From: Candidatus Avoscillospira stercorigallinarum
GTDB lineage: Bacteria > Bacillota > Clostridia > Oscillospirales > Oscillospiraceae
Assembly (NCBI GenBank): GCA_018713205.1
Contig: DVFN01000089.1
Location: 1 to 51,160 of the forward strand
Direction: 5' to 3'
Length of the DNA stretch: 51,160 bases
Position numbers and translations under genes: made by a program. A model generated the notes under the pieces. It was not told where the DNA came from. It did no database searches and saw nothing but the letters and a program-made list of their open reading frames with translations. Shown here piece after piece: positions 1 through 51,160 of this stretch (position 1 is the first letter of the stretch; every line of letters begins with the position of its first letter).

Positions 1-530
1 CCCCTCAAGGGGAGCCTTCCCTCTCAGGCGACGCAGCCCAAAGCCTCCCCTTGAGGGGAGGTGGCACGGCGAAGCCGTGACGGAGAGGTGTGCCGCCGCG
101 CAGCGGCGGCGGCGCGAAAGCGCCCTCTGCACACGCCGAAACTCTGCGGGAAGCCTTCGGTGCGGTAACACCTCTCAGGCGCTTCGCGCCAGCTCCCCTC
201 AAGGGGAGCCTTCCCTCTCGGGCGACGGGCCCCCTAAGCCTCTCCTTGAGGAGAGGTGGCACGGCGAAGCCGTGACGGAGAGGTGTGCCGCCCGAAGGGC
301 GGCGGCGCGTCAGCGCCCTCTGTACAGGCCGAAGTCCTGTGGGGAAGCTTTCGGTGCGGTAACACCTCTCCAGCGGAGCTGGATGGAGAATTCTACGGGG
401 CTTCGCCCCTAGGAATCTCGGCTTACGCCGACATTCCAAGAATTCTTCAATCAGTCAGCCTTCGGCTGCCAGCTCCCCTCAAGGGGAGCCTTCCCTCTCA
501 GGCAACCGGCCCTATGCCTCCCCCAATTCT
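1..530. repeat. Composite intergenic repeat, family B (two tandem copies)
   Basis: No gene is visible here. The stretch is made of short inverted repeats joined in a fixed order: CCCCTTGAGGGGAGG-type hairpins, then GGCACGGCGAAGCCGTGACGG, then a GCC-rich hairpin, then GTGCGGTAACACCTCTC. One copy covers about 42-190 and a second about 236-375, followed by small hairpins (GGGGCTTCGCCCC, CGGCTTACGCCG) inside an outer GAATTCT/AGAATTC pair at about 390-445. The same composite occurs in the opposite orientation at 36082-36400 and 43838-44095. The ORFs called here (5..439, 77..412, 256..672) are translations of repeat sequence. Confidence 0.8.
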
Positions 531-536
531 CTGTTT

Positions 537-2345
537 TCAATCCTCGTCCAGCTTCAGGACGGCCATGAAGGCCTCGGAGGGGATGGACACGGAGCCGAAG
601 CTGCGCATCCGCTTTTTGCCCTCCTTCTGCTTTTCGAGGAGCTTCTTCTTCCGGGTGATGTCGCCGCCGTAGCACTTGGCCAGCACGTCCTTGCGGAAGG
701 CCTTGATGGTCTCCCGGGCGATGACCTTGCCGCCGATGGCCGCCTGGACCGGAATCTCGAACATCTGCCGCGGGATGTTCTCCTTGAGCTTCTCGCAGAT
801 CTTCCGCGCTCGGGGATAGGCGTTGTCCGCGAAGAGGATGAAGCTCAAGGCGTCCACAATCTCGCCGTTGAGCAGAATGTCCAGCTTCACCAGCTTGCTG
901 GGCCGGTAGCCCGAGAGGGTGTAGTCCAGGGACGCATAGCCCCGGGTCCGGGATTTCAGAGCGTCGAAGAAGTCGTAGATGATCTCATTGAGGGGCATCT
1001 CGTAGTGGAGCTCCACCCGGGTGGTGTCGAGATAGGTCATGTCCTTGAACTCGCCCCGGCGCTGCTGGCACAGCTCCATGATGTTGCCCACGTACGCCTG
1101 GGGGGCCAGAATGCTGGCCTTGACGAAGGGCTCCCGGGCCTCGGCGATCTCCGCCGGGTCGGGGTAGTTCAGGGGCGTGTAGACCTCGATCTCCGTGCCG
1201 TCGGTCTTGGTGATCTCATAGACGACGTTGGGGGCGGTGGTGATAAGGTCCAGGTTGTATTCCCGCTCCAGCCGCTCCATGATGATCTCCATGTGCAGCA
1301 GGCCCAGGAAGCCGCAGCGGAAGCCGAAGCCCAGGGCGATGGAGTTCTCCTGGACGTAGGACATGGAGGCGTCGTTGAGCTTGAGCTTTTCCAGCGCGTC
1401 CCGGAGATCGCCGTACTTGCTGCCGTCGGCGGGGTAGACGCCGGAGAAGACCATGGGCTGGACGCTCTGGTAGCCGGGGAGGGCTTCAGCGGCGGGATTG
1501 TCTTTCCCGGTGACCGTGTCGCCCACCCGGGTATCGGAGACGGTTTTGATGGAGGCGGTCAGGTAGCCCACCTCGCCTGCGCCCAGGGCGTCGCAGGGGA
1601 CCATGCCCTTGGGGTGGAGGTAGCCGCATTCCACCACCTTGTACTCGGCGCCGGTGGCCATCATTTTGATGTCCATACCCGGGGTGATGGTACCGTCAAA
1701 GACCCGGAGATAGACGATGACGCCCCGGTAGGAGTCGTACTGGCTGTCGAAGATCAAGGCCTTGAGGGGCGCGGCCCGGTCGCCGGACGGCGGGGGCACG
1801 TCCCGGACCACCAGCTCCAGCACCTCGTGGATGTTGATGCCGTTCTTGGCCGAGATTTCCGGGGCGTCCATGGCCGGGAGGCCGATGACGTCCTCCACCT
1901 CCTGCTTGACCTCCTGAGGCCGGGCGGCGGGCAGGTCGATCTTGTTGATGACCGGCAGGACCTCCAGTCCGGCGTCGATGGCCAGATAGGTGTTGGCCAA
2001 GGTCTGGGCCTCGATGCCCTGGGAGGCGTCCACCACCAGCACCGCGCCCTCGCAGGCGGTGAGGCTCCGGGAGACCTCGTAGTTGAAGTCCACATGGCCG
2101 GGGGTGTCGATCAGGTTCAGCACGTAGTCCTGGCCGTCGTCGGCGTGGTAGTTGAGCCGCACGGCCCGGGCCTTGATGGTGATGCCCCGCTCCCGCTCCA
2201 GGTCCATATTGTCGAGAATCTGGTCCTCCATCTCCCGCTTTTCCACGGTATTGCAGGCCTCCAGCAGCCGGTCCGCCAGGGTCGATTTGCCGTGGTCAAT
2301 GTGCGCGACGATGGAAAAATTACGGATGTTGGATAGATCGGTCAT
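537..2345 (-). CDS. lepA: Elongation factor 4 (LepA), ribosome-associated translational GTPase
   Basis: LepA binds the elongating ribosome, hydrolyses GTP and affects translocation and initiation. The 602-residue length is normal for the family. The P-loop AHIDHGKST is at residues 14-22, the G3 motif DTPGH at 80-84, and NKID (G4) follows near 134. The EF-G-like domains III and V and the LepA-specific C-terminal domain (ending [16 protein letters not shown]) are complete. The ATG is preceded by GAGGGAGC, a reasonable ribosome binding site. It is the last gene of the minus-strand mreD-PBP2-lepA group, separated from the PBP2 gene by 140 bp of palindromic repeat, so co-transcription is possible but not certain. 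No clear terminator follows it; the composite repeat begins directly. Confidence 0.98.
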
Positions 2346-2389
2346 AGGTTGCTCCCTCGCTTGTCTGGAATATGGGAAGGTCTCAAAAT

Positions 2390-2490
2390 GCGGGCGGCCA
2401 TAAAGGCCGCCCCTACGGCAATGCCGGAAGCGTGTCTGTAGGGGCGGGGTTTATCCCCGCCCGCGGGTCGATCGGAGATCGACCCCTACT
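2390..2490. repeat. Palindromic mosaic repeat, family A (three units)
   Basis: Three abutting palindromic units lie between lepA and the PBP2 gene: GGGCGGCCATAAAGGCCGCCC, GGGGCGGGGTTTATCCCCGCCC and GGTCGATCGGAGATCGACC. Each carries the CCCCTAC or GTAGGGG flank typical of this family. Confidence 0.8.
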
Positions 2491-4561
2491 GCACGGTGTT
2501 TTCGTTATAGGTGGTCTCGTATTTGCTCTCCTGGGAGAAGAAGGCGTCGAGGATGGGGCGGACGACGTTGGCCAGGTTGCCGCCCTGGGCGCCGTGCTCC
2601 ACATAGACCGCGATGGCGATCTGGGGGTCGTCGGCGGGGGCGTAGCAGACGAAGCTGGCGTTGTCCGAGCCGCCGGAGCCGTGCTGGGCTGTGCCGGTCT
2701 TGGCCGCCACGGCGATGGGATAGTCGCTGAGATAGCTGTTGGCTGCGCCAGAGTAGTCGGACACCGTCATCTTCATGCCCTCGTTGATGCAGGCGACGGT
2801 CTTTTCATCCATATCCAGCTGGCTGGCGATCTCGGGCTGGCTCTCCAGAATCAGGTCCTGGTAGTCCCAGCTGACCACCCGGCTCAGCAGCGTCGCCTTG
2901 TAGCGGGTGCCCTGGTTGGCCAGCGCCGAGACGTAGCAGGCCATCTGCAGGGGCGTGAAGGAGTTGAGGCTCTGGCCGATGGAGGCCTGGAGCTTGTCGC
3001 CGTCCACCCAGGCTGCCATGTCGGTACCGGCGAAGACCTCAGCCTTGGTCTCGGCATTGGCCCGGGTGCCGGTCTCCTCGTAGAGCTCGATGCCTGTGGG
3101 CTCGCCCAGGCCCAGGCGCTCCGCCACGTAGTCCACGTTCTCGGTGGCCACCTGGAGGCCCACCTCATAGAAATAGTAGTTGCAGGACACGGCCAGGGCC
3201 TGCATCATATTGACCGTGCCGTGGGTCCGGCCGGAGCTGCGCCAGATGTGGCAGGCCGGGGCATAGCCCTGGAGCTCGTACTTGGTAAAAACGCCCTGGT
3301 CGGTGACCTGGTAGTAGGCGCCCACATTGGCGAACTCCATGGCGGCGGTGGCCGTGACCATCTTATAGATGGAGCCGGGGGGATAGAGGCCCTGCAAGGC
3401 GTGGTTCAGCAGCGGGTTGCCGTCGGCCTCGGCCAGCTCATTGAAGTCCAGATTGTACCGGGCCGGGTCATAGGTGGGATAGGAGGCCATGGCCAGCACT
3501 TCGTTGTTGGTAGCGTCCAGCACCACCACCGCGCCGGAGTCGGCGTCCTTGCCCTCCTTCTTGGAGCCGACGCCGTTTTCCTGGAGGTTTTGGATCACCT
3601 GGGCCAGGGCGTTCTCCGCCGTCATCTGAAGGCCCAGATCAATGGTCAGCTCCACATTGTTGCCGGGCTCCGGCGTGGAGAGGTATTTCTGCTCCAGCAC
3701 CTCGCCGGTGGAGAGAATGGTGGTCTCCAGCAGGCCGTCGGTGCCGTGGAGGTACTTCTCAAAGGTATATTCCACGCCCTCCTTGCCCACCACGGCGTCC
3801 ATGGCGTAGTCGGGGTAGAGGTTTTCGTACTCGTAGGCGTCCATGGAGCCCGTGTGGCCCAGCAGGTGGGCGGCATAGGTGGTGTTGTATTCCCGGACGG
3901 TGGTGGTCTCCACCAGAACGCCGGGAACGCCCAGCTCCATCACCGCCGCCAGATCCTCCGAGGAGACGTCCCGGGCCAGAATATAGTTGTCCAGGGGCAT
4001 TCCCTCGATGGTCCGCAGCTCCAGCTCAAAGCGGACGGCGATCAGCCGGTAGGCCTCCTCCTCGGTGAGGCCGTCGGGAATATTGTAGTCCTCCCGGAGG
4101 TTGCGCATCAGGTTCTGGGCTGACATATCCGGGTCCCAGCCGCGGCTGGTGAGGAATTTCCGGAAATAGCTCTGCCATGCCTCGGAGTAGTCCTCCAGGG
4201 TGTAGGTATAGGGCCGGGTCTCGCTGACGGGGAAATCGCTCTCCACGTCAATGCCCAGCTCGTCGCAGAGGGCCAGCAGCTCCAGCAGGGACTCGTTGGG
4301 GCTGGGACCGTTGAAGAAGACGTAGCCGATCATGATTAGGTTATAGCTGGCCCGGTTGCCCACCATGACCGTACCGTTGCGGTCGAGGATTTTTCCCCGG
4401 GCGGCGTCCACGGTGGTCCAGATGGTCAGGGAGTTGGAGGTCCGAATCTCCTCCTCGGTGAGGGAGGTCTGGAGGGCATAGAGCCGGAAGGTGAACAGGG
4501 CCATGATGACCAGAATCACCGCCACAAAGACGCCGGTGCGAAAGCGCGCGCGCCGTTCCAT
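2486..4561 (-). CDS. mrdA: Penicillin-binding protein 2 (class B transpeptidase of the elongasome)
   Basis: This is a monofunctional peptidoglycan transpeptidase that cross-links wall during rod elongation. A single membrane anchor lies near residues 10-30 (VFVAVILVIMALFTFRLYAL). The dimerisation domain follows, then the transpeptidase domain with all three active-site motifs: SIYK with nucleophile Ser397 and Lys400, SCN at 459-461 and KTG at 621-623. At 691 residues it is in the usual size range. The start ATG abuts the mreD stop codon (zero gap), so the two are translationally linked and support assignment to the MreCD-RodA-PBP2 machinery. The C-terminus ends within the palindromic repeat. 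A SpoVD-type role is less likely because no PASTA domain is present. The symbol pbpA is also used. Confidence 0.95.
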   Translation of the reverse strand: MERRARFRTGVFVAVILVIMALFTFRLYALQTSLTEEEIRTSNSLTIWTTVDAARGKILDRNGTVMVGNRASYNLIMIGYVFFNGPSPNESLLELLALCDELGIDVESDFPVSETRPYTYTLEDYSEAWQSYFRKFLTSRGWDPDMSAQNLMRNLREDYNIPDGLTEEEAYRLIAVRFELELRTIEGMPLDNYILARDVSSEDLAAVMELGVPGVLVETTTVREYNTTYAAHLLGHTGSMDAYEYENLYPDYAMDAVVGKEGVEYTFEKYLHGTDGLLETTILSTGEVLEQKYLSTPEPGNNVELTIDLGLQMTAENALAQVIQNLQENGVGSKKEGKDADSGAVVVLDATNNEVLAMASYPTYDPARYNLDFNELAEADGNPLLNHALQGLYPPGSIYKMVTATAAMEFANVGAYYQVTDQGVFTKYELQGYAPACHIWRSSGRTHGTVNMMQALAVSCNYYFYEVGLQVATENVDYVAERLGLGEPTGIELYEETGTRANAETKAEVFAGTDMAAWVDGDKLQASIGQSLNSFTPLQMACYVSALANQGTRYKATLLSRVVSWDYQDLILESQPEIASQLDMDEKTVACINEGMKMTVSDYSGAANSYLSDYPIAVAAKTGTAQHGSGGSDNASFVCYAPADDPQIAIAVYVEHGAQGGNLANVVRPILDAFFSQESKYETTYNENTVQ

Positions 4562-5065
4562 TTAACCAACCACCTTTCCAATGGCCCGGCACAGGAAATA
4601 GAGCACCGGGCAGGCCAGCAGCGACAGGCCCGCCGAGATCAGGGTTTGCAGACCCAGAGACCAGGGCGCGCCGGTCAGCAGCACATTGAGAAGAAATACG
4701 ATGCCGCCGTGGAACAGCAGCGCCGCCAGACTCAGAGCCAATGCCGGGAGAAACCGGCGGGGGAACATGACGTCGCAAAGATAGCCCGCCGCAATGGACA
4801 GCACGGTCCAGGTGAGGATGGCGGCCGAGCCGTCGTCTGCCCCGGACATGCACCAGAAGCACCCGGCCAGCAGGCCGAAGAGACCGCCCACCTCGTGGCC
4901 CAGATGCATGGTAATCAGCACCACGGTCATGGGCATCAGGTTCAGCTTGGCCCCGAAAAACCGCTGCCGTCCCAGGGGAATCTCCTGAATCAGCAGCACA
5001 GCCAAAAACAGCAGGGCATAGAGCCCCCACATCAGATATTTGCGATAGACTTGTGAAGCGTGCAT
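4562..5065 (-). CDS. mreD: Rod shape-determining protein MreD
   Basis: This 167-residue polytopic membrane protein begins with a charged stretch and has about five hydrophobic segments (WGLYALLFLAVLLIQ, NLMPMTVVLITM, LFGLLAGCFWCM, LALSLAALLFHGGIVFLL, ISAGLSLLACPVLYFL). Size, topology and position directly upstream of the PBP2 gene fit MreD, which joins MreC, RodA and PBP2 in the elongation complex. The ATG follows GGAGCTTCC, a good ribosome binding site. MreD sequences are poorly conserved, so the call rests on context as much as on motifs. The usual upstream partners mreB and mreC are absent; a repeat block starts immediately upstream. Confidence 0.85.
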   Translation of the reverse strand: MHASQVYRKYLMWGLYALLFLAVLLIQEIPLGRQRFFGAKLNLMPMTVVLITMHLGHEVGGLFGLLAGCFWCMSGADDGSAAILTWTVLSIAAGYLCDVMFPRRFLPALALSLAALLFHGGIVFLLNVLLTGAPWSLGLQTLISAGLSLLACPVLYFLCRAIGKVVG

Positions 5066-5099
5066 GGAAGCTCCTTTCCGGCATCCTCCGCATATCGGG

Positions 5100-5132
5100 G
5101 TGCGGTTGGGCGCATATACAATGCGCCCCCAG
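5100..5132. repeat. Single family A palindrome upstream of mreD
   Basis: The unit GGGCGCATATACAATGCGCCCC stands alone just upstream of mreD on the minus strand. Confidence 0.65.
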
Positions 5133-5134
5133 AC

Positions 5135-5287
5135 TGTCGAAAAACCTCGCTGAAAATGTCTGTGACAGAGCAGCGGGGGAAGTGTGAAGGGGGCAAAAAC
5201 CCCCCTTCGCGTTCAATCAACACGTATTTTTAAACTTTTTAGAAAGTTTAAAAATACGCACAGCGTGGCGAAAAGACTTTTTCGACA
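5135..5287. repeat. 153-bp inverted-repeat element with TGTCGAAAAA ends
   Basis: The element is bounded by TGTCGAAAAA (5135-5144) and its exact reverse complement TTTTTCGACA (5278-5287). Inside are a GGGGG/CCCCC hairpin (5187-5207), a perfect 16-bp stem with a 4-nt loop (5223-5258, CGTATTTTTAAACTTT arm), and a CAGCGTG/CACGCTG hairpin (5261-5294 region). It has no coding potential and looks like a miniature mobile or palindromic element. Confidence 0.6.
5223..5258. terminator. Perfect AT-rich hairpin, possible bidirectional terminator
   Basis: CGTATTTTTAAACTTT, loop TTAG, AAAGTTTAAAAATACG forms an uninterrupted 16-bp stem. There is no GC-rich core next to a T-run, so termination is only a suggestion. 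The hairpin is internal to the 153-bp element. Confidence 0.35.
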
Positions 5288-5470
5288 CGCTGCGGGGCGG
5301 ATTGCATATCCGCCCCTGCCCAGCCATCAGCAACCACCGGGGCCCGGAATATAACGCAACCGGTTCGGGCGGATATATAATCCGCCCCTACGGCACTTCG
5401 CGCATTTCTCCACTCTTTACGTTTCACTATGCACTATCTCTTCCCGCCCCTACGAAAGCATTCCAACCGA
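5288..5470. repeat. Palindromic mosaic repeat, family A
   Basis: Units GGGGCGGATTGCATATCCGCCCC and GGGCGGATATATAATCCGCCCC are followed by a partial unit ending CCCGCCCCTACG just before the rbfA ribosome binding site. No gene is visible; the N-terminal extension of the 184-residue ORF 5302..5856 is repeat translation. Confidence 0.75.
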
Positions 5471-5484
5471 TAAGGAGTAACACT

Positions 5485-5856
5485 ATGGCATCCAATCGCA
5501 TCGGACGGATCAACGAGGAGCTCCAGCGGGAGCTCAGCGACCTGATCCGCAGTTTAAAGGACCCGCGGGTGCAGCAGTCCATGGTCTCTGTCACCAAGGT
5601 GGAGGCCACCGGCGATCTGCGCTATGCCAAGGTCTATATCAGCGTCCTGGACAAGGACAAGGCCCGGGAAGTCTTAAAGGGCCTCAAATCCGCCGGCGGC
5701 TTCCTCCGGCGGGAAATCGCCGGACGGCTCCAGCTGCGCTATACCCCCGAGCTGGTCTTCGTGGAGGACGACTCCATCGCCTACGGCGCGCGGATGTTCG
5801 ATCTTCTCAAGAGCCTGGACATCCGGGAGGACGAGAGCCATGATGAAGAGACCTGA
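5485..5856 (+). CDS. rbfA: 30S ribosome-binding factor RbfA
   Basis: RbfA is a small KH-fold protein that helps mature the 5' end of 16S rRNA in the 30S subunit. The start MASNRIGRINEELQREL is typical of the family and lies 7 nt after TAAGGAG, so the ORF-track start at 5302 is rejected: its extra 61 residues translate family A repeat. The resulting 123 residues match the usual RbfA length. The DPRV motif and the C-terminal MFDLLKSLDI segment are in place. The gene overlaps the next by 17 nt, giving the conserved order rbfA-nrnA-truB-ribF. The usual upstream gene infB is not here; a repeat block lies in its place. Confidence 0.96.
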   Translation: MASNRIGRINEELQRELSDLIRSLKDPRVQQSMVSVTKVEATGDLRYAKVYISVLDKDKAREVLKGLKSAGGFLRREIAGRLQLRYTPELVFVEDDSIAYGARMFDLLKSLDIREDESHDEET

Positions 5857-6799
5857 GGACGCGGCCCGGTGGCTCCTGGACCGGGACCGGTTTCTGATCC
5901 TGACCCACATCCGGCCCGACGGCGACACCACCGGCTGCGCCATTGCATTGTGCCTGGGGCTCCGGAGCCTGGGCAAGGACGCCTGGATCTGGGAGAACCC
6001 CCAGTTCTCCGGCCGCTTCCTGCCCCGGATGGACGGGATGCTCCGGACCGATCTGGCGGATGACGCCATCCTGGTAGCGGTGGACATGGCCACGGAGTCT
6101 CTGCTGCCCCACGGGGCCGAGGCATTTGCCGGGAAAGCCCAGCTGTGCATCGACCACCACCCCAGCAACACCTTCTATGCGGCGGATACCCTGCTGGACG
6201 CGACCTGCGCCGCCTGCGGCGAGCTGCTGTATTCCGTCCTGGAGGCCATGGGCGTGACGTTCACGCCGGCCATGGCCGAAGCCATTTATATCGCCGTCTC
6301 CACCGATACCGGCTGCTTCCGCTTCTCCAACACCTCGGCCCGGACCTTTGAGACCGCCGCGGCATGCGTGCGCCACGGGGCCGCCATCGCCCCCATCAAC
6401 CGGCAGCTCTTTGAAATCAAAACCCGGGGCCGCCTGGAGCTGGAGTCCCGGATGATTGCCTCCATGGACTTCTACTGCGGCGGCAAGGTGGCCATCTGCT
6501 GCCTGCCGCAGAGCCTGGTGGAGCAGCTGGGCGTCACCGAGGACGACCTGGACTCCATTTCCGGCTTCCCCCGGACCATCGAGGGGGTGCAGGTGGGGGC
6601 CGTAATCCGCGACTCCGAGCCGGGCAAGGTCAAATTCTCCGTCCGCACCGCGGCGGGCTACAACGCCTCCGCCTACTGCGCCGCCCTGGGCGGCGGCGGC
6701 CACGCCGCAGCCGCCGGCGCTTCCATCCCCGGCACCCTGGCCGAGGGCAAGGAAGCCTTGCTGGCCGTCCTGCGCCAGGATAAGACGCTGTGGAAGTAA
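5840..6799 (+). CDS. nrnA: DHH/DHHA1 phosphoesterase, NrnA-like (oligoribonuclease / pAp phosphatase)
   Basis: NrnA-type enzymes degrade very short RNAs to mononucleotides and dephosphorylate 3'-phosphoadenosine 5'-phosphate, using Mn2+. The 319-residue protein has the N-terminal metal motifs in order: HIRPDGDTTG near residues 22-31, a VDMA motif, CIDHHPSN (the DHH signature) and STDTG. The C-terminal DHHA1 domain carries GGGGHAAAAGA, the substrate-binding glycine-rich loop. The ORF overlaps the end of rbfA; ATG codons at 5840 and 5843 are both possible. Its place between rbfA and truB is the usual one in Firmicutes. The exact substrate preference cannot be read from the sequence. Confidence 0.93.
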   Translation: MMKRPEDAARWLLDRDRFLILTHIRPDGDTTGCAIALCLGLRSLGKDAWIWENPQFSGRFLPRMDGMLRTDLADDAILVAVDMATESLLPHGAEAFAGKAQLCIDHHPSNTFYAADTLLDATCAACGELLYSVLEAMGVTFTPAMAEAIYIAVSTDTGCFRFSNTSARTFETAAACVRHGAAIAPINRQLFEIKTRGRLELESRMIASMDFYCGGKVAICCLPQSLVEQLGVTEDDLDSISGFPRTIEGVQVGAVIRDSEPGKVKFSVRTAAGYNASAYCAALGGGGHAAAAGASIPGTLAEGKEALLAVLRQDKTLWK

Positions 6800-6814
6800 C
6801 GCCCCAAACAACGT

Positions 6815-7070
6815 CGTAGGGGCGGCCTTCATGGCCGCCCGTGCCAGCCGCTGTGTCGGATGCACCACCGGCGATCGCACCGACCCGCGATTCGCCGTAG
6901 GGCGGCATGCCCACATGCCGCCGGAACAGGGTGCGTTTTGCTCTGGACCCCCGGTGGTTGCGGGGGCCCGGACGCGGCGGGGTGTGGGCACCCCGCCCTA
7001 CAGCGCGAAGCGCACTTTTTCACTATTCACGCTTCCCTATTTCATCCCCGCCCCTACGAAAAAATGCGGC
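6815..7070. repeat. Palindromic mosaic repeat, family A, between nrnA and truB
   Basis: Units include GGGGCGGCCTTCATGGCCGCCC, GGGCGGCATGCCCACATGCCGCC and GGCGGGGTGTGGGCACCCCGCC, separated by the conserved non-palindromic spacer containing CGGATGCACCACCGGCGATC. It ends with CCCGCCCCTACGAAAAAA before the truB ribosome binding site. There is no coding sequence in the 298-bp gap. Confidence 0.8.
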
Positions 7071-7097
7071 TTTGTCTGACACACAAAGGAGGCCCCC

Positions 7098-7973
7098 ATG
7101 CCCACTGGAATCCTGATTATTGATAAGCCAGCCGACTGGACCAGCCAGGACGTGGCCGCCAAGCTCCGGGGCGTGCTCCATGAACGGCGCATCGGCCATG
7201 GCGGCACCCTGGACCCCATGGCCACCGGGGTCCTGCCGGTCTTTGTGGGCCGGGCCACCCGGGCCGTGGAGTTCTTCGAAGCGGCGGAAAAGGAATATAT
7301 CGCCGGTCTGCGGCTGGGCGTCGAGACCGACACCCAGGACAGCACCGGCCGGGTTCTGGCCGAGGCCCCGGTCACCGTGACCAGGGCAGACGTGGAGGCG
7401 GCGCTGCGGTCCTTTGTCGGGCCTCAGCAGCAGGTGCCGCCCATGTACTCCGCCGTGAAAATCGGCGGTCAGAAGCTCTACGAGCTGGCCCGCAAGGGCC
7501 GGGAGGTGGAGCGCAAGCCCCGGGACATCGTGCTCCACGAGCTGGAGCTCCTGGAGGGCGAGGGGGTCCACTACCTGTTCCGGGTCCGCTGCTCCAAGGG
7601 TACGTACGTCCGGACTCTCTGCCACGACCTGGGGAGGGCCCTGGGCTGCGGCGGAACCATGGACAGTCTGCGCCGGACCCGGGCGGGCTGCTACGGGCTG
7701 GAGCAGGCCGTGCCTCTGGCCCAGGTGGTGGAGCATCCCGCGCCCGAGACGCTGCTGCTGCCCATCGACAGTCTCTTTGCCCATCTGCCGTCTCTGCGGC
7801 TGACGCCGCGGCAGTACAAGCCGCTTTTGAACGGCGCGCCGGTCCCCTGTGCCGGTGTTTCCGACGGCGACTGCCGGGTCTACGGACCCGACGGCGGCTT
7901 TGCGGCCCTGGGCCGGGTGGAGCGGGGCAGACTGAAGACCATCAAGAGCTTTTTTGAGGTGAACAAGCCGTGA
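7098..7973 (+). CDS. truB: tRNA pseudouridine(55) synthase TruB
   Basis: TruB isomerises U55 in the T-loop of nearly all tRNAs. The 291-residue protein begins MPTGILIIDKPADWTS and has the catalytic motif GHGGTLDPMATGVLP with catalytic Asp39. The RCSKGTYVRTLCHDLG motif and a C-terminal PUA-like tail (residues about 235-291) complete the family pattern. The ATG follows AAAGGAGG at 8-nt spacing, one of the best ribosome binding sites in the window, in keeping with its separation from nrnA by repeats. Its stop overlaps the ribF start (GTGA), so the two are coupled. Confidence 0.97.
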   Translation: MPTGILIIDKPADWTSQDVAAKLRGVLHERRIGHGGTLDPMATGVLPVFVGRATRAVEFFEAAEKEYIAGLRLGVETDTQDSTGRVLAEAPVTVTRADVEAALRSFVGPQQQVPPMYSAVKIGGQKLYELARKGREVERKPRDIVLHELELLEGEGVHYLFRVRCSKGTYVRTLCHDLGRALGCGGTMDSLRRTRAGCYGLEQAVPLAQVVEHPAPETLLLPIDSLFAHLPSLRLTPRQYKPLLNGAPVPCAGVSDGDCRVYGPDGGFAALGRVERGRLKTIKSFFEVNKP

Positions 7974-8869
7974 CACAAGACCGCGTCATCGCCCTGGGAT
8001 TTTTTGACGGCGTCCATCTGGGCCACGCCGCGCTGCTGACTCTGGCCCGGAAACGGGCCAACGCCATGGGCCTTCGGGCCGCGGCCCTGACCTTTGACAC
8101 CCACCCCGACACCCTGGTCTTTCACCAGCCGGTGCCGCTGATTAATACCATCGAGGACCGCAAGTGGCTGATGGAGACCCGCTTCGGCCTGGACGAGGTG
8201 CTGGTCGCCCACTTTGACCGGGCCATGATGGAGATGCCCTGGGAGTCCTTTGTGGACGACTATCTGATAGGGGCCCTGGGGGCCAAGCATGTGATCTGCG
8301 GCCATGACTTCTCCTTCGGCTACCGAGGCCAGGGCAGCCCCGCCCGGCTCCGCCGCCGGTGCAGCCTCCACGGCGTGGGGGTGGACGTGGTGGACAAGGT
8401 GGTCCGAGGCGGCGTCACGATCTCCTCGACCCATATCCGCCAGCTGATCCGCCAAGGCGACCTGGAGGGAGCCGCCCAGCTGCTGGGCCACTGTCATTTT
8501 CTCTCCGGTCCCGTGGCCCACGGCAAGGAGCTGGGCCGCCGCCTGGGCTTCCCCACGGCCAATCTGCCCCTGCCCGCCGGCATTCTCGCCCCGGCCTTTG
8601 GCGTCTATGCCGCCAAGGTCACGCTGCCCAACGGCGCCAGCTATCCCGCGGTCACCAATGTAGGCATTCGCCCCACGGTCCACGACAGTCTGGGCCCGCT
8701 GGTAGAGGCCTGGATCATGGACTACGACGGCCAGCTCTACGGCGAGACCATCCGGGTGGATTTTTATACCCGGCTCCGCGGCGAGCAGAAGTTCCCCGAC
8801 CTGGAGTCCCTCAAAGCCGAGGTCCTGCGCAACGCCCAGCAAACCCGCAGCTATTTCCAGCATTTATAA
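7970..8869 (+). CDS. ribF: Bifunctional riboflavin kinase / FAD synthetase RibF
   Basis: RibF phosphorylates riboflavin to FMN and adenylates FMN to FAD. The N-terminal nucleotidyltransferase domain has GFFDGVHLGH at residues 10-19, the adenylate-binding motif. The C-terminal kinase domain has GRRLGFPTANL near 188-198 and NVGIRPT further on. At 299 residues it is slightly short but complete. The start is GTG, overlapping the truB stop by 4 nt, with GAGGTG upstream. The gene ends this operon and is followed 10 nt later by a strong intrinsic terminator. No FMN riboswitch is seen. Confidence 0.96.
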   Translation: MTQDRVIALGFFDGVHLGHAALLTLARKRANAMGLRAAALTFDTHPDTLVFHQPVPLINTIEDRKWLMETRFGLDEVLVAHFDRAMMEMPWESFVDDYLIGALGAKHVICGHDFSFGYRGQGSPARLRRRCSLHGVGVDVVDKVVRGGVTISSTHIRQLIRQGDLEGAAQLLGHCHFLSGPVAHGKELGRRLGFPTANLPLPAGILAPAFGVYAAKVTLPNGASYPAVTNVGIRPTVHDSLGPLVEAWIMDYDGQLYGETIRVDFYTRLRGEQKFPDLESLKAEVLRNAQQTRSYFQHL

Positions 8870-8878
8870 GCCTTCAAT

Positions 8879-8913
8879 CCCCGCCAAACAGACCGTTTGG
8901 CGGGGGTTGTTTG
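8879..8913 (+). terminator. Intrinsic terminator after ribF
   Basis: CCCCGCCAAAC (8879-8889) pairs perfectly with GTTTGGCGGGG (8895-8905) around a 5-nt loop, followed by the T-rich tail GTTGTTTG. It closes the rbfA-nrnA-truB-ribF group. Confidence 0.85.
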
Positions 8914-8939
8914 ATTATTTGCACCGAAGTTCGATCGTT

Positions 8940-9420
8940 CTGCCTCGTAGGGGCGACTATCAGTCGCCCGAAACCGGGTTCCGATTCGCGCCGGGCCGGC
9001 AATCAACGCACCCGTTCACGGACGCGCCATGCGCGCCCCTACGACCGGTGCGGTCGCCGGTGGTGCATCCGACGCGGCGGTGCGGCACGGGCGGCCATGA
9101 AGGCCGCCCCTACAGCGGATGCAGCCATTGGAATGCGCTGCACGCGTGGGCTTGCGGGCCGATGTGGGCATCGGCCCCTACGCTGCTCGCTCGACACCTG
9201 GTAGGGGCGGCCTGTATGGCCGCCCGGAACCGGGTCGCGCTTTCCGCTGGGCCGCCAATCAATGCGCCCCTACGACCGGGGTGCGGTCGCCGGTGGTGCA
9301 TCCGACGCGGCGGTGCGGCTCGGGCGGCTGATAGCCGCCCCTACGATGGGTGGAACCATCGGGATTGCAGTGCACGCGTGGGCTTGCGGGCCGATGTGGG
9401 CATCGGCCCCTACGGGTGAT
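8940..9420. repeat. Palindromic mosaic repeat array, family A (at least eight units)
   Basis: Units alternate in orientation: GGGGCGACTATCAGTCGCCC (8950), GGACGCGCCATGCGCGCCCC (9020), GGGCGGCCATGAAGGCCGCCC (9089), GGGCCGATGTGGGCATCGGCCC (9156 and 9388), GGGGCGGCCTGTATGGCCGCCC (9204) and GGGCGGCTGATAGCCGCCC (9322). The spacer GGTGCGGTCGCCGGTGGTGC...GACGC appears at 9048-9086 and again at 9280-9319. All small ORFs here translate the repeat. No gene is visible from 8914 to 9482. Confidence 0.85.
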
Positions 9421-9435
9421 ATGTGTACGGGGCGC

Positions 9436-9465
9436 AAAAAATCCCCCGGGCGGGTGGCCCGGGGG
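9436..9465 (-). terminator. Intrinsic terminator of the C-terminal-SLH surface protein gene
   Basis: Read on the minus strand, CCCCCGGGC, loop CACCC, GCCCGGGGG is followed by ATTTTTT. It lies 17 nt beyond the stop codon of the 9483-12314 gene. Confidence 0.85.
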
Positions 9466-9482
9466 GCGATGTGCGGGAGGGA

Positions 9483-12314
9483 TTAGTAGGTCAGCACGCG
9501 GTGCAGGATCACGGCCATTTCAGCACGGGTGATGTTGCTCTTGGGCTGGATCTTGCCATTGGTGCCGATGACAACGCCGTGGCCGATCAGGTCCTTGATG
9601 GCGGCCTTGGCGTAGGAGGAGACGGAGCTGTAATCGGAGAAGCTGGAGGTGGAGGTGGAGACGGTGTAGCTCATGGAGTAGCCGACCTCATCCAGGGTCC
9701 GATAGATCAGGGTCATGGCCTCCTCGCGGGTGATGTAGGAGGTGGGGTTGTACTTGCCATTGGAGCCCTGGGCGATGCCGAGATACTTGGCCACGCCGAC
9801 GGCCTGGTAGGTCTCCTTGGAGTAGGAGGTGGTACCCTTGACCACATCGGGGAAGTTAGAGGTGACGTTGTAGTTCCCGTAATCCTCCTCCAGGAAGGCG
9901 CGGTACAGCATCAGCATAAAGTCGCCGCGGGTGATGTTGCTCTTGGGATTGTACTTGCCGTTGGAGCCGTTGGCGACCTCTTCGTAGTACAGGAAGTCCA
10001 CGGAGTCGGCAGCCCAGGAGTAGGAAGTCGCTGTCACGTCGGAGAACACGGCGGACTTGGTCTTCTGGGTTACCTTAAAGGTAATCTTGCCCTCATAGGA
10101 GTTCTTGCCATTGACATCATAGCCGGTATACTTGATGCTCACTTCGCCATAGAGGCCGGCGCGAGGCACAAAGGCAACCTTGTCCAGATCCATCTGCGTG
10201 CCGGTGGGATCGACGTAGAACTCATACTTGGTTGTCACAGGGGTGCTGTTGAGAATATTGGAGAAATTATAGAACAGCTTGCCGCTGGAAGCGGAGACAC
10301 TGGAGAACGTCAGATAGTCCAGGTCCTTTCCGGTAGCCGCCTTGTAGTTGGCCTCGATGATCTCCGTGATACCGCCGGCGCCGAAGGCCACGCCGCGGGA
10401 AGTGATGGTGGCAGCGTCGCCTTCGCCCAGGTTGATGACAATAATACCGCTGATGCCGTCGCCCTTATCATTATAGGCGGTGAAGGGCACGGTATCGGTC
10501 AGGCCGTCATAATTCTTGGTATCCACCACATAGGTAACCTGATCCAGGTCGCAGTAGTAATTGTTGTTGGTGGCGGAGTAGTTATAGTAGGCCTTATGAC
10601 TGGTGGTCACCACCTTGGAAGCGGAGGACGTGGTATAGAGAATACCATAGTAGGGCACGGAAGTGGTAATATCAAACTTCACATAGGAGAGGCTGCCGGT
10701 GTACTTGTTGGCAGACTTGTTGTCGTTCCAGAAGCTGACAAAATCCTTCTCGTCAAAGGTAACCTTGCCGTTGGAGCCCAGATCGTACTCAATATCGCCC
10801 TCACCATCGCCAACGGTGAGCTTCAGCGTACCCTCGGCGACGACATGGTCAGTCTTGGTCTTGGAGTCAGCCCAAGCAACGGTGTATTCCGCGGTCACAG
10901 TGCCGCTGCGCACGGCAGTAAAGGTCAGCGCGGAATTATTCACAGACACCCAGCCGCTGCCGCTGGAGAAGGAGCCGACATTCTTGCCCTCGATGATGTC
11001 AAACTTAATATACGTGCCGTCAGCAGCACCCAGGGCGTTCATCAAAGAGTTCCGGCTGGCGGTATTGGAGCCATTGTCCTTGTACAGGGTCTTCAGCGCG
11101 CCCACCTCGGAGAGCTTGAGCTTCCAGCTGTCCGTCGAAGCCTCGACCGTGTGGGTCTCATAAACGCCGATATACACGGTGACAGGATCAATCTTGATGT
11201 CGCTGTTATTGGCGACGGAAGCGGTCACGGTAACGGAAGCCACACCAACGCTGGAGCCGAGTACAGACACAGCGCCCTTATTGGAGGTGCTGACACTGGT
11301 GGAGGCACCGGTAACCTTGCCGGAATCAGAGGACTTATAATCGAATGTATAGTTCACCACAGCGTCGCTGCTGAGGCCGTTCACAGTGGGAACCAGCGTA
11401 ATGGAATCCAGCCGCTCGACACTGGCAGGCGCGGAAACAGAGAGAACCACACCGCCCACGGTGATTTCACTGGATGTAACAGGGTTCGTTTTCAGCTCAT
11501 ACAGATCGTTGGTCAGCGTCACGGTGGCAGTGATGGTTGCCTTGCCAGTCGCCTTGGGCGTCAGGACACCCTTATCGTCAACCGCCAGCTTAGTCGCATC
11601 GGAGCTGGTCCAGGTCACGGAAGTGGGCTCCAAGTCTTCCACTTCCGCAAAGGAGACGGACAGAGTCTTATCCTTATCCGTCAGGTTCATGGCGGCAGGC
11701 ACGCCGTCAATCTGCGGGGTGACCTTCATCTTGGTGACGGTCACCGTGATTTCATTGCTCTTAGTTTCGCCGACCTTCGCGGAAATCGTAGCCGTGCCGG
11801 TGGCGGCCTTCGCAGTGACCACGCCGGTCTCGGAAACATCCGCAACAGCAGAATCCGAGCTGCTCCAGGCGATGCCCTCGGTGGAGCTGCCGTCGGACAT
11901 GGCAGCGGTAAACGCAGCCGTCTTAGAATACTCCAGCGTATTGGCGCCGGTAATCGTCAGAGTAGGCTTGGCAGCTTCAGCAGCAACGACATGAATCTCA
12001 TGGGTGTCGCTGATTGTCTCACCATTCTCTGTAACAGAAGCGGTAACTGTAACAGTAGTGCCGGCAGTCTCACCGGTGACAGTGTATCTTGTACTGTCGG
12101 TAGATTCTTCGCCAGTGGCGCCGTCTCCGGACATGGACCACTGGACTTTTTCGGTACCGCTGTAATCTGTTGACAGCGTAATCGTTTCTTCAACCTTGAC
12201 TTGGCTTTCGCCGCTGATGTTGATTGCATCCGCCGCCAGAGCAAACGGGGCCACGCTGACCAGCAGTGCCAGAACCAGCAGCAGCGCGCCAATTCTGGTA
12301 ATGGATTTCTTCAT
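9483..12314 (-). CDS. Secreted surface protein with bacterial Ig-like domains and C-terminal SLH repeats
   Basis: This 943-residue exported protein starts with a Sec signal peptide (MKKSITRIGALLLVLALLVSVAPFALA, likely cleaved near residue 27). Several BIG2-type Ig-like modules follow over about residues 30-380, recognisable by repeated VTWTSSDATKLAVDDKG and GTATISAKVG patterns. The middle third is Ser/Thr/Gly-rich and unassigned. Three SLH repeats occupy about the last 190 residues, with signatures ITRGDFMLMLYRA, ITREEAMTLIYRT and ITRAEMAVILHRV. SLH repeats usually bind pyruvylated wall polymers, so the protein is expected to be tethered with its Ig-like stalk outward. An AGAGGTG ribosome binding site precedes the ATG. 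The ligand or partner is unknown. Confidence 0.93.
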   Translation of the reverse strand: MKKSITRIGALLLVLALLVSVAPFALAADAINISGESQVKVEETITLSTDYSGTEKVQWSMSGDGATGEESTDSTRYTVTGETAGTTVTVTASVTENGETISDTHEIHVVAAEAAKPTLTITGANTLEYSKTAAFTAAMSDGSSTEGIAWSSSDSAVADVSETGVVTAKAATGTATISAKVGETKSNEITVTVTKMKVTPQIDGVPAAMNLTDKDKTLSVSFAEVEDLEPTSVTWTSSDATKLAVDDKGVLTPKATGKATITATVTLTNDLYELKTNPVTSSEITVGGVVLSVSAPASVERLDSITLVPTVNGLSSDAVVNYTFDYKSSDSGKVTGASTSVSTSNKGAVSVLGSSVGVASVTVTASVANNSDIKIDPVTVYIGVYETHTVEASTDSWKLKLSEVGALKTLYKDNGSNTASRNSLMNALGAADGTYIKFDIIEGKNVGSFSSGSGWVSVNNSALTFTAVRSGTVTAEYTVAWADSKTKTDHVVAEGTLKLTVGDGEGDIEYDLGSNGKVTFDEKDFVSFWNDNKSANKYTGSLSYVKFDITTSVPYYGILYTTSSASKVVTTSHKAYYNYSATNNNYYCDLDQVTYVVDTKNYDGLTDTVPFTAYNDKGDGISGIIVINLGEGDAATITSRGVAFGAGGITEIIEANYKAATGKDLDYLTFSSVSASSGKLFYNFSNILNSTPVTTKYEFYVDPTGTQMDLDKVAFVPRAGLYGEVSIKYTGYDVNGKNSYEGKITFKVTQKTKSAVFSDVTATSYSWAADSVDFLYYEEVANGSNGKYNPKSNITRGDFMLMLYRAFLEEDYGNYNVTSNFPDVVKGTTSYSKETYQAVGVAKYLGIAQGSNGKYNPTSYITREEAMTLIYRTLDEVGYSMSYTVSTSTSSFSDYSSVSSYAKAAIKDLIGHGVVIGTNGKIQPKSNITRAEMAVILHRVLTY

Positions 12315-12363
12315 GTTTTTACACCTCTTTCAGTTTTTCGGTCGCAAGCGGATATGTGTTTTC

Positions 12364-12372
12364 ATTCTACCA
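12364..12372 (-). promoter_or_regulatory. Extended -10 promoter of the 9483-12314 gene
   Basis: On the minus strand TGGTAGAAT gives a TGn-extended -10 box. The -35 region is weak. The predicted transcript start near 12357 leaves a leader of about 43 nt that includes the AGAGGTG ribosome binding site. Confidence 0.5.
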
Positions 12373-12402
12373 TAAAACACATACAAGTGGAAGGCAAAAT
12401 CA

Positions 12403-12420
12403 AAGAATTCATGAATTCTT
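12403..12420. promoter_or_regulatory. Perfect 18-bp palindrome, possible operator
   Basis: AAGAATTCATGAATTCTT is fully self-complementary and lies about 30 bp upstream of the -10 box of the SLH gene, where an activator or repressor could sit. Confidence 0.4.
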
Positions 12421-12510
12421 AACGATTGATACCCTCGCAAGTTCCTAATATAAAGACGGAAAAACAGGCCAAAAGGTTCCCATTGATGCAAAATATTATA
12501 ATAATAAGGA

Positions 12511-12536
12511 GCGACCCTCCATTGCTGGAGGGCCGC
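12511..12536 (-). terminator. Intrinsic terminator of the N-terminal-SLH surface protein gene
   Basis: GCGACCCTCCA, loop TTGC, TGGAGGGCCGC forms an 11-bp stem with one mismatch. On the minus strand it is followed by the T-rich run TCCTTATTATTATAATATTTT. Confidence 0.75.
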
Positions 12537-12570
12537 TTTGGGTGTTTGCTATTTACAGGTTCCGTTAGGA

Positions 12571-15315
12571 TTAGTCCACAGGAACGATGACACCGTTCAC
12601 GACATGAGCATCGACGACGATGAAGATCTCATCGACCTGGCCCTGATCGTTGAAGAACAGCCAGTACACATTGTAGTCGTAGTACTCATTGTCGGAGCCG
12701 GGAACACCAGCAGAAGTGGTATCCTCGAAGTACTTGTTCAGATCTTCGACCTTCTCCAGCTTGGTGTAGGTATCCTTCGCGGTGTCGCCCACAACCACGA
12801 CGCAGTCATCGGCCACGATGTAGGAGTCGGTACGCTCGGCGATCAGGTTGCCGTTCTGGAACCACAGGCGAGTGCCGTCGATCTTGTCGGGGTTCACATC
12901 CTCCACAGCGGAGTAGACAGGCGTCACGCCGTCCACCAGGCCGATGACCTGCAGCTCAGCCTCGTACAGATACGGAATGCCAGCAGACAGGAGGGCGTTG
13001 TCAGTCACAGCCAGGATCGCGTCCTCGCCGTTGATGATGGCCTTGTAGGTCACATAGGCGCCGGCCTGCAGCTGATCGACGAACAGATCATCGGAGACCA
13101 GCTTCTGAGCGGTGCTGTACACGAAGGCTCTCTGAGCGGAGTGCTGATACAGAGCGTCGATGAAGACGTAGGTCAGCTGATCCACGCCGGCAACCTCTTC
13201 ATAGAAGTACTGGATGGTAGCCATCTTCGCGAAGATGCCATCGATCTCGTCATTGCCATAGGTGAAGCCGGCCAGAGCGACAGTCAGCTGATCGCGGGTG
13301 TAGACATTGTACTCGTAGGCCTTGGCGCTGTAGTTCCAGGTACGGACCATGTACTGGGTGGAAGCGGTGCCGTTGACCACAGCATTACCGGTACGGTCGT
13401 TCATGATGTCGCCGTCGGCATCCAGGTAGTAGTCGGGATCGGTGATATAGTCGGCGTAGTCGGAGCCGGCGACAGCGGGGGTGCCGGGAGTCGCGGCAAC
13501 GTCATTCTGATAGGGCCAGTAGTTATTGTTGTCGATGGAGGCGACACCGTTGCTGTCCACATAGCGGAGCAGGCGGCCTCTGTTGTAACCAGCCATGGCA
13601 GCGCCAGCGCGGTCGTTCAGGGCGTTCCACAGGTTGGCGTTGACAGCGGCGTCCTCCGTGAGCTTGCCGTCGAAGGTCACCAGATCGTTGGTGTAGGTGT
13701 AGGCGCGGTTGCCGTCGTAGCCGATGTTGCCGGGGATCTTCACGCCGGTCTGCTCGACAGCGTAGGCGTAAACATACTCGACGGAGTCGGAGTGGTTGGT
13801 CCAAGCCATGACGTAGCCGAACTCATCCAGGTACAGGTCGTACTCCTGGCCGTTGTCGGAGGAGGCGTCAACCTCGAACCGGGTCATCACGCCGGGCTGG
13901 GGAGCGTAGAAGTTGTTGAAGTTCTCAGCGTACTCGTAGGTCTCGCCGCCAACCTTGGTGGTGCTGCCGTTGCCGCCGGTGAGATCCTGCTCGGTGCGGG
14001 TGCAGGCGCCGGTCACGACGGGAGCGATCTTGGCGTCATGCAGCTGAGAGTTGCCGTTGTAGTTGCTGTCGGCGCTGCAGATCCAGTAGAGGACCACGTC
14101 GCCAACCTTGAAGCCGTAGCCGGTGTTGTCAAAAGCGGCGGCGGTGTTGTTCATCTTGAAGGTGCCCTCGTAGTTGCTGACGGAGGTAACTTCGCCGATG
14201 TAGGTGTTCTTGATGGTGATGATGACATGAGCGTCAGCGTCGTCCACATAGACATGAGTCTCAACGCCGTTGCCGGTGTGGTTCTGAACAGTAGCCAGAG
14301 TGGTGTTGTTCAGAGGGATCTCACCGTTCATATCGCGGCCATCCACATACCAGTTGAAGGTGTAGGCCTTGGAGCTGTCAACCTCTTCCTTCAGGTCGGT
14401 CTTGAGGGAAGCGGAAGCGGTGTAGCTGTAGTCAGCAGCAGTGGGATAGAACTTGTCGAACACCACGGTGCCCTTCGCATTGCGATAGACCCAGGAGAAG
14501 CCGGGGTTGCCATAGCAATCCTGGTCAGCAGTCAGGGTCAGGCCCTTGTAGATGCTGCCGAGCGGGAAGGGGCTGATGACGACGTTCTGGCGGGTGATCA
14601 CGATCCAGCCTTCGTTCTCGGCGTCGGGGATGGAGACATGGCCGCCGAAACGGTCAAAGTAGATGGTGTTGGTGATCTTGACCAGGTTCTCGGAGATGGT
14701 GCCGATGACGATGTTGGCCTGCAGGGCGTTCAGCATCATCTGAGCGGCTTCCTCACGGGTGATGGCCTTGTCGGGATCATAGTCGGCGGCGAAGCCGTTC
14801 AGCAGGCCATGATCCTTGGCATCGCGCAGGATGTTGGTCTTCCAGTTGGTTCCAACATAGCCCTGAGTAGCGGCATCGAAGCCCAGGACGCAGAGCAGCA
14901 TCTTGGCGGTCTCAATGCCGGTCACCTTGCCGTTGGGGTCAAAGGTGGTGGCGTTGCGGCCGGAGACGATACCGGTCTGGGCGCAGTAGGCGATGTAGCT
15001 GGCAGCCCAGTCGTTCTTGGCATCAGCAAAGGTGCAGGCGCTGGCATACAGGTCGCTGACGTCGTCACCAGCGTTGGAGAGAACAGCAATCATCTTCGCC
15101 ATCTCGGAACGCTTGATGGTGTTGGTGGGACGGAACGTGCCATCGGGATAACCGTCCAGGATACCGATGGCGGACAGGACATCGACGGCTTCAGCATAGT
15201 TGACCTTATCATAGTCAGAATAGTCGTCGGCGTCCTTGGCGCTGACCATGGCGACGAAGCTGAACAGAGTAGCAACGACCAGGATCAGAGCCAGAACTTT
15301 GCGAAAGTTCTTCAT
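12571..15315 (-). CDS. Secreted S-layer-type protein with N-terminal SLH repeats
   Basis: The ORF track starts at 15429, but the real start is the ATG at 15315: MKNFRKVLALILVVATLFSFVAMVSA is a clean Sec signal peptide and GGAGGAAG precedes it. The mature 914-residue product opens with SLH repeats over about residues 30-210 (AVDVLSAIGILDGYPDGTFRPTNTIKRSEMA, TFDPNGKVTGIETAKMLL, DYDPDKAITREEAAQMML). The remaining 700 residues are rich in Asp, Asn, Tyr and Val with few recognisable motifs. This architecture is common among S-layer proteins of Oscillospiraceae-type Clostridia. It has its own promoter and terminator and may be strongly expressed. Its exact array-forming role is inferred. Confidence 0.92.
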   Translation of the reverse strand: MKNFRKVLALILVVATLFSFVAMVSAKDADDYSDYDKVNYAEAVDVLSAIGILDGYPDGTFRPTNTIKRSEMAKMIAVLSNAGDDVSDLYASACTFADAKNDWAASYIAYCAQTGIVSGRNATTFDPNGKVTGIETAKMLLCVLGFDAATQGYVGTNWKTNILRDAKDHGLLNGFAADYDPDKAITREEAAQMMLNALQANIVIGTISENLVKITNTIYFDRFGGHVSIPDAENEGWIVITRQNVVISPFPLGSIYKGLTLTADQDCYGNPGFSWVYRNAKGTVVFDKFYPTAADYSYTASASLKTDLKEEVDSSKAYTFNWYVDGRDMNGEIPLNNTTLATVQNHTGNGVETHVYVDDADAHVIITIKNTYIGEVTSVSNYEGTFKMNNTAAAFDNTGYGFKVGDVVLYWICSADSNYNGNSQLHDAKIAPVVTGACTRTEQDLTGGNGSTTKVGGETYEYAENFNNFYAPQPGVMTRFEVDASSDNGQEYDLYLDEFGYVMAWTNHSDSVEYVYAYAVEQTGVKIPGNIGYDGNRAYTYTNDLVTFDGKLTEDAAVNANLWNALNDRAGAAMAGYNRGRLLRYVDSNGVASIDNNNYWPYQNDVAATPGTPAVAGSDYADYITDPDYYLDADGDIMNDRTGNAVVNGTASTQYMVRTWNYSAKAYEYNVYTRDQLTVALAGFTYGNDEIDGIFAKMATIQYFYEEVAGVDQLTYVFIDALYQHSAQRAFVYSTAQKLVSDDLFVDQLQAGAYVTYKAIINGEDAILAVTDNALLSAGIPYLYEAELQVIGLVDGVTPVYSAVEDVNPDKIDGTRLWFQNGNLIAERTDSYIVADDCVVVVGDTAKDTYTKLEKVEDLNKYFEDTTSAGVPGSDNEYYDYNVYWLFFNDQGQVDEIFIVVDAHVVNGVIVPVD

Positions 15316-15375
15316 GAGTCTTCCTCCTTTTGAATTTGATTTAGGGCCGCTGGGGTCCAAAATCATTGTACCCGT

Positions 15376-15404
15376 ATCATATCCGATGCCCCAAAGAATT
15401 GCAA
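15376..15404 (-). promoter_or_regulatory. Promoter of the N-terminal-SLH surface protein gene
   Basis: On the minus strand TTGCAA, a 17-nt spacer and TATGAT fit a sigma-A promoter, giving a leader of about 55 nt. A second -10-like TACAAT lies just downstream (15368-15373). Confidence 0.6.
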
Positions 15405-15419
15405 GGGCTTGGCGGCTTT

Positions 15420-15439
15420 TGTTACACAACTGTTACACA
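15420..15439 (-). promoter_or_regulatory. Direct repeat TGTGTAACA x2 upstream of the S-layer promoter
   Basis: Two copies of TGTGTAACA (minus strand) are spaced 11 bp start to start, about one helical turn, beginning 15 bp upstream of the -35 box. This layout suits an activator-binding site; no protein can be named. Confidence 0.4.
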
Positions 15440-15484
15440 GCATGGTCATGCAGAACCCGCTCCATTTTCCGCCAGCCCCCAACG

Positions 15485-16140
15485 TTCCCGCGTAGGGGCC
15501 GATGCCCACATCGGCCCGCAAGCTCCCGTGTGCAGCGCATTTCAATGGCTGCATTCGCTGTAGGGGCGGCCTGTATGGCCGCCCGTGCCGCACCGCCCCG
15601 TCGGATGCACCTCCGGCGACCGCACCCCGGTCGTAGGGGCGCATTGATTGGCAGCCCGGTGGGAAGCACGACCCGGTTCCGGGCGGCCATACAGGCCGCC
15701 CCTACGGATGCACCGCCGATTCGGTTCGTAGGGCGGGGTGCCCACACCCCGCCGAACCAGGCCGCCGGGATTGCCGGGCTAGCAAGTATCGCAGCAGCCG
15801 CCGGTCCTCTCGTAGGGGCGGGCTTCATGCCCGCCCGTGCCGCACCGCCGGGAGCAACAGGCCCTCGGTCATCGCGGCCCGGTCATCGCGGCATGTGGGC
15901 ATGCCGCCCTACGGCGTTCGGCGAAGTGCGGCAGAAACCAGAGGGCGTTCTCGGGCGGATATAAAATCCGCCCCTACGGCAGGGACAGGGGACGGTGCGG
16001 CCGGCGGGCTGCCTTGCACGCGGAGGGCTGACGGACGCGCCATGTGCGCCCCTACGGCTTTCGGCGGGGGTGCGGTGGGGGCCGGGGGCTTGTTCGGGCG
16101 GCCATACAGGCCGCCCCTACGGGTGCGCACGCTGGCCTAT
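15485..16140. repeat. Largest palindromic mosaic repeat array, family A
   Basis: About ten units fill the gap before the aconitase-family gene, including GGGGCCGATGCCCACATCGGCCC (15495), GGGGCGGCCTGTATGGCCGCCC (15563), GGGCGGCCATACAGGCCGCCC (15684 and 16099), GGGCGGGGTGCCCACACCCCGCC (15731), GGGGCGGGCTTCATGCCCGCCC (15814), GCATGTGGGCATGCCGCCC (15892) and GGGCGGATATAAAATCCGCCC (15954). The conserved spacer recurs in reverse at about 15588-15630. Every ORF called inside translates repeat. No gene is visible from 15316 to 16233. Confidence 0.85.
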
Positions 16141-16180
16141 GGCGTTGGGCGGGGGCAAAAATCCTCTTTTCGGATTTACT

Positions 16181-16208
16181 TTGCCGTATTCCTGTGGTAA
16201 ACTATGTA
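16181..16208 (+). promoter_or_regulatory. Possible promoter of the aconitase-family gene
   Basis: TTGCCG, a 16-nt spacer and TATGTA lie in a short AT-richer island between the repeat array and the ribosome binding site. The match is modest. Confidence 0.35.
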
Positions 16209-16233
16209 CAATGACCGAAATGGAGGTATTTCT

Positions 16234-18492
16234 ATGGTTACATACCATCCCCGGGGGGCGTACTTCGCCGACGGGAAGCTCGTTTGGGCCGACGAGGCCC
16301 AGGGGTTTGCTGCGCCGCAGGATGCGCGGCAGCAGACCATTGCCTACTCTATCTTCCGTGCCCACAACAAAAGCGCCGATCCGGACAAGCTCCGGCTGAA
16401 ATTTGACGCGCTGATCTCCCACGACATCACCTTTGTGGGCATCATTCAGACCGCCAAGGCCTCGGGCCTCAAGCAGTTCCCCATCCCCTATGCCATGACC
16501 AACTGCCACAACAGCCTCTGCGCCGTCGGCGGCACCATCAACGAGGACGATCACGCCTTCGGCCTCTCGGCTGCCCGGAAATACGGCGGCATCTACGTCC
16601 CCGCCAATCAGGCCGTCATCCATCAGTACGCCCGGGAGCGTCTCGCCGGCTGCGGCAAGATGATCCTCGGTTCCGACTCCCACACCCGCTACGGCGCTTA
16701 CGGCTGCATGGGCGTCGGCGAGGGCGGCGGCGAGCTGGTGAAGCAGCTCCTGGAAAACACCTATGACGTGGCTGCCCCCGAGGTCGTCGCCGTCTACCTC
16801 ACCGGCCAGCCCCGCAAGGGCGTCGGTCCCCAGGATGTGGCCATCGCCCTGGTCGGCGCGACCTTCCCCAAGGGCCTGGTGAAGAACAAGGTGCTGGAGT
16901 TCATCGGCCCCGGCGTCGCCTCCCTCAGCGCCGACTACCGTATCGGCATCGACGTCATGACCACCGAGACCTCCTGCCTGACCTCCATCTGGCAGACCGA
17001 CGACGTCATCCGCGCCTACTATGAAAATATCCAGCGCCCGGCGGACTTTAAGGTCCTGACCCCCGGCGAGGGCGCGTACTACGACAGTGTGGTCACCATC
17101 GACCTCTCCGCCGTGGAGCCCATGATCGCCCTGCCCTTCCACCCCTCCATCGCCTACACCATCCATGAAGTGCAGGAAAACCCCGAGAAGATCTTCGCCG
17201 AGGTCGAGGCCGCCTGCAACAAGCAGCTGGGCGGCAAGGTCACCATGGATCTCCGGCACAATATTATAGACGGAAAGGTCCACTGCGACCAGGGCGTCAT
17301 CGTCGGCTGCTCCGGCGGCATGTATGAGAACATCGTCGAGGCCGCAGCTATCCTCAAGGGCGGCAGCATCGGCAACGGCTATTTCGATATGTCCGTCTAC
17401 CCGTCCTCCACGCCCATCTCTCTGGCCATCACCAAGAACGGCGTCGCCGCCACGCTGATGGAGGCCGGCTGCGTCATGAAGCCCGCCTTCTGCGGCCCCT
17501 GCTTCGGCGCGGGCGACACCCCGGCCAACAATTCCCTGTCCATCCGCCACGCCACCCGGAACTTCGCCAACCGCGAGGGCAGCAAGCCCGCCAACGGCCA
17601 GATCGCCGCCGTGGCCCTGATGGACGCCCGCTCCATCGCCGCTACGGCCCGCAACGGCGGCGTTCTCACCGCGGCCACGGACATCGACTACGAGGCCCCC
17701 ACCGCCGAGGAGCTGGTCTACCACTACGACGGGTCCGTCTATGAAAAGCGCTGCTATGAGGGCTTCGGCAAGGCCGATCCCGCCGCCGAGCTCCGCTACG
17801 GCCCCAACATCAAGGACTGGCCCAAGATGCCCAAGCTGGAGGACAACCTCCTTGTAAAACTCTGCGCCGTGATCCGCGACCCGGTGACCACCACCGACGA
17901 GCTGATCCCCTCCGGCGAGACCTCCTCCTACCGCTCCAACCCCATCGGCCTCAGCGAGTTCGCCCTGAGCCGCCGGGTCCCCGAGTACGTGGGCCGCAGC
18001 AAGGCCGTCCGCGCCATGGAAGAGGCCCGGGAGGCCGGGCAGGTCCCCGAAGAGGCCGGGCAGGTGCTGGAAGCCCTGGGCGGCGACCTCCAGAAGACCT
18101 CCATCGGCTCCTGCCTCTACGCCAACCGCCCCGGCGACGGCTCCGCCCGGGAGCAGGCCGCCTCCTGCCAGAAGGTCCTGGGCGGCTTCGCCAACATCTG
18201 CCAGGAGTACGCCACCAAGCGCTATCGCTCCAACTGCATCAACTGGGGCATGACCCCCTTCACCCTCCCCGAGGGCGGGGACTTCCCCGGCGAGGTGGGC
18301 GACTACGTCTACATTCCCGGCCTGCGGGCCGGCATCGAGGCCGGACAGGAGGAGTTTACCGCGAAGCTGGTCCACGACGGCCAGATCTCCGAGCTGAAGC
18401 TCCTGTGCAAGGGCCTCACCGAGAACGAGCGCAAGATCCTCACCGAGGGCTGCCTGATGAACTACTACGCAGCCGGATACGGCAAGGACTGA
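16234..18492 (+). CDS. Aconitase-family hydratase (probable aconitate hydratase)
   Basis: This 752-residue enzyme should interconvert citrate and isocitrate through a [4Fe-4S] cluster. The three cluster cysteines are visible: Cys359 (VGCSGG) and Cys420/Cys423 (FCGPCFG), with spacing like classical aconitase. GSDSHTRYGAYG and the C-terminal swivel domain are present. The start at 16234 is chosen over the tracked 16204 because GGAGG lies 7 nt before it. The sequence resembles the YbhJ-like 'hydratase' branch rather than AcnA or AcnB. The isocitrate dehydrogenase gene 113 bp downstream strongly suggests a true aconitase role making isocitrate for 2-oxoglutarate and glutamate. The exact substrate is inferred. 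Confidence 0.88.
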   Translation: MVTYHPRGAYFADGKLVWADEAQGFAAPQDARQQTIAYSIFRAHNKSADPDKLRLKFDALISHDITFVGIIQTAKASGLKQFPIPYAMTNCHNSLCAVGGTINEDDHAFGLSAARKYGGIYVPANQAVIHQYARERLAGCGKMILGSDSHTRYGAYGCMGVGEGGGELVKQLLENTYDVAAPEVVAVYLTGQPRKGVGPQDVAIALVGATFPKGLVKNKVLEFIGPGVASLSADYRIGIDVMTTETSCLTSIWQTDDVIRAYYENIQRPADFKVLTPGEGAYYDSVVTIDLSAVEPMIALPFHPSIAYTIHEVQENPEKIFAEVEAACNKQLGGKVTMDLRHNIIDGKVHCDQGVIVGCSGGMYENIVEAAAILKGGSIGNGYFDMSVYPSSTPISLAITKNGVAATLMEAGCVMKPAFCGPCFGAGDTPANNSLSIRHATRNFANREGSKPANGQIAAVALMDARSIAATARNGGVLTAATDIDYEAPTAEELVYHYDGSVYEKRCYEGFGKADPAAELRYGPNIKDWPKMPKLEDNLLVKLCAVIRDPVTTTDELIPSGETSSYRSNPIGLSEFALSRRVPEYVGRSKAVRAMEEAREAGQVPEEAGQVLEALGGDLQKTSIGSCLYANRPGDGSAREQAASCQKVLGGFANICQEYATKRYRSNCINWGMTPFTLPEGGDFPGEVGDYVYIPGLRAGIEAGQEEFTAKLVHDGQISELKLLCKGLTENERKILTEGCLMNYYAAGYGKD

Positions 18493-18499
18493 CGATGTG

Positions 18500-18575
18500 C
18501 GGGAGGGCATAAAGCCCTCCCCTACGCCACGCACTGGGATTTTATCGTAGGGGCGGGGTTTATCCCCGCCCGTCC
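18500..18575. repeat. Two family A palindromes between the aconitase-family and icd genes
   Basis: GGGAGGGCATAAAGCCCTCCCC and GGGGCGGGGTTTATCCCCGCCC fill the 113-bp gap. They may form hairpins in a shared transcript. Confidence 0.75.
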
Positions 18576-18605
18576 CCCTGTAATTCGCAACAAGGAGTGC
18601 TGACT

Positions 18606-19805
18606 TTGGAAAAAATCAAGATGACCACCCCCCTGGTGGAGATGGACGGCGACGAGATGACCCGGGTGCTCTGGGCCATGATTAAGGACAAGCTGATTCT
18701 CCCCTATGTGGACCTGAAAACCGAATACTATGATCTGGGCCTGCTGCACCGGAACGAGACCCAGGATCAGGTGACCGTGGACGCGGCCAACGCTACCAAG
18801 AAATACGGCGTGGCCGTCAAGTGCGCCACCATCACCCCTAACCGGCAGCGGATGGAGGAATACCCCCAGCTGACCCAGATGTGGAAGAGCCCCAACGGCA
18901 CCATTCGTTCCATTCTGGACGGCACGGTGTTCCGGGCCCCCATCTGCATCGACGCCATTAAGCCCGTGGTGAAGAACTGGACCAAGCCCATCACCATCGC
19001 CCGTCACGCCTACGGCGACGTCTACAAGAGCGTGGATTTCGAGACCACTGAGCCCGGCGTGTGCAAGCTGGTCTTCGAGGGCGAGAACGGCGAGCGCCAT
19101 GAGGCCGTGGTCCAGAAGACCAATGGCCCCGCCGTGTTCCAGGGCGCCCACAACACCGACAAGTCCATCCGCTCCTTCGCCCACGCCTGCTTTACCTACG
19201 CCCTGGCCACCAAGCAGGACCTGTGGTTCTCCACCAAGGACACCATCGCCAAGATCTACGACGGCAAGTTCAAGGCCGTGTTTGAAGAGGTCTTCACCGA
19301 GTACGAGGCCAAATTCAAGGAGGCCGGCATCACCTACTTCTACACCCTGATCGACGACGCCGTGGCCCGGGTCATCCGGTCCGAGGGCGGGTTTATCTGG
19401 GCCTGCAAGAACTACGACGGCGACGTGATGAGCGACATGGTCTCCACGGCCTTCGGGTCTCTGGCCATGATGACCTCGGTGCTGGTGGCCCCCGACGGCA
19501 CCACCGAGTACGAGGCCGCCCACGGCACCGTCACCAAGCACTATTATAAATGGAAGGCCGGAGAGAAGACCTCCACCAACCCCATGGCGACGATCTTCGC
19601 CTGGAGCGGCGCGCTGCGCAAGCGCGCCCAGCTGGACGGCCTTCATGACCTGGAGGCCTTTGCCGACAGGCTGGAGGCCGCCTGCTTCGCCACGCTCAAC
19701 GCCGGGATCATGACCAAGGATCTGGTGGGCCTGGTGGAGCCCGGCTTCACCGCCACGGCCGTGGACAGCGAGACCTTCCTGGACGAGATCGCCAAGCGGA
19801 TTTAA
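18606..19805 (+). CDS. icd: NADP-dependent isocitrate dehydrogenase (eukaryotic-like type)
   Basis: It oxidatively decarboxylates isocitrate to 2-oxoglutarate, reducing NADP+. The 399-residue protein starts MEKIKMTTPLVEMDGDEMTR, the hallmark of the homodimeric eukaryotic-type branch. It carries the substrate-binding stretch SPNGTIRSILDGTVFRAPI, the metal-binding DGDVMSDMV region and GTVTKHYYKWKAGE. I chose the TTG codon at 18606 because AAGGAG lies 8 nt upstream and the N-terminus then matches relatives; the tracked GTG at 18597 overlaps that ribosome binding site. Together with the aconitase-family gene it completes citrate to 2-oxoglutarate; no citrate synthase is in the window. Confidence 0.95.
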   Translation: MEKIKMTTPLVEMDGDEMTRVLWAMIKDKLILPYVDLKTEYYDLGLLHRNETQDQVTVDAANATKKYGVAVKCATITPNRQRMEEYPQLTQMWKSPNGTIRSILDGTVFRAPICIDAIKPVVKNWTKPITIARHAYGDVYKSVDFETTEPGVCKLVFEGENGERHEAVVQKTNGPAVFQGAHNTDKSIRSFAHACFTYALATKQDLWFSTKDTIAKIYDGKFKAVFEEVFTEYEAKFKEAGITYFYTLIDDAVARVIRSEGGFIWACKNYDGDVMSDMVSTAFGSLAMMTSVLVAPDGTTEYEAAHGTVTKHYYKWKAGEKTSTNPMATIFAWSGALRKRAQLDGLHDLEAFADRLEAACFATLNAGIMTKDLVGLVEPGFTATAVDSETFLDEIAKRI

Positions 19806-19862
19806 ACCCGGACAAACTTCACGCCGAAGCCTACGATTTCTATAAAGAAAGGAAGAACTACC

Positions 19863-20309
19863 ATGCTTTTGAACGTTCCCTCCATTCTCTCCCCCGCGCT
19901 GCTGAAGGTCCTGAGCGAAATGGGCCACGGTGACCGCCTCTGCATCGGAGACGGCAACTTCCCCGGCGCCTCCATGGCCAAGGCGAAAAACGCCGTCTTC
20001 CTCCGGGCCGACGGCCACGGCGTTCCGGCCCTGCTGGACGCCATTCTCTCGGTGATCCCCCTGGACGCCTATGTGGAGCACCCGGTGCTGCTGATGGAGA
20101 CCATGGACTGCGACAAGGACCTGGAAATCCCCATCTGGGACGAGTACAAGTCCATCATTGCCAGCCACGACGCCCGGGGCGCAGAGGCTGTGGGCCATGT
20201 AGAGCGGTTCGCCTTCTATGAGGAGGCCAAGAACTGCTATTGCATCCTCCAGTCCGGCGAAAGCGCCATCTACGCCAATGTGATCCTCCAGAAGGGCGTG
20301 ATTAAATAG
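19863..20309 (+). CDS. RbsD/FucU-family sugar mutarotase, closest to L-fucose mutarotase
   Basis: RbsD/FucU proteins speed anomer conversion of free sugars. The 148-residue sequence fits FucU better than RbsD: ISPALLKVLSEMGHGD-type start with His22, RADGHGVPALLDAI in the middle, RFAFYEEAKNCYCI and the C-terminal ESAIYANVILQKGV. The ATG follows AAAGAAAGGAAG. It lies 57 bp after icd and its stop overlaps the next gene start by 1 nt. The sugar substrate is not settled by sequence. A rhamnulokinase 29 kb away is the only other deoxysugar gene here. Confidence 0.85.
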   Translation: MLLNVPSILSPALLKVLSEMGHGDRLCIGDGNFPGASMAKAKNAVFLRADGHGVPALLDAILSVIPLDAYVEHPVLLMETMDCDKDLEIPIWDEYKSIIASHDARGAEAVGHVERFAFYEEAKNCYCILQSGESAIYANVILQKGVIK

Positions 20310-21226
20310 TGGAAAATCTGTTCCGGATTTTACAGACGGCACTGCCGGTGCTGGCGGCCCTGGCCCTGGGCGTTCTCTGCCGGAAGCTGAACTTCCTCAC
20401 CCGGGACGGGGTGGACACGCTGAAAAAAGTCGTGGTCAACCTCACCCTCCCAGCGGTGGTCTTCGCGGCCTTCGCCACGGCGGAATACTCCCTCCAGACC
20501 ATTGCCATTCCGGTGCTGGTATTCCTGCTGTGCTGCCTGGGTCTGGTGCTGGGCAGGCTGCTGGCCCGACTGCTGCGGCTGCCGGGCCGGGTGACGCCCT
20601 ATCTGGCCGCGGGCTTCGAGGCCGGGATGCTGGGCTACGCCCTCTTTGCCCTGCTGTTCCCCCAGGCGTCCTCGGCCAAGTTCGCCATTCTGGACCTGGG
20701 GCAGACGCTCTTCGTCTTCACCCTCTACAAGGCCCTGCTCTCCGGCGGAAAGGAGACCAAGTCCCTGTGGAAGGATATCGTCAACACCCCCATCCTCTGG
20801 GGCACCTTCGCGGGCCTGCTGGTGGGGGCTACGGGCCTCTTCGCCTGGATGGTCCAAAACGGCTCCGCCGCCGTGGTGACCAGCCTCACCGACTTTCTCT
20901 CCGCCCCCACGGGCATGATGATCCTGCTGGCCGTGGGCTATGACCTGGACTTCGGCCAGATCCGCTGGCGGGAGACGGCCCGGTTCGTGGTGCTGCGGCT
21001 GGCCGCCATGGCCATTCTCTTCGCCGTGCTGCTGCTGGTCAACCGGACGCTGCTTCACGGCATCATCTTCGAGGGCGCGGCCCTGCTGCTCTTTATCCTG
21101 CCGCCGCCCTACGTCCTCCCCATCTTCGCCGACGAGCCCAGCCAGCGGGCCCAGATCTCCTCGGCCCTCTCGGCCCTGACCGTGGTCACGCTGCTCTTCT
21201 TCGCGGTGATGACCGTGGCGATGTAA
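20309..21226 (+). CDS. AEC-family (auxin efflux carrier-like) membrane transporter
   Basis: This 305-residue polytopic protein has about ten hydrophobic segments arranged as two halves around a central loop (GGKETKSLWKDIVNTPILWG). The opening ILQTALPVLAALALGVLCRKLNFL and the paired NLTLPAVVF and FILPPPYVLPIF segments are typical of AEC carriers, which include bacterial malate and malonate permeases. The GTG start overlaps the stop of the FucU-like gene (TAGTG), implying translational coupling. No substrate can be assigned; an organic acid would fit the nearby aconitase-family and icd genes, which is inference only. Confidence 0.88.
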   Translation: MENLFRILQTALPVLAALALGVLCRKLNFLTRDGVDTLKKVVVNLTLPAVVFAAFATAEYSLQTIAIPVLVFLLCCLGLVLGRLLARLLRLPGRVTPYLAAGFEAGMLGYALFALLFPQASSAKFAILDLGQTLFVFTLYKALLSGGKETKSLWKDIVNTPILWGTFAGLLVGATGLFAWMVQNGSAAVVTSLTDFLSAPTGMMILLAVGYDLDFGQIRWRETARFVVLRLAAMAILFAVLLLVNRTLLHGIIFEGAALLLFILPPPYVLPIFADEPSQRAQISSALSALTVVTLLFFAVMTVAM

Positions 21227-21257
21227 GTTCCCAAATAAGGGAAAGATGCGCAAAAAC

Positions 21258-21570
21258 TTGGTAGGGGCGGCCTGTATGGCCGCCCGCAACCGGGTCCCAC
21301 TTCCCGCCTGGGCACGATGGCCCCGCCTTCGGTCTTCTCGTAGGGGCCGATGCCCACATCGGCCCGCCCGCTGTGGGCGTAGGGCGGCATGCCCACATGC
21401 CGCCATGACCGGGTGCATGGACCGCCGGTCCAGCATATATCGCACCCGGCTCCGGACGCGCGATGCGCGCCCCTACGACGGTTGCGTTCGGCGATGGTGC
21501 ATCCGACACGGCGGCACGGGCGGCCATACAGGCCGCCCCTACGGCCCCGCCTCCGGTTTTCTCGTAGGGA
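21258..21570. repeat. Palindromic mosaic repeat array, family A
   Basis: Units include GGGGCGGCCTGTATGGCCGCCC, GGGGCCGATGCCCACATCGGCCC, GGGCGGCATGCCCACATGCCGCC, GGACGCGCGATGCGCGCCCC and GGGCGGCCATACAGGCCGCCC, with the conserved GGTGCATCCGACACGGCGG spacer near 21495. No gene is visible in the convergent gap 21227-21660. Confidence 0.8.
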
Positions 21571-21608
21571 CGGACCCTTTCACATTCCATAACCCGCCCG
21601 CAGGCGGC

Positions 21609-21648
21609 GCAAAATGCACAGCTCCCGAATCGGAGCTGTGCATTTTGC
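21609..21648. terminator. Long hairpin between convergent AEC and guaB genes, likely bidirectional terminator
   Basis: GCAAAATGCACAGCTCC pairs exactly with GGAGCTGTGCATTTTGC around a 6-nt loop (17-bp stem). The T-rich arms serve as tails in either direction. It lies 12 nt beyond the guaB stop. Confidence 0.75.
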
Positions 21649-21660
21649 ATTTTTATGGAC

Positions 21661-23163
21661 TTATTTCCCGCCGTTGGTGGAGCGGAGGGTGACGTCGTGG
21701 TAGCCGCCCTCGACGATGCTGGTGGCGGAGACCAGGGTGATCTTGGCGTCCCGCTGGAGGTCGGGGATGGTGGTGACGCCGCAGTTGCACATGGTGGACT
21801 TGACCTTGTAAAGGCTCTTCTCCACGTTGTCGTGGAGGGGACCGGCGTAGGTGACGTAGCTGTCCACACCCTCCTCGAAGCTCAGGCCGGTCTTGCCGCC
21901 CAGGTCGTAGCGCTGCCAGTTCCGGGCCCGGTTGGAGCCCTCGCCCCAGTATTCCTTCACGTAGCTGCCGTTGACCATCAGCTTCTGGGTGGGGCTCTCG
22001 TCGAACCGGGCGAAGTAGCGGCCCAGCATCATAAAGTCCGCGCCCATGGCCAGGGCCAGGGTCATATGGTAATCGTGGACGATGCCGCCGTCGGAGCACA
22101 GGGGAATGTAAATACCGGTCTCCTGATAATACTCGTCCCGGGCCTGGGCCACCTCGATGACCGCCGTGGCCTGGCCGCGGCCGATGCCCTTCTGCTCCCG
22201 GGTGATGCAGATGGAGCCGCCGCCGATGCCGATTTTCACGAAGTCGGCCCCGGCCTTGGCCAGACAGAAGAAGCCGTCCCGGTCCACCACGTTGCCCGCG
22301 CCCACCTTGACGCTGTCGCCGTAGGTCTTGCGAATCCAGGCCAGGGTGTTCTCCTGCCAGCAGGAGAAGCCCTCGGAGGAGTCGATGCAGAGGACGTCGG
22401 CTCCGGCCTCCACCAGGGCGGGGACCCGGGTCTCATAGTCCCGGGTGTTGATGCCCGCGCCGACCATATAGCGCTTGTGGGAATCCAGCAGCTCCAGGGG
22501 ATGCTCCTTATGGCTGTCGTAGTCCTTGCGGAAGACGAAGTATTTCAGATGGTCCTGGGCGTCCACGATGGGCAATGCGTTGAGCTTGTGGTCCCAGATA
22601 ATGTCGTTGGCCTGCTTGAGGGTGGTCTCCTCGGGGGCGGTAATCAGCTTCTCCCGGGGGGTCATAAAGCTGGACACCTTCTCGTCGCCGGTCATGCGGC
22701 TGACCCGGTAGTCCCGGCTGGTGACGATGCCCAGGAGCTTGCCGGTGGCGGTGCCGTCGTCGGTGATGGCCATGGTGGAGAAGCCGTTCTTGGCCTTGAG
22801 GGCCAGCACGTCATTGAGGGTGTGCTCGGGGGTCAGGTTGGAGGCGCTGACCACGAAGCCCGCCTTATGGCTCTTGACCCGAGCCACCATGGCGGCCTCG
22901 GATTCGATGGACTGGGAGCCGTAGATAAAGCTCATGCCGCCCTCCTTGGCCAGAGCCACGGCCATTTTATCGTCGGAGACCGACTGCATAATGGCCGAGA
23001 CCAGGGGGATATTCAGCATGATGTCGCTCTCCTCGCCCCGGCGGAACTTCACCAGCGGCGTCCGCAGGGAGACATTGGCGGGAATGCAGTCCGGGCCGGT
23101 ATAGCCCGGCACCAGGAGATATTCGCTGAAGGTATGGGAAGGTTCGGAATAAAAGTGCGCCAA
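21661..23163 (-). CDS. guaB: Inosine-5'-monophosphate dehydrogenase
   Basis: IMPDH oxidises IMP to XMP with NAD+, the committed step to GMP. The TIM-barrel core carries the catalytic loop [17 protein letters not shown] with Cys319 and the phosphate-binding SDGGI and GRYFARF segments. A pair of CBS domains is inserted at about residues 95-215 ([25 protein letters not shown]). The tracked ATG at 23238 lies in repeat sequence. I place the start at the TTG at 23163, 8 nt after GGAGG, giving [20 protein letters not shown] and 500 residues. It lies downstream of the purine operon, separated by a family A block, and uses IMP from that pathway. Confidence 0.95.
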
Positions 23164-23194
23164 AGGGAATTCCTCCTTGTTGTATAAAAAGCAT

Positions 23195-23425
23195 CTGTAG
23201 GGGCGGCCTAAATGGCCGCCCGGAACCCGGTGCGTCATGCACCGGGCCCCTGTGGTTGCCGGGGACTGGCAGGGCGCATATTGAATGCGCCCCTACACGC
23301 GCAGCGCCAATTCCACCGCACCTGTAGGGGCGGATTATATATCCGCCCGTGGCAGTGGCGATACCCGCAAGGCCTCCGCAAAACGCAGCCCGGCACGGGC
23401 GGCCATACAGGCCGCCCCTACGGTG
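23195..23425. repeat. Palindromic mosaic repeat, family A, between purL and guaB
   Basis: Units GGGGCGGCCTAAATGGCCGCCC, GGGCGCATATTGAATGCGCCCC, GGGGCGGATTATATATCCGCCC and GGGCGGCCATACAGGCCGCCCC occupy the 275-bp gap. No coding sequence is visible. Confidence 0.8.
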
Positions 23426-23438
23426 GTCAAATGGGTGT

Positions 23439-26400
23439 TTATTTGAAGTACTCCACTGCGCCGCGGAACATACCCATCTCAAAGACGCCGGGGACGTTTT
23501 TGTAGAGCCCTTTTCCGATGCGCTCGGAGTGGCCCATCTTGCCCAGGACGCGGCCGTCGGGCGAGGTGATGCCCTCGATGGCCGAGACGGAGTTGTTGGG
23601 GTTAAAGGCGATGTCATAGGTGGGCTTGCCGTCCAGATCCACATACTGGGTGGCGATTTGGCCGTTGGCGGCCAGCTGGGCCACGACCTCGGGGGAGGCC
23701 AGGAACCGGCCCTCGCCGTGAGAAATCGGCACGGTGTACACGTCGCCCACCTGGGTATTGCGGAGCCACGGCGACCGGTTGGAGGCGATTCGCGTCCGGA
23801 CCAGCCGGGACTGGTGGCGGCCGATGGAGTTGAAGGTCAGGGTCGGGGCGTTGGCGTCGGGCTCGGTGATCTTGCCGCAGGGCACCAGGCCCAGCTTAAT
23901 CAGAGCCTGGAAGCCGTTGCAGATACCGGCCATCAGGCCGTCCCGCTGCTCCAGGAGCCGGGTGACGGCGTCCTTCACCGCCTCGCCCCGGAAGAAGGCC
24001 GTGATGAACTTGCCGGAGCCGTCGGGCTCGTCGCCGCCGGAGAAGCCGCCGGGAATAAAGATCATCTGGCTCTCGTCCACCAGCTGGGCGAATTCCTCCA
24101 CGGACCGGGCGATTCCGGCGGCGGACAGGTTGTGAATCACATAGATCTTGGCCTGAGCCCCGGCGTCCTCCAGGACCCGGGCGGTGTCATACTCGCAGTT
24201 GGTGCCCGGGAAGACCGGGATCAGCACCTGGGGCTGGGGGCACAGGATATGAGGCGCGGGCCGCTCCGTGGCCGGGGCCGAGAAGGTCTCGGGGATGTCC
24301 CGGCTCTCGGCGGCATGGGTGGGATACACCGGCTCCAGCTTGCCCTCATAGGCGGCCAGCAGGCCGGAGAGGGCCACGGTTTCGCCGCAGGTCAGGGCGG
24401 GCTCGGCCACGGTCTCGCCCAGCAGCACACCCTCCTGGATGTCCTCGGTCAGCTCCAGCAGGAAGGAGCCGTAGGCCGGGGTGAAGAGGTCGGACAGGGC
24501 CGCGCCCTCGGCGAAGCGGAAGCCGATCTCGTTGCCCAATGCCATTTTCAGCACGGCCTCTGCCACGCCGCCGGCGGTGGGGGTATAGGCGGCAGCCACG
24601 GTCCCGGCGGCCATCAGGCCGTGGACCCGGGCGTAGAGGGCCTTGAGGCTCTCGGCCTCGGGGAGGCCGTCGGGGCCGTACTGGGGCCGGAGCCAGCGGA
24701 CGGCATGGCCCGCCTGCTTGAACTCGGGGCTGACGATCTCACCGGTCTTGCCGGTGGTGACGGCGAAGGAGACCAGGGTGGGCGGCACGTCCAGATCCTC
24801 GAAGGAGCCGGACATGGAGTCCTTGCCGCCGATGGCGGCCACGCCCAGGTCCATCTGGGCCGCAAACGCGCCCAGCAAGGCGGCGGCGGGCTTGCCCCAG
24901 CGCTTGGGATCATGGCCGGGCTTTTCAAAGTACTCCTGGAAGGTGAGGTACACGTCCTCGAAGGACGCGCCGGCGGCGATCAGCTTGGAGACCGACTCCA
25001 CCACCGCCGTATAGGCCCCGTGGTAGGGGCTCTGAGAGCTGAGCGCGGGGTCGTAGCCCCAGGCCATCAGGGAACAGTCGTCGGTGTGGCCGTGCTCCAG
25101 GGAGATTTTATGGACCATGGCCTGGATGGGGGTCCGCTGGAACTTGCCGCCGAAGGGCATCAGCACGGTGCCCGCGCCGATGGTGGAGTCGAACCGCTCC
25201 GACAGGCCCTGGCGGGAGCAGCACCGGAGACTGCCGGCCAGCTCGGTCATGCCCTGGGCAAAGGAGGCGGGGACGGCAGGGGCTTCCAGCTGCGGAGCCG
25301 GAACCGCCACGGTCATATGCTTCTCCGCGCCGTTGGAGTTGAGGAACTCCCGGGAGATATCCACAATGGTATTGCCGTTCCAGGTCATGGTCAGCCGGGG
25401 CTCGGCCTTGACCTGGGCCACCACCGTGGCCTCCAGGTTCTCCCGGGCGGCCAGGGCCAGGAAGGTCTCGGCGTCCTCGGGGGCCACGACCACGGCCATG
25501 CGCTCCTGGGATTCGCTGATGGCCAGCTCGGTGCCGTCCAGGCCGTCGTACTTCCGGGGGACCCGGCTCAGGTCGATGTCCAGGCCGTCGGCCAGTTCGC
25601 CGATGGCCACGGAGACGCCGCCCGCGCCGAAGTCGTTGCAGCGCTTAATCAGCTTAGAGGCGGCGGGGTCCCGGAACAGCCGCTGGAGCTTGCGCTCCTC
25701 GGGGGCGTTGCCCTTCTGGACCTCCGCGCCGCAGGTGTGGATGGATTCCACGGTGTGGGACTTGGAGGAGCCCGTCGCGCCGCCGCAGCCGTCGCGGCCG
25801 GTGCGGCCGCCCAGCAGGATCACCTGGTCCCCGGGGGCGGGGCACTCGCGGCGGACGTTCTCCGCCGGAGCGGCGGCAATGACCGCGCCGATCTCCATGC
25901 GCTTGGCGGCGTAGCCGGGGTGATAGACCTCGTCCACCATGCCTGTGGCCAGGCCGATCTGGTTGCCGTAGGAGCTGTAGCCCGCGGCGGCGGTGGTGAC
26001 GATCTTCCGCTGGGGCAGCTTGCCGGGCAGCGTCTCGGAGATGGGCTGCAGGGGGTCCGCCGCGCCGGTGACGCGCATGGCGGCATAGACGTAGGACCGG
26101 CCCGACAGAGGGTCCCGGATGGCGCCGCCGATGCAGGTGGCCGCGCCGCCGAAGGGCTCGATCTCCGTGGGATGGTTGTGGGTCTCGTTCTTAAACAGGA
26201 GCAGCCAGGGCTCGGGCTTGCCGTCCACCTCCACGGTGATTTTCACGGTGCAGGCGTTGATCTCCTCGGACTCGTCCAGCTTGGTCAGCTTCCCGGCCTT
26301 TTTCAGCAGCTTGGCGGCGATGGTGCCCAGGTCCATCAGGTTGACGGGCTTGGTCCGCTGGAGGTCCTTACGGCCCTGGAGGTACCGCTCATAGGTCTTC

Positions 26401-27122
26401 TGGATGGCCGGGTCCTCAAAGGTGACGGCGTCCAGGGTGGTCAGGAAGGTGGTGTGGCGGCAGTGGTCGGACCAGTAGGTGTCGATCATGCGGATCTCGG
26501 TGATGGTGGGGTCCCGGCCCTCCTTTTGGAAGTAGGCCTGGCAGAACTTCAAATCGTCCAGGTCCATGGCCAGACCCAGCTGCTTGAGCAGGGCGGACAG
26601 ACCCGCCTCGTCCAGCTGCGTAAACCCCTCCTCCACGGCCACGGTGGTGGGGATGGCGTAGTCGATCTTTAACGTCTCCACCGGGGCCAGCTCGGCCTCC
26701 CGGGCCTCCACGGGGTTGATGACGTAGGACTTGACCGCGGCGATATCCGCGGGGGTCAGGTCGCCCTCCAGCACATAGACCTTGGCGGTGCGGACCAGGG
26801 GCCGCTCGCCCTGGGACAGAATCTGAATGCACTGGGCGGCGGAGTCGGCCCGCTGGTCGAACTGGCCGGGCAGGTACTCCACGGCGAAGACCGTGCCGCC
26901 GTCGGGCAGAGTCTCGGTGACGTCGTCCAGCTGGGGCTCGGAGAACACCAGGGGGATGCAGCGCTGGAACAGCTCCGGCCGGATCTCCTCCACGTCGTAG
27001 CGGTTCAGGAGCCGCAGGCCGGTCAGGCGGGTGAGGCCCAGGAGCTCCCGGAGCTCCTTCAGAAGGGACGCGGCCTCGTGGGCCAGGCCCGGTTTTTTCT
27101 CCACATAGATGCGGTATACCAT
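23439..27122 (-). CDS. purL: Phosphoribosylformylglycinamidine synthase, single-chain form
   Basis: FGAM synthase converts FGAR, glutamine and ATP to FGAM in step four of purine synthesis. This 1227-residue chain fuses all three functional parts: an N-terminal PurS-like region (about 1-160), two AIRS-type ATPase halves with the linker motif SDHCRHTTF near 220, and a C-terminal class I glutamine amidotransferase with PGTNCEYDTARVLEDAG and the nucleophile motif GICNGFQAL. The fused clostridial form differs from the PurS/PurQ/PurL split of Bacillus. Its ATG abuts the purD stop, with GGAGC as a ribosome binding site, so it is the last gene of the operon before the repeat block. Confidence 0.97.
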   Translation of the reverse strand: MVYRIYVEKKPGLAHEAASLLKELRELLGLTRLTGLRLLNRYDVEEIRPELFQRCIPLVFSEPQLDDVTETLPDGGTVFAVEYLPGQFDQRADSAAQCIQILSQGERPLVRTAKVYVLEGDLTPADIAAVKSYVINPVEAREAELAPVETLKIDYAIPTTVAVEEGFTQLDEAGLSALLKQLGLAMDLDDLKFCQAYFQKEGRDPTITEIRMIDTYWSDHCRHTTFLTTLDAVTFEDPAIQKTYERYLQGRKDLQRTKPVNLMDLGTIAAKLLKKAGKLTKLDESEEINACTVKITVEVDGKPEPWLLLFKNETHNHPTEIEPFGGAATCIGGAIRDPLSGRSYVYAAMRVTGAADPLQPISETLPGKLPQRKIVTTAAAGYSSYGNQIGLATGMVDEVYHPGYAAKRMEIGAVIAAAPAENVRRECPAPGDQVILLGGRTGRDGCGGATGSSKSHTVESIHTCGAEVQKGNAPEERKLQRLFRDPAASKLIKRCNDFGAGGVSVAIGELADGLDIDLSRVPRKYDGLDGTELAISESQERMAVVVAPEDAETFLALAARENLEATVVAQVKAEPRLTMTWNGNTIVDISREFLNSNGAEKHMTVAVPAPQLEAPAVPASFAQGMTELAGSLRCCSRQGLSERFDSTIGAGTVLMPFGGKFQRTPIQAMVHKISLEHGHTDDCSLMAWGYDPALSSQSPYHGAYTAVVESVSKLIAAGASFEDVYLTFQEYFEKPGHDPKRWGKPAAALLGAFAAQMDLGVAAIGGKDSMSGSFEDLDVPPTLVSFAVTTGKTGEIVSPEFKQAGHAVRWLRPQYGPDGLPEAESLKALYARVHGLMAAGTVAAAYTPTAGGVAEAVLKMALGNEIGFRFAEGAALSDLFTPAYGSFLLELTEDIQEGVLLGETVAEPALTCGETVALSGLLAAYEGKLEPVYPTHAAESRDIPETFSAPATERPAPHILCPQPQVLIPVFPGTNCEYDTARVLEDAGAQAKIYVIHNLSAAGIARSVEEFAQLVDESQMIFIPGGFSGGDEPDGSGKFITAFFRGEAVKDAVTRLLEQRDGLMAGICNGFQALIKLGLVPCGKITEPDANAPTLTFNSIGRHQSRLVRTRIASNRSPWLRNTQVGDVYTVPISHGEGRFLASPEVVAQLAANGQIATQYVDLDGKPTYDIAFNPNNSVSAIEGITSPDGRVLGKMGHSERIGKGLYKNVPGVFEMGMFRGAVEYFK

Positions 27123-28397
27123 TTATTGCTCCTTCCCCGCCGCCAGGGCCCGCTGGCCGATGTCCCGGCGGCAATAGGCGTTGTCAAAGTGGACGGAATC
27201 GGCCAGGGCGTAGGCCCGGTCGATGGCCTGGGGCAGCGTATCCGCCACGGCCACGGCCCCCAGGACCCGGCCGCCGTTGGTGACCAGCCGGCCGTCCTTC
27301 CGGGCGGCGCCGGCGATATAGATGCAGCTGTCCTCCGGCTCTTCGGGCAGGGTGACGGGATAGCCCTTCTCGTAGTGGGTGGGATAGCCCTCGGAGGCCA
27401 GCACCACGCAGCAGGCGTGCTTGTGGGCGAACCGGACCTCCACCTGATCCAGGGTACCATTGGCACAGGCCTCCATAATGGTCAGCAGGTCGCTCTCCAG
27501 CAGGGGCAGCACCACCTGGGTCTCCGGGTCGCCGAAGCGGCAGTTGTACTCGATGACCTTGGGGCCCTGGGGCGTCAGCATCAGGCCGAAGTAGAGGCAC
27601 CCGGCGAAGGGGCGGCCCTCTTTTGCCATGGCGTCGATGGTGGGCCGGAAGATGGTGTCCATGCAGACTTGCGCGATTTCCGGGGAGTAGTAGGGATTGG
27701 GGGCCACGGTGCCCATGCCGCCGGTGTTGAGGCCGGTATCGCCGTCGTGGGCCCGCTTGTGGTCCATGGAGGACACCATGGGGCGGATGGTCTTGCCGTC
27801 GGTGAAGGCCAGCACCGACACCTCGGGACCGGTGAGGAACTCCTCCATGACCACCTGAGAACCGCTGTCGCCGAAGATCTTGTCCTCCATCATCTCATGG
27901 AGGGCCTTTTTCGCGTCCTCGCGGGTCTCGGCGATGATGACGCCCTTGCCCAGGGCCAGACCGTCGGCCTTGATGACCTGGGGCAGCGGGGCGGTTTCGG
28001 CGTAAGAAAGGGCGGAATCCAGGTCGGTGAAGACCCGGCAGGCCGCCGTGGGGATGTGGTACCGGGCCATCAGGTCCTTGGCAAAGACCTTGCTGCCCTC
28101 GATCAAAGCCGCGTTCTTCTTCGGGCCGAAGCAGGGAATCCCGGCCTCGGTGAGGGCGTCCACGGCCCCCAGAACCAGGGGATCGTCCGGGGCCACCACG
28201 GCAAAGTCAATGCCGTGGGTCTTGGCAAATTCCACCTGGGCCGGGATGTCCTTGGCCCCGATGGGCACGAGAATCGCATCGCCCTCCATACCGGCGTTGC
28301 CGGGGAGGGCGTAGATGGCCTCCACCCGGGGGTTCTGCTTCAGCGCCCGGATGATGGCATGTTCGCGGCCGCCGCCGCCGATGACCATGAGCTTCAT
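27123..28397 (-). CDS. purD: Phosphoribosylamine-glycine ligase (GAR synthetase)
   Basis: PurD ligates glycine to phosphoribosylamine with ATP. The 424-residue protein has the N-terminal MKLMVIGGGGREHAI nucleotide-binding motif, an ATP-grasp core with KADGLALGKGVIIAET and LTGPEVSVLAFTDG, and the HKRAHDGDTGLNTGGMG and CRFGDPETQ signatures. Length is normal. The ATG follows GGAGG. The stop codon directly abuts the purL start. It is separated from purN upstream by 223 bp of repeats, where purH would normally sit. Confidence 0.97.
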   Translation of the reverse strand: MKLMVIGGGGREHAIIRALKQNPRVEAIYALPGNAGMEGDAILVPIGAKDIPAQVEFAKTHGIDFAVVAPDDPLVLGAVDALTEAGIPCFGPKKNAALIEGSKVFAKDLMARYHIPTAACRVFTDLDSALSYAETAPLPQVIKADGLALGKGVIIAETREDAKKALHEMMEDKIFGDSGSQVVMEEFLTGPEVSVLAFTDGKTIRPMVSSMDHKRAHDGDTGLNTGGMGTVAPNPYYSPEIAQVCMDTIFRPTIDAMAKEGRPFAGCLYFGLMLTPQGPKVIEYNCRFGDPETQVVLPLLESDLLTIMEACANGTLDQVEVRFAHKHACCVVLASEGYPTHYEKGYPVTLPEEPEDSCIYIAGAARKDGRLVTNGGRVLGAVAVADTLPQAIDRAYALADSVHFDNAYCRRDIGQRALAAGKEQ

Positions 28398-28439
28398 GGG
28401 AATACCTCCAATTGTTTTTTGCTATGCACCCGTAAGTCG

Positions 28440-28610
28440 CAGCGCACCTGTAGGGGCGGATTATATATCCGCCCGAACCGGTTTCGTTCGGCGAAAGACC
28501 TGCGGGAATCGCAACTGCCTGCGGGCGCATATACAATGCGCCCCTACGGCAAAGCCAGGCGCGTGGTTGGCACGGGCGGCCATACAGGCCGCCCCTACGG
28601 CAAATCCGGG
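28440..28610. repeat. Palindromic mosaic repeat, family A, between purN and purD
   Basis: Units GGGGCGGATTATATATCCGCCC, GGGCGCATATACAATGCGCCCC and GGGCGGCCATACAGGCCGCCCC occupy the gap. No ORF or purH remnant is seen. Confidence 0.8.
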
Positions 28611-28620
28611 GCGTGGGTGC

Positions 28621-29205
28621 TTATTTTTGCAGCTTCTCCGCCACGAGTTCGGCGGCTTGGGGGAGCAAAATCCACTCGGCCTGCTCCATGACGCGGCGCT
28701 GCAGGATCTCCGGCGTGTCGCCGGGGAGGATATCCACGGCCTTTTGCAGGATGATTTCGCCGCCGTCGGGGACTTCGTTTACATAATGTACCGTGGCGCC
28801 GGTGACCTTGACGCCGTACCGGAGCGCCGCCTCGTGGACCTTGAGGCCGTAAAACCCTTCGCCGCAGAAGGAGGGGATCAGCGCCGGGTGGACGTTCAAA
28901 ATCCGGTTGGGCCACTTTCTCGTGAAATCCGCCGACAGGATCTTCAAAAATCCCGCCAGAATAATCATTTCAATCTGCGCGCTCTCCAGGGCCGCCGTCA
29001 GCCGGGCCTCGAAGTCCTTGCCCGGCAGGGCCACCGCCGGGACGCCTGCGTTTTTTGCCCGCTCCAGGGCGTAGGCGCCTTCACGGTTGGAGACCACCAG
29101 GGCGATCTCCCCGTGGGGGATGCGCCCGGCGGCCTGGGCGTCCAGCAGCGCCTGGAGATTGGTGCCGCCGCCGGAGACCAGGACCGCGATCTTCGTCTTT
29201 ACCAT
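28621..29205 (-). CDS. purN: Phosphoribosylglycinamide formyltransferase (folate-dependent)
   Basis: PurN transfers a formyl group from 10-formyltetrahydrofolate to GAR. The 194-residue sequence has the N-terminal [17 protein letters not shown] motif, the catalytic triad region [10 protein letters not shown] (Asn and His) and [17 protein letters not shown] (Asp). This is the normal size for PurN and different from the ATP-grasp alternative PurT. The ATG lies inside the end of purM, overlapping by 7 nt (ATGGTAA), so the two are coupled. It is the last gene before the repeat block that interrupts the operon. Confidence 0.97.
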
Positions 29206-30242
29206 AGGACCACCTTCTCGGCGGATTCGACGATCTCGCCCAGGACGTAGGCGTCCTCGCCGTTGGCCCGGAGAATAGAGAGGGCCTGCTCGGCGTCCTC
29301 CCGGGCCACGACCACGGTCATGCCGACGCCCATATTGAAGGTGTTGAACATCTCCCGGCGGGAGATCTTGCCGGTCTTCTCGATCAGGTCGAAAATCGGC
29401 AGGACCCGCACATCGGCCATGGCGATTTTCGCGCCCAGGCCGTCGGGGATGCTGCGGGGAATATTCTCAAAGAAGCCGCCGCCGGTGATATGGGAGATGC
29501 CCTTGACGGTCACCTCTTGCAGCAGCGCCAGAATGGGCTTTACATAGATCTTGGTGGGAGTCAGCAGCGTCTCGCCCAGGCCCTTGCCGCCCAGCTCGGG
29601 CACGGGCGCGGTGAGGTCGGCGTAGTCCACGTCGAAGACCTTCCGGACCAGGGAGAAGCCGTTGGAGTGAACGCCGCTGGAGGGCAGCGCCAGAATCACG
29701 TCTCCGGCCTTCATTTGGCTGTGGTCGATGATCTTGGCCTTGTCCACCATGCCCACGGCGAAGCCCGCCAGATCATACTCGTCGGCGGGATAGAAGCCGG
29801 GCATTTCGGCGGTCTCGCCGCCGATCAGCGCCGCGCCGGACTGGACGCAGCCCTCGGCCACACCGGAGACGATGGCGGCGATTTTCTCCGGGACGTTCTT
29901 GCCGCAGGCGATATAGTCCAGGAAGAACAGGGGCTTGGCCCCGGCGCAGATGATATCGTTGACGCACATGGCCACGCAGTCGATGCCCACGGTGTCGTGC
30001 TTATCGAGAAGGAAGGCCAGCTTGAGCTTGGTGCCCACGCCGTCGGTGCCGGAGACCAGGGTGGGGGCGGTCATACCGGCCAGATCCGGGGCGAAGAGGC
30101 CGCCGAAGCCGCCGATATCCGAGACCACGCCGGGGGTGTTGGTCCGGGCAATATGGGATTTCATCAGCTCCACGGCCTTGTAGCCGGCGGTGATATCGAC
30201 GCCGGCCTGGGCGTAGGCTTCCGAGTAGCTATTGTTATTCAT
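29199..30242 (-). CDS. purM: Phosphoribosylformylglycinamidine cyclo-ligase (AIR synthetase)
   Basis: PurM closes FGAM to AIR with ATP. The 347-residue protein shows the family signatures: [22 protein letters not shown] at the N-terminus, [36 protein letters not shown] and [11 protein letters not shown]. The C-terminal half carries [13 protein letters not shown]. The ATG follows GGAGGAGCC. It lies 12 nt after purF and overlaps purN, consistent with one transcript. Confidence 0.97.
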
Positions 30243-30254
30243 GGCGGCTCCTCC

Positions 30255-31685
30255 CTATTTCTCGGAGATTTTCTTCTCGAACCGGTTTTTGTCGGCCGCC
30301 TTGGGCACGGCGGTGGGATAGTCCCCGCCGAAGCAGGCGGCGCAGAAGCCCTTGCAGTTGTTGCCGTTGCAGAGCTTATAGGCGCTGTCCAGGCTCAGAT
30401 AGCCCAGGGAGTCCACGCCGATGATCTCGGCGATCTCCTCCACCGTATGGTGGCAGGCAATCAGGTGGTCCCGGGAGTCGATGTCGGTGCCGTAGTAGCA
30501 GGGGTTCACAAAGGGCGGCGCGGAGACGCGCATATGGATCTCCTTGGCCCCGGCGTCCCGGAGCAGGCGGATGATCCGGGCGCTGGTGGTGCCGCGGACG
30601 ATGGAGTCGTCAATCAGCACCACGCGCTTGCCGCTGACCACCTGGGCGATGGGGTTGAGCTTGATTTTCACCTTGTCCTGCCGGACAGCCTGACCCGGGG
30701 CGATAAAGGTCCGGGCGATGTAGCGGTTTTTAATCAGGCCCACGGCGTAGGGGATGCCGGACTGCTGGGCATAGCCCACGGCGGCGTCGATGCCGCTGTC
30801 GGGCACGCCGATGACCACGTCGGCCTGGGCGGGGTGCTCCAGGGCCAGAAACGCACCGGCCCGGGCCCGGGCGGCATGGACGTTACAGCCGTCGATGACC
30901 GAGTCGGGCCGGGCGAAATAGATGTACTCAAAGACGCAGAGGCTCCGGGGGCACTTGCCGCAGTGGGTCGCAATGCTCCGGGGCTCCTGGCCCCGCTGGA
31001 AGACCAGGATCTCGCCGGGCTCGATGTCGCGGACAAACTTGGCGGCCACGGCGTCCAGGGCGCAGCTCTCCGAGGCCACGATATAGGTCCCGTCCTCGGT
31101 CTGGCCGTAGCAAAGGGGCCGGAAGCCGTGGGGGTCCCGGGCGGCGATGAGCTTGGAGGGCGACATGATGACCAGGGAATAGGCGCCCTCGATGCGGTCC
31201 ATGGCCTTTTCCACAGCCTCTTCGATGGACTTGCTCTGGATTCGCTCCTTGGTGATGATATAGCTGATGACCTCGGTGTCGGAGGTGGAGTGGAAAATGG
31301 AGCCCTGGAGCTCCAGCTCGGTCCGGAGCTCGGTGGAGTTGGTCAGATTGCCGTTGTGGGCCAGGGCCATGCGGCCCTTGATATGGTTGACCAGCATGGG
31401 CTGGGCGTTGCTGCGGCCGCCGGTGCCGGTGGTGCCGTAGCGGACATGGCCCACGGCCATATTGCCCTGTCCCAGGCTCTGGAGGACCGTGGGGGTGAAC
31501 ACCTCGCCCACCAGACCCACGTCCTTGAAGGACTGGAAGAGGCCGTCGTCATTGACCACGATGCCGCAGCTCTCCTGCCCCCGGTGCTGCAGGGCGAAGA
31601 GGCCGTAGTAAGTCATGCCAGCCACGTCGCAGGCTTCCCCGGCACAGACGCCGAAGACGCCGCATTCTTCATGGAGATTGCTCAT
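30255..31685 (-). CDS. purF: Amidophosphoribosyltransferase (glutamine PRPP amidotransferase)
   Basis: PurF makes phosphoribosylamine from PRPP and glutamine, the first committed purine step. It has an Ntn-type glutaminase domain with nucleophile Cys8 (EECGVFGV), implying removal of a short propeptide. The PRPP-binding motif VVLIDDSIVRGTTS sits in the C-terminal phosphoribosyltransferase domain. Cysteines in HCGKCPRSLCVFEY, the ACHH stretch and CNGNNCKGFCAACF fit the [4Fe-4S]-containing Bacillus-type enzyme. The 476-residue length is normal. The start follows GGAGG, 12 nt beyond purC. Confidence 0.97.
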   Translation of the reverse strand: MSNLHEECGVFGVCAGEACDVAGMTYYGLFALQHRGQESCGIVVNDDGLFQSFKDVGLVGEVFTPTVLQSLGQGNMAVGHVRYGTTGTGGRSNAQPMLVNHIKGRMALAHNGNLTNSTELRTELELQGSIFHSTSDTEVISYIITKERIQSKSIEEAVEKAMDRIEGAYSLVIMSPSKLIAARDPHGFRPLCYGQTEDGTYIVASESCALDAVAAKFVRDIEPGEILVFQRGQEPRSIATHCGKCPRSLCVFEYIYFARPDSVIDGCNVHAARARAGAFLALEHPAQADVVIGVPDSGIDAAVGYAQQSGIPYAVGLIKNRYIARTFIAPGQAVRQDKVKIKLNPIAQVVSGKRVVLIDDSIVRGTTSARIIRLLRDAGAKEIHMRVSAPPFVNPCYYGTDIDSRDHLIACHHTVEEIAEIIGVDSLGYLSLDSAYKLCNGNNCKGFCAACFGGDYPTAVPKAADKNRFEKKISEK

Positions 31686-31697
31686 GGGTTCCTCCGC

Positions 31698-32408
31698 TCA
31701 AGCGCCGAAGATCCGGCGGCGCATCTCCACATAGGCGTCTTCCACGCCGCCCAGATCCCGGCGGAAACGGTCCTTGTCCAGCTTCTCATGGGTCTTGCTG
31801 TCCCAGAAGCGGCAGGTGTCGGGGGAAATCTCGTCGGCCAGGACGATGGTGCCGTCGCTGAGGCGGCCGAACTCCAGCTTGAAGTCCACCAGATCCACGC
31901 CCACCTCGGCGAAGAAGGTCTTCATGACCTCGTTGACCTTAAAGGCCATGGTGCGGATGGTCTCGATCTCGGCGGGGGTGGCCAGCTTCAGGGCCAGAGC
32001 CTGGGCGGTGTTGATCATGGGGTCGCCCAGGTCGTCGTTCTTGTAGGAATACTCGATGGTGGGGTTCTCAAAGACGATGCCCTCTTCCACGCCGAAGCGC
32101 TTGGCGAAGGAACCGGCGGAGATGTTGCGGATGATGACCTCCAGGGGCACGATCTGGACCTTCTTCACCAGGGTGTCGCGCTCGTTGAGCTCCTGGACGA
32201 AGTGGGTGGGGACCCCGGCCTGCTCCAGCTTCTGCATCATAAAGTTGGTGACCTGGTTGTTGATGACGCCCTTGCCGGTGATGGTGCCCTTCTTCAGACC
32301 GTTGAAGGCCGTGGCGTCGTCCTTATAGTGGACCATGACGATCTCCGGGTCCTCGGTGGCGAAGACCTGCTTGGCTTTTCCTTCGTAGAGCATTTCCTTG
32401 ATTTCCAT
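31698..32408 (-). CDS. purC: Phosphoribosylaminoimidazole-succinocarboxamide synthase (SAICAR synthetase)
   Basis: PurC condenses CAIR with aspartate using ATP. The 236-residue protein begins [20 protein letters not shown] and contains the signature [18 protein letters not shown] plus [10 protein letters not shown] and [14 protein letters not shown]. It is the first gene of the minus-strand purine operon, with GGAGG 8 nt before the ATG. PurE, which makes CAIR and normally precedes purC in Clostridia, is not found upstream. A leader of about 270 nt containing a large palindrome separates the gene from the predicted promoter. Confidence 0.97.
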
Positions 32409-32472
32409 GGGGGATTCCTCCTATATATCGTGATGATGATTTCGTTTTTATGCGAAAACCCGGGAGCATGTC

Positions 32473-32503
32473 GTAGGGGCGGCCTTTATGGCCGCCCGTA
32501 GGG
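32473..32503. repeat. Single family A palindrome in the purC leader
   Basis: GTAGGGGCGGCCTTTATGGCCGCCCG lies between the large palindrome and the purC ribosome binding site. Confidence 0.7.
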
Positions 32504-32518
32504 CAGTCGCGATTTTTG

Positions 32519-32688
32519 TAAGGGCAGCACCGCACAGTTTGGCAAGAGCATTCGGCCAAAGATTTTGCCTCATACGAAAGTTATAAAAGGGCGGGAATAC
32601 TGTATGTATTTCCCCCTTTTATAACTGCACGGATGGGGCAAAAGATTGGACGAAGGCCGCAGACACAATTGTGCGGTGATGCCTTTAT
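32519..32688. repeat. About 170-bp imperfect palindromic (MITE-like) element upstream of purC
   Basis: The two halves are inverted copies of each other around a 5-nt loop at 32601-32605. The ends pair as TAAGGGCAGCACCGCACA against TAAAGGCATCACCGCACA (reverse complement of the right end). Inner blocks TTCGGCCAA/TTCGTCCAA, TTTTGCCTCATACG/TTTTGCCCCATCCG and AGTTATAAAAGGG (exact) also pair. Overall arm identity is roughly 80 percent by eye. It carries no ORF. A miniature inverted-repeat transposable element or an operon leader hairpin are both possible. Confidence 0.65.
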
Positions 32689-32715
32689 TATAATTCGTCT
32701 TTCACAAAGCCGCAA
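32687..32715 (-). promoter_or_regulatory. Promoter of the purine operon
   Basis: On the minus strand TTGCGG, a 17-nt spacer and TATAAT give a good sigma-A promoter. The predicted start near 32680 lies within the right end of the palindromic element, so the leader would contain the whole hairpin. A palindrome CACAATTGTG (32664-32673) falls just after the start. Confidence 0.65.
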
Positions 32716-32771
32716 GCCTGGAAAGCGCTGCGAACGGCCTATGCCGCCGGAAAATCCGCACGGGTCGTGGC

Positions 32772-32800
32772 TTGACTTCAAATGTTTGGTATTGTATAAT
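32772..32800 (+). promoter_or_regulatory. Strong sigma-A promoter of the envelope island
   Basis: TTGACT, a 17-nt spacer and a perfect TATAAT. The predicted start near 32807 gives a leader of about 68 nt to the SLH-transglutaminase lipoprotein gene. The purine operon promoter diverges from it about 57 bp away. Confidence 0.85.
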
Positions 32801-32874
32801 GATTTCCATGTAAAAATTATACTTTTCTTGGAAATTGTGCCGGTTCCAGCCGGGAGAGAGAAAAGGGTGGTACC

Positions 32875-34377
32875 ATGAGAGCAACCACGCACAGACAGCG
32901 GGCCTGGGCGCTGGCGCTGACGGCGGCGCTGCTTTTGAGCGGCTGCGCCTCCCTGCAGCCGGAGCCTGTGCCGGAGCCGGTGCCGGAGCCGGTGAAGGAG
33001 GCCGAGGCCGCGCCGGTTCCCAAGGCGGAGGGACTGACCCTGGCTGCCGCGGCGGGCAGCATCGAGACCCGTCCCGCCTATATCCGGGGCAGCAAAGGCT
33101 TCTTTCAGCCGGACAAAACCATTACCCGGGCTGAAATTGCCCAGATTTTCTTTAATTTAGAGCTTTTCGTGCCGGGAGAGAGAACGTTTTCTGACATTGC
33201 GGCAGGCAGCTGGTATCATGACGCCGTAGCCGCCCTGTCCGGCGCCCTCAAGGGCTATACCGACGGGACCTTCCGCCCCGACAGGACGGCCACCGTGGCC
33301 GAATTTCTGGCGGTAATCTGCCGGGTGCTGACGGTGAAGCTGCCCGAGCGGGCCGAGGACGCGCCCTGGTATCAGCCCCACTGGGACACGGCGCAGGACC
33401 TGGGCTGGCTGGAGGCCTGCCCCGACGCGCTGCCCGACACGCCCCTGCGGCGGGACGCGGCCGTGACGATCCTCAACCGGGCCCTGGGCCGTGTGCCCGA
33501 TACCCGGGCCATCGACAGCCTGGAGAATCCGGTGTTCCTGGACGTGGGCCCGGAGCATCCCGCCTATTATGATATCCTGGAGGCCGCCGTGGCCCACGAG
33601 TGCGATTTGGACCGGGACACCTGGATCACCGAAACCCTGACGCCGCCGCAGCTGCGGCAAGGCCTTCACACCTTGGACGGCAGCGCCTACTACGTCCTGG
33701 AGGACGGTTCGGTCTATGTCGAACCGGGCCTGCTGGAGGCGGACGGCGCCCTGTATCTGGTGGCCGACGAGACCGGCCGGATCTATGCCGACGGAGCCCT
33801 CCACCTCTGGGGCGAGGATGTGGTCTTCGCCACGGAGACCGGCGCGCTGCTGACCGACGGCGCTTGGCATGACTTCTATTTTGACAGCCAGGGCGTCTAT
33901 ACCACCGGCGACGCCGAGCTGGACGGCTACATAGACGAGGTTCTGGCCGCCTGCACCGACGAGACCATGACCCGGGCGGAGAAGCTCCGGGCCTGCTATG
34001 ACTACGTCCGGGCCTTCGGCTACCTGGGCCGCAACAGCACCATCTACGTCAAGACCATGTCGCCGGACCAGGCGTCGGCCTACGCCAAGAAGATCTTCGC
34101 CACCGGCAAGGGCGACTGCTACAACTTTGCCGCTGCCTTCTACTATCTGGCCCGGGAGCTGGGCTATGACGCCACTGCCGTGGTCGGCACCTGCGGCTAC
34201 GTCTGGAACACCCACGCCATCCCCCACGGCTGGGTGACCATTCCCCTGGACGGCGGGACCTACCTCTTCGATCCCCAGATCGAGAACTACAACAACCGCA
34301 ACGGCATTTCCAACGACACCCACAGCGCCTACCAGGTGACCTACGCCACCGCCCCGGCCAACTACCATCCCAATTAA
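32875..34377 (+). CDS. Lipoprotein with SLH repeats and a C-terminal transglutaminase-like domain
   Basis: The 500-residue protein starts with a lipoprotein signal (ALALTAALLLSGC, lipidated Cys near 23) and a Pro/Glu linker. SLH-type repeats follow over about 55-230 (GFFQPDKTITRAEIAQIFF, FSDIAAGSWYHDAVAALSG, YTDGTFRPDRTATVAEFLAVI). A repeat-like beta-hairpin stretch with LLTDG and DSQGVYTTGD comes next. The C-terminal 130 residues are a transglutaminase-like core with Cys415 (GKGDCYNFA), His451 (PHGW) and Asp466 (FDPQIE), the expected catalytic order. Being lipidated and SLH-bearing, it could bridge membrane and wall. Activity as a peptidase, cross-linker or binding fold is unknown. It opens the island behind a strong promoter. 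Confidence 0.9.
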   Translation: MRATTHRQRAWALALTAALLLSGCASLQPEPVPEPVPEPVKEAEAAPVPKAEGLTLAAAAGSIETRPAYIRGSKGFFQPDKTITRAEIAQIFFNLELFVPGERTFSDIAAGSWYHDAVAALSGALKGYTDGTFRPDRTATVAEFLAVICRVLTVKLPERAEDAPWYQPHWDTAQDLGWLEACPDALPDTPLRRDAAVTILNRALGRVPDTRAIDSLENPVFLDVGPEHPAYYDILEAAVAHECDLDRDTWITETLTPPQLRQGLHTLDGSAYYVLEDGSVYVEPGLLEADGALYLVADETGRIYADGALHLWGEDVVFATETGALLTDGAWHDFYFDSQGVYTTGDAELDGYIDEVLAACTDETMTRAEKLRACYDYVRAFGYLGRNSTIYVKTMSPDQASAYAKKIFATGKGDCYNFAAAFYYLARELGYDATAVVGTCGYVWNTHAIPHGWVTIPLDGGTYLFDPQIENYNNRNGISNDTHSAYQVTYATAPANYHPN

Positions 34378-34409
34378 AGAATCCGAAATGAGAGAAAAGA
34401 GGAACCACT

Positions 34410-35012
34410 GTGAAGAAATTGCTTGTTATTCTGACGGCCTGCCTGCTGGCGCTGAGCCTGCTGGCGGCCTGCGGCGAGACCGTCACGCCGGAGTCCCAGG
34501 AAACCGCTTCCGAGGCAGATCCGGCCCCCGTCCCCGAGGAAGCGGAGACCGCTCCGGCCCAGGAGGATACCGCGGAGGAGCCTGTCGATGAGACGCCGGC
34601 GGTTGAGAAACCCGCCGCCGGTGAGACGGAGGCGCAGACCGATGCTGACACCCCGGAGCCGGTCACCGATTTGGAGCCCGTGGCCAAGCCCGAGCCCTCC
34701 ACGGAGCCCGAGCCCTCCACGGAGCCCGAGCCCGCGGTCGAGCCCGAGCCCACCGACGACCAGACATCTGCCTCCACCGGGTCCCAGCCCCCGACGGAGG
34801 GCCCTGCCGCAGCCACCCTGGAGGATGTCCAGGCCCTGGTGGGTCAGGACGTGGCCAATCTCTATGCCATTGCCGGTCAGCCTCAGGACAGCCACTATGA
34901 GTACTCCTGCTCCGGCCCCGGCGACGACGGCATTCTCTACTACCAGAACTTCATCGTCTTCACCTATGTGGAGGACGGCGTGGAGACCATTGTGGACGCG
35001 GAGGCGGCATAA
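34410..35012 (+). CDS. Lipoprotein with acidic Pro-Glu linker and small C-terminal domain
   Basis: This 200-residue product has a lipoprotein signal (MKKLLVILTACLLALSLLAAC, lipobox LAAC). A 110-residue disordered linker full of EP repeats (EPSTEPEPSTEPEPAVEPEP) follows. The C-terminal 65 residues form a compact domain: VANLYAIAGQPQDSHYEYSC, then DDGILYYQNFIVFTYVEDG. The same domain recurs in the 40670 lipoprotein and, more distantly, in the 35012 protein. The start is GTG at 34410 after AGAGG. The stop overlaps the next start by one base (TAATG). No function is recognised; the domain pattern resembles small SmpA/BLIP-like binding folds, a weak suggestion. Confidence 0.85.
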   Translation: MKKLLVILTACLLALSLLAACGETVTPESQETASEADPAPVPEEAETAPAQEDTAEEPVDETPAVEKPAAGETEAQTDADTPEPVTDLEPVAKPEPSTEPEPSTEPEPAVEPEPTDDQTSASTGSQPPTEGPAAATLEDVQALVGQDVANLYAIAGQPQDSHYEYSCSGPGDDGILYYQNFIVFTYVEDGVETIVDAEAA

Positions 35013-35506
35013 TGAAGAAATGGATCGTAATTTCCGCGCTGCTGGCCCTGCTGCTGGCGGGCTGCGGCGGCAAAGCCGCGCCGGTGGACCCGGCGCTGAC
35101 CATTGACGGCGTGACCTTCACCCCCGAGAGCGCCGTGGCCGATGTGCTGGAGACCCTGGGCGAGGACTATGAATACTATGAGGCCATTTCCTGCGTCTAT
35201 GACGGCATGGACAAGACCTACAGCTACGGCGACGTGACCCTCTATACCTATCCCGACGGCGAAACCGACCGGCTGATGGAGCTCTACTGCACCGGCGGCA
35301 GCGTATCGGCGGGGGATGTGACAATCGGGTCCACCGCCGAGGACGTGAAGGCCGCCTTTGGCAGCGGCTATACCGAGGCCGGGTCGGTGCTGACCTACGC
35401 CCTGGAGCCGGAATCCGAGCAGAACACCCCGGCCTCCCTCTACTTTGAGCTGGAGGACGGCAAGGTCTGCGCCATAGCCATGACGGCGGAGCACCGGGCC
35501 GAATGA
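35012..35506 (+). CDS. Small lipoprotein with two SmpA/BLIP-like repeats
   Basis: The 164-residue protein carries a lipoprotein signal (MKKWIVISALLALLLAGC). It has two similar halves: SAVADVLETLGEDYEYYEAISCVYDGMDK...YSYGDVTLYTYPDGETD and GSTAEDVKAAFGSGYTEAGSVLTYALEP...SLYFELEDGKVCAIAM. The first half shares the SC-x(n)-D-x(n)-YTY-x-DG pattern with the neighbouring small lipoproteins. It is tightly coupled: its start overlaps the previous stop and its end overlaps the next gene by 4 nt. A role as a surface-exposed binding or chaperone-like lipoprotein is inferred from the fold resemblance only. Confidence 0.85.
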   Translation: MKKWIVISALLALLLAGCGGKAAPVDPALTIDGVTFTPESAVADVLETLGEDYEYYEAISCVYDGMDKTYSYGDVTLYTYPDGETDRLMELYCTGGSVSAGDVTIGSTAEDVKAAFGSGYTEAGSVLTYALEPESEQNTPASLYFELEDGKVCAIAMTAEHRAE

Positions 35507-36081
35507 GAAAACATCTGGTACTGACGGCGCTGGTGCTGGCGCTGCTGGCGGGCTGTGCCGCCGCCCCCTATGAACCGGCCGGAGCCCCCACCGGCGACGA
35601 GGTCCTGGACGGCCAGGTGCTGACGCTGCTCCAGGAGATCTGCGACCCCCGGGCCTCGGAGGAAGAGAATCTCCGGGCCGCCTACGACTGGGTCTGCAAT
35701 GAGATCACCTACCGGGCCGGGACTGCCGATACCACCGGCGGCTTTACCGAGGACCTGATTCAAGCGCTGGCCAGGGAGGCCCTGGAGAAGCGCAAGGGCA
35801 ACTGCGACAGCGAGGCCGCGCTGATGGCCGTGCTGCTCCAGCGGCTGGGCTGCCAGGCCCAGGTGGTCCAGGGCCAGTTCCTCCGGGAAGGGGACGACGA
35901 GGCCATCTGGGTGGACCACGCCTGGGTGGTGGCGGAAGTGGAGGGACAGTATTACCACTTCGACCCCCTCTATGGCCGCTATTACACCGAGGACCGGGCC
36001 GAGGACTACTTTATGCAGCCCGCTTCCGCCCTGGAACCCACCCATACCTGGGACCGGGAGACCGTCCCAGCCTGCCCCTAG
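35503..36081 (+). CDS. Transglutaminase-like lipoprotein (second of three)
   Basis: A lipoprotein signal (MRKHLVLTALVLALLAGC) leads into a short transglutaminase-like domain in 192 residues. The triad is visible as Cys101 (KGNCDSEAA), His139 (DHAWV) and Asp154 (FDPLYG), with the helix LRAAYDWVCNEITYR typical of TGc proteins. It starts inside the previous gene (ATGA). It lacks the SLH repeats of the first island protein. Bacterial TGc-domain proteins are often cysteine proteases or cross-linkers acting on peptides; the target here is unknown. A composite repeat follows, separating it from dltA. Confidence 0.9.
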   Translation: MRKHLVLTALVLALLAGCAAAPYEPAGAPTGDEVLDGQVLTLLQEICDPRASEEENLRAAYDWVCNEITYRAGTADTTGGFTEDLIQALAREALEKRKGNCDSEAALMAVLLQRLGCQAQVVQGQFLREGDDEAIWVDHAWVVAEVEGQYYHFDPLYGRYYTEDRAEDYFMQPASALEPTHTWDRETVPACP

Positions 36082-36400
36082 GGGCCCTATCTCCTCAAGG
36101 AGAGGCTTTGGGGCCCGGTGCCTGAGAGGGCAGGCTCCCCTTGAGGGGAGCTGTCAGCCGAAGGCTGACTGAGAGGTGTTACCGCACCAATGGCTTGCCG
36201 CAGGGTTTCGGCGTGTGCAGAAGGCGCTTGCGCGCCGCCGCCGCTATGCGGCGGCACACCTCTCCGTCACGGCTTCGCCGTGCCACCTCCCCTCAAGGGG
36301 AGGCTTTGGGGTGCGGCATGTGCAGAGGACACGCCTCTCCGTCACGCTGCGCGTGCCCCCCAGATTGCCGCTTGCCTTTCCGGCCCGCGCTGTAGTCTGC
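36082..36400. repeat. Composite intergenic repeat, family B, before dltA
   Basis: The order is CTCCTCAAGGAGAGG, GGCTCCCCTTGAGGGGAGC, TGTCAGCCGAAGGCTGACTGAGAGG, the GGTGTTACCGCACC core, a GCC-rich hairpin, CACGGCTTCGCCGTG and CCTCCCCTCAAGGGGAGG. It is inverted relative to the block at 1-530. The tracked N-terminal extension of the dltA ORF (36176-36454) translates this element. No separate gene is seen. Confidence 0.8.
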
Positions 36401-36454
36401 CAAGGCAAATGGCTGCCCAACCGCTGCTCAATCCAACTGCAAGGGAGAACCCCC

Positions 36455-37969
36455 ATGTTTATTCTGGAACAACTCCGCCACTATGCATCCACCGGCCGCG
36501 TGGCCTTCCGCTACGGGGCCGAAACCGTGACCTATGCCCAGCTGGACGCCCGGTCCGACGCCTTTGCGGCCTGGCTGCTGGAGACCCTGGGCGACGACCG
36601 GACGCCGGTGGTCCTCTACGGCCACAAGGAGCTGAGCCTCCCGGCCTGTATGTTCGGCTGCATCAAGGCCGGCCGGGCCTATGTGCCCGTGGACACCACC
36701 TTCCCCGCCGACCGGGTGGCCCGGATTCTCGAACAGGTCCAGCCGAAGGTGCTGGTGGATCTGCGGGGGCTGGGCCTTGCCGCCCCCGTGGCGCTGGACG
36801 GCGCGGCCTTGGACGCCATTCTCCGGCGGCCCGCCGCGCCCACCCCCGAGACCTGGGTGAAGCCCGGGGACGTGGTCTATATGCTCTTCACCTCCGGCTC
36901 CACCGGCCAGCCCAAGGGCGTGCAGATCACGGCCGGGAACATCGCGGCCTTCCGGGAGGGGGTCGCGCCCCTGCTGGATTTGGACTTGGACGGCGGCGTC
37001 TTCCTCAATGAAATCTCCTATTCCTTCGACGTGTCGGTCTGCGCCCTCTACTACGCCTTGAGCCGGGGCATGACCCTCTACACCGTGGACAAGGACACCC
37101 TCAACCAGCCCAAGGCCCTCTTTGCGGCCCTGGCCGAGTCGGGCGTGGACCTGTGGGTCTCCACGCCGTCCCTCGGCGAAATCTGCTGCCAGTCGCCCAA
37201 GTTCGACCAAGCCCTGCTGCCCAAGGCCCGGAAGTTTATCTTCTGCGGCGAAGTGATGACGAAGAAGCTGGGCCTGCAAATGCTGGACCGCTTCCCCGGC
37301 GCGAAGATCTACAACGCCTACGGCCCCACCGAGACCACGGTGCTGGTGACGGCGGCGGAGATCACCCGGGAGCTCTGCGACCGGGGGCCGTCCCTGCCCA
37401 TCGGCTACGGCTTTTCCAATCTGGAGTGCCGGATTCAGGACCCGGAGACCGGCGCGATCCTCCCCGACGGCCAGGCCGGGGAGCTGGTGATTCTCGGCGA
37501 CTGCGTCAGCCCCGGCTACTTCCGGCGGCCGGACCTGACGGAAAAGTCCTTCTTCACCGAGGGGACCCGCCGGGGCTACCGCACCGGCGACCTCTGCGCC
37601 AGCCATCACGGCTCCATCGACTACTTCGGCCGCCTGGACGGGCAGGTGAAGCTCAACGGCTTCCGGGTGGAGCTGGAGGACGTGGAGGAAAATCTCCTGA
37701 AGGTCCCCAACATCGCCCGGGCCGCGGTGTTGCCGGAGACCCGGGACGGCACGGTCCAGTCTCTGACGGCCTTTGTGCTGCTGGAGGCCCCCGACGGCCT
37801 CTCCAGCCTCCAGCGGGCCCGGCAGATCAAGACCGCCCTGGGGCAGCTGCTGCCCAGCTACATGGTGCCCCGGAAGATCGTGGCCGTGGACCGCTTCCCC
37901 CTGAATACCAACGGCAAGATCGATAAAAAGGCATTGGCCGCCGGGCTCGGGGAGGGCGCGACGCCATGA
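36455..37969 (+). CDS. dltA: D-alanine-poly(phosphoribitol) ligase / D-alanine activating enzyme DltA
   Basis: DltA adenylates D-alanine and loads it onto the DltC carrier, the cytoplasmic step of teichoic acid D-alanylation. The 504-residue protein is an ANL-family enzyme with MLFTSGSTGQPKGVQ (phosphate-binding loop), NAYGPTETTV, YRTGDL and the C-terminal NTNGKIDKKAL with the catalytic Lys. The start at 36455 follows AAGGGAG; the tracked 36176 start runs through repeat and is rejected. The 4-nt overlap with dltB (ATGA) and the order dltA-B-C-D confirm the assignment. Confidence 0.97.
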   Translation: MFILEQLRHYASTGRVAFRYGAETVTYAQLDARSDAFAAWLLETLGDDRTPVVLYGHKELSLPACMFGCIKAGRAYVPVDTTFPADRVARILEQVQPKVLVDLRGLGLAAPVALDGAALDAILRRPAAPTPETWVKPGDVVYMLFTSGSTGQPKGVQITAGNIAAFREGVAPLLDLDLDGGVFLNEISYSFDVSVCALYYALSRGMTLYTVDKDTLNQPKALFAALAESGVDLWVSTPSLGEICCQSPKFDQALLPKARKFIFCGEVMTKKLGLQMLDRFPGAKIYNAYGPTETTVLVTAAEITRELCDRGPSLPIGYGFSNLECRIQDPETGAILPDGQAGELVILGDCVSPGYFRRPDLTEKSFFTEGTRRGYRTGDLCASHHGSIDYFGRLDGQVKLNGFRVELEDVEENLLKVPNIARAAVLPETRDGTVQSLTAFVLLEAPDGLSSLQRARQIKTALGQLLPSYMVPRKIVAVDRFPLNTNGKIDKKALAAGLGEGATP

Positions 37970-39105
37970 CGCCCTACGGAGGACTGACTTTTTTCGTCGT
38001 GCTGGCGGCGCTGCTGCTGCCGGCGGTGATTCTGGGGCTCCTGGGCCGGCGGATTCACTACTACGGCCTCTTTGCCACGCTGGCGCTGCTGTGGCTGAGC
38101 TTTGACAGCTGGGAGAGCAAGGCGCTGCTGGCGGGCTTCTGGCTCTGGGAGACCGCTCTCTGCTATGGGCTGCTGCGGCTCCGGGCCAAAGGGCCCAGCC
38201 GGGGGCTCTTCTGGACGGCGGTGGTGCTGGTCATCGCCCCGATGGTGGTCTCCAAGGTCTCGGGCCTGCTGCCGGGCTTCTCCTTCTCCCTGCTGGGCAT
38301 CAGCTATATGACCTTCCGCGCCCTGGATGTGGCGCTGGATATCTGCGACGGCCGGGTGAAGACCCTCTCCCTCTGGGAGACGGCCTACTATATCCTCTTT
38401 GCCCCGGCCATCTCCTCGGGCCCCCTGGACCGCTACCGCCGGTTCACCGCCGATCTCCACCGGGCCATCCCCCGGGAGGAGTATCTCACCCTGGTCCGGG
38501 ACGGCGTCTGGCGGCTGATGACCGGCGCGCTCTACTACTTCGTCTTCGGCAGCCTGATCTGGAAGCTCTGGATCGAGGCGCTGCCCGACGGCGGCTTCCT
38601 GGGCTGGGCCGGGTATTTCTACGGCTATACCTTCTTTATGTTCTTCAACTTCGCCGGCTACAGCCGCATGGCCGTGGGCACGGCGTATCTCCTGGGGATT
38701 CGGCTGCCGGACAACTTCAACCGGCCCTTCCTGGCCGTGGATATGAAGGATTTCTGGGCCCGGTGGCATATCTCCCTCTCCACCTTCCTGCGGGACCAGG
38801 TCTATACCCGGTTCTGCATGGCGGCGCTGCGGGGCAAGTGGTTCAAGGGCAAGCGCACCAGCTCCTACCTGGGCTACCTGCTGACCATGGGCCTGATGGG
38901 CCTGTGGCACGGGCTCAGCCTCCACTACCTGGTCTACGGCCTCTACCACGGCGGCGTCATGGGTCTCAACGACCTGCTGGACACCCGGTGGAAGCACTTT
39001 AAGAAACTGAAAAAGCAGCCCTGGTCCCGGGCGGTCTGCGTGGTGGTCACCTTCCACCTCTTCGCCTTCGGCCTGCTGCTGTTCTCGGGAAAATTACTTG
39101 GATAG
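37966..39105 (+). CDS. dltB: D-alanyl transfer MBOAT protein DltB
   Basis: DltB is a polytopic membrane O-acyltransferase that moves D-alanine from DltC across the membrane towards the wall polymer. The 379-residue sequence has about ten hydrophobic segments and the MBOAT hallmarks SSGPLDRYRRF, KDFWARWHISLSTFLRDQVY and the active-site His in MGLWHGLSLHY. Length is typical. It overlaps dltA by 4 nt and precedes dltC by 6 nt. Confidence 0.97.
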   Translation: MTPYGGLTFFVVLAALLLPAVILGLLGRRIHYYGLFATLALLWLSFDSWESKALLAGFWLWETALCYGLLRLRAKGPSRGLFWTAVVLVIAPMVVSKVSGLLPGFSFSLLGISYMTFRALDVALDICDGRVKTLSLWETAYYILFAPAISSGPLDRYRRFTADLHRAIPREEYLTLVRDGVWRLMTGALYYFVFGSLIWKLWIEALPDGGFLGWAGYFYGYTFFMFFNFAGYSRMAVGTAYLLGIRLPDNFNRPFLAVDMKDFWARWHISLSTFLRDQVYTRFCMAALRGKWFKGKRTSSYLGYLLTMGLMGLWHGLSLHYLVYGLYHGGVMGLNDLLDTRWKHFKKLKKQPWSRAVCVVVTFHLFAFGLLLFSGKLLG

Positions 39106-39111
39106 GATGGG

Positions 39112-39351
39112 ATGACCATGGAAGAACAAATCATTGCCATGCTGGGCGACATCTGCGGCGCGGACCCCGGCGAGATTCAGCCGGACACGGCCCTCTTTGA
39201 CGAGGGAATTCTCGACTCCTTCGGCCTGGTGCAGCTGATCGTGGCCCTGGAGGAGGCCTTCGGCGTCGCCCTGGACCCGGCGGAGCTGGAGCGGGCCCAG
39301 ATGGCCACGCCGGACGCCATCGCCGCCACGGTCCGGGCGGCCCAGGGATGA
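39112..39351 (+). CDS. dltC: D-alanyl carrier protein DltC
   Basis: DltC is the small phosphopantetheinylated carrier that presents D-alanine to DltB. The 79-residue acidic protein carries the attachment motif GILDSFGLVQLI with Ser36. Two starts are possible: ATG 39112 (as tracked) and ATG 39118, whose spacing to AGGATGGG is slightly better and which would remove two residues. Its stop overlaps the dltD start. Confidence 0.96.
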   Translation: MTMEEQIIAMLGDICGADPGEIQPDTALFDEGILDSFGLVQLIVALEEAFGVALDPAELERAQMATPDAIAATVRAAQG

Positions 39352-40532
39352 GGCGGGCGCTGCTGGCGGCCCTGGCCACGGTGCTGGTCTGCGCGCTGGC
39401 CTTGGCCGCGGTGCGCTGGGGCCTGGAGGCCGCCATGCCGGACTACCCGGCAGCCCTCTCGGCCGAGGCTGCCGAGGAGAAGATCACCGGCATGTGGCTG
39501 ACGGAGCAGGCGGCGGAGCGGGACAACAGCCTCTTGATTTTCGGCTCCAGCGAGCTGAAAACCACCGATATCTGCACCCACCCGGCCAACTTCTTCGCGG
39601 ATACGGGCCTCCAGGTGGATCTGATCGGCCGGGGCTCCTGCCAGTCTATCATCCATGCCATGGCCATCGGCGCCCAGGGTGAGGCGCTGCGGGGGCGGCA
39701 GATCGTGCTGATTACCGCGCCCCAGTCCTACGTCCCCGAGGGCATCGCCAGCGACCTCTTTATGGCCAACTATTCCCAGCAGCAGCTCCTGGACATCCTG
39801 GGCGACGAGACCATTCCCGATGACATCAAGACGTATCTCTCCGCCCGGACTCAGGATCTCTTCGACGCCTACGAGGCCGATACCGGCCTGACCCCCGAGG
39901 CCTACACCGCCGGAGATCTTTTAAGCACGGCCTGGGCCGAGGACGGAGCCGCGGCGTTGCTGGCGCCCTACGGCGCGGCGGCGGAGTGGCTGCTGGACAC
40001 CCGGGATCTGGCCGAAGCCAAGGACCTGGCCGAGGACTTTCCCGATGAAGCCCCGGCGGCCCTGAACCTGGCGTTCGACTGGGACGCCGAGCTGGAAGCG
40101 GCCCTGGACCAGGCGGCGGAGATGGTCACCAACAACGATTTCTATATGCAGGACAGCTACTACGCCACGTATATCGGCGCGAAGCTGGACCAGCAGGCCG
40201 GGAAGGACGCCGCCCTCTCCTACGAGACCTCGCCGGAGTACGACGACCTGCGGTGCCTGCTGGACCTGTGCAGCCTGTGGGATCTGGAGGTCCTCTTCGT
40301 CCACGTGCCCATGCACGGGGCCTGGAACGACTTCACCGGCTTCGACGCCGGACGCCGGGCCGCCTACTACCAGGCGGTGCGGGAGATTGCGGAAGACTAC
40401 GACAATGTGACGCTGCTGGATTTGACGGGCTATGAGTACGAGCCCTATTTCCTCTGCGACACCATGCATCTCGGCTGGAAGGGGTGGCTGGCAGTTGACC
40501 GGGCCATTGTGGAATTTTATCACGCAGCTTGA
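39348..40532 (+). CDS. dltD: D-alanylation protein DltD
   Basis: DltD is a membrane-anchored extracellular SGNH-like protein needed to finish D-alanine transfer onto teichoic acid. The 394-residue sequence begins with one membrane segment (LLAALATVLVCALALAAV), then the catalytic serine motif IFGSSELK (Ser67/68) and, near the end, DTMHLGWKGW with the catalytic His. Length is normal. The start overlaps dltC (ATGA). The final 38 nt are overlapped by the dltX-like gene in another frame. Confidence 0.95.
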   Translation: MRRALLAALATVLVCALALAAVRWGLEAAMPDYPAALSAEAAEEKITGMWLTEQAAERDNSLLIFGSSELKTTDICTHPANFFADTGLQVDLIGRGSCQSIIHAMAIGAQGEALRGRQIVLITAPQSYVPEGIASDLFMANYSQQQLLDILGDETIPDDIKTYLSARTQDLFDAYEADTGLTPEAYTAGDLLSTAWAEDGAAALLAPYGAAAEWLLDTRDLAEAKDLAEDFPDEAPAALNLAFDWDAELEAALDQAAEMVTNNDFYMQDSYYATYIGAKLDQQAGKDAALSYETSPEYDDLRCLLDLCSLWDLEVLFVHVPMHGAWNDFTGFDAGRRAAYYQAVREIAEDYDNVTLLDLTGYEYEPYFLCDTMHLGWKGWLAVDRAIVEFYHAA

Positions 40533-40656
40533 AACCTGGGTCCGCACCCATTGGGCGCCCCGGGCAGTGTTTTATGCTTTGATCGTCGCGGCCCTCTACC
40601 TGACCTGGGTCTATACCGGCGGGGAGAGCGTGGCCTTTGTCTACAGCGAATTTTAA
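40495..40656 (+). CDS. dltX: DltX-like small membrane protein, located after dltD
   Basis: This 53-residue protein has one hydrophobic segment (AVFYALIVAALYLTWVY) and ends GGESVAFVYSEF. That ending matches the conserved C-terminal F-x-Y-x-E-F of DltX, whose tyrosine is thought to accept D-alanine outside the membrane. DltX normally is encoded first in the operon, before dltA; here it is last and overlaps dltD by 38 nt. The start is chosen as TTG at 40495, 7 nt after AAGGGGTGG; ATG 40432 (74 residues) is the tracked alternative. Size, topology, C-terminus and operon all agree. Confidence 0.8.
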   Translation: MTGPLWNFITQLETWVRTHWAPRAVFYALIVAALYLTWVYTGGESVAFVYSEF

Positions 40657-40669
40657 CGGGAGGTTCCCT

Positions 40670-41023
40670 ATGAAGAAAACCATGATTCTGGCCGGCGCTC
40701 TGGCTCTGGCCCTCTTGGCCGGCTGCTCCGCCGGCGTCATCTCCAGCGAGGACGGTCCCACCCAGGTGGTGGGCGTCACCACCACGGCGGATATGACCCC
40801 CGCGGAACAGGTGGAGCTGGTGAAGACCCTGATCGACGCGCCGGTGGAGGAGCTCTACGAGGCCATCGGCCAGCCTGCAGATTCCGCCTATGCCTCCTCC
40901 TGCCTGGGCGAGGGCGAGGACGGCGAGCTCTACTATGAGGGCTTCACCGTCTACACCTACCGCGACACCGACGGCAGCGAGAGCGTCTATGACGTGATGG
41001 AGGCTCCCTCCACGGAGGGCTGA
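40670..41023 (+). CDS. Small lipoprotein, paralogue of the 34410 lipoprotein domain
   Basis: The 117-residue product has a lipoprotein signal (MKKTMILAGALALALLAGC). The start at 40670 follows GGGAGG; the tracked 40637 start adds residues from the dltX end. Its C-terminal domain (VEELYEAIGQPADSAYASSC, DGELYYEGFTVYTYRD) closely parallels that of the 34410 protein (NLYAIAGQPQDSHYEYSC, DGILYYQNFIVFTYVE) but lacks the long EP linker. It begins 13 nt after the dltX stop, so it is probably in the dlt transcript. Function unknown. Confidence 0.85.
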   Translation: MKKTMILAGALALALLAGCSAGVISSEDGPTQVVGVTTTADMTPAEQVELVKTLIDAPVEELYEAIGQPADSAYASSCLGEGEDGELYYEGFTVYTYRDTDGSESVYDVMEAPSTEG

Positions 41024-41025
41024 CC

Positions 41026-42243
41026 ATGCGCCGCCTGTTGCTGTCGGCCGCTGCCTTGGCGGCCCTGGTCTGCCTGCTGATTCTGCCCGCCGGTGCGGCG
41101 GACACCGGGGTGGAGCCCCTGCTGCGGCAGGTGTCGCTGACCCATGTCTTTGGCTCGGAGACCTTCACCCTGGACGAGGTGGAGTTCCAGCGGATCATCG
41201 TCCCGGCCTACGTGCTGGAAGTCTACGACACCGACGACTACGCCATCCACCCCGGCGAGCGGGACGAGAAGGTCCGGGAGCTGAAGCGCTACCTCTATTC
41301 CAACGAAAATTTCCCCACCAACGAGTTTGTCACCTATTCCCAGGCCGACATCAAGCGGGATATGGTAGCCGACTACTTCGACGACCACCTGGCCCTGCTG
41401 ATCGAGGTCCTCTACCAGTTCTGCGGCCTGGAGGACCGGGAGCCCTGCATCGACCCGCTGACCGTCTACCTCTTCCACCAGCTGGAGGATCTGGACAAGG
41501 ATATGCGCAACGACATCGAGGTGGTCTATAAGTACCGCATGATCCAGGAGGACACCGTCGGCACCATCAGCCGCTCCGGCGAGCCCGACGGCATGTACTA
41601 CTACGCCCAGACCGACCCGGACTGGGCAGACAAGGAATTTGCCTTCGAGGGCAACGGCGCCACCCTTCGGGACCGGGGCTGCGGCACGGCCTGCATGTCC
41701 ATGGTCTTCTCCACCTACCACATGGTGGAGATCAACCCCTATTGGGCGGCAGATTACGCCCAGGACGGCAACTGGCAGGTGAGCTACGGCCTGCCCAATG
41801 AGTTTTTCCTGGGCATTGCGGAAAAGTATGCCCATCTGGAGACAAAACGCTACGGAACGGTCCTAAACCAGCCGCAGATTATCAAAAAGGCCGACGTGGA
41901 CATGGACACGCTGGCTGACCAGATTGAGAACCAGGGCTATATGGCCATCATCCACGTGGTAGCCGGCGCCTTCACCAGCCAGGAGCACTATATGGTTCTG
42001 GCCGACTACGAGGTCATTGACGGCGTGGGCTATTTCCTGGTGGCGGACCCGTATATCATGCCGGAGCGGTACTCCAGCCGGGACCAGCTGAAGGACGTCC
42101 CCGGCGACAACGAGGGCCTGATCTACGCCACCTCCAGCCTTCTCTACCGGGACATGAAGTCCATCATCCTCTTTGCCCAGGACCGGGAGGCCTTCCCGCT
42201 GGGCTGTAAGTCCGCTGCCCCGGTGCGCATCGATCACGACTAG
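41026..42243 (+). CDS. Secreted C39-like papain-fold protein
   Basis: This 405-residue protein has a Sec signal (LLLSAAALAALVCLLILPAGAA) and no lipobox. Residues 30-190 form a helical domain I do not recognise. The C-terminal half is peptidase-C39-like: YYYAQTDPDWADKEF, then DRGCGTACMSM with candidate nucleophile Cys219, EHYMVLADY with His321, and VADPYIM with Asp341. All three catalytic positions are present, so it may be an active cysteine peptidase or amidase; many C39_2-like proteins are uncharacterised. It begins 2 nt after the previous gene, within the dlt-linked operon. Confidence 0.8.
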   Translation: MRRLLLSAAALAALVCLLILPAGAADTGVEPLLRQVSLTHVFGSETFTLDEVEFQRIIVPAYVLEVYDTDDYAIHPGERDEKVRELKRYLYSNENFPTNEFVTYSQADIKRDMVADYFDDHLALLIEVLYQFCGLEDREPCIDPLTVYLFHQLEDLDKDMRNDIEVVYKYRMIQEDTVGTISRSGEPDGMYYYAQTDPDWADKEFAFEGNGATLRDRGCGTACMSMVFSTYHMVEINPYWAADYAQDGNWQVSYGLPNEFFLGIAEKYAHLETKRYGTVLNQPQIIKKADVDMDTLADQIENQGYMAIIHVVAGAFTSQEHYMVLADYEVIDGVGYFLVADPYIMPERYSSRDQLKDVPGDNEGLIYATSSLLYRDMKSIILFAQDREAFPLGCKSAAPVRIDHD

Positions 42244-42254
42244 GAGAGTGAGCC

Positions 42255-42959
42255 ATGGCGGATCATAAACATTGGAAGCGAACCCTCAAGCGCAATACGC
42301 TGAATATTCTCCTGGTGGTGCTGGTCCTGGCGCTGCTGGCCGGCGTGGCGGCGGCGGTCTGGACCATTCTGCCCCTGTTCCAGAGGAACCACACCGAGCA
42401 GCCGCCCCAGGAGGAGGCCGAGCCAACCCTGGAGGAGCTGCTGCGGCCCGATGAGACGATCCCGGACCCGGAGGACGCCGAGCCGGGCGAGCTGCCGGTC
42501 ACCGGCGAACAGACCAAGCCCCAGGCCCCGCGCCATACCTTCGGCGGCGTGGCAGTCTACTATGAGGACGGGGCCCTGACCGATACCATTTCCCAGACCC
42601 ACGGCATTGCCCTGACCCTCCCCGGGGGCGAGGCCCTGCCGCGAATCGATCTCCAGGGTATCTCCGGCAGCTGGGGCAGCCTCTCGGATTCCGAGCGGGA
42701 GACCTTGGCTGTTGGCGTGGTCCAGAGCTACTATGTGGACGGCCCGGCCGCCGAGCAGGTGGAGGTAACGGCCGACAGCGCCGTGGAACGGGGCTATCTC
42801 GTGACGGTGCCGGAGACGGAAGACGCTCCGGCGGTGACGGCCCGGGTGAAATTCCTCCAGGTGGGACAGACCCTGTGGATTGTCTCTCTGCTGGAGACCA
42901 CCGAGGCGGCGGGAAACGAGCTGCTGCAATCGGTCTATGAGACGGCGGAGGCGGCATAA
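42255..42959 (+). CDS. Single-pass membrane protein of unknown function
   Basis: The 234-residue product has a basic cytoplasmic N-terminus (HWKRTLKRNTLN), one membrane helix at about 17-43 (ILLVVLVLALLAGVAAAVWTILPLF), an acidic Pro/Glu linker and an external domain of about 140 residues. The end of that domain (ARVKFLQVGQTLWIVSLLETTE) has the look of PsbP/DUF1795-type small alpha-beta domains, but this is a weak resemblance. The ATG follows AGGAGAGTG. It abuts the next gene with no gap, so it belongs to the same operon. No function is proposed. Confidence 0.85.
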   Translation: MADHKHWKRTLKRNTLNILLVVLVLALLAGVAAAVWTILPLFQRNHTEQPPQEEAEPTLEELLRPDETIPDPEDAEPGELPVTGEQTKPQAPRHTFGGVAVYYEDGALTDTISQTHGIALTLPGGEALPRIDLQGISGSWGSLSDSERETLAVGVVQSYYVDGPAAEQVEVTADSAVERGYLVTVPETEDAPAVTARVKFLQVGQTLWIVSLLETTEAAGNELLQSVYETAEAA

Positions 42960-43757
42960 ATGAAGAGATTACAACCCATAGGCGCGCTGCTGGCGCTGCT
43001 GCTGTTCCTGACCGGCTGTGCGGCGGAGCCCGTTCCCACGGAGGCGCAGCAGCAGCCGCCGGTCACCGCGCCCGCGGAGACGCCGGAGCCGGTGGAGGAA
43101 CCGCCTGCGGAGCCGGACGAGGAACCGGAGAGTATGGAGCCGGAAATCGTGGAGCCGGAGCCGGAACCGCTGGAGCCGGGCTTTCACGAGGAGGCGGGCG
43201 GCCTCTACTATGTCCAGGAGGACGGAACGCTGCTGACCGACGGCAGCCTGGGTTACCTGGACTTTGACAGCGAGGGCCGCTATACCACCGGCAATGCCGA
43301 CCTGGACGCCGGAATTCAGGCCCTGCTGGCGGCGGCGTGCCCCGACCCGACGGCGGACCGGGAGACCCGGCTGCGGGAGGCCTATGTCTACATCCGGGAG
43401 AATTTCCGCTATCTCAGCATGCCCCACTACGAGGCCGGCTCCACCGACTGGGCGGAGACTGCCGCCACGGCCATGCTGGACCAGGGCAAGGGCAACTGCT
43501 ATTGCTTTACGGCCCTGTTCACCTACTGCGCCCGCCAGCTGGGCTACCAGGCCTATAACGTGGCCGGGCACGAATACAGCCCCGATAACGACCATGCCTG
43601 GACCATGATCGACTGGCCCGACGGCGAGACCTATCTCTTCGACGTCCAGCTGGAGTACGCCTATCTCTACCAATACGAAAACAAGCCCGTCATCGACATG
43701 TTCAAAGCCTCCGGCAGCGACGGAATCTACAACGGGTTTGTGTACTATTTCCCGTAG
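42960..43757 (+). CDS. Transglutaminase-like lipoprotein (third of three)
   Basis: A lipoprotein signal (LLALLLFLTGC) and an EP-rich linker lead to a transglutaminase-like domain in 265 residues. The triad is Cys180 (KGNCYCF), His212 (DHAWT) and Asp228 (FDVQLE). Just before it, GTLLTDG...YLDFDSEGRYTTGNADLDAGI matches the region preceding the catalytic core of the 32875 protein (GALLTDG...FYFDSQGVYTTGDAELDGYI). The two are thus paralogues over the C-terminal 180 residues, this one lacking SLH repeats. It ends the dlt-linked gene run; a composite repeat follows. Confidence 0.9.
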   Translation: MKRLQPIGALLALLLFLTGCAAEPVPTEAQQQPPVTAPAETPEPVEEPPAEPDEEPESMEPEIVEPEPEPLEPGFHEEAGGLYYVQEDGTLLTDGSLGYLDFDSEGRYTTGNADLDAGIQALLAAACPDPTADRETRLREAYVYIRENFRYLSMPHYEAGSTDWAETAATAMLDQGKGNCYCFTALFTYCARQLGYQAYNVAGHEYSPDNDHAWTMIDWPDGETYLFDVQLEYAYLYQYENKPVIDMFKASGSDGIYNGFVYYFP

Positions 43758-43837
43758 ATGGATATACAGAGACGAAACTGAGAGCGGTTGCCGCGCCGAA
43801 GGTTCGCTACAGATCTCCAACGGGTGCAAGGGCGCGT

Positions 43838-44095
43838 CGCCTGAGAGGGAAGGCTCCCCTTGAGGGGAGCTGTCAGCCGAAGGCTGACTGAGAGGTGTTA
43901 CCGCACCGAAGGTTTGCTGCAGGGTTTCGGCCTGTGCAGAGGGCGCTTGCGCGCCGCCGCCCTTACGGGCGGCACACCTCTCCGTCACGCCCTTTGGGCG
44001 CACCACCTCTCCTCAAGGAGAGGCTTTGGGGTGCATCGCCTGAGAGGTGTTGCCGCACCGATGGCTTCCCGCAGAGTTTCGGCGTATGCAGAAGG
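43838..44095. repeat. Composite intergenic repeat, family B, before the algI-like gene
   Basis: Nearly the same module order as 36082-36400: GGCTCCCCTTGAGGGGAGC, TGTCAGCCGAAGGCTGACTG, GGTGTTACCGCACC, a GCC-rich hairpin, CCACCTCTCCTCAAGGAGAGG and a partial second copy. The 395-bp gap 43758-44152 holds nothing else recognisable. Confidence 0.8.
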
Positions 44096-44152
44096 TGCGC
44101 CCCATGAATCTCCTCTATCAAGCATTCCCAATCCACGAAAGGAGCTTTGCCC

Positions 44153-45535
44153 GTGAGCTTTGGTTCCGCGATCTTTCTCTTCGGCTTCCTGCCTCTGACG
44201 GCGGCGTTGTACCGGCTGCTGCCCTGGCGCTGGGCCCGCCGCGTCCTGGTGACGGGGGCCAGCCTCTTTTTTTACGCCTGCGGGCGGCTGTGGGATCTGC
44301 CGGTGCTGCTGCTCTCGGCGCTGCTCCACTACGCCGCCGGACGGCTGCTGCTGAGAACCCAGTCTCGCCGGGCCGTGGTGGCCGCCGTGGTGGTCCTGGA
44401 CCTGGGTCTGCTGGCCGCGTGCAAGTACCTGGATTTCTTCTGCGCTGCCGCCGGGCTGCCCGTCGGACCCCTGAATCTGCCCCTGCCTCTGGGCGTGTCC
44501 TTCTTCACCTTCCAGGGGATCAGCTACGTGGTGGACGGCAGCCGGGACCGGTCCCAGCTGAGCCGCACGTTTTTCCCGGTGCTGCAATACCTCTGCTTTT
44601 TCCCCAATCTGGTCTCCGGACCTCTGGCGCGATTTCAGGCCGTCCGGCCCCAGCTGGAGGCCGCCGTCCGGCCCGATGGGGAGACGGCCGCACTGGCGCT
44701 CCGGCGCTTCACGGTGGGCCTGGGCAAAAAGCTGCTGCTGGCCGGGACGCTGGCTCCGGCGGTGGACGCCGTCTTCGCCCTGGACGCCGCCGCCCTCGAT
44801 CTGCGCACCGCCTGGCTGGGGGCCGTGGCCTATGCCCTTCAGCTCTATTTTGATTTCAGCGGCTACAGCGATATGGCCCTGGGCCTGGGCTGCCTCTTCG
44901 GCGTGACGCTGCCGGAGAATTTCCGCTATCCCTACCGGGCCGGGTCCATCACCGACTTCTGGCGGCGGTGGCATATCTCCCTGTCCCAGTGGTTCCGGGA
45001 CTACCTGTACATCCCCCTGGGCGGCAGCCGCCGGGGCAAGGCCCGGGCTGTGGTCAATAAGCTGGCCGTCTTCCTCGCCACCGGCCTCTGGCATGGGGCC
45101 AATTGGACCTTTGTCCTCTGGGGCGCGTGGCACGGCCTCTTCGCCGCCCTGGAGACCGCCACGCCCCTGGGCCGCATCGGCAAACGGCGGTTCGGCCACG
45201 TCTATGCGCCGCTGGTGGTCCTGGTGGGCTTTACCATGTTCCGGGCCGATACCGTGACGGCTGGGCTGGCGGTGGTTTCCAACCTGTTCACAGGCTTCGC
45301 CTTCCAGGAGGCTTCGACGCTGGCCTTGGCCCACTGTCTGACGGCCCGGGTCTGGACGGCGCTGATCCTCGGCGCGTTGGGCGCGCTGGGGTTCGGCTCC
45401 TGGCTCTGGCGCAAGGTCTCGGCCCGGCGCGGGGCTCTGGCGTGCAGCCTGGGCCTGACGCTGGTCCTGCTGGTCCTCTGTGTGCTGGCCCTGGCGTCCG
45501 GTTCCTTCCAGCCCTTTATCTATCAGCAGTTCTAG
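44153..45535 (+). CDS. MBOAT O-acyltransferase, AlgI/PatA type
   Basis: AlgI-type membrane acyltransferases move acetyl groups across the membrane for O-acetylation of exported or wall polysaccharides. The 460-residue polytopic protein has LVSGPLARFQ, YFDFSGYSDMALGLG, RRWHISLSQWFRDYLYIPLGGSR and the active-site His in TGLWHGANWTF. I place the start at GTG 44153, 8 nt after AAAGGAG; the tracked TTG 44147 is too close. It forms a pair with the AlgX-like gene 10 nt downstream. The polysaccharide target is unknown; wall polymer or peptidoglycan are candidates. It differs clearly from DltB, the other MBOAT here. Confidence 0.93.
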   Translation: MSFGSAIFLFGFLPLTAALYRLLPWRWARRVLVTGASLFFYACGRLWDLPVLLLSALLHYAAGRLLLRTQSRRAVVAAVVVLDLGLLAACKYLDFFCAAAGLPVGPLNLPLPLGVSFFTFQGISYVVDGSRDRSQLSRTFFPVLQYLCFFPNLVSGPLARFQAVRPQLEAAVRPDGETAALALRRFTVGLGKKLLLAGTLAPAVDAVFALDAAALDLRTAWLGAVAYALQLYFDFSGYSDMALGLGCLFGVTLPENFRYPYRAGSITDFWRRWHISLSQWFRDYLYIPLGGSRRGKARAVVNKLAVFLATGLWHGANWTFVLWGAWHGLFAALETATPLGRIGKRRFGHVYAPLVVLVGFTMFRADTVTAGLAVVSNLFTGFAFQEASTLALAHCLTARVWTALILGALGALGFGSWLWRKVSARRGALACSLGLTLVLLVLCVLALASGSFQPFIYQQF

Positions 45536-45545
45536 GAGGCAGGCT

Positions 45546-46868
45546 ATGAAGCATCTCACCCGCATCTTTTTCTGGCTCTTCTTGGGCCTCTGCGCCCTGC
45601 CTCTGGCCGCGCTGCTGGTCCTGGGCCCGGCGGAGGCCGCCTCCAACCAGGTGCTGGCTTCGGCCCCCAGCCTCACCAACCGGGACGGCAGTTTCAACGA
45701 CGGCGTTCTCACCGACCTGTCGGACTACCTCTCCGACCGCTTCGGCTTCCGGCAGGAGCTGATTACCCTCCAGGCCCGGCTGACTGCCGCGCTCTTTCAC
45801 GAATCCGCCGCGGACTCGGTGCTCCTGGGATCCGAGGGCTGGCTCTACTACGCCGACACCCTGCCGGATTACGAGGGGACCAACGCCCTGACCGACCGGC
45901 AGCTCTGGGCTGCGGCCCGGACGCTGCGGCTGATCCAGGACGCCGCCCAGGCCCAGGGGGCCCAATTTCTCTTTACCGTGGCCCCCAATAAGAACAGCCT
46001 CTATCCGGACGCCATGCCGGACCGCTATCCCCGGTCCGACACGCCGGGCAATTGGCAGCGGCTCCAGGTTCAGCTGGAGGCCCAGGGCGTGGCCTATGTG
46101 GACCTGACCGAGACGCTGACCCGGGAGGAGCCGGTCTACTACCGCACCGACAGCCATTGGAACGACTACGGCGCGGCCTTGGCCCACGACGCAATCCTGG
46201 AGGCCCTGGGTGAGAACGGTACTGCGGCCCAAGCGCCCTTCACCACTGGCACCCACCTGGGAGACCTCTATGCCATGCTGTATCCCACGGGGACCGAGAC
46301 CGAAGCCTGCCCCGTGCTGGACCGGGACCGAACCTTCACCTATACGGCCCCCTTCCGCTCTCCCGAGGACATGACCATCCGCACCGAGAGCGCCGGCGCG
46401 CTCGGGAGCCTTCTCATGTACCGGGACTCCTTCGGCAATAATCTCTATGCGCCCCTGGCGGAGTCGTTCTCGAAGGCCTGCTTCTCCCGGTCCATGCCCC
46501 TCCAGCTGGAGCTGATGGAGGAGACGCAGCCGGATCTGGTGCTCTTTGAGCTGGTGGAGCGAAATCTCAGCTGGCTGTGCACCCAGCCGCCGGTGCTGGC
46601 GGCCCTGCCCTGTGAGCCGGTGGAGGCCGAGACGACCGGGGCGTCCGTGGCCCTGACCATCCGGGAGGCTAACGGCCTGACCTGCTACAGCGGCAGCCTG
46701 GAGGCCCTGGACTGGGATTCGCCGGTCTATCTGTCGCTGGACGGCACATATTACGAGGCCACCCCTGCCGGAACCGGGGACAATCCCTTTACCCTCTATG
46801 GGCCCCGGGCCGATGTGGTGCGCGTCTACTATCGCAGCGGCGGCCGGTGGCTGGAAGCCGAGACATAA
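45546..46868 (+). CDS. AlgX/AlgJ-like SGNH (DHHW-family) acetyltransferase
   Basis: This 440-residue protein has one N-terminal membrane segment (IFFWLFLGLCALPLAALLVLG) and an extracytoplasmic SGNH-like domain. The DHHW-family motif appears as YRTDSHWNDYG and the nucleophile region as LMYRDSFGNNL. Such proteins receive the acetyl group from an AlgI partner and place it on the polymer. The start at 45546 follows AGGAGG; the tracked 45480 start lies inside the algI-like gene. The gene ends the island and is followed directly by a strong bidirectional terminator. Confidence 0.9.
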   Translation: MKHLTRIFFWLFLGLCALPLAALLVLGPAEAASNQVLASAPSLTNRDGSFNDGVLTDLSDYLSDRFGFRQELITLQARLTAALFHESAADSVLLGSEGWLYYADTLPDYEGTNALTDRQLWAAARTLRLIQDAAQAQGAQFLFTVAPNKNSLYPDAMPDRYPRSDTPGNWQRLQVQLEAQGVAYVDLTETLTREEPVYYRTDSHWNDYGAALAHDAILEALGENGTAAQAPFTTGTHLGDLYAMLYPTGTETEACPVLDRDRTFTYTAPFRSPEDMTIRTESAGALGSLLMYRDSFGNNLYAPLAESFSKACFSRSMPLQLELMEETQPDLVLFELVERNLSWLCTQPPVLAALPCEPVEAETTGASVALTIREANGLTCYSGSLEALDWDSPVYLSLDGTYYEATPAGTGDNPFTLYGPRADVVRVYYRSGGRWLEAET

Positions 46869-46907
46869 AAAAGCCGAACCCACGGCAAATGTGGGTTCGG
46901 CCTTTTA
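46867..46907. terminator. Bidirectional intrinsic terminator
   Basis: GCCGAACCCAC (46873-46883) pairs perfectly with GTGGGTTCGGC (46891-46901) around a 7-nt loop, with an A-run on the left and CTTTTATT on the right. It serves the algX-like gene (plus) and the convergent SLH gene (minus). Confidence 0.9.
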
Positions 46908-46913
46908 TTATGT

Positions 46914-47849
46914 TTACAGATTGTTGAGCCGCTGGAGAACGACGGCCAGCTCGGCGCGTGTGGTGACGCGGTCGGGAGCCAAGGTCGAACTGCCGATGCC
47001 CACCAGACCCTCTCGCAGGGCCCAGACCATGGCGTCCTTCGCCCAAGAGGCGACGAGGGCCCCGTCGCGATAGCCGGCCAGCGAGCCGGAGACCTTGGGG
47101 CTGCCATACCAGCGGTAGAGCATGGTGATAAGCTCCTGCCGGGTGACTGCGGCGGTGGGGTTCTTGCCGTCGGTGATCTGGTGGTTCTTGGCCCAGGCCT
47201 GGGCGTCGGCATACCAGGGGCTGCAGTCCTCCAGGTCCCGGTTGCCGGACACACGCCCCAACACCAGCCAGGTCATGGCGCGCGTCACAGCGCCGTCGGG
47301 ATCAAAGTTGGTCTTGGAGACGCCGTCCAGGAAACCACAGGATACGGCATAGTCCACCGCCTCGTGGTACCAGGCGTCGGCCTCGACATCGGTGAAGCGG
47401 TAGCTGGGACAGCCGGGCCAGCTGCCGTCGCAGCCGTCGTCGGAGAAGCGGACCCAGACGGTGACGTCATTGTGGGGCATGGTGAACCGGTTCCAGCGGT
47501 TGACTTTGATGGTGTCGTCCGATCCCAGGTCCGGTGCGGACCAGTCCTCATCATCAAACCAGCGGCTGGGTTCAAACCAGGAGCTGTCTTCGTCCCAGGA
47601 GACCTCCCAGAGCGATTCGCCGGGGACGACGGTGATGTCCTCCAGCTCGTAGCCGGCGTCGGCACGGACGGTGATGGAAACGGTATCCCCGGCGTGGGCC
47701 CGGGAGACATTGGTCCAGGCGTCGCCGTTGCCGGTTACTACAACATGGACATCGTAGTAAGGATTGGGCAGGGCGGCGGCGGTGGAGGCGAACAGAGAGA
47801 CCACCAGGATCAGGGTGAATCCCAAAGCGGTCCAGCGAAGCTTACGCAT
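46914..47849 (-). CDS. Small secreted SLH-domain protein
   Basis: The 311-residue product has a Sec signal (LGFTLILVVSLFASTAAA, cleaved near 25). Residues 28-135 form a repeat-type beta domain (DTVSITVRADAGYELEDITV...FTMPHNDVTVWVRF), common in clostridial surface proteins. Three SLH repeats fill the C-terminus: FTDVEADAWYHEAVDYAV, TAAVTRQELITMLYRW, and WAKDAMVWALREGLVG...VTTRAELAVVLQRL; the third is slightly degenerate at its start. An AAGGAGGAGG ribosome binding site precedes the ATG. It is the fourth SLH protein in the window and is convergent with the island. Confidence 0.92.
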   Translation of the reverse strand: MRKLRWTALGFTLILVVSLFASTAAALPNPYYDVHVVVTGNGDAWTNVSRAHAGDTVSITVRADAGYELEDITVVPGESLWEVSWDEDSSWFEPSRWFDDEDWSAPDLGSDDTIKVNRWNRFTMPHNDVTVWVRFSDDGCDGSWPGCPSYRFTDVEADAWYHEAVDYAVSCGFLDGVSKTNFDPDGAVTRAMTWLVLGRVSGNRDLEDCSPWYADAQAWAKNHQITDGKNPTAAVTRQELITMLYRWYGSPKVSGSLAGYRDGALVASWAKDAMVWALREGLVGIGSSTLAPDRVTTRAELAVVLQRLNNL

Positions 47850-47884
47850 AAAACCTCCTCCTTATTTCAAAGTTATCTAAGAAA

Positions 47885-47913
47885 AGTATACAGGATTCTC
47901 AGAGGAAAAACAA
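47885..47913 (-). promoter_or_regulatory. Promoter of the small SLH protein gene
   Basis: On the minus strand TTGTTT, a 17-nt spacer and TATACT precede the gene, with a leader of about 30 nt. It lies just beyond the stop of the PAP2 gene. Confidence 0.55.
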
Positions 47914-47922
47914 GAGCACCGG

Positions 47923-48522
47923 TCAATTTGCTGGCCTTGGCGGCACCCGCTGTACCAGCACCGCCGCCAGATACCCGGCGGCAAAGCCGATCAGCAGCCC
48001 CGCCAGCACGTCGGTGGGGTAGTGGACGGCCAGATAGAGCCGGGAGAGCCCCATGGCCAGGGCAAAGAGCAGACAGGCCCAGGTTTTCCGGCGGTTCCCC
48101 AGGAAGAAGAGGGCCGTCATCGCCGCGGCGGCAGCGGTGGAATGGCCCGAGGGGAAGGAGGCGTCGGATTCAAGATGGGCTCCGGCCTCCAGCCACCACT
48201 GGTAGAGCAGCCGTCCCTCGTCGGCATAGGGCCTGGGCCGGTCCACCAGGGGCTTGAGCAGGACGTTGGTGCACAGGGCTCCGATGGCCAGCGCCAGCAG
48301 AACCCCCAGCCCCAGCTTCCGGGTGGGCCGCAGCGCCAGCAGCAGCAGTCCCAATGGAATAAGCGCAATACCGCCCTTGCCCAGAAGCGCCAGCAGTACG
48401 GCCAGCGGATCGAGTACGACGTGCAGCGGCGACTGCTGCAAGGTGTGGAACGCGCCGAGAATGGCCTGGTCAAATCCGGCACAGCTTTGATCCAGCCACA
48501 GCGCGGCTGCGGAGAGAATCAC
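47923..48522 (-). CDS. PAP2-family membrane phosphatase
   Basis: PAP2 enzymes remove phosphate from lipid substrates such as undecaprenyl pyrophosphate or phosphatidic acid. The 199-residue polytopic protein carries all three motifs: KPLVDRPRP, PSGHS and SRLYLAVHYPTDVLAG, with their catalytic Arg, His and His-Asp residues. I prefer GTG at 48522, 8 nt after AAGGAG, over the tracked GTG at 48531, which almost touches the ribosome binding site. A role in recycling the undecaprenyl carrier for wall polymers fits the envelope context but is inferred. Confidence 0.92.
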   Translation of the reverse strand: MILSAAALWLDQSCAGFDQAILGAFHTLQQSPLHVVLDPLAVLLALLGKGGIALIPLGLLLLALRPTRKLGLGVLLALAIGALCTNVLLKPLVDRPRPYADEGRLLYQWWLEAGAHLESDASFPSGHSTAAAAAMTALFFLGNRRKTWACLLFALAMGLSRLYLAVHYPTDVLAGLLIGFAAGYLAAVLVQRVPPRPAN

Positions 48523-48597
48523 GGGCAACACTCCTTTTCTACAGAAAGCGGAACGGCGGACTGCGAGAAGATTTGCTGTACATCGTCCCTATTTAAT

Positions 48598-48626
48598 AGT
48601 ATAATAGCACTGATCTACGGATACAA
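48598..48626 (-). promoter_or_regulatory. Promoter of the PAP2 gene
   Basis: On the minus strand TTGTAT, a 17-nt spacer and TATACT give a leader of about 70 nt to the GTG start. A plus-strand TATAAT overlaps the same site (48600-48605 region) without a good -35 box. The remaining gap to 48884 holds no recognisable gene. Confidence 0.6.
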
Positions 48627-48884
48627 ACGGCAGAGGATATGGATGTTTTATACAAGAACTTCGGATAGACGGGATCAGACCTGCCGGCTGAACGCGCCGG
48701 ATGGAATACACCTATGATATCATCCACAGTCCGCCTGTCAATACCGGGTTTTCGGCCCGTTATCCTGGAGAAAGGGGCCGGATACACGAAACAGACGAGA
48801 GGAAACGTATGACGTGCCGTGCGCCATGCCGGTTTTGAATAGCTTCCGGGACGTGCGAGACCGGGAAAACATAAGGGGGTACCT

Positions 48885-50366
48885 ATGAAACATACGCTGA
48901 ATATGATGGCCTTTGATCTGGGGGCCAGCAACGGCCGCGCCATTTTGGGCCGGTTTGACGGAGAAAAAATCGTAATGGAGGAGCTGCACCGCTACGAGAA
49001 CGACTATGTCCGCCTGGGCGGGAAGCTCTATTGGGACTGCCTGAACCTGTACCAGCAGATGAAGCAGGGCTTCCACGCCTTCCGCCGGGCTGATGCAGGC
49101 GAGCTGGCCAGCTTCGGCGTGGACACCTGGGGCGTGGACTACGGCCTGCTGGACCGGAACGGCTGCCTGCTGGGCAACCCGCGGTCCTACCGGATGTCTG
49201 AGGACGCGGACATGGAGCGGGTCTATCAGACCGTGCCCTTCGAGACGCTCTTTGCCCGATCCGGAATCGGTGCGATGAACTTCAATACGCTCTTTCAGCT
49301 CTGCCGCCGCCGGGCCGAGGGCGACGTCGCGCTGGAGCAGGCCGAGACCATGCTGCTGATGCCGGACCTGCTGGGCTATTTCTTCACCGGCGAAAAGAAG
49401 AGCGAATACACCATCGCCTCCACAACCATGCTCTATAATCCCTCCCGGGGCGACTGGGATTGGGAGACCATCGACGCCCTGGGTCTGCCGCGGCGTATCT
49501 TCACCGAAGTAGACCGAGCCGGCAGCCTCCGCGGCGCGCTGCTGCCCGATCTGGCCCAGGAGCTGGGAATCAACCGGGCTGCATACGCGGCAGTGGGCTG
49601 CCATGACACGGCCTCGGCGGTGGCGGCGGTGCCCGGTACCGGCAGCTTTGCCTTCTGCTCCAGCGGTACCTGGTCCCTGTTTGGCGTGGAGACCGACAAG
49701 CCGATCCTGACCGACGCCGTGCGGGACGCCAATTTCTCCAACGAGGGCACCGTCCAGGGCGGCTTCCGGCCCCTGAAGAATAATATGGGCCTGTGGCTGA
49801 TTCAGGAATGCCGCCGGGATTGGATCAAGGCGGGCCGCAAGTATTCCTGGGACGAGATTGTGGTCGAAGCGCAAAAGGCCCAGCCGATGCGGTCCATCAT
49901 CGATACGGACTACGGCCCGTTCTTTGCTGCGGGACAGATGGAGGAGAAGATTCGGGCCTACTGTGCATCCACCGGCCAGCCGCAGCCCGAGACCGTGGGC
50001 GAAGTGGCGCGCTGCATCTATGAATCGCTTGCGCTCCAATACCGCTGGTCCCTGGAGCGCCTGGAGGAGATCAAGGGAGCGCGGATCGACAGCCTCAATC
50101 TTGTCGGCGGCGGCATCCAGAATAAGCTTCTCAATCAGATGGTGGCCGACGCCATTGACCGCCCTGTGGTCACCGGCCCCATTGAGGGAGCCGCCATCGG
50201 CAATCTCTTACTGCAGGCCATGGCCCTGGGCGAGCTCAAGAGCCTGGAGGAGGTCCGCCAGGTGGTCCGCAATTCCGAGTCGGTCCATACCTATGAGCCC
50301 CGCCATACCCAGGCCTGGGAAGACGCCTACGCCCGCCTGCTGGCGTACAGATCCCAGATGCAATAG
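48885..50366 (+). CDS. rhaB: Rhamnulokinase (FGGY-family carbohydrate kinase)
   Basis: RhaB phosphorylates L-rhamnulose to L-rhamnulose 1-phosphate. The 493-residue protein has the FGGY N-terminal ATPase motif MMAFDLGASNGRAILG, SFGVDTWGVDYGLLD, the CHDTASAVAAVP loop, GTWSLFGVETDKP and the C-terminal LNLVGGGIQNKLLNQMVADA. The pattern is closest to rhamnulokinase; fuculokinase is a less likely alternative. The ATG at 48885 follows AAGGGGG. No isomerase, aldolase or transporter gene for rhamnose is adjacent, so the kinase is isolated here. Confidence 0.9.
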   Translation: MKHTLNMMAFDLGASNGRAILGRFDGEKIVMEELHRYENDYVRLGGKLYWDCLNLYQQMKQGFHAFRRADAGELASFGVDTWGVDYGLLDRNGCLLGNPRSYRMSEDADMERVYQTVPFETLFARSGIGAMNFNTLFQLCRRRAEGDVALEQAETMLLMPDLLGYFFTGEKKSEYTIASTTMLYNPSRGDWDWETIDALGLPRRIFTEVDRAGSLRGALLPDLAQELGINRAAYAAVGCHDTASAVAAVPGTGSFAFCSSGTWSLFGVETDKPILTDAVRDANFSNEGTVQGGFRPLKNNMGLWLIQECRRDWIKAGRKYSWDEIVVEAQKAQPMRSIIDTDYGPFFAAGQMEEKIRAYCASTGQPQPETVGEVARCIYESLALQYRWSLERLEEIKGARIDSLNLVGGGIQNKLLNQMVADAIDRPVVTGPIEGAAIGNLLLQAMALGELKSLEEVRQVVRNSESVHTYEPRHTQAWEDAYARLLAYRSQMQ

Positions 50367-50409
50367 TTGTACCGTGTGGTTGTGCCCCGGTGGTATCGCC
50401 AACTGGTCA

Positions 50410-50432
50410 CGGGCGGGGGAGATCCCCGCCCG
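50410..50432. repeat. GC-rich hairpin after rhaB
   Basis: CGGGCGGGG, loop GAGAT, CCCCGCCCG. There is no T-run, so it is more likely a lone family A core than a terminator. Confidence 0.5.
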
Positions 50433-50499
50433 GACCGGGAGTATCCGCACAGGAAACAACCCCCCAAGAGATAGTGGTATTTCAATGGAAGAAACCACA

Positions 50500-50544
50500 A
50501 AATATAGGTCACGAAAAAAACCTGAAAAAATCAGAAAAAAGGTG
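50500..50544 (+). promoter_or_regulatory. A-tract UP-element-like region of the rRNA promoter
   Basis: Phased A-runs (CGAAAAAAACC, TGAAAAAATCAG, AAAAAAGG) lie directly upstream of the first rRNA -35 box. Confidence 0.45.
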
Positions 50545-50573
50545 TTGACAAAGGGGGAAAATGCTGGTATCAT
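50545..50573 (+). promoter_or_regulatory. rRNA promoter P1
   Basis: A consensus TTGACA, a 17-nt spacer and TATCAT lie about 330 bp upstream of 16S. Confidence 0.8.
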
Positions 50574-50639
50574 ATGCAAGCACTCTTCGAGAGGGCAACA
50601 AATCAAGGCCGTGGGTCGAAAAAGTCAAGAAAAAAGCGC

Positions 50640-50668
50640 TTGACAAATGAGACCAAGCGTGCTAAGAT
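50640..50668 (+). promoter_or_regulatory. rRNA promoter P2
   Basis: A second TTGACA, 17-nt spacer and TAAGAT begin 95 bp after P1, also preceded by A-tracts. Tandem promoters are usual for Firmicute rRNA operons. Confidence 0.8.
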
Positions 50669-50794
50669 ATAAAAGTTCCGCGCAGAGAGTTAAACCTCGA
50701 TGAAACGCAGAGCAAAACCGGAGAAAACCGCCGGGTGTACCTTGTAAATTAAACAACGTGAACACAAACAGCACCTTGGACAATTTTTAAAAGT

Positions 50795-50804
50795 TGTTCT
50801 TGAA
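50795..50804 (+). promoter_or_regulatory. boxA-like antitermination site in the rRNA leader
   Basis: TGTTCTTGAA resembles the boxA element that recruits Nus factors on rRNA leaders. The position, about 100 nt before 16S, is right; the match lacks one T of the common form. Confidence 0.4.
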
Positions 50805-50903
50805 TGTCAGAAATGACGTGCGAGAATAGCCAACGAATTTCTTGAGTAATTGCTAGAGCAAATGCTTAATGAATGATTTTAGAGCTGCGGCTTTAAGATA
50901 CAA

Positions 50904-51160
50904 TTTATTGAGAGTTTGATCCTGGCTCAGGACGAACGCTGGCGGCGTGCCTAACACAAGCAAGTCAAACGGGGCTCTTTGGATCGAGACTTCGGTCAAG
51001 TGAAGCTGAGCTTAGTGGCGGACGGGTGAGTAACGCGTGAGCAACCTGCCTTTCAGAGGGGGATAACGTCTTGAAAAGGACGCTAATACCGCATGATATT
51101 ATGGAGCCACATGGCTCTATAATCAAAGGAGCAATCCGCTGAAAGATGGGCTCGCGTCCG
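50904..51160 (+). rRNA. rrs: 16S ribosomal RNA, 5' part (cut by window end)
   Basis: The conserved AGAGTTTGATCCTGGCTCAG begins at 50911, which corresponds to E. coli position 8, placing the 5' end near 50904. GACGAACGCTGGCGGCGTG, GGCGGACGGGTGAGTAACG and GCTAATACCGCATGA follow. Only about the first 257 nt are present. The stretch CACAAGCAAGTCAAACG differs at two bases from the very common CACATGCAAGTCGAACG. The sequence fits Oscillospiraceae-type Clostridia; I cannot give a genus. Confidence 0.97.

Follow-up and report, generated by a model that had tools for sequence, protein, structure and literature searches.

GTAG-tagged REPs (Di Nocera et al., 2013; PMC3733652) carry an unpaired GTAG foot on a 6-13 bp stem with a short loop, fall into sub-families with alternative complementary stem residues, form head-head (HH) and tail-tail (TT) dimers, are mostly intergenic, can supply a stop codon from the TAG of the tag, and flank their RAYT gene with matching repeats. 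The REPtrons of TnpAREP subclass 2.4 (RAYT group 4; Quentin et al., 2018; PMC6006769) combine HUH, WQ and YIxNNP motifs with long canonical REPs and have in-frame REPs within the gene. In the group 3 REPtron Sm of S. maltophilia (PMC8266576), GTAG directly precedes an 8-bp perfect palindrome with a 3-nt loop, and the REP/BIME elements of E. coli (TnpAREP group 2) share GTAG, alternating orientation, intergenic mosaics and a Y1-HUH transposase. The units described here have all of these features, the Sm architecture being that of the 3-nt loop class, the in-frame REPs being found in relatives of the resident gene and the Y1-HUH fold being that of a model of one relative. They differ from the REPs of the 2013 survey in having three loop classes in one array and a very regular 21-nt TT spacer, and in their host lineage; the main text of the survey makes no mention of Clostridia, Firmicutes, Oscillibacter, Faecalibacterium or Ruminococcus. 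E. coli REPs require a stem bulge, whereas the stems here are perfect; REPtron Sm belongs to another RAYT group, and its function was demonstrated in vitro, whereas here we infer it. This is a known kind of bacterial repeat in a new gut-bacterial host lineage. The range of GTAG REPs and subclass 2.4 RAYTs thereby grows to include a lineage of gut Clostridia that the surveys consulted do not name and in which the units are plentiful, at ~0.7 per kb across the 710 kb sampled.

The window, the whole stretch of 51,160 nucleotides analysed, lies on contig C28 of a 2.19-Mb MAG that is 88.6% complete. It contains 38 units in 10 blocks, every block lying inside 2.39-32.5 kb. Each unit consists of a 5' GTAG tag and an 8-bp stem, almost always perfect and within the range of described GTAG REPs, whose outer half is GGGC/GCCC, closed by a loop of one of three classes: TNNAT (5 nt), GCCCAC (6 nt) or 3 nt such as ATC. 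Sites with GTAGGG and a hairpin number 37 in the window, compared with 0-2 in 20 Markov shuffles, so the mosaics of palindromic units reported by the first-pass annotation are real, and its estimate of at least ten blocks in 51 kb agrees with our count. The common frame that it proposed stands, more exactly as GTAG followed by the 8-bp stem with three loop types, and the stem variants that it listed (GGCC, GATG, GGAT, GCAT and GACT) are all present. Its statement that nearly every operon gap is occupied is true of only two thirds of the window, where units occur in 10 of the 12 gaps that measure 30 bp or more (2.39-32.5 kb), and fails for 34.4-51.2 kb, which has no units except one chance coding match at 37955. 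The span 8940-16140 holds two blocks, at 8947-9413 and 15492-16120, and the ~6 kb separating them consist of two S-layer-type (SLH) genes without units. The units are as follows, with stem and loop separated by a slash.

Block 1, LepA/PBP gap, 2392-2489, 3 units
2392-2416, minus: GGGCGGCC/TTTAT, tail-tail with 2438-2462, 21-nt spacer
2438-2462, plus: GGGCGGGG/TTTAT
2465-2489, minus: GGGTCGAT/CTCCG
5108-5129, minus: degenerate unit, tag not intact, GGGCGCATATACAATGCGCCCC
Block 2, single unit
5367-5391, minus: GGGCGGAT/TATAT
Block 3, DHH/TruB gap, 6816-7001, 3 units
6816-6840, plus: GGGCGGCC/TTCAT
6897-6922, plus: GGCGGCAT/GCCCAC
6976-7001, minus: GGCGGGGT/GCCCAC
Block 4, convergent gap RibF/SLH, 8947-9413, 7 units
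8947-8969, plus: GGGCGACT/ATC
9020-9042, minus: GGGCGCGC/ATG
9089-9113, minus: GGGCGGCC/TTCAT
9156-9181, minus: GGGCCGAT/GCCCAC
9201-9225, plus: GGGCGGCC/TGTAT
About 9251-9273, minus: decayed unit
9322-9344, minus: GGGCGGCT/ATC
9388-9413, minus: GGGCCGAT/GCCCAC
Block 5, divergent gap SLH/aconitase, 15492-16120, 9 units
15492-15517, plus: GGGCCGAT/GCCCAC
15560-15584, plus: GGGCGGCC/TGTAT
15633, plus: decayed unit
15681-15705, minus: GGGCGGCC/TGTAT
15728-15753, plus: GGCGGGGT/GCCCAC
15812-15836, plus: GGGCGGGC/TTCAT
15887-15912, minus: GGCGGCAT/GCCCAC
15953-15977, minus: GGGCGGAT/TTTAT
16033-16055, minus: GGGCGCAC/ATG
16096-16120, minus: GGGCGGCC/TGTAT
Block 6, aconitase/isocitrate dehydrogenase gap, 18501-18571, tail-tail pair, 21-nt spacer
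18501-18525, minus: GGGAGGGC/TTTAT
18547-18571, plus: GGGCGGGG/TTTAT
Block 7, convergent gap, 21261-21542, 5 units
21261-21285, plus: GGGCGGCC/TGTAT
21340-21365, plus: GGGCCGAT/GCCCAC
21379-21404, plus: GGCGGCAT/GCCCAC
21454-21476, minus: GGGCGCGC/ATC
21518-21542, minus: GGGCGGCC/TGTAT
Block 8, IMPDH/purL gap, 23197-23421, 4 units
23197-23221, plus: GGGCGGCC/TAAAT
23272-23296, minus: GGGCGCAT/TCAAT
23324-23348, plus: GGGCGGAT/TATAT
23397-23421, minus: GGGCGGCC/TGTAT
Block 9, purD/purN gap, 28450-28598, 3 units
28450-28474, plus: GGGCGGAT/TATAT
28523-28547, minus: GGGCGCAT/TGTAT
28574-28598, minus: GGGCGGCC/TGTAT
Block 10, upstream of purC, single unit
32473-32497, plus: GGGCGGCC/TTTAT

The PBP gene stops at a TAG (2486-2489) that belongs to the GTAG of the REP at 2465-2489. 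Two repeats of other kinds were also seen in the window. One of ~160 bp, without a GTAG hairpin, occupies 5131-5292 and matches dozens of contigs in the sister genomes G097, G166, G219 and G260 at 73-88% identity. The other is a direct repeat (CTGAGAGGTGTTACCGCACC...) in the REP-free part, with three copies of ~90% identity at 36111-36242, 43830-43961 and 44040-44098.

Extracting the units genome-wide, a check that the first-pass annotation had proposed, gave 645 pattern sites compared with 79 for the reversed control pattern, while a looser pattern matched mostly background and was discarded. The part of the genome read as stretches (710 kb) holds 517 units, some of them one-mismatch chance hairpins, or 0.73 per kb, which is an overestimate because the C2-C22 stretches were picked around known units. 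The commonest stem, GGGCGGCC, accounts for 100 of the 517. The high copy number, intergenic location and inverted dimers are those of GTAG REPs, and the dimers follow a strict grammar. TT spacers (tags facing) are exactly 21 nt in 66 of 101 pairs, their length being kept more than their sequence; HH spacers are 48-52 nt in 72 of 106 pairs and have in common the motifs ACCGGGT (32 of 81, compared with 1 in shuffled spacers) and GGTGGTT; tandem pairs are mostly 40-46 or 53-58 nt apart. HH dimers, which are REPIN-like and ~100 bp long, are chained via the 21-nt TT spacers into BIME-like mosaics. A pyrimidine (C or T) stands directly 5' of GTAG in 477 of 487 sites, tighter than the remaining flank, and is possibly part of the cleavage site.

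We next examined whether the two arms of the stem vary together. Sites were chosen by tag, loop and outer bases, the inner pairs being left free with pairing not required, and in the control the 3' arms were dealt out anew among the sites. In the class with the T..AT loop (class 5), 265 of 275 sites are wholly Watson-Crick at the six free pairs, compared with a mean of 70.7 and a maximum of 95 after shuffling, and such stems lack the bulge of the E. coli BIME (REPtron group 2). The class with the GCCC.C loop (class 6) has 95 of 112 sites wholly paired (32.4 shuffled) and the 3-nt class (class 3) has 46 of 73 (16 shuffled); the rows are related, and all these counts are therefore not counts of independent events. 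In an alignment of 32 distinct class-5 units the covariation score is 0.391, compared with 0.101 after shuffling and no more than 0.072 when the partners are slid, and 4 of the 8 stem pairs show changes on both sides. The results support the claim of the first-pass annotation that both arms change together, hairpin form being kept rather than stem sequence. A further 21 sites of the 3-nt class have one constant G.T pair, the third of the stem (GGGCGCGC/GCGCGTCC; for example 9020-9042 and 21454-21476), and because this pair is shared the GGGCGCGC class may be strand-specific.

Paired changes of this kind could also arise by mutation alone, one arm being copied from the other by quasi-palindrome correction or template switching, so that hairpin recognition would be unneeded. 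Near-perfect palindromes are hot spots for template-switch copying, one-armed intermediates are rare in class 5 (8 of 275) and stems differ by blocks of pairs, all of which would suit arm copying; what it leaves unexplained are the kept tag, the T..AT loop, the exact spacers and the matching RAYT. As the whole account we consider arm copying possible, if on the unlikely side. Hairpin-templated copying from arm to arm could nevertheless contribute to the paired double changes, and it may supplement, not replace, dispersal driven by a RAYT.

A search for a RAYT-type transposase, also proposed by the first-pass annotation, found such a gene flanked by matching hairpins. The Y1_Tnp profile detects two genes in the MAG. 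One (L002; G000:C89:2-370) was rejected as a RAYT, being a truncated IS200 TnpA fragment at a contig end. The other, the sole RAYT/TnpAREP gene found in the MAG, encodes 161 aa and lies between gyrB and gyrA. It matches NF047646 (REP-associated tyrosine transposase) with E=7.5e-20, below the model's curated cut-off of 80 bits, and a PDB sequence search with it as query gave no match. Its motifs MPNHVHLL (NHVH), FWQRSFYDH (WQ) and YIVNNP are the NH[IFV]H, WQ and YIxNNP of TnpAREP subclass 2.4, and canonical long REPs lie beside the gene, as in that subclass. The flanks (L052) are 101-bp HH dimers (4157/4257 and 4806/4906) with near-identical spacers; the flanking hairpin has the commonest stem, GTAG-GGGCGGCC-TATAT-GGCCGCCC, and the RAYT gene terminates at the TAG within the tag of one flanking REP. 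This locus with its flanking dimers is a REPtron.

Only the TNNAT class, with six stems, is tied to the resident RAYT; a RAYT for the 6-nt and 3-nt classes was not found in this 88.6% complete genome. By their stems and loops, these two classes look like REPs at RAYT lineages of other genera; probably they are orphaned here, or else their RAYT lies in the roughly one tenth of the genome that the assembly lacks. With three loop classes coexisting, the variation is not the drift of one family, and the single family A of the first-pass annotation needs dividing; its interpretation that hairpin form is kept is supported, with the proviso that the units are a mixture of several REP families. Taken further, all stem types might be several old and unrelated REP families, each with its own RAYT and without compensatory evolution inside a family. 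In favour of this, the stems and loops of the 6-nt and 3-nt classes recur at RAYTs of other lineages (e.g., L073, L154, L167 and L188). Against it, the six stems of the TNNAT class have the same loop, tag and frame, and sister RAYTs of one same-genus clade (99% SH-aLRT) mix stems and loops, with one stem on different loops (L069/L076) and one loop on different stems (L069/L064). For the stem types as a whole, an origin in unrelated families is doubtful.

We also compared 167 related RAYT ORFs, 87 from loci of the family and 80 from named genomes, mostly Clostridia. GTAG hairpins lie within the reading frame in 97 of the 167, and 68 of the 167 have a plus-then-minus pair in frame, at about codon 39 and about codon 95, with tags outward. 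The two hairpins have an identical 7-bp stem in 50 of these 68, compared with 4.6 after shuffling, with 24 distinct stems; the hairpins were detected by pairing within each, and a match between the two was not a criterion. Arm copying leaves a common stem of two separate hairpins per gene unexplained. A model of one relative (L210, Gemmiger formicilis; pLDDT 83.5) matches TnpAREP 4er8 (E=1.2e-6) and the TnpA of IS608/ISDra2, and the REP-coded peptides sit in low-confidence loops of the model. REPs inside RAYT genes are an extension of a published feature and not a discovery, because they were described for subclass 2.4 (PMC6006769); there the insertions are generally between HUH and Tyr, whereas in the relatives here they occupy two fixed loops flanking HUH. 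Internal REPs predominate in subclass 2.4 and are not required; the resident, G097 and G260 RAYTs have no REPs in frame within the gene, their REPs lying outside it. In a tree with few columns and many open forks, these three form one clade (99% SH-aLRT), which adjoins RAYTs with internal REPs. The dozens of stems and ~160 RAYTs are a natural set for testing hairpin recognition by a single-strand transposase.

In all likelihood, the units are GTAG-tagged REPs dispersed as non-autonomous single-strand elements by a Y1-HUH transposase of the subclass 2.4 RAYT/TnpAREP type, and the cognate transposase very probably spreads the hairpins; that it binds, cleaves and transposes them, and in what order this happens, we infer. 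On single-stranded DNA, for instance a lagging-strand template, the arms would fold, and the RAYT would bind the GTAG tag, hairpin and loop, cut beside the hairpin and join the element elsewhere. It would read the tag, the loop and the shape of the hairpin, not the inner stem letters, and because the inner stem would be read as shape, stem mutations would outlast dispersal only with a matching partner arm. The stem alleles GGCC, GGAT, GCAT, GGGC, GGGG and AGGGC, with their common tag, frame and TNNAT loop, would result, and the 6-nt and 3-nt classes would be separate REP families. In published assays of two other RAYTs whose REPs have perfect stems, exchanging stem letters had mild effects, whereas cleavage was reduced or lost when a pair was mismatched, the tag was altered or a key base of the loop was changed (PMC8266576). 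By analogy, the selection seen in those assays is that which would be needed for a fixed tag and loop with a free but paired stem. Among the points against dispersal by the resident RAYT are that REPs inside the gene, usual among its relatives, are missing from it, and that only one of the three loop classes is tied to it.

A more speculative and rather unlikely extension is that in these gut Clostridia the inner stem is a barcode that drifts freely but stays pair-locked, its RAYT reading shape. With matched hairpins inside or beside the RAYT gene, the four hairpin arms and the protein lineage would evolve together, and identical neighbours would be selected against. If true, selection against identical neighbours would explain the heterodimer preference left unexplained in 2013. 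TT homodimers number 9 against 15.6 expected (P 0.017), and HH homodimers 8 against 10.7; homodimer avoidance was rejected as a driver of stem change, being weak for TT and absent for HH. A deficit among HT pairs disappears with loop class controlled (2 vs 1.9).

We next compared the gaps with those of sister genomes. Block 3 (6803-7085) is wholly absent in G166 and G219; in G166 the DHH stop codon runs into the TruB ribosome-binding site, and the gap of G219 is just as short. Block 6 (the 18.5 kb pair) is absent in G166 and G297, and block 8 (23.2-23.4 kb) has zero units in G219 and G260 and is represented in G297 by a single different unit, with a 3-nt loop. In the orthologous gaps examined, with one genome per species, units are present, absent or replaced, not point-mutated. 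The gaps have thus been filled, emptied or refilled inside the genus, and the empty sites show turnover of the mosaics from one sister species to another and their capacity to push closely packed genes apart. The same empty gaps bear on a role in RNA, by which the hairpins would be kept as terminators or for mRNA 3'-end protection and the link to the RAYT would be incidental. The position of the units in intergenic gaps, in some cases directly at a stop codon (2489), and the G.U-compatible pairs of the GGGCGCGC class speak for such a role. Yet the hairpins are not intrinsic terminators, because no T-run follows them (position +1 is G in 388 of 487); an Rfam scan at gathering thresholds matched the start of the 16S alone and none of the units; the largest block lies in a divergent gap (15.3-16.2 kb); and the gaps are empty in sister species. 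We regard an RNA role as quite improbable.

Dispersal by a RAYT is also consistent with the distribution of the repeats in the family. Among 301 genomes, 15 of the 18 REP-rich ones have a RAYT, compared with 95 of the 283 others (Fisher P = 3.9e-5), the genomes being phylogenetically non-independent and the pattern detecting GGG-type stems only. The three REP-rich genomes with no RAYT match, which count against such dispersal, are G006, G031 and G118. G006, from another genus of the family, has 2496 matches to GTAGG-N18-23-CC compared with 33 for the control, an even denser repeat and possibly one of a different kind.
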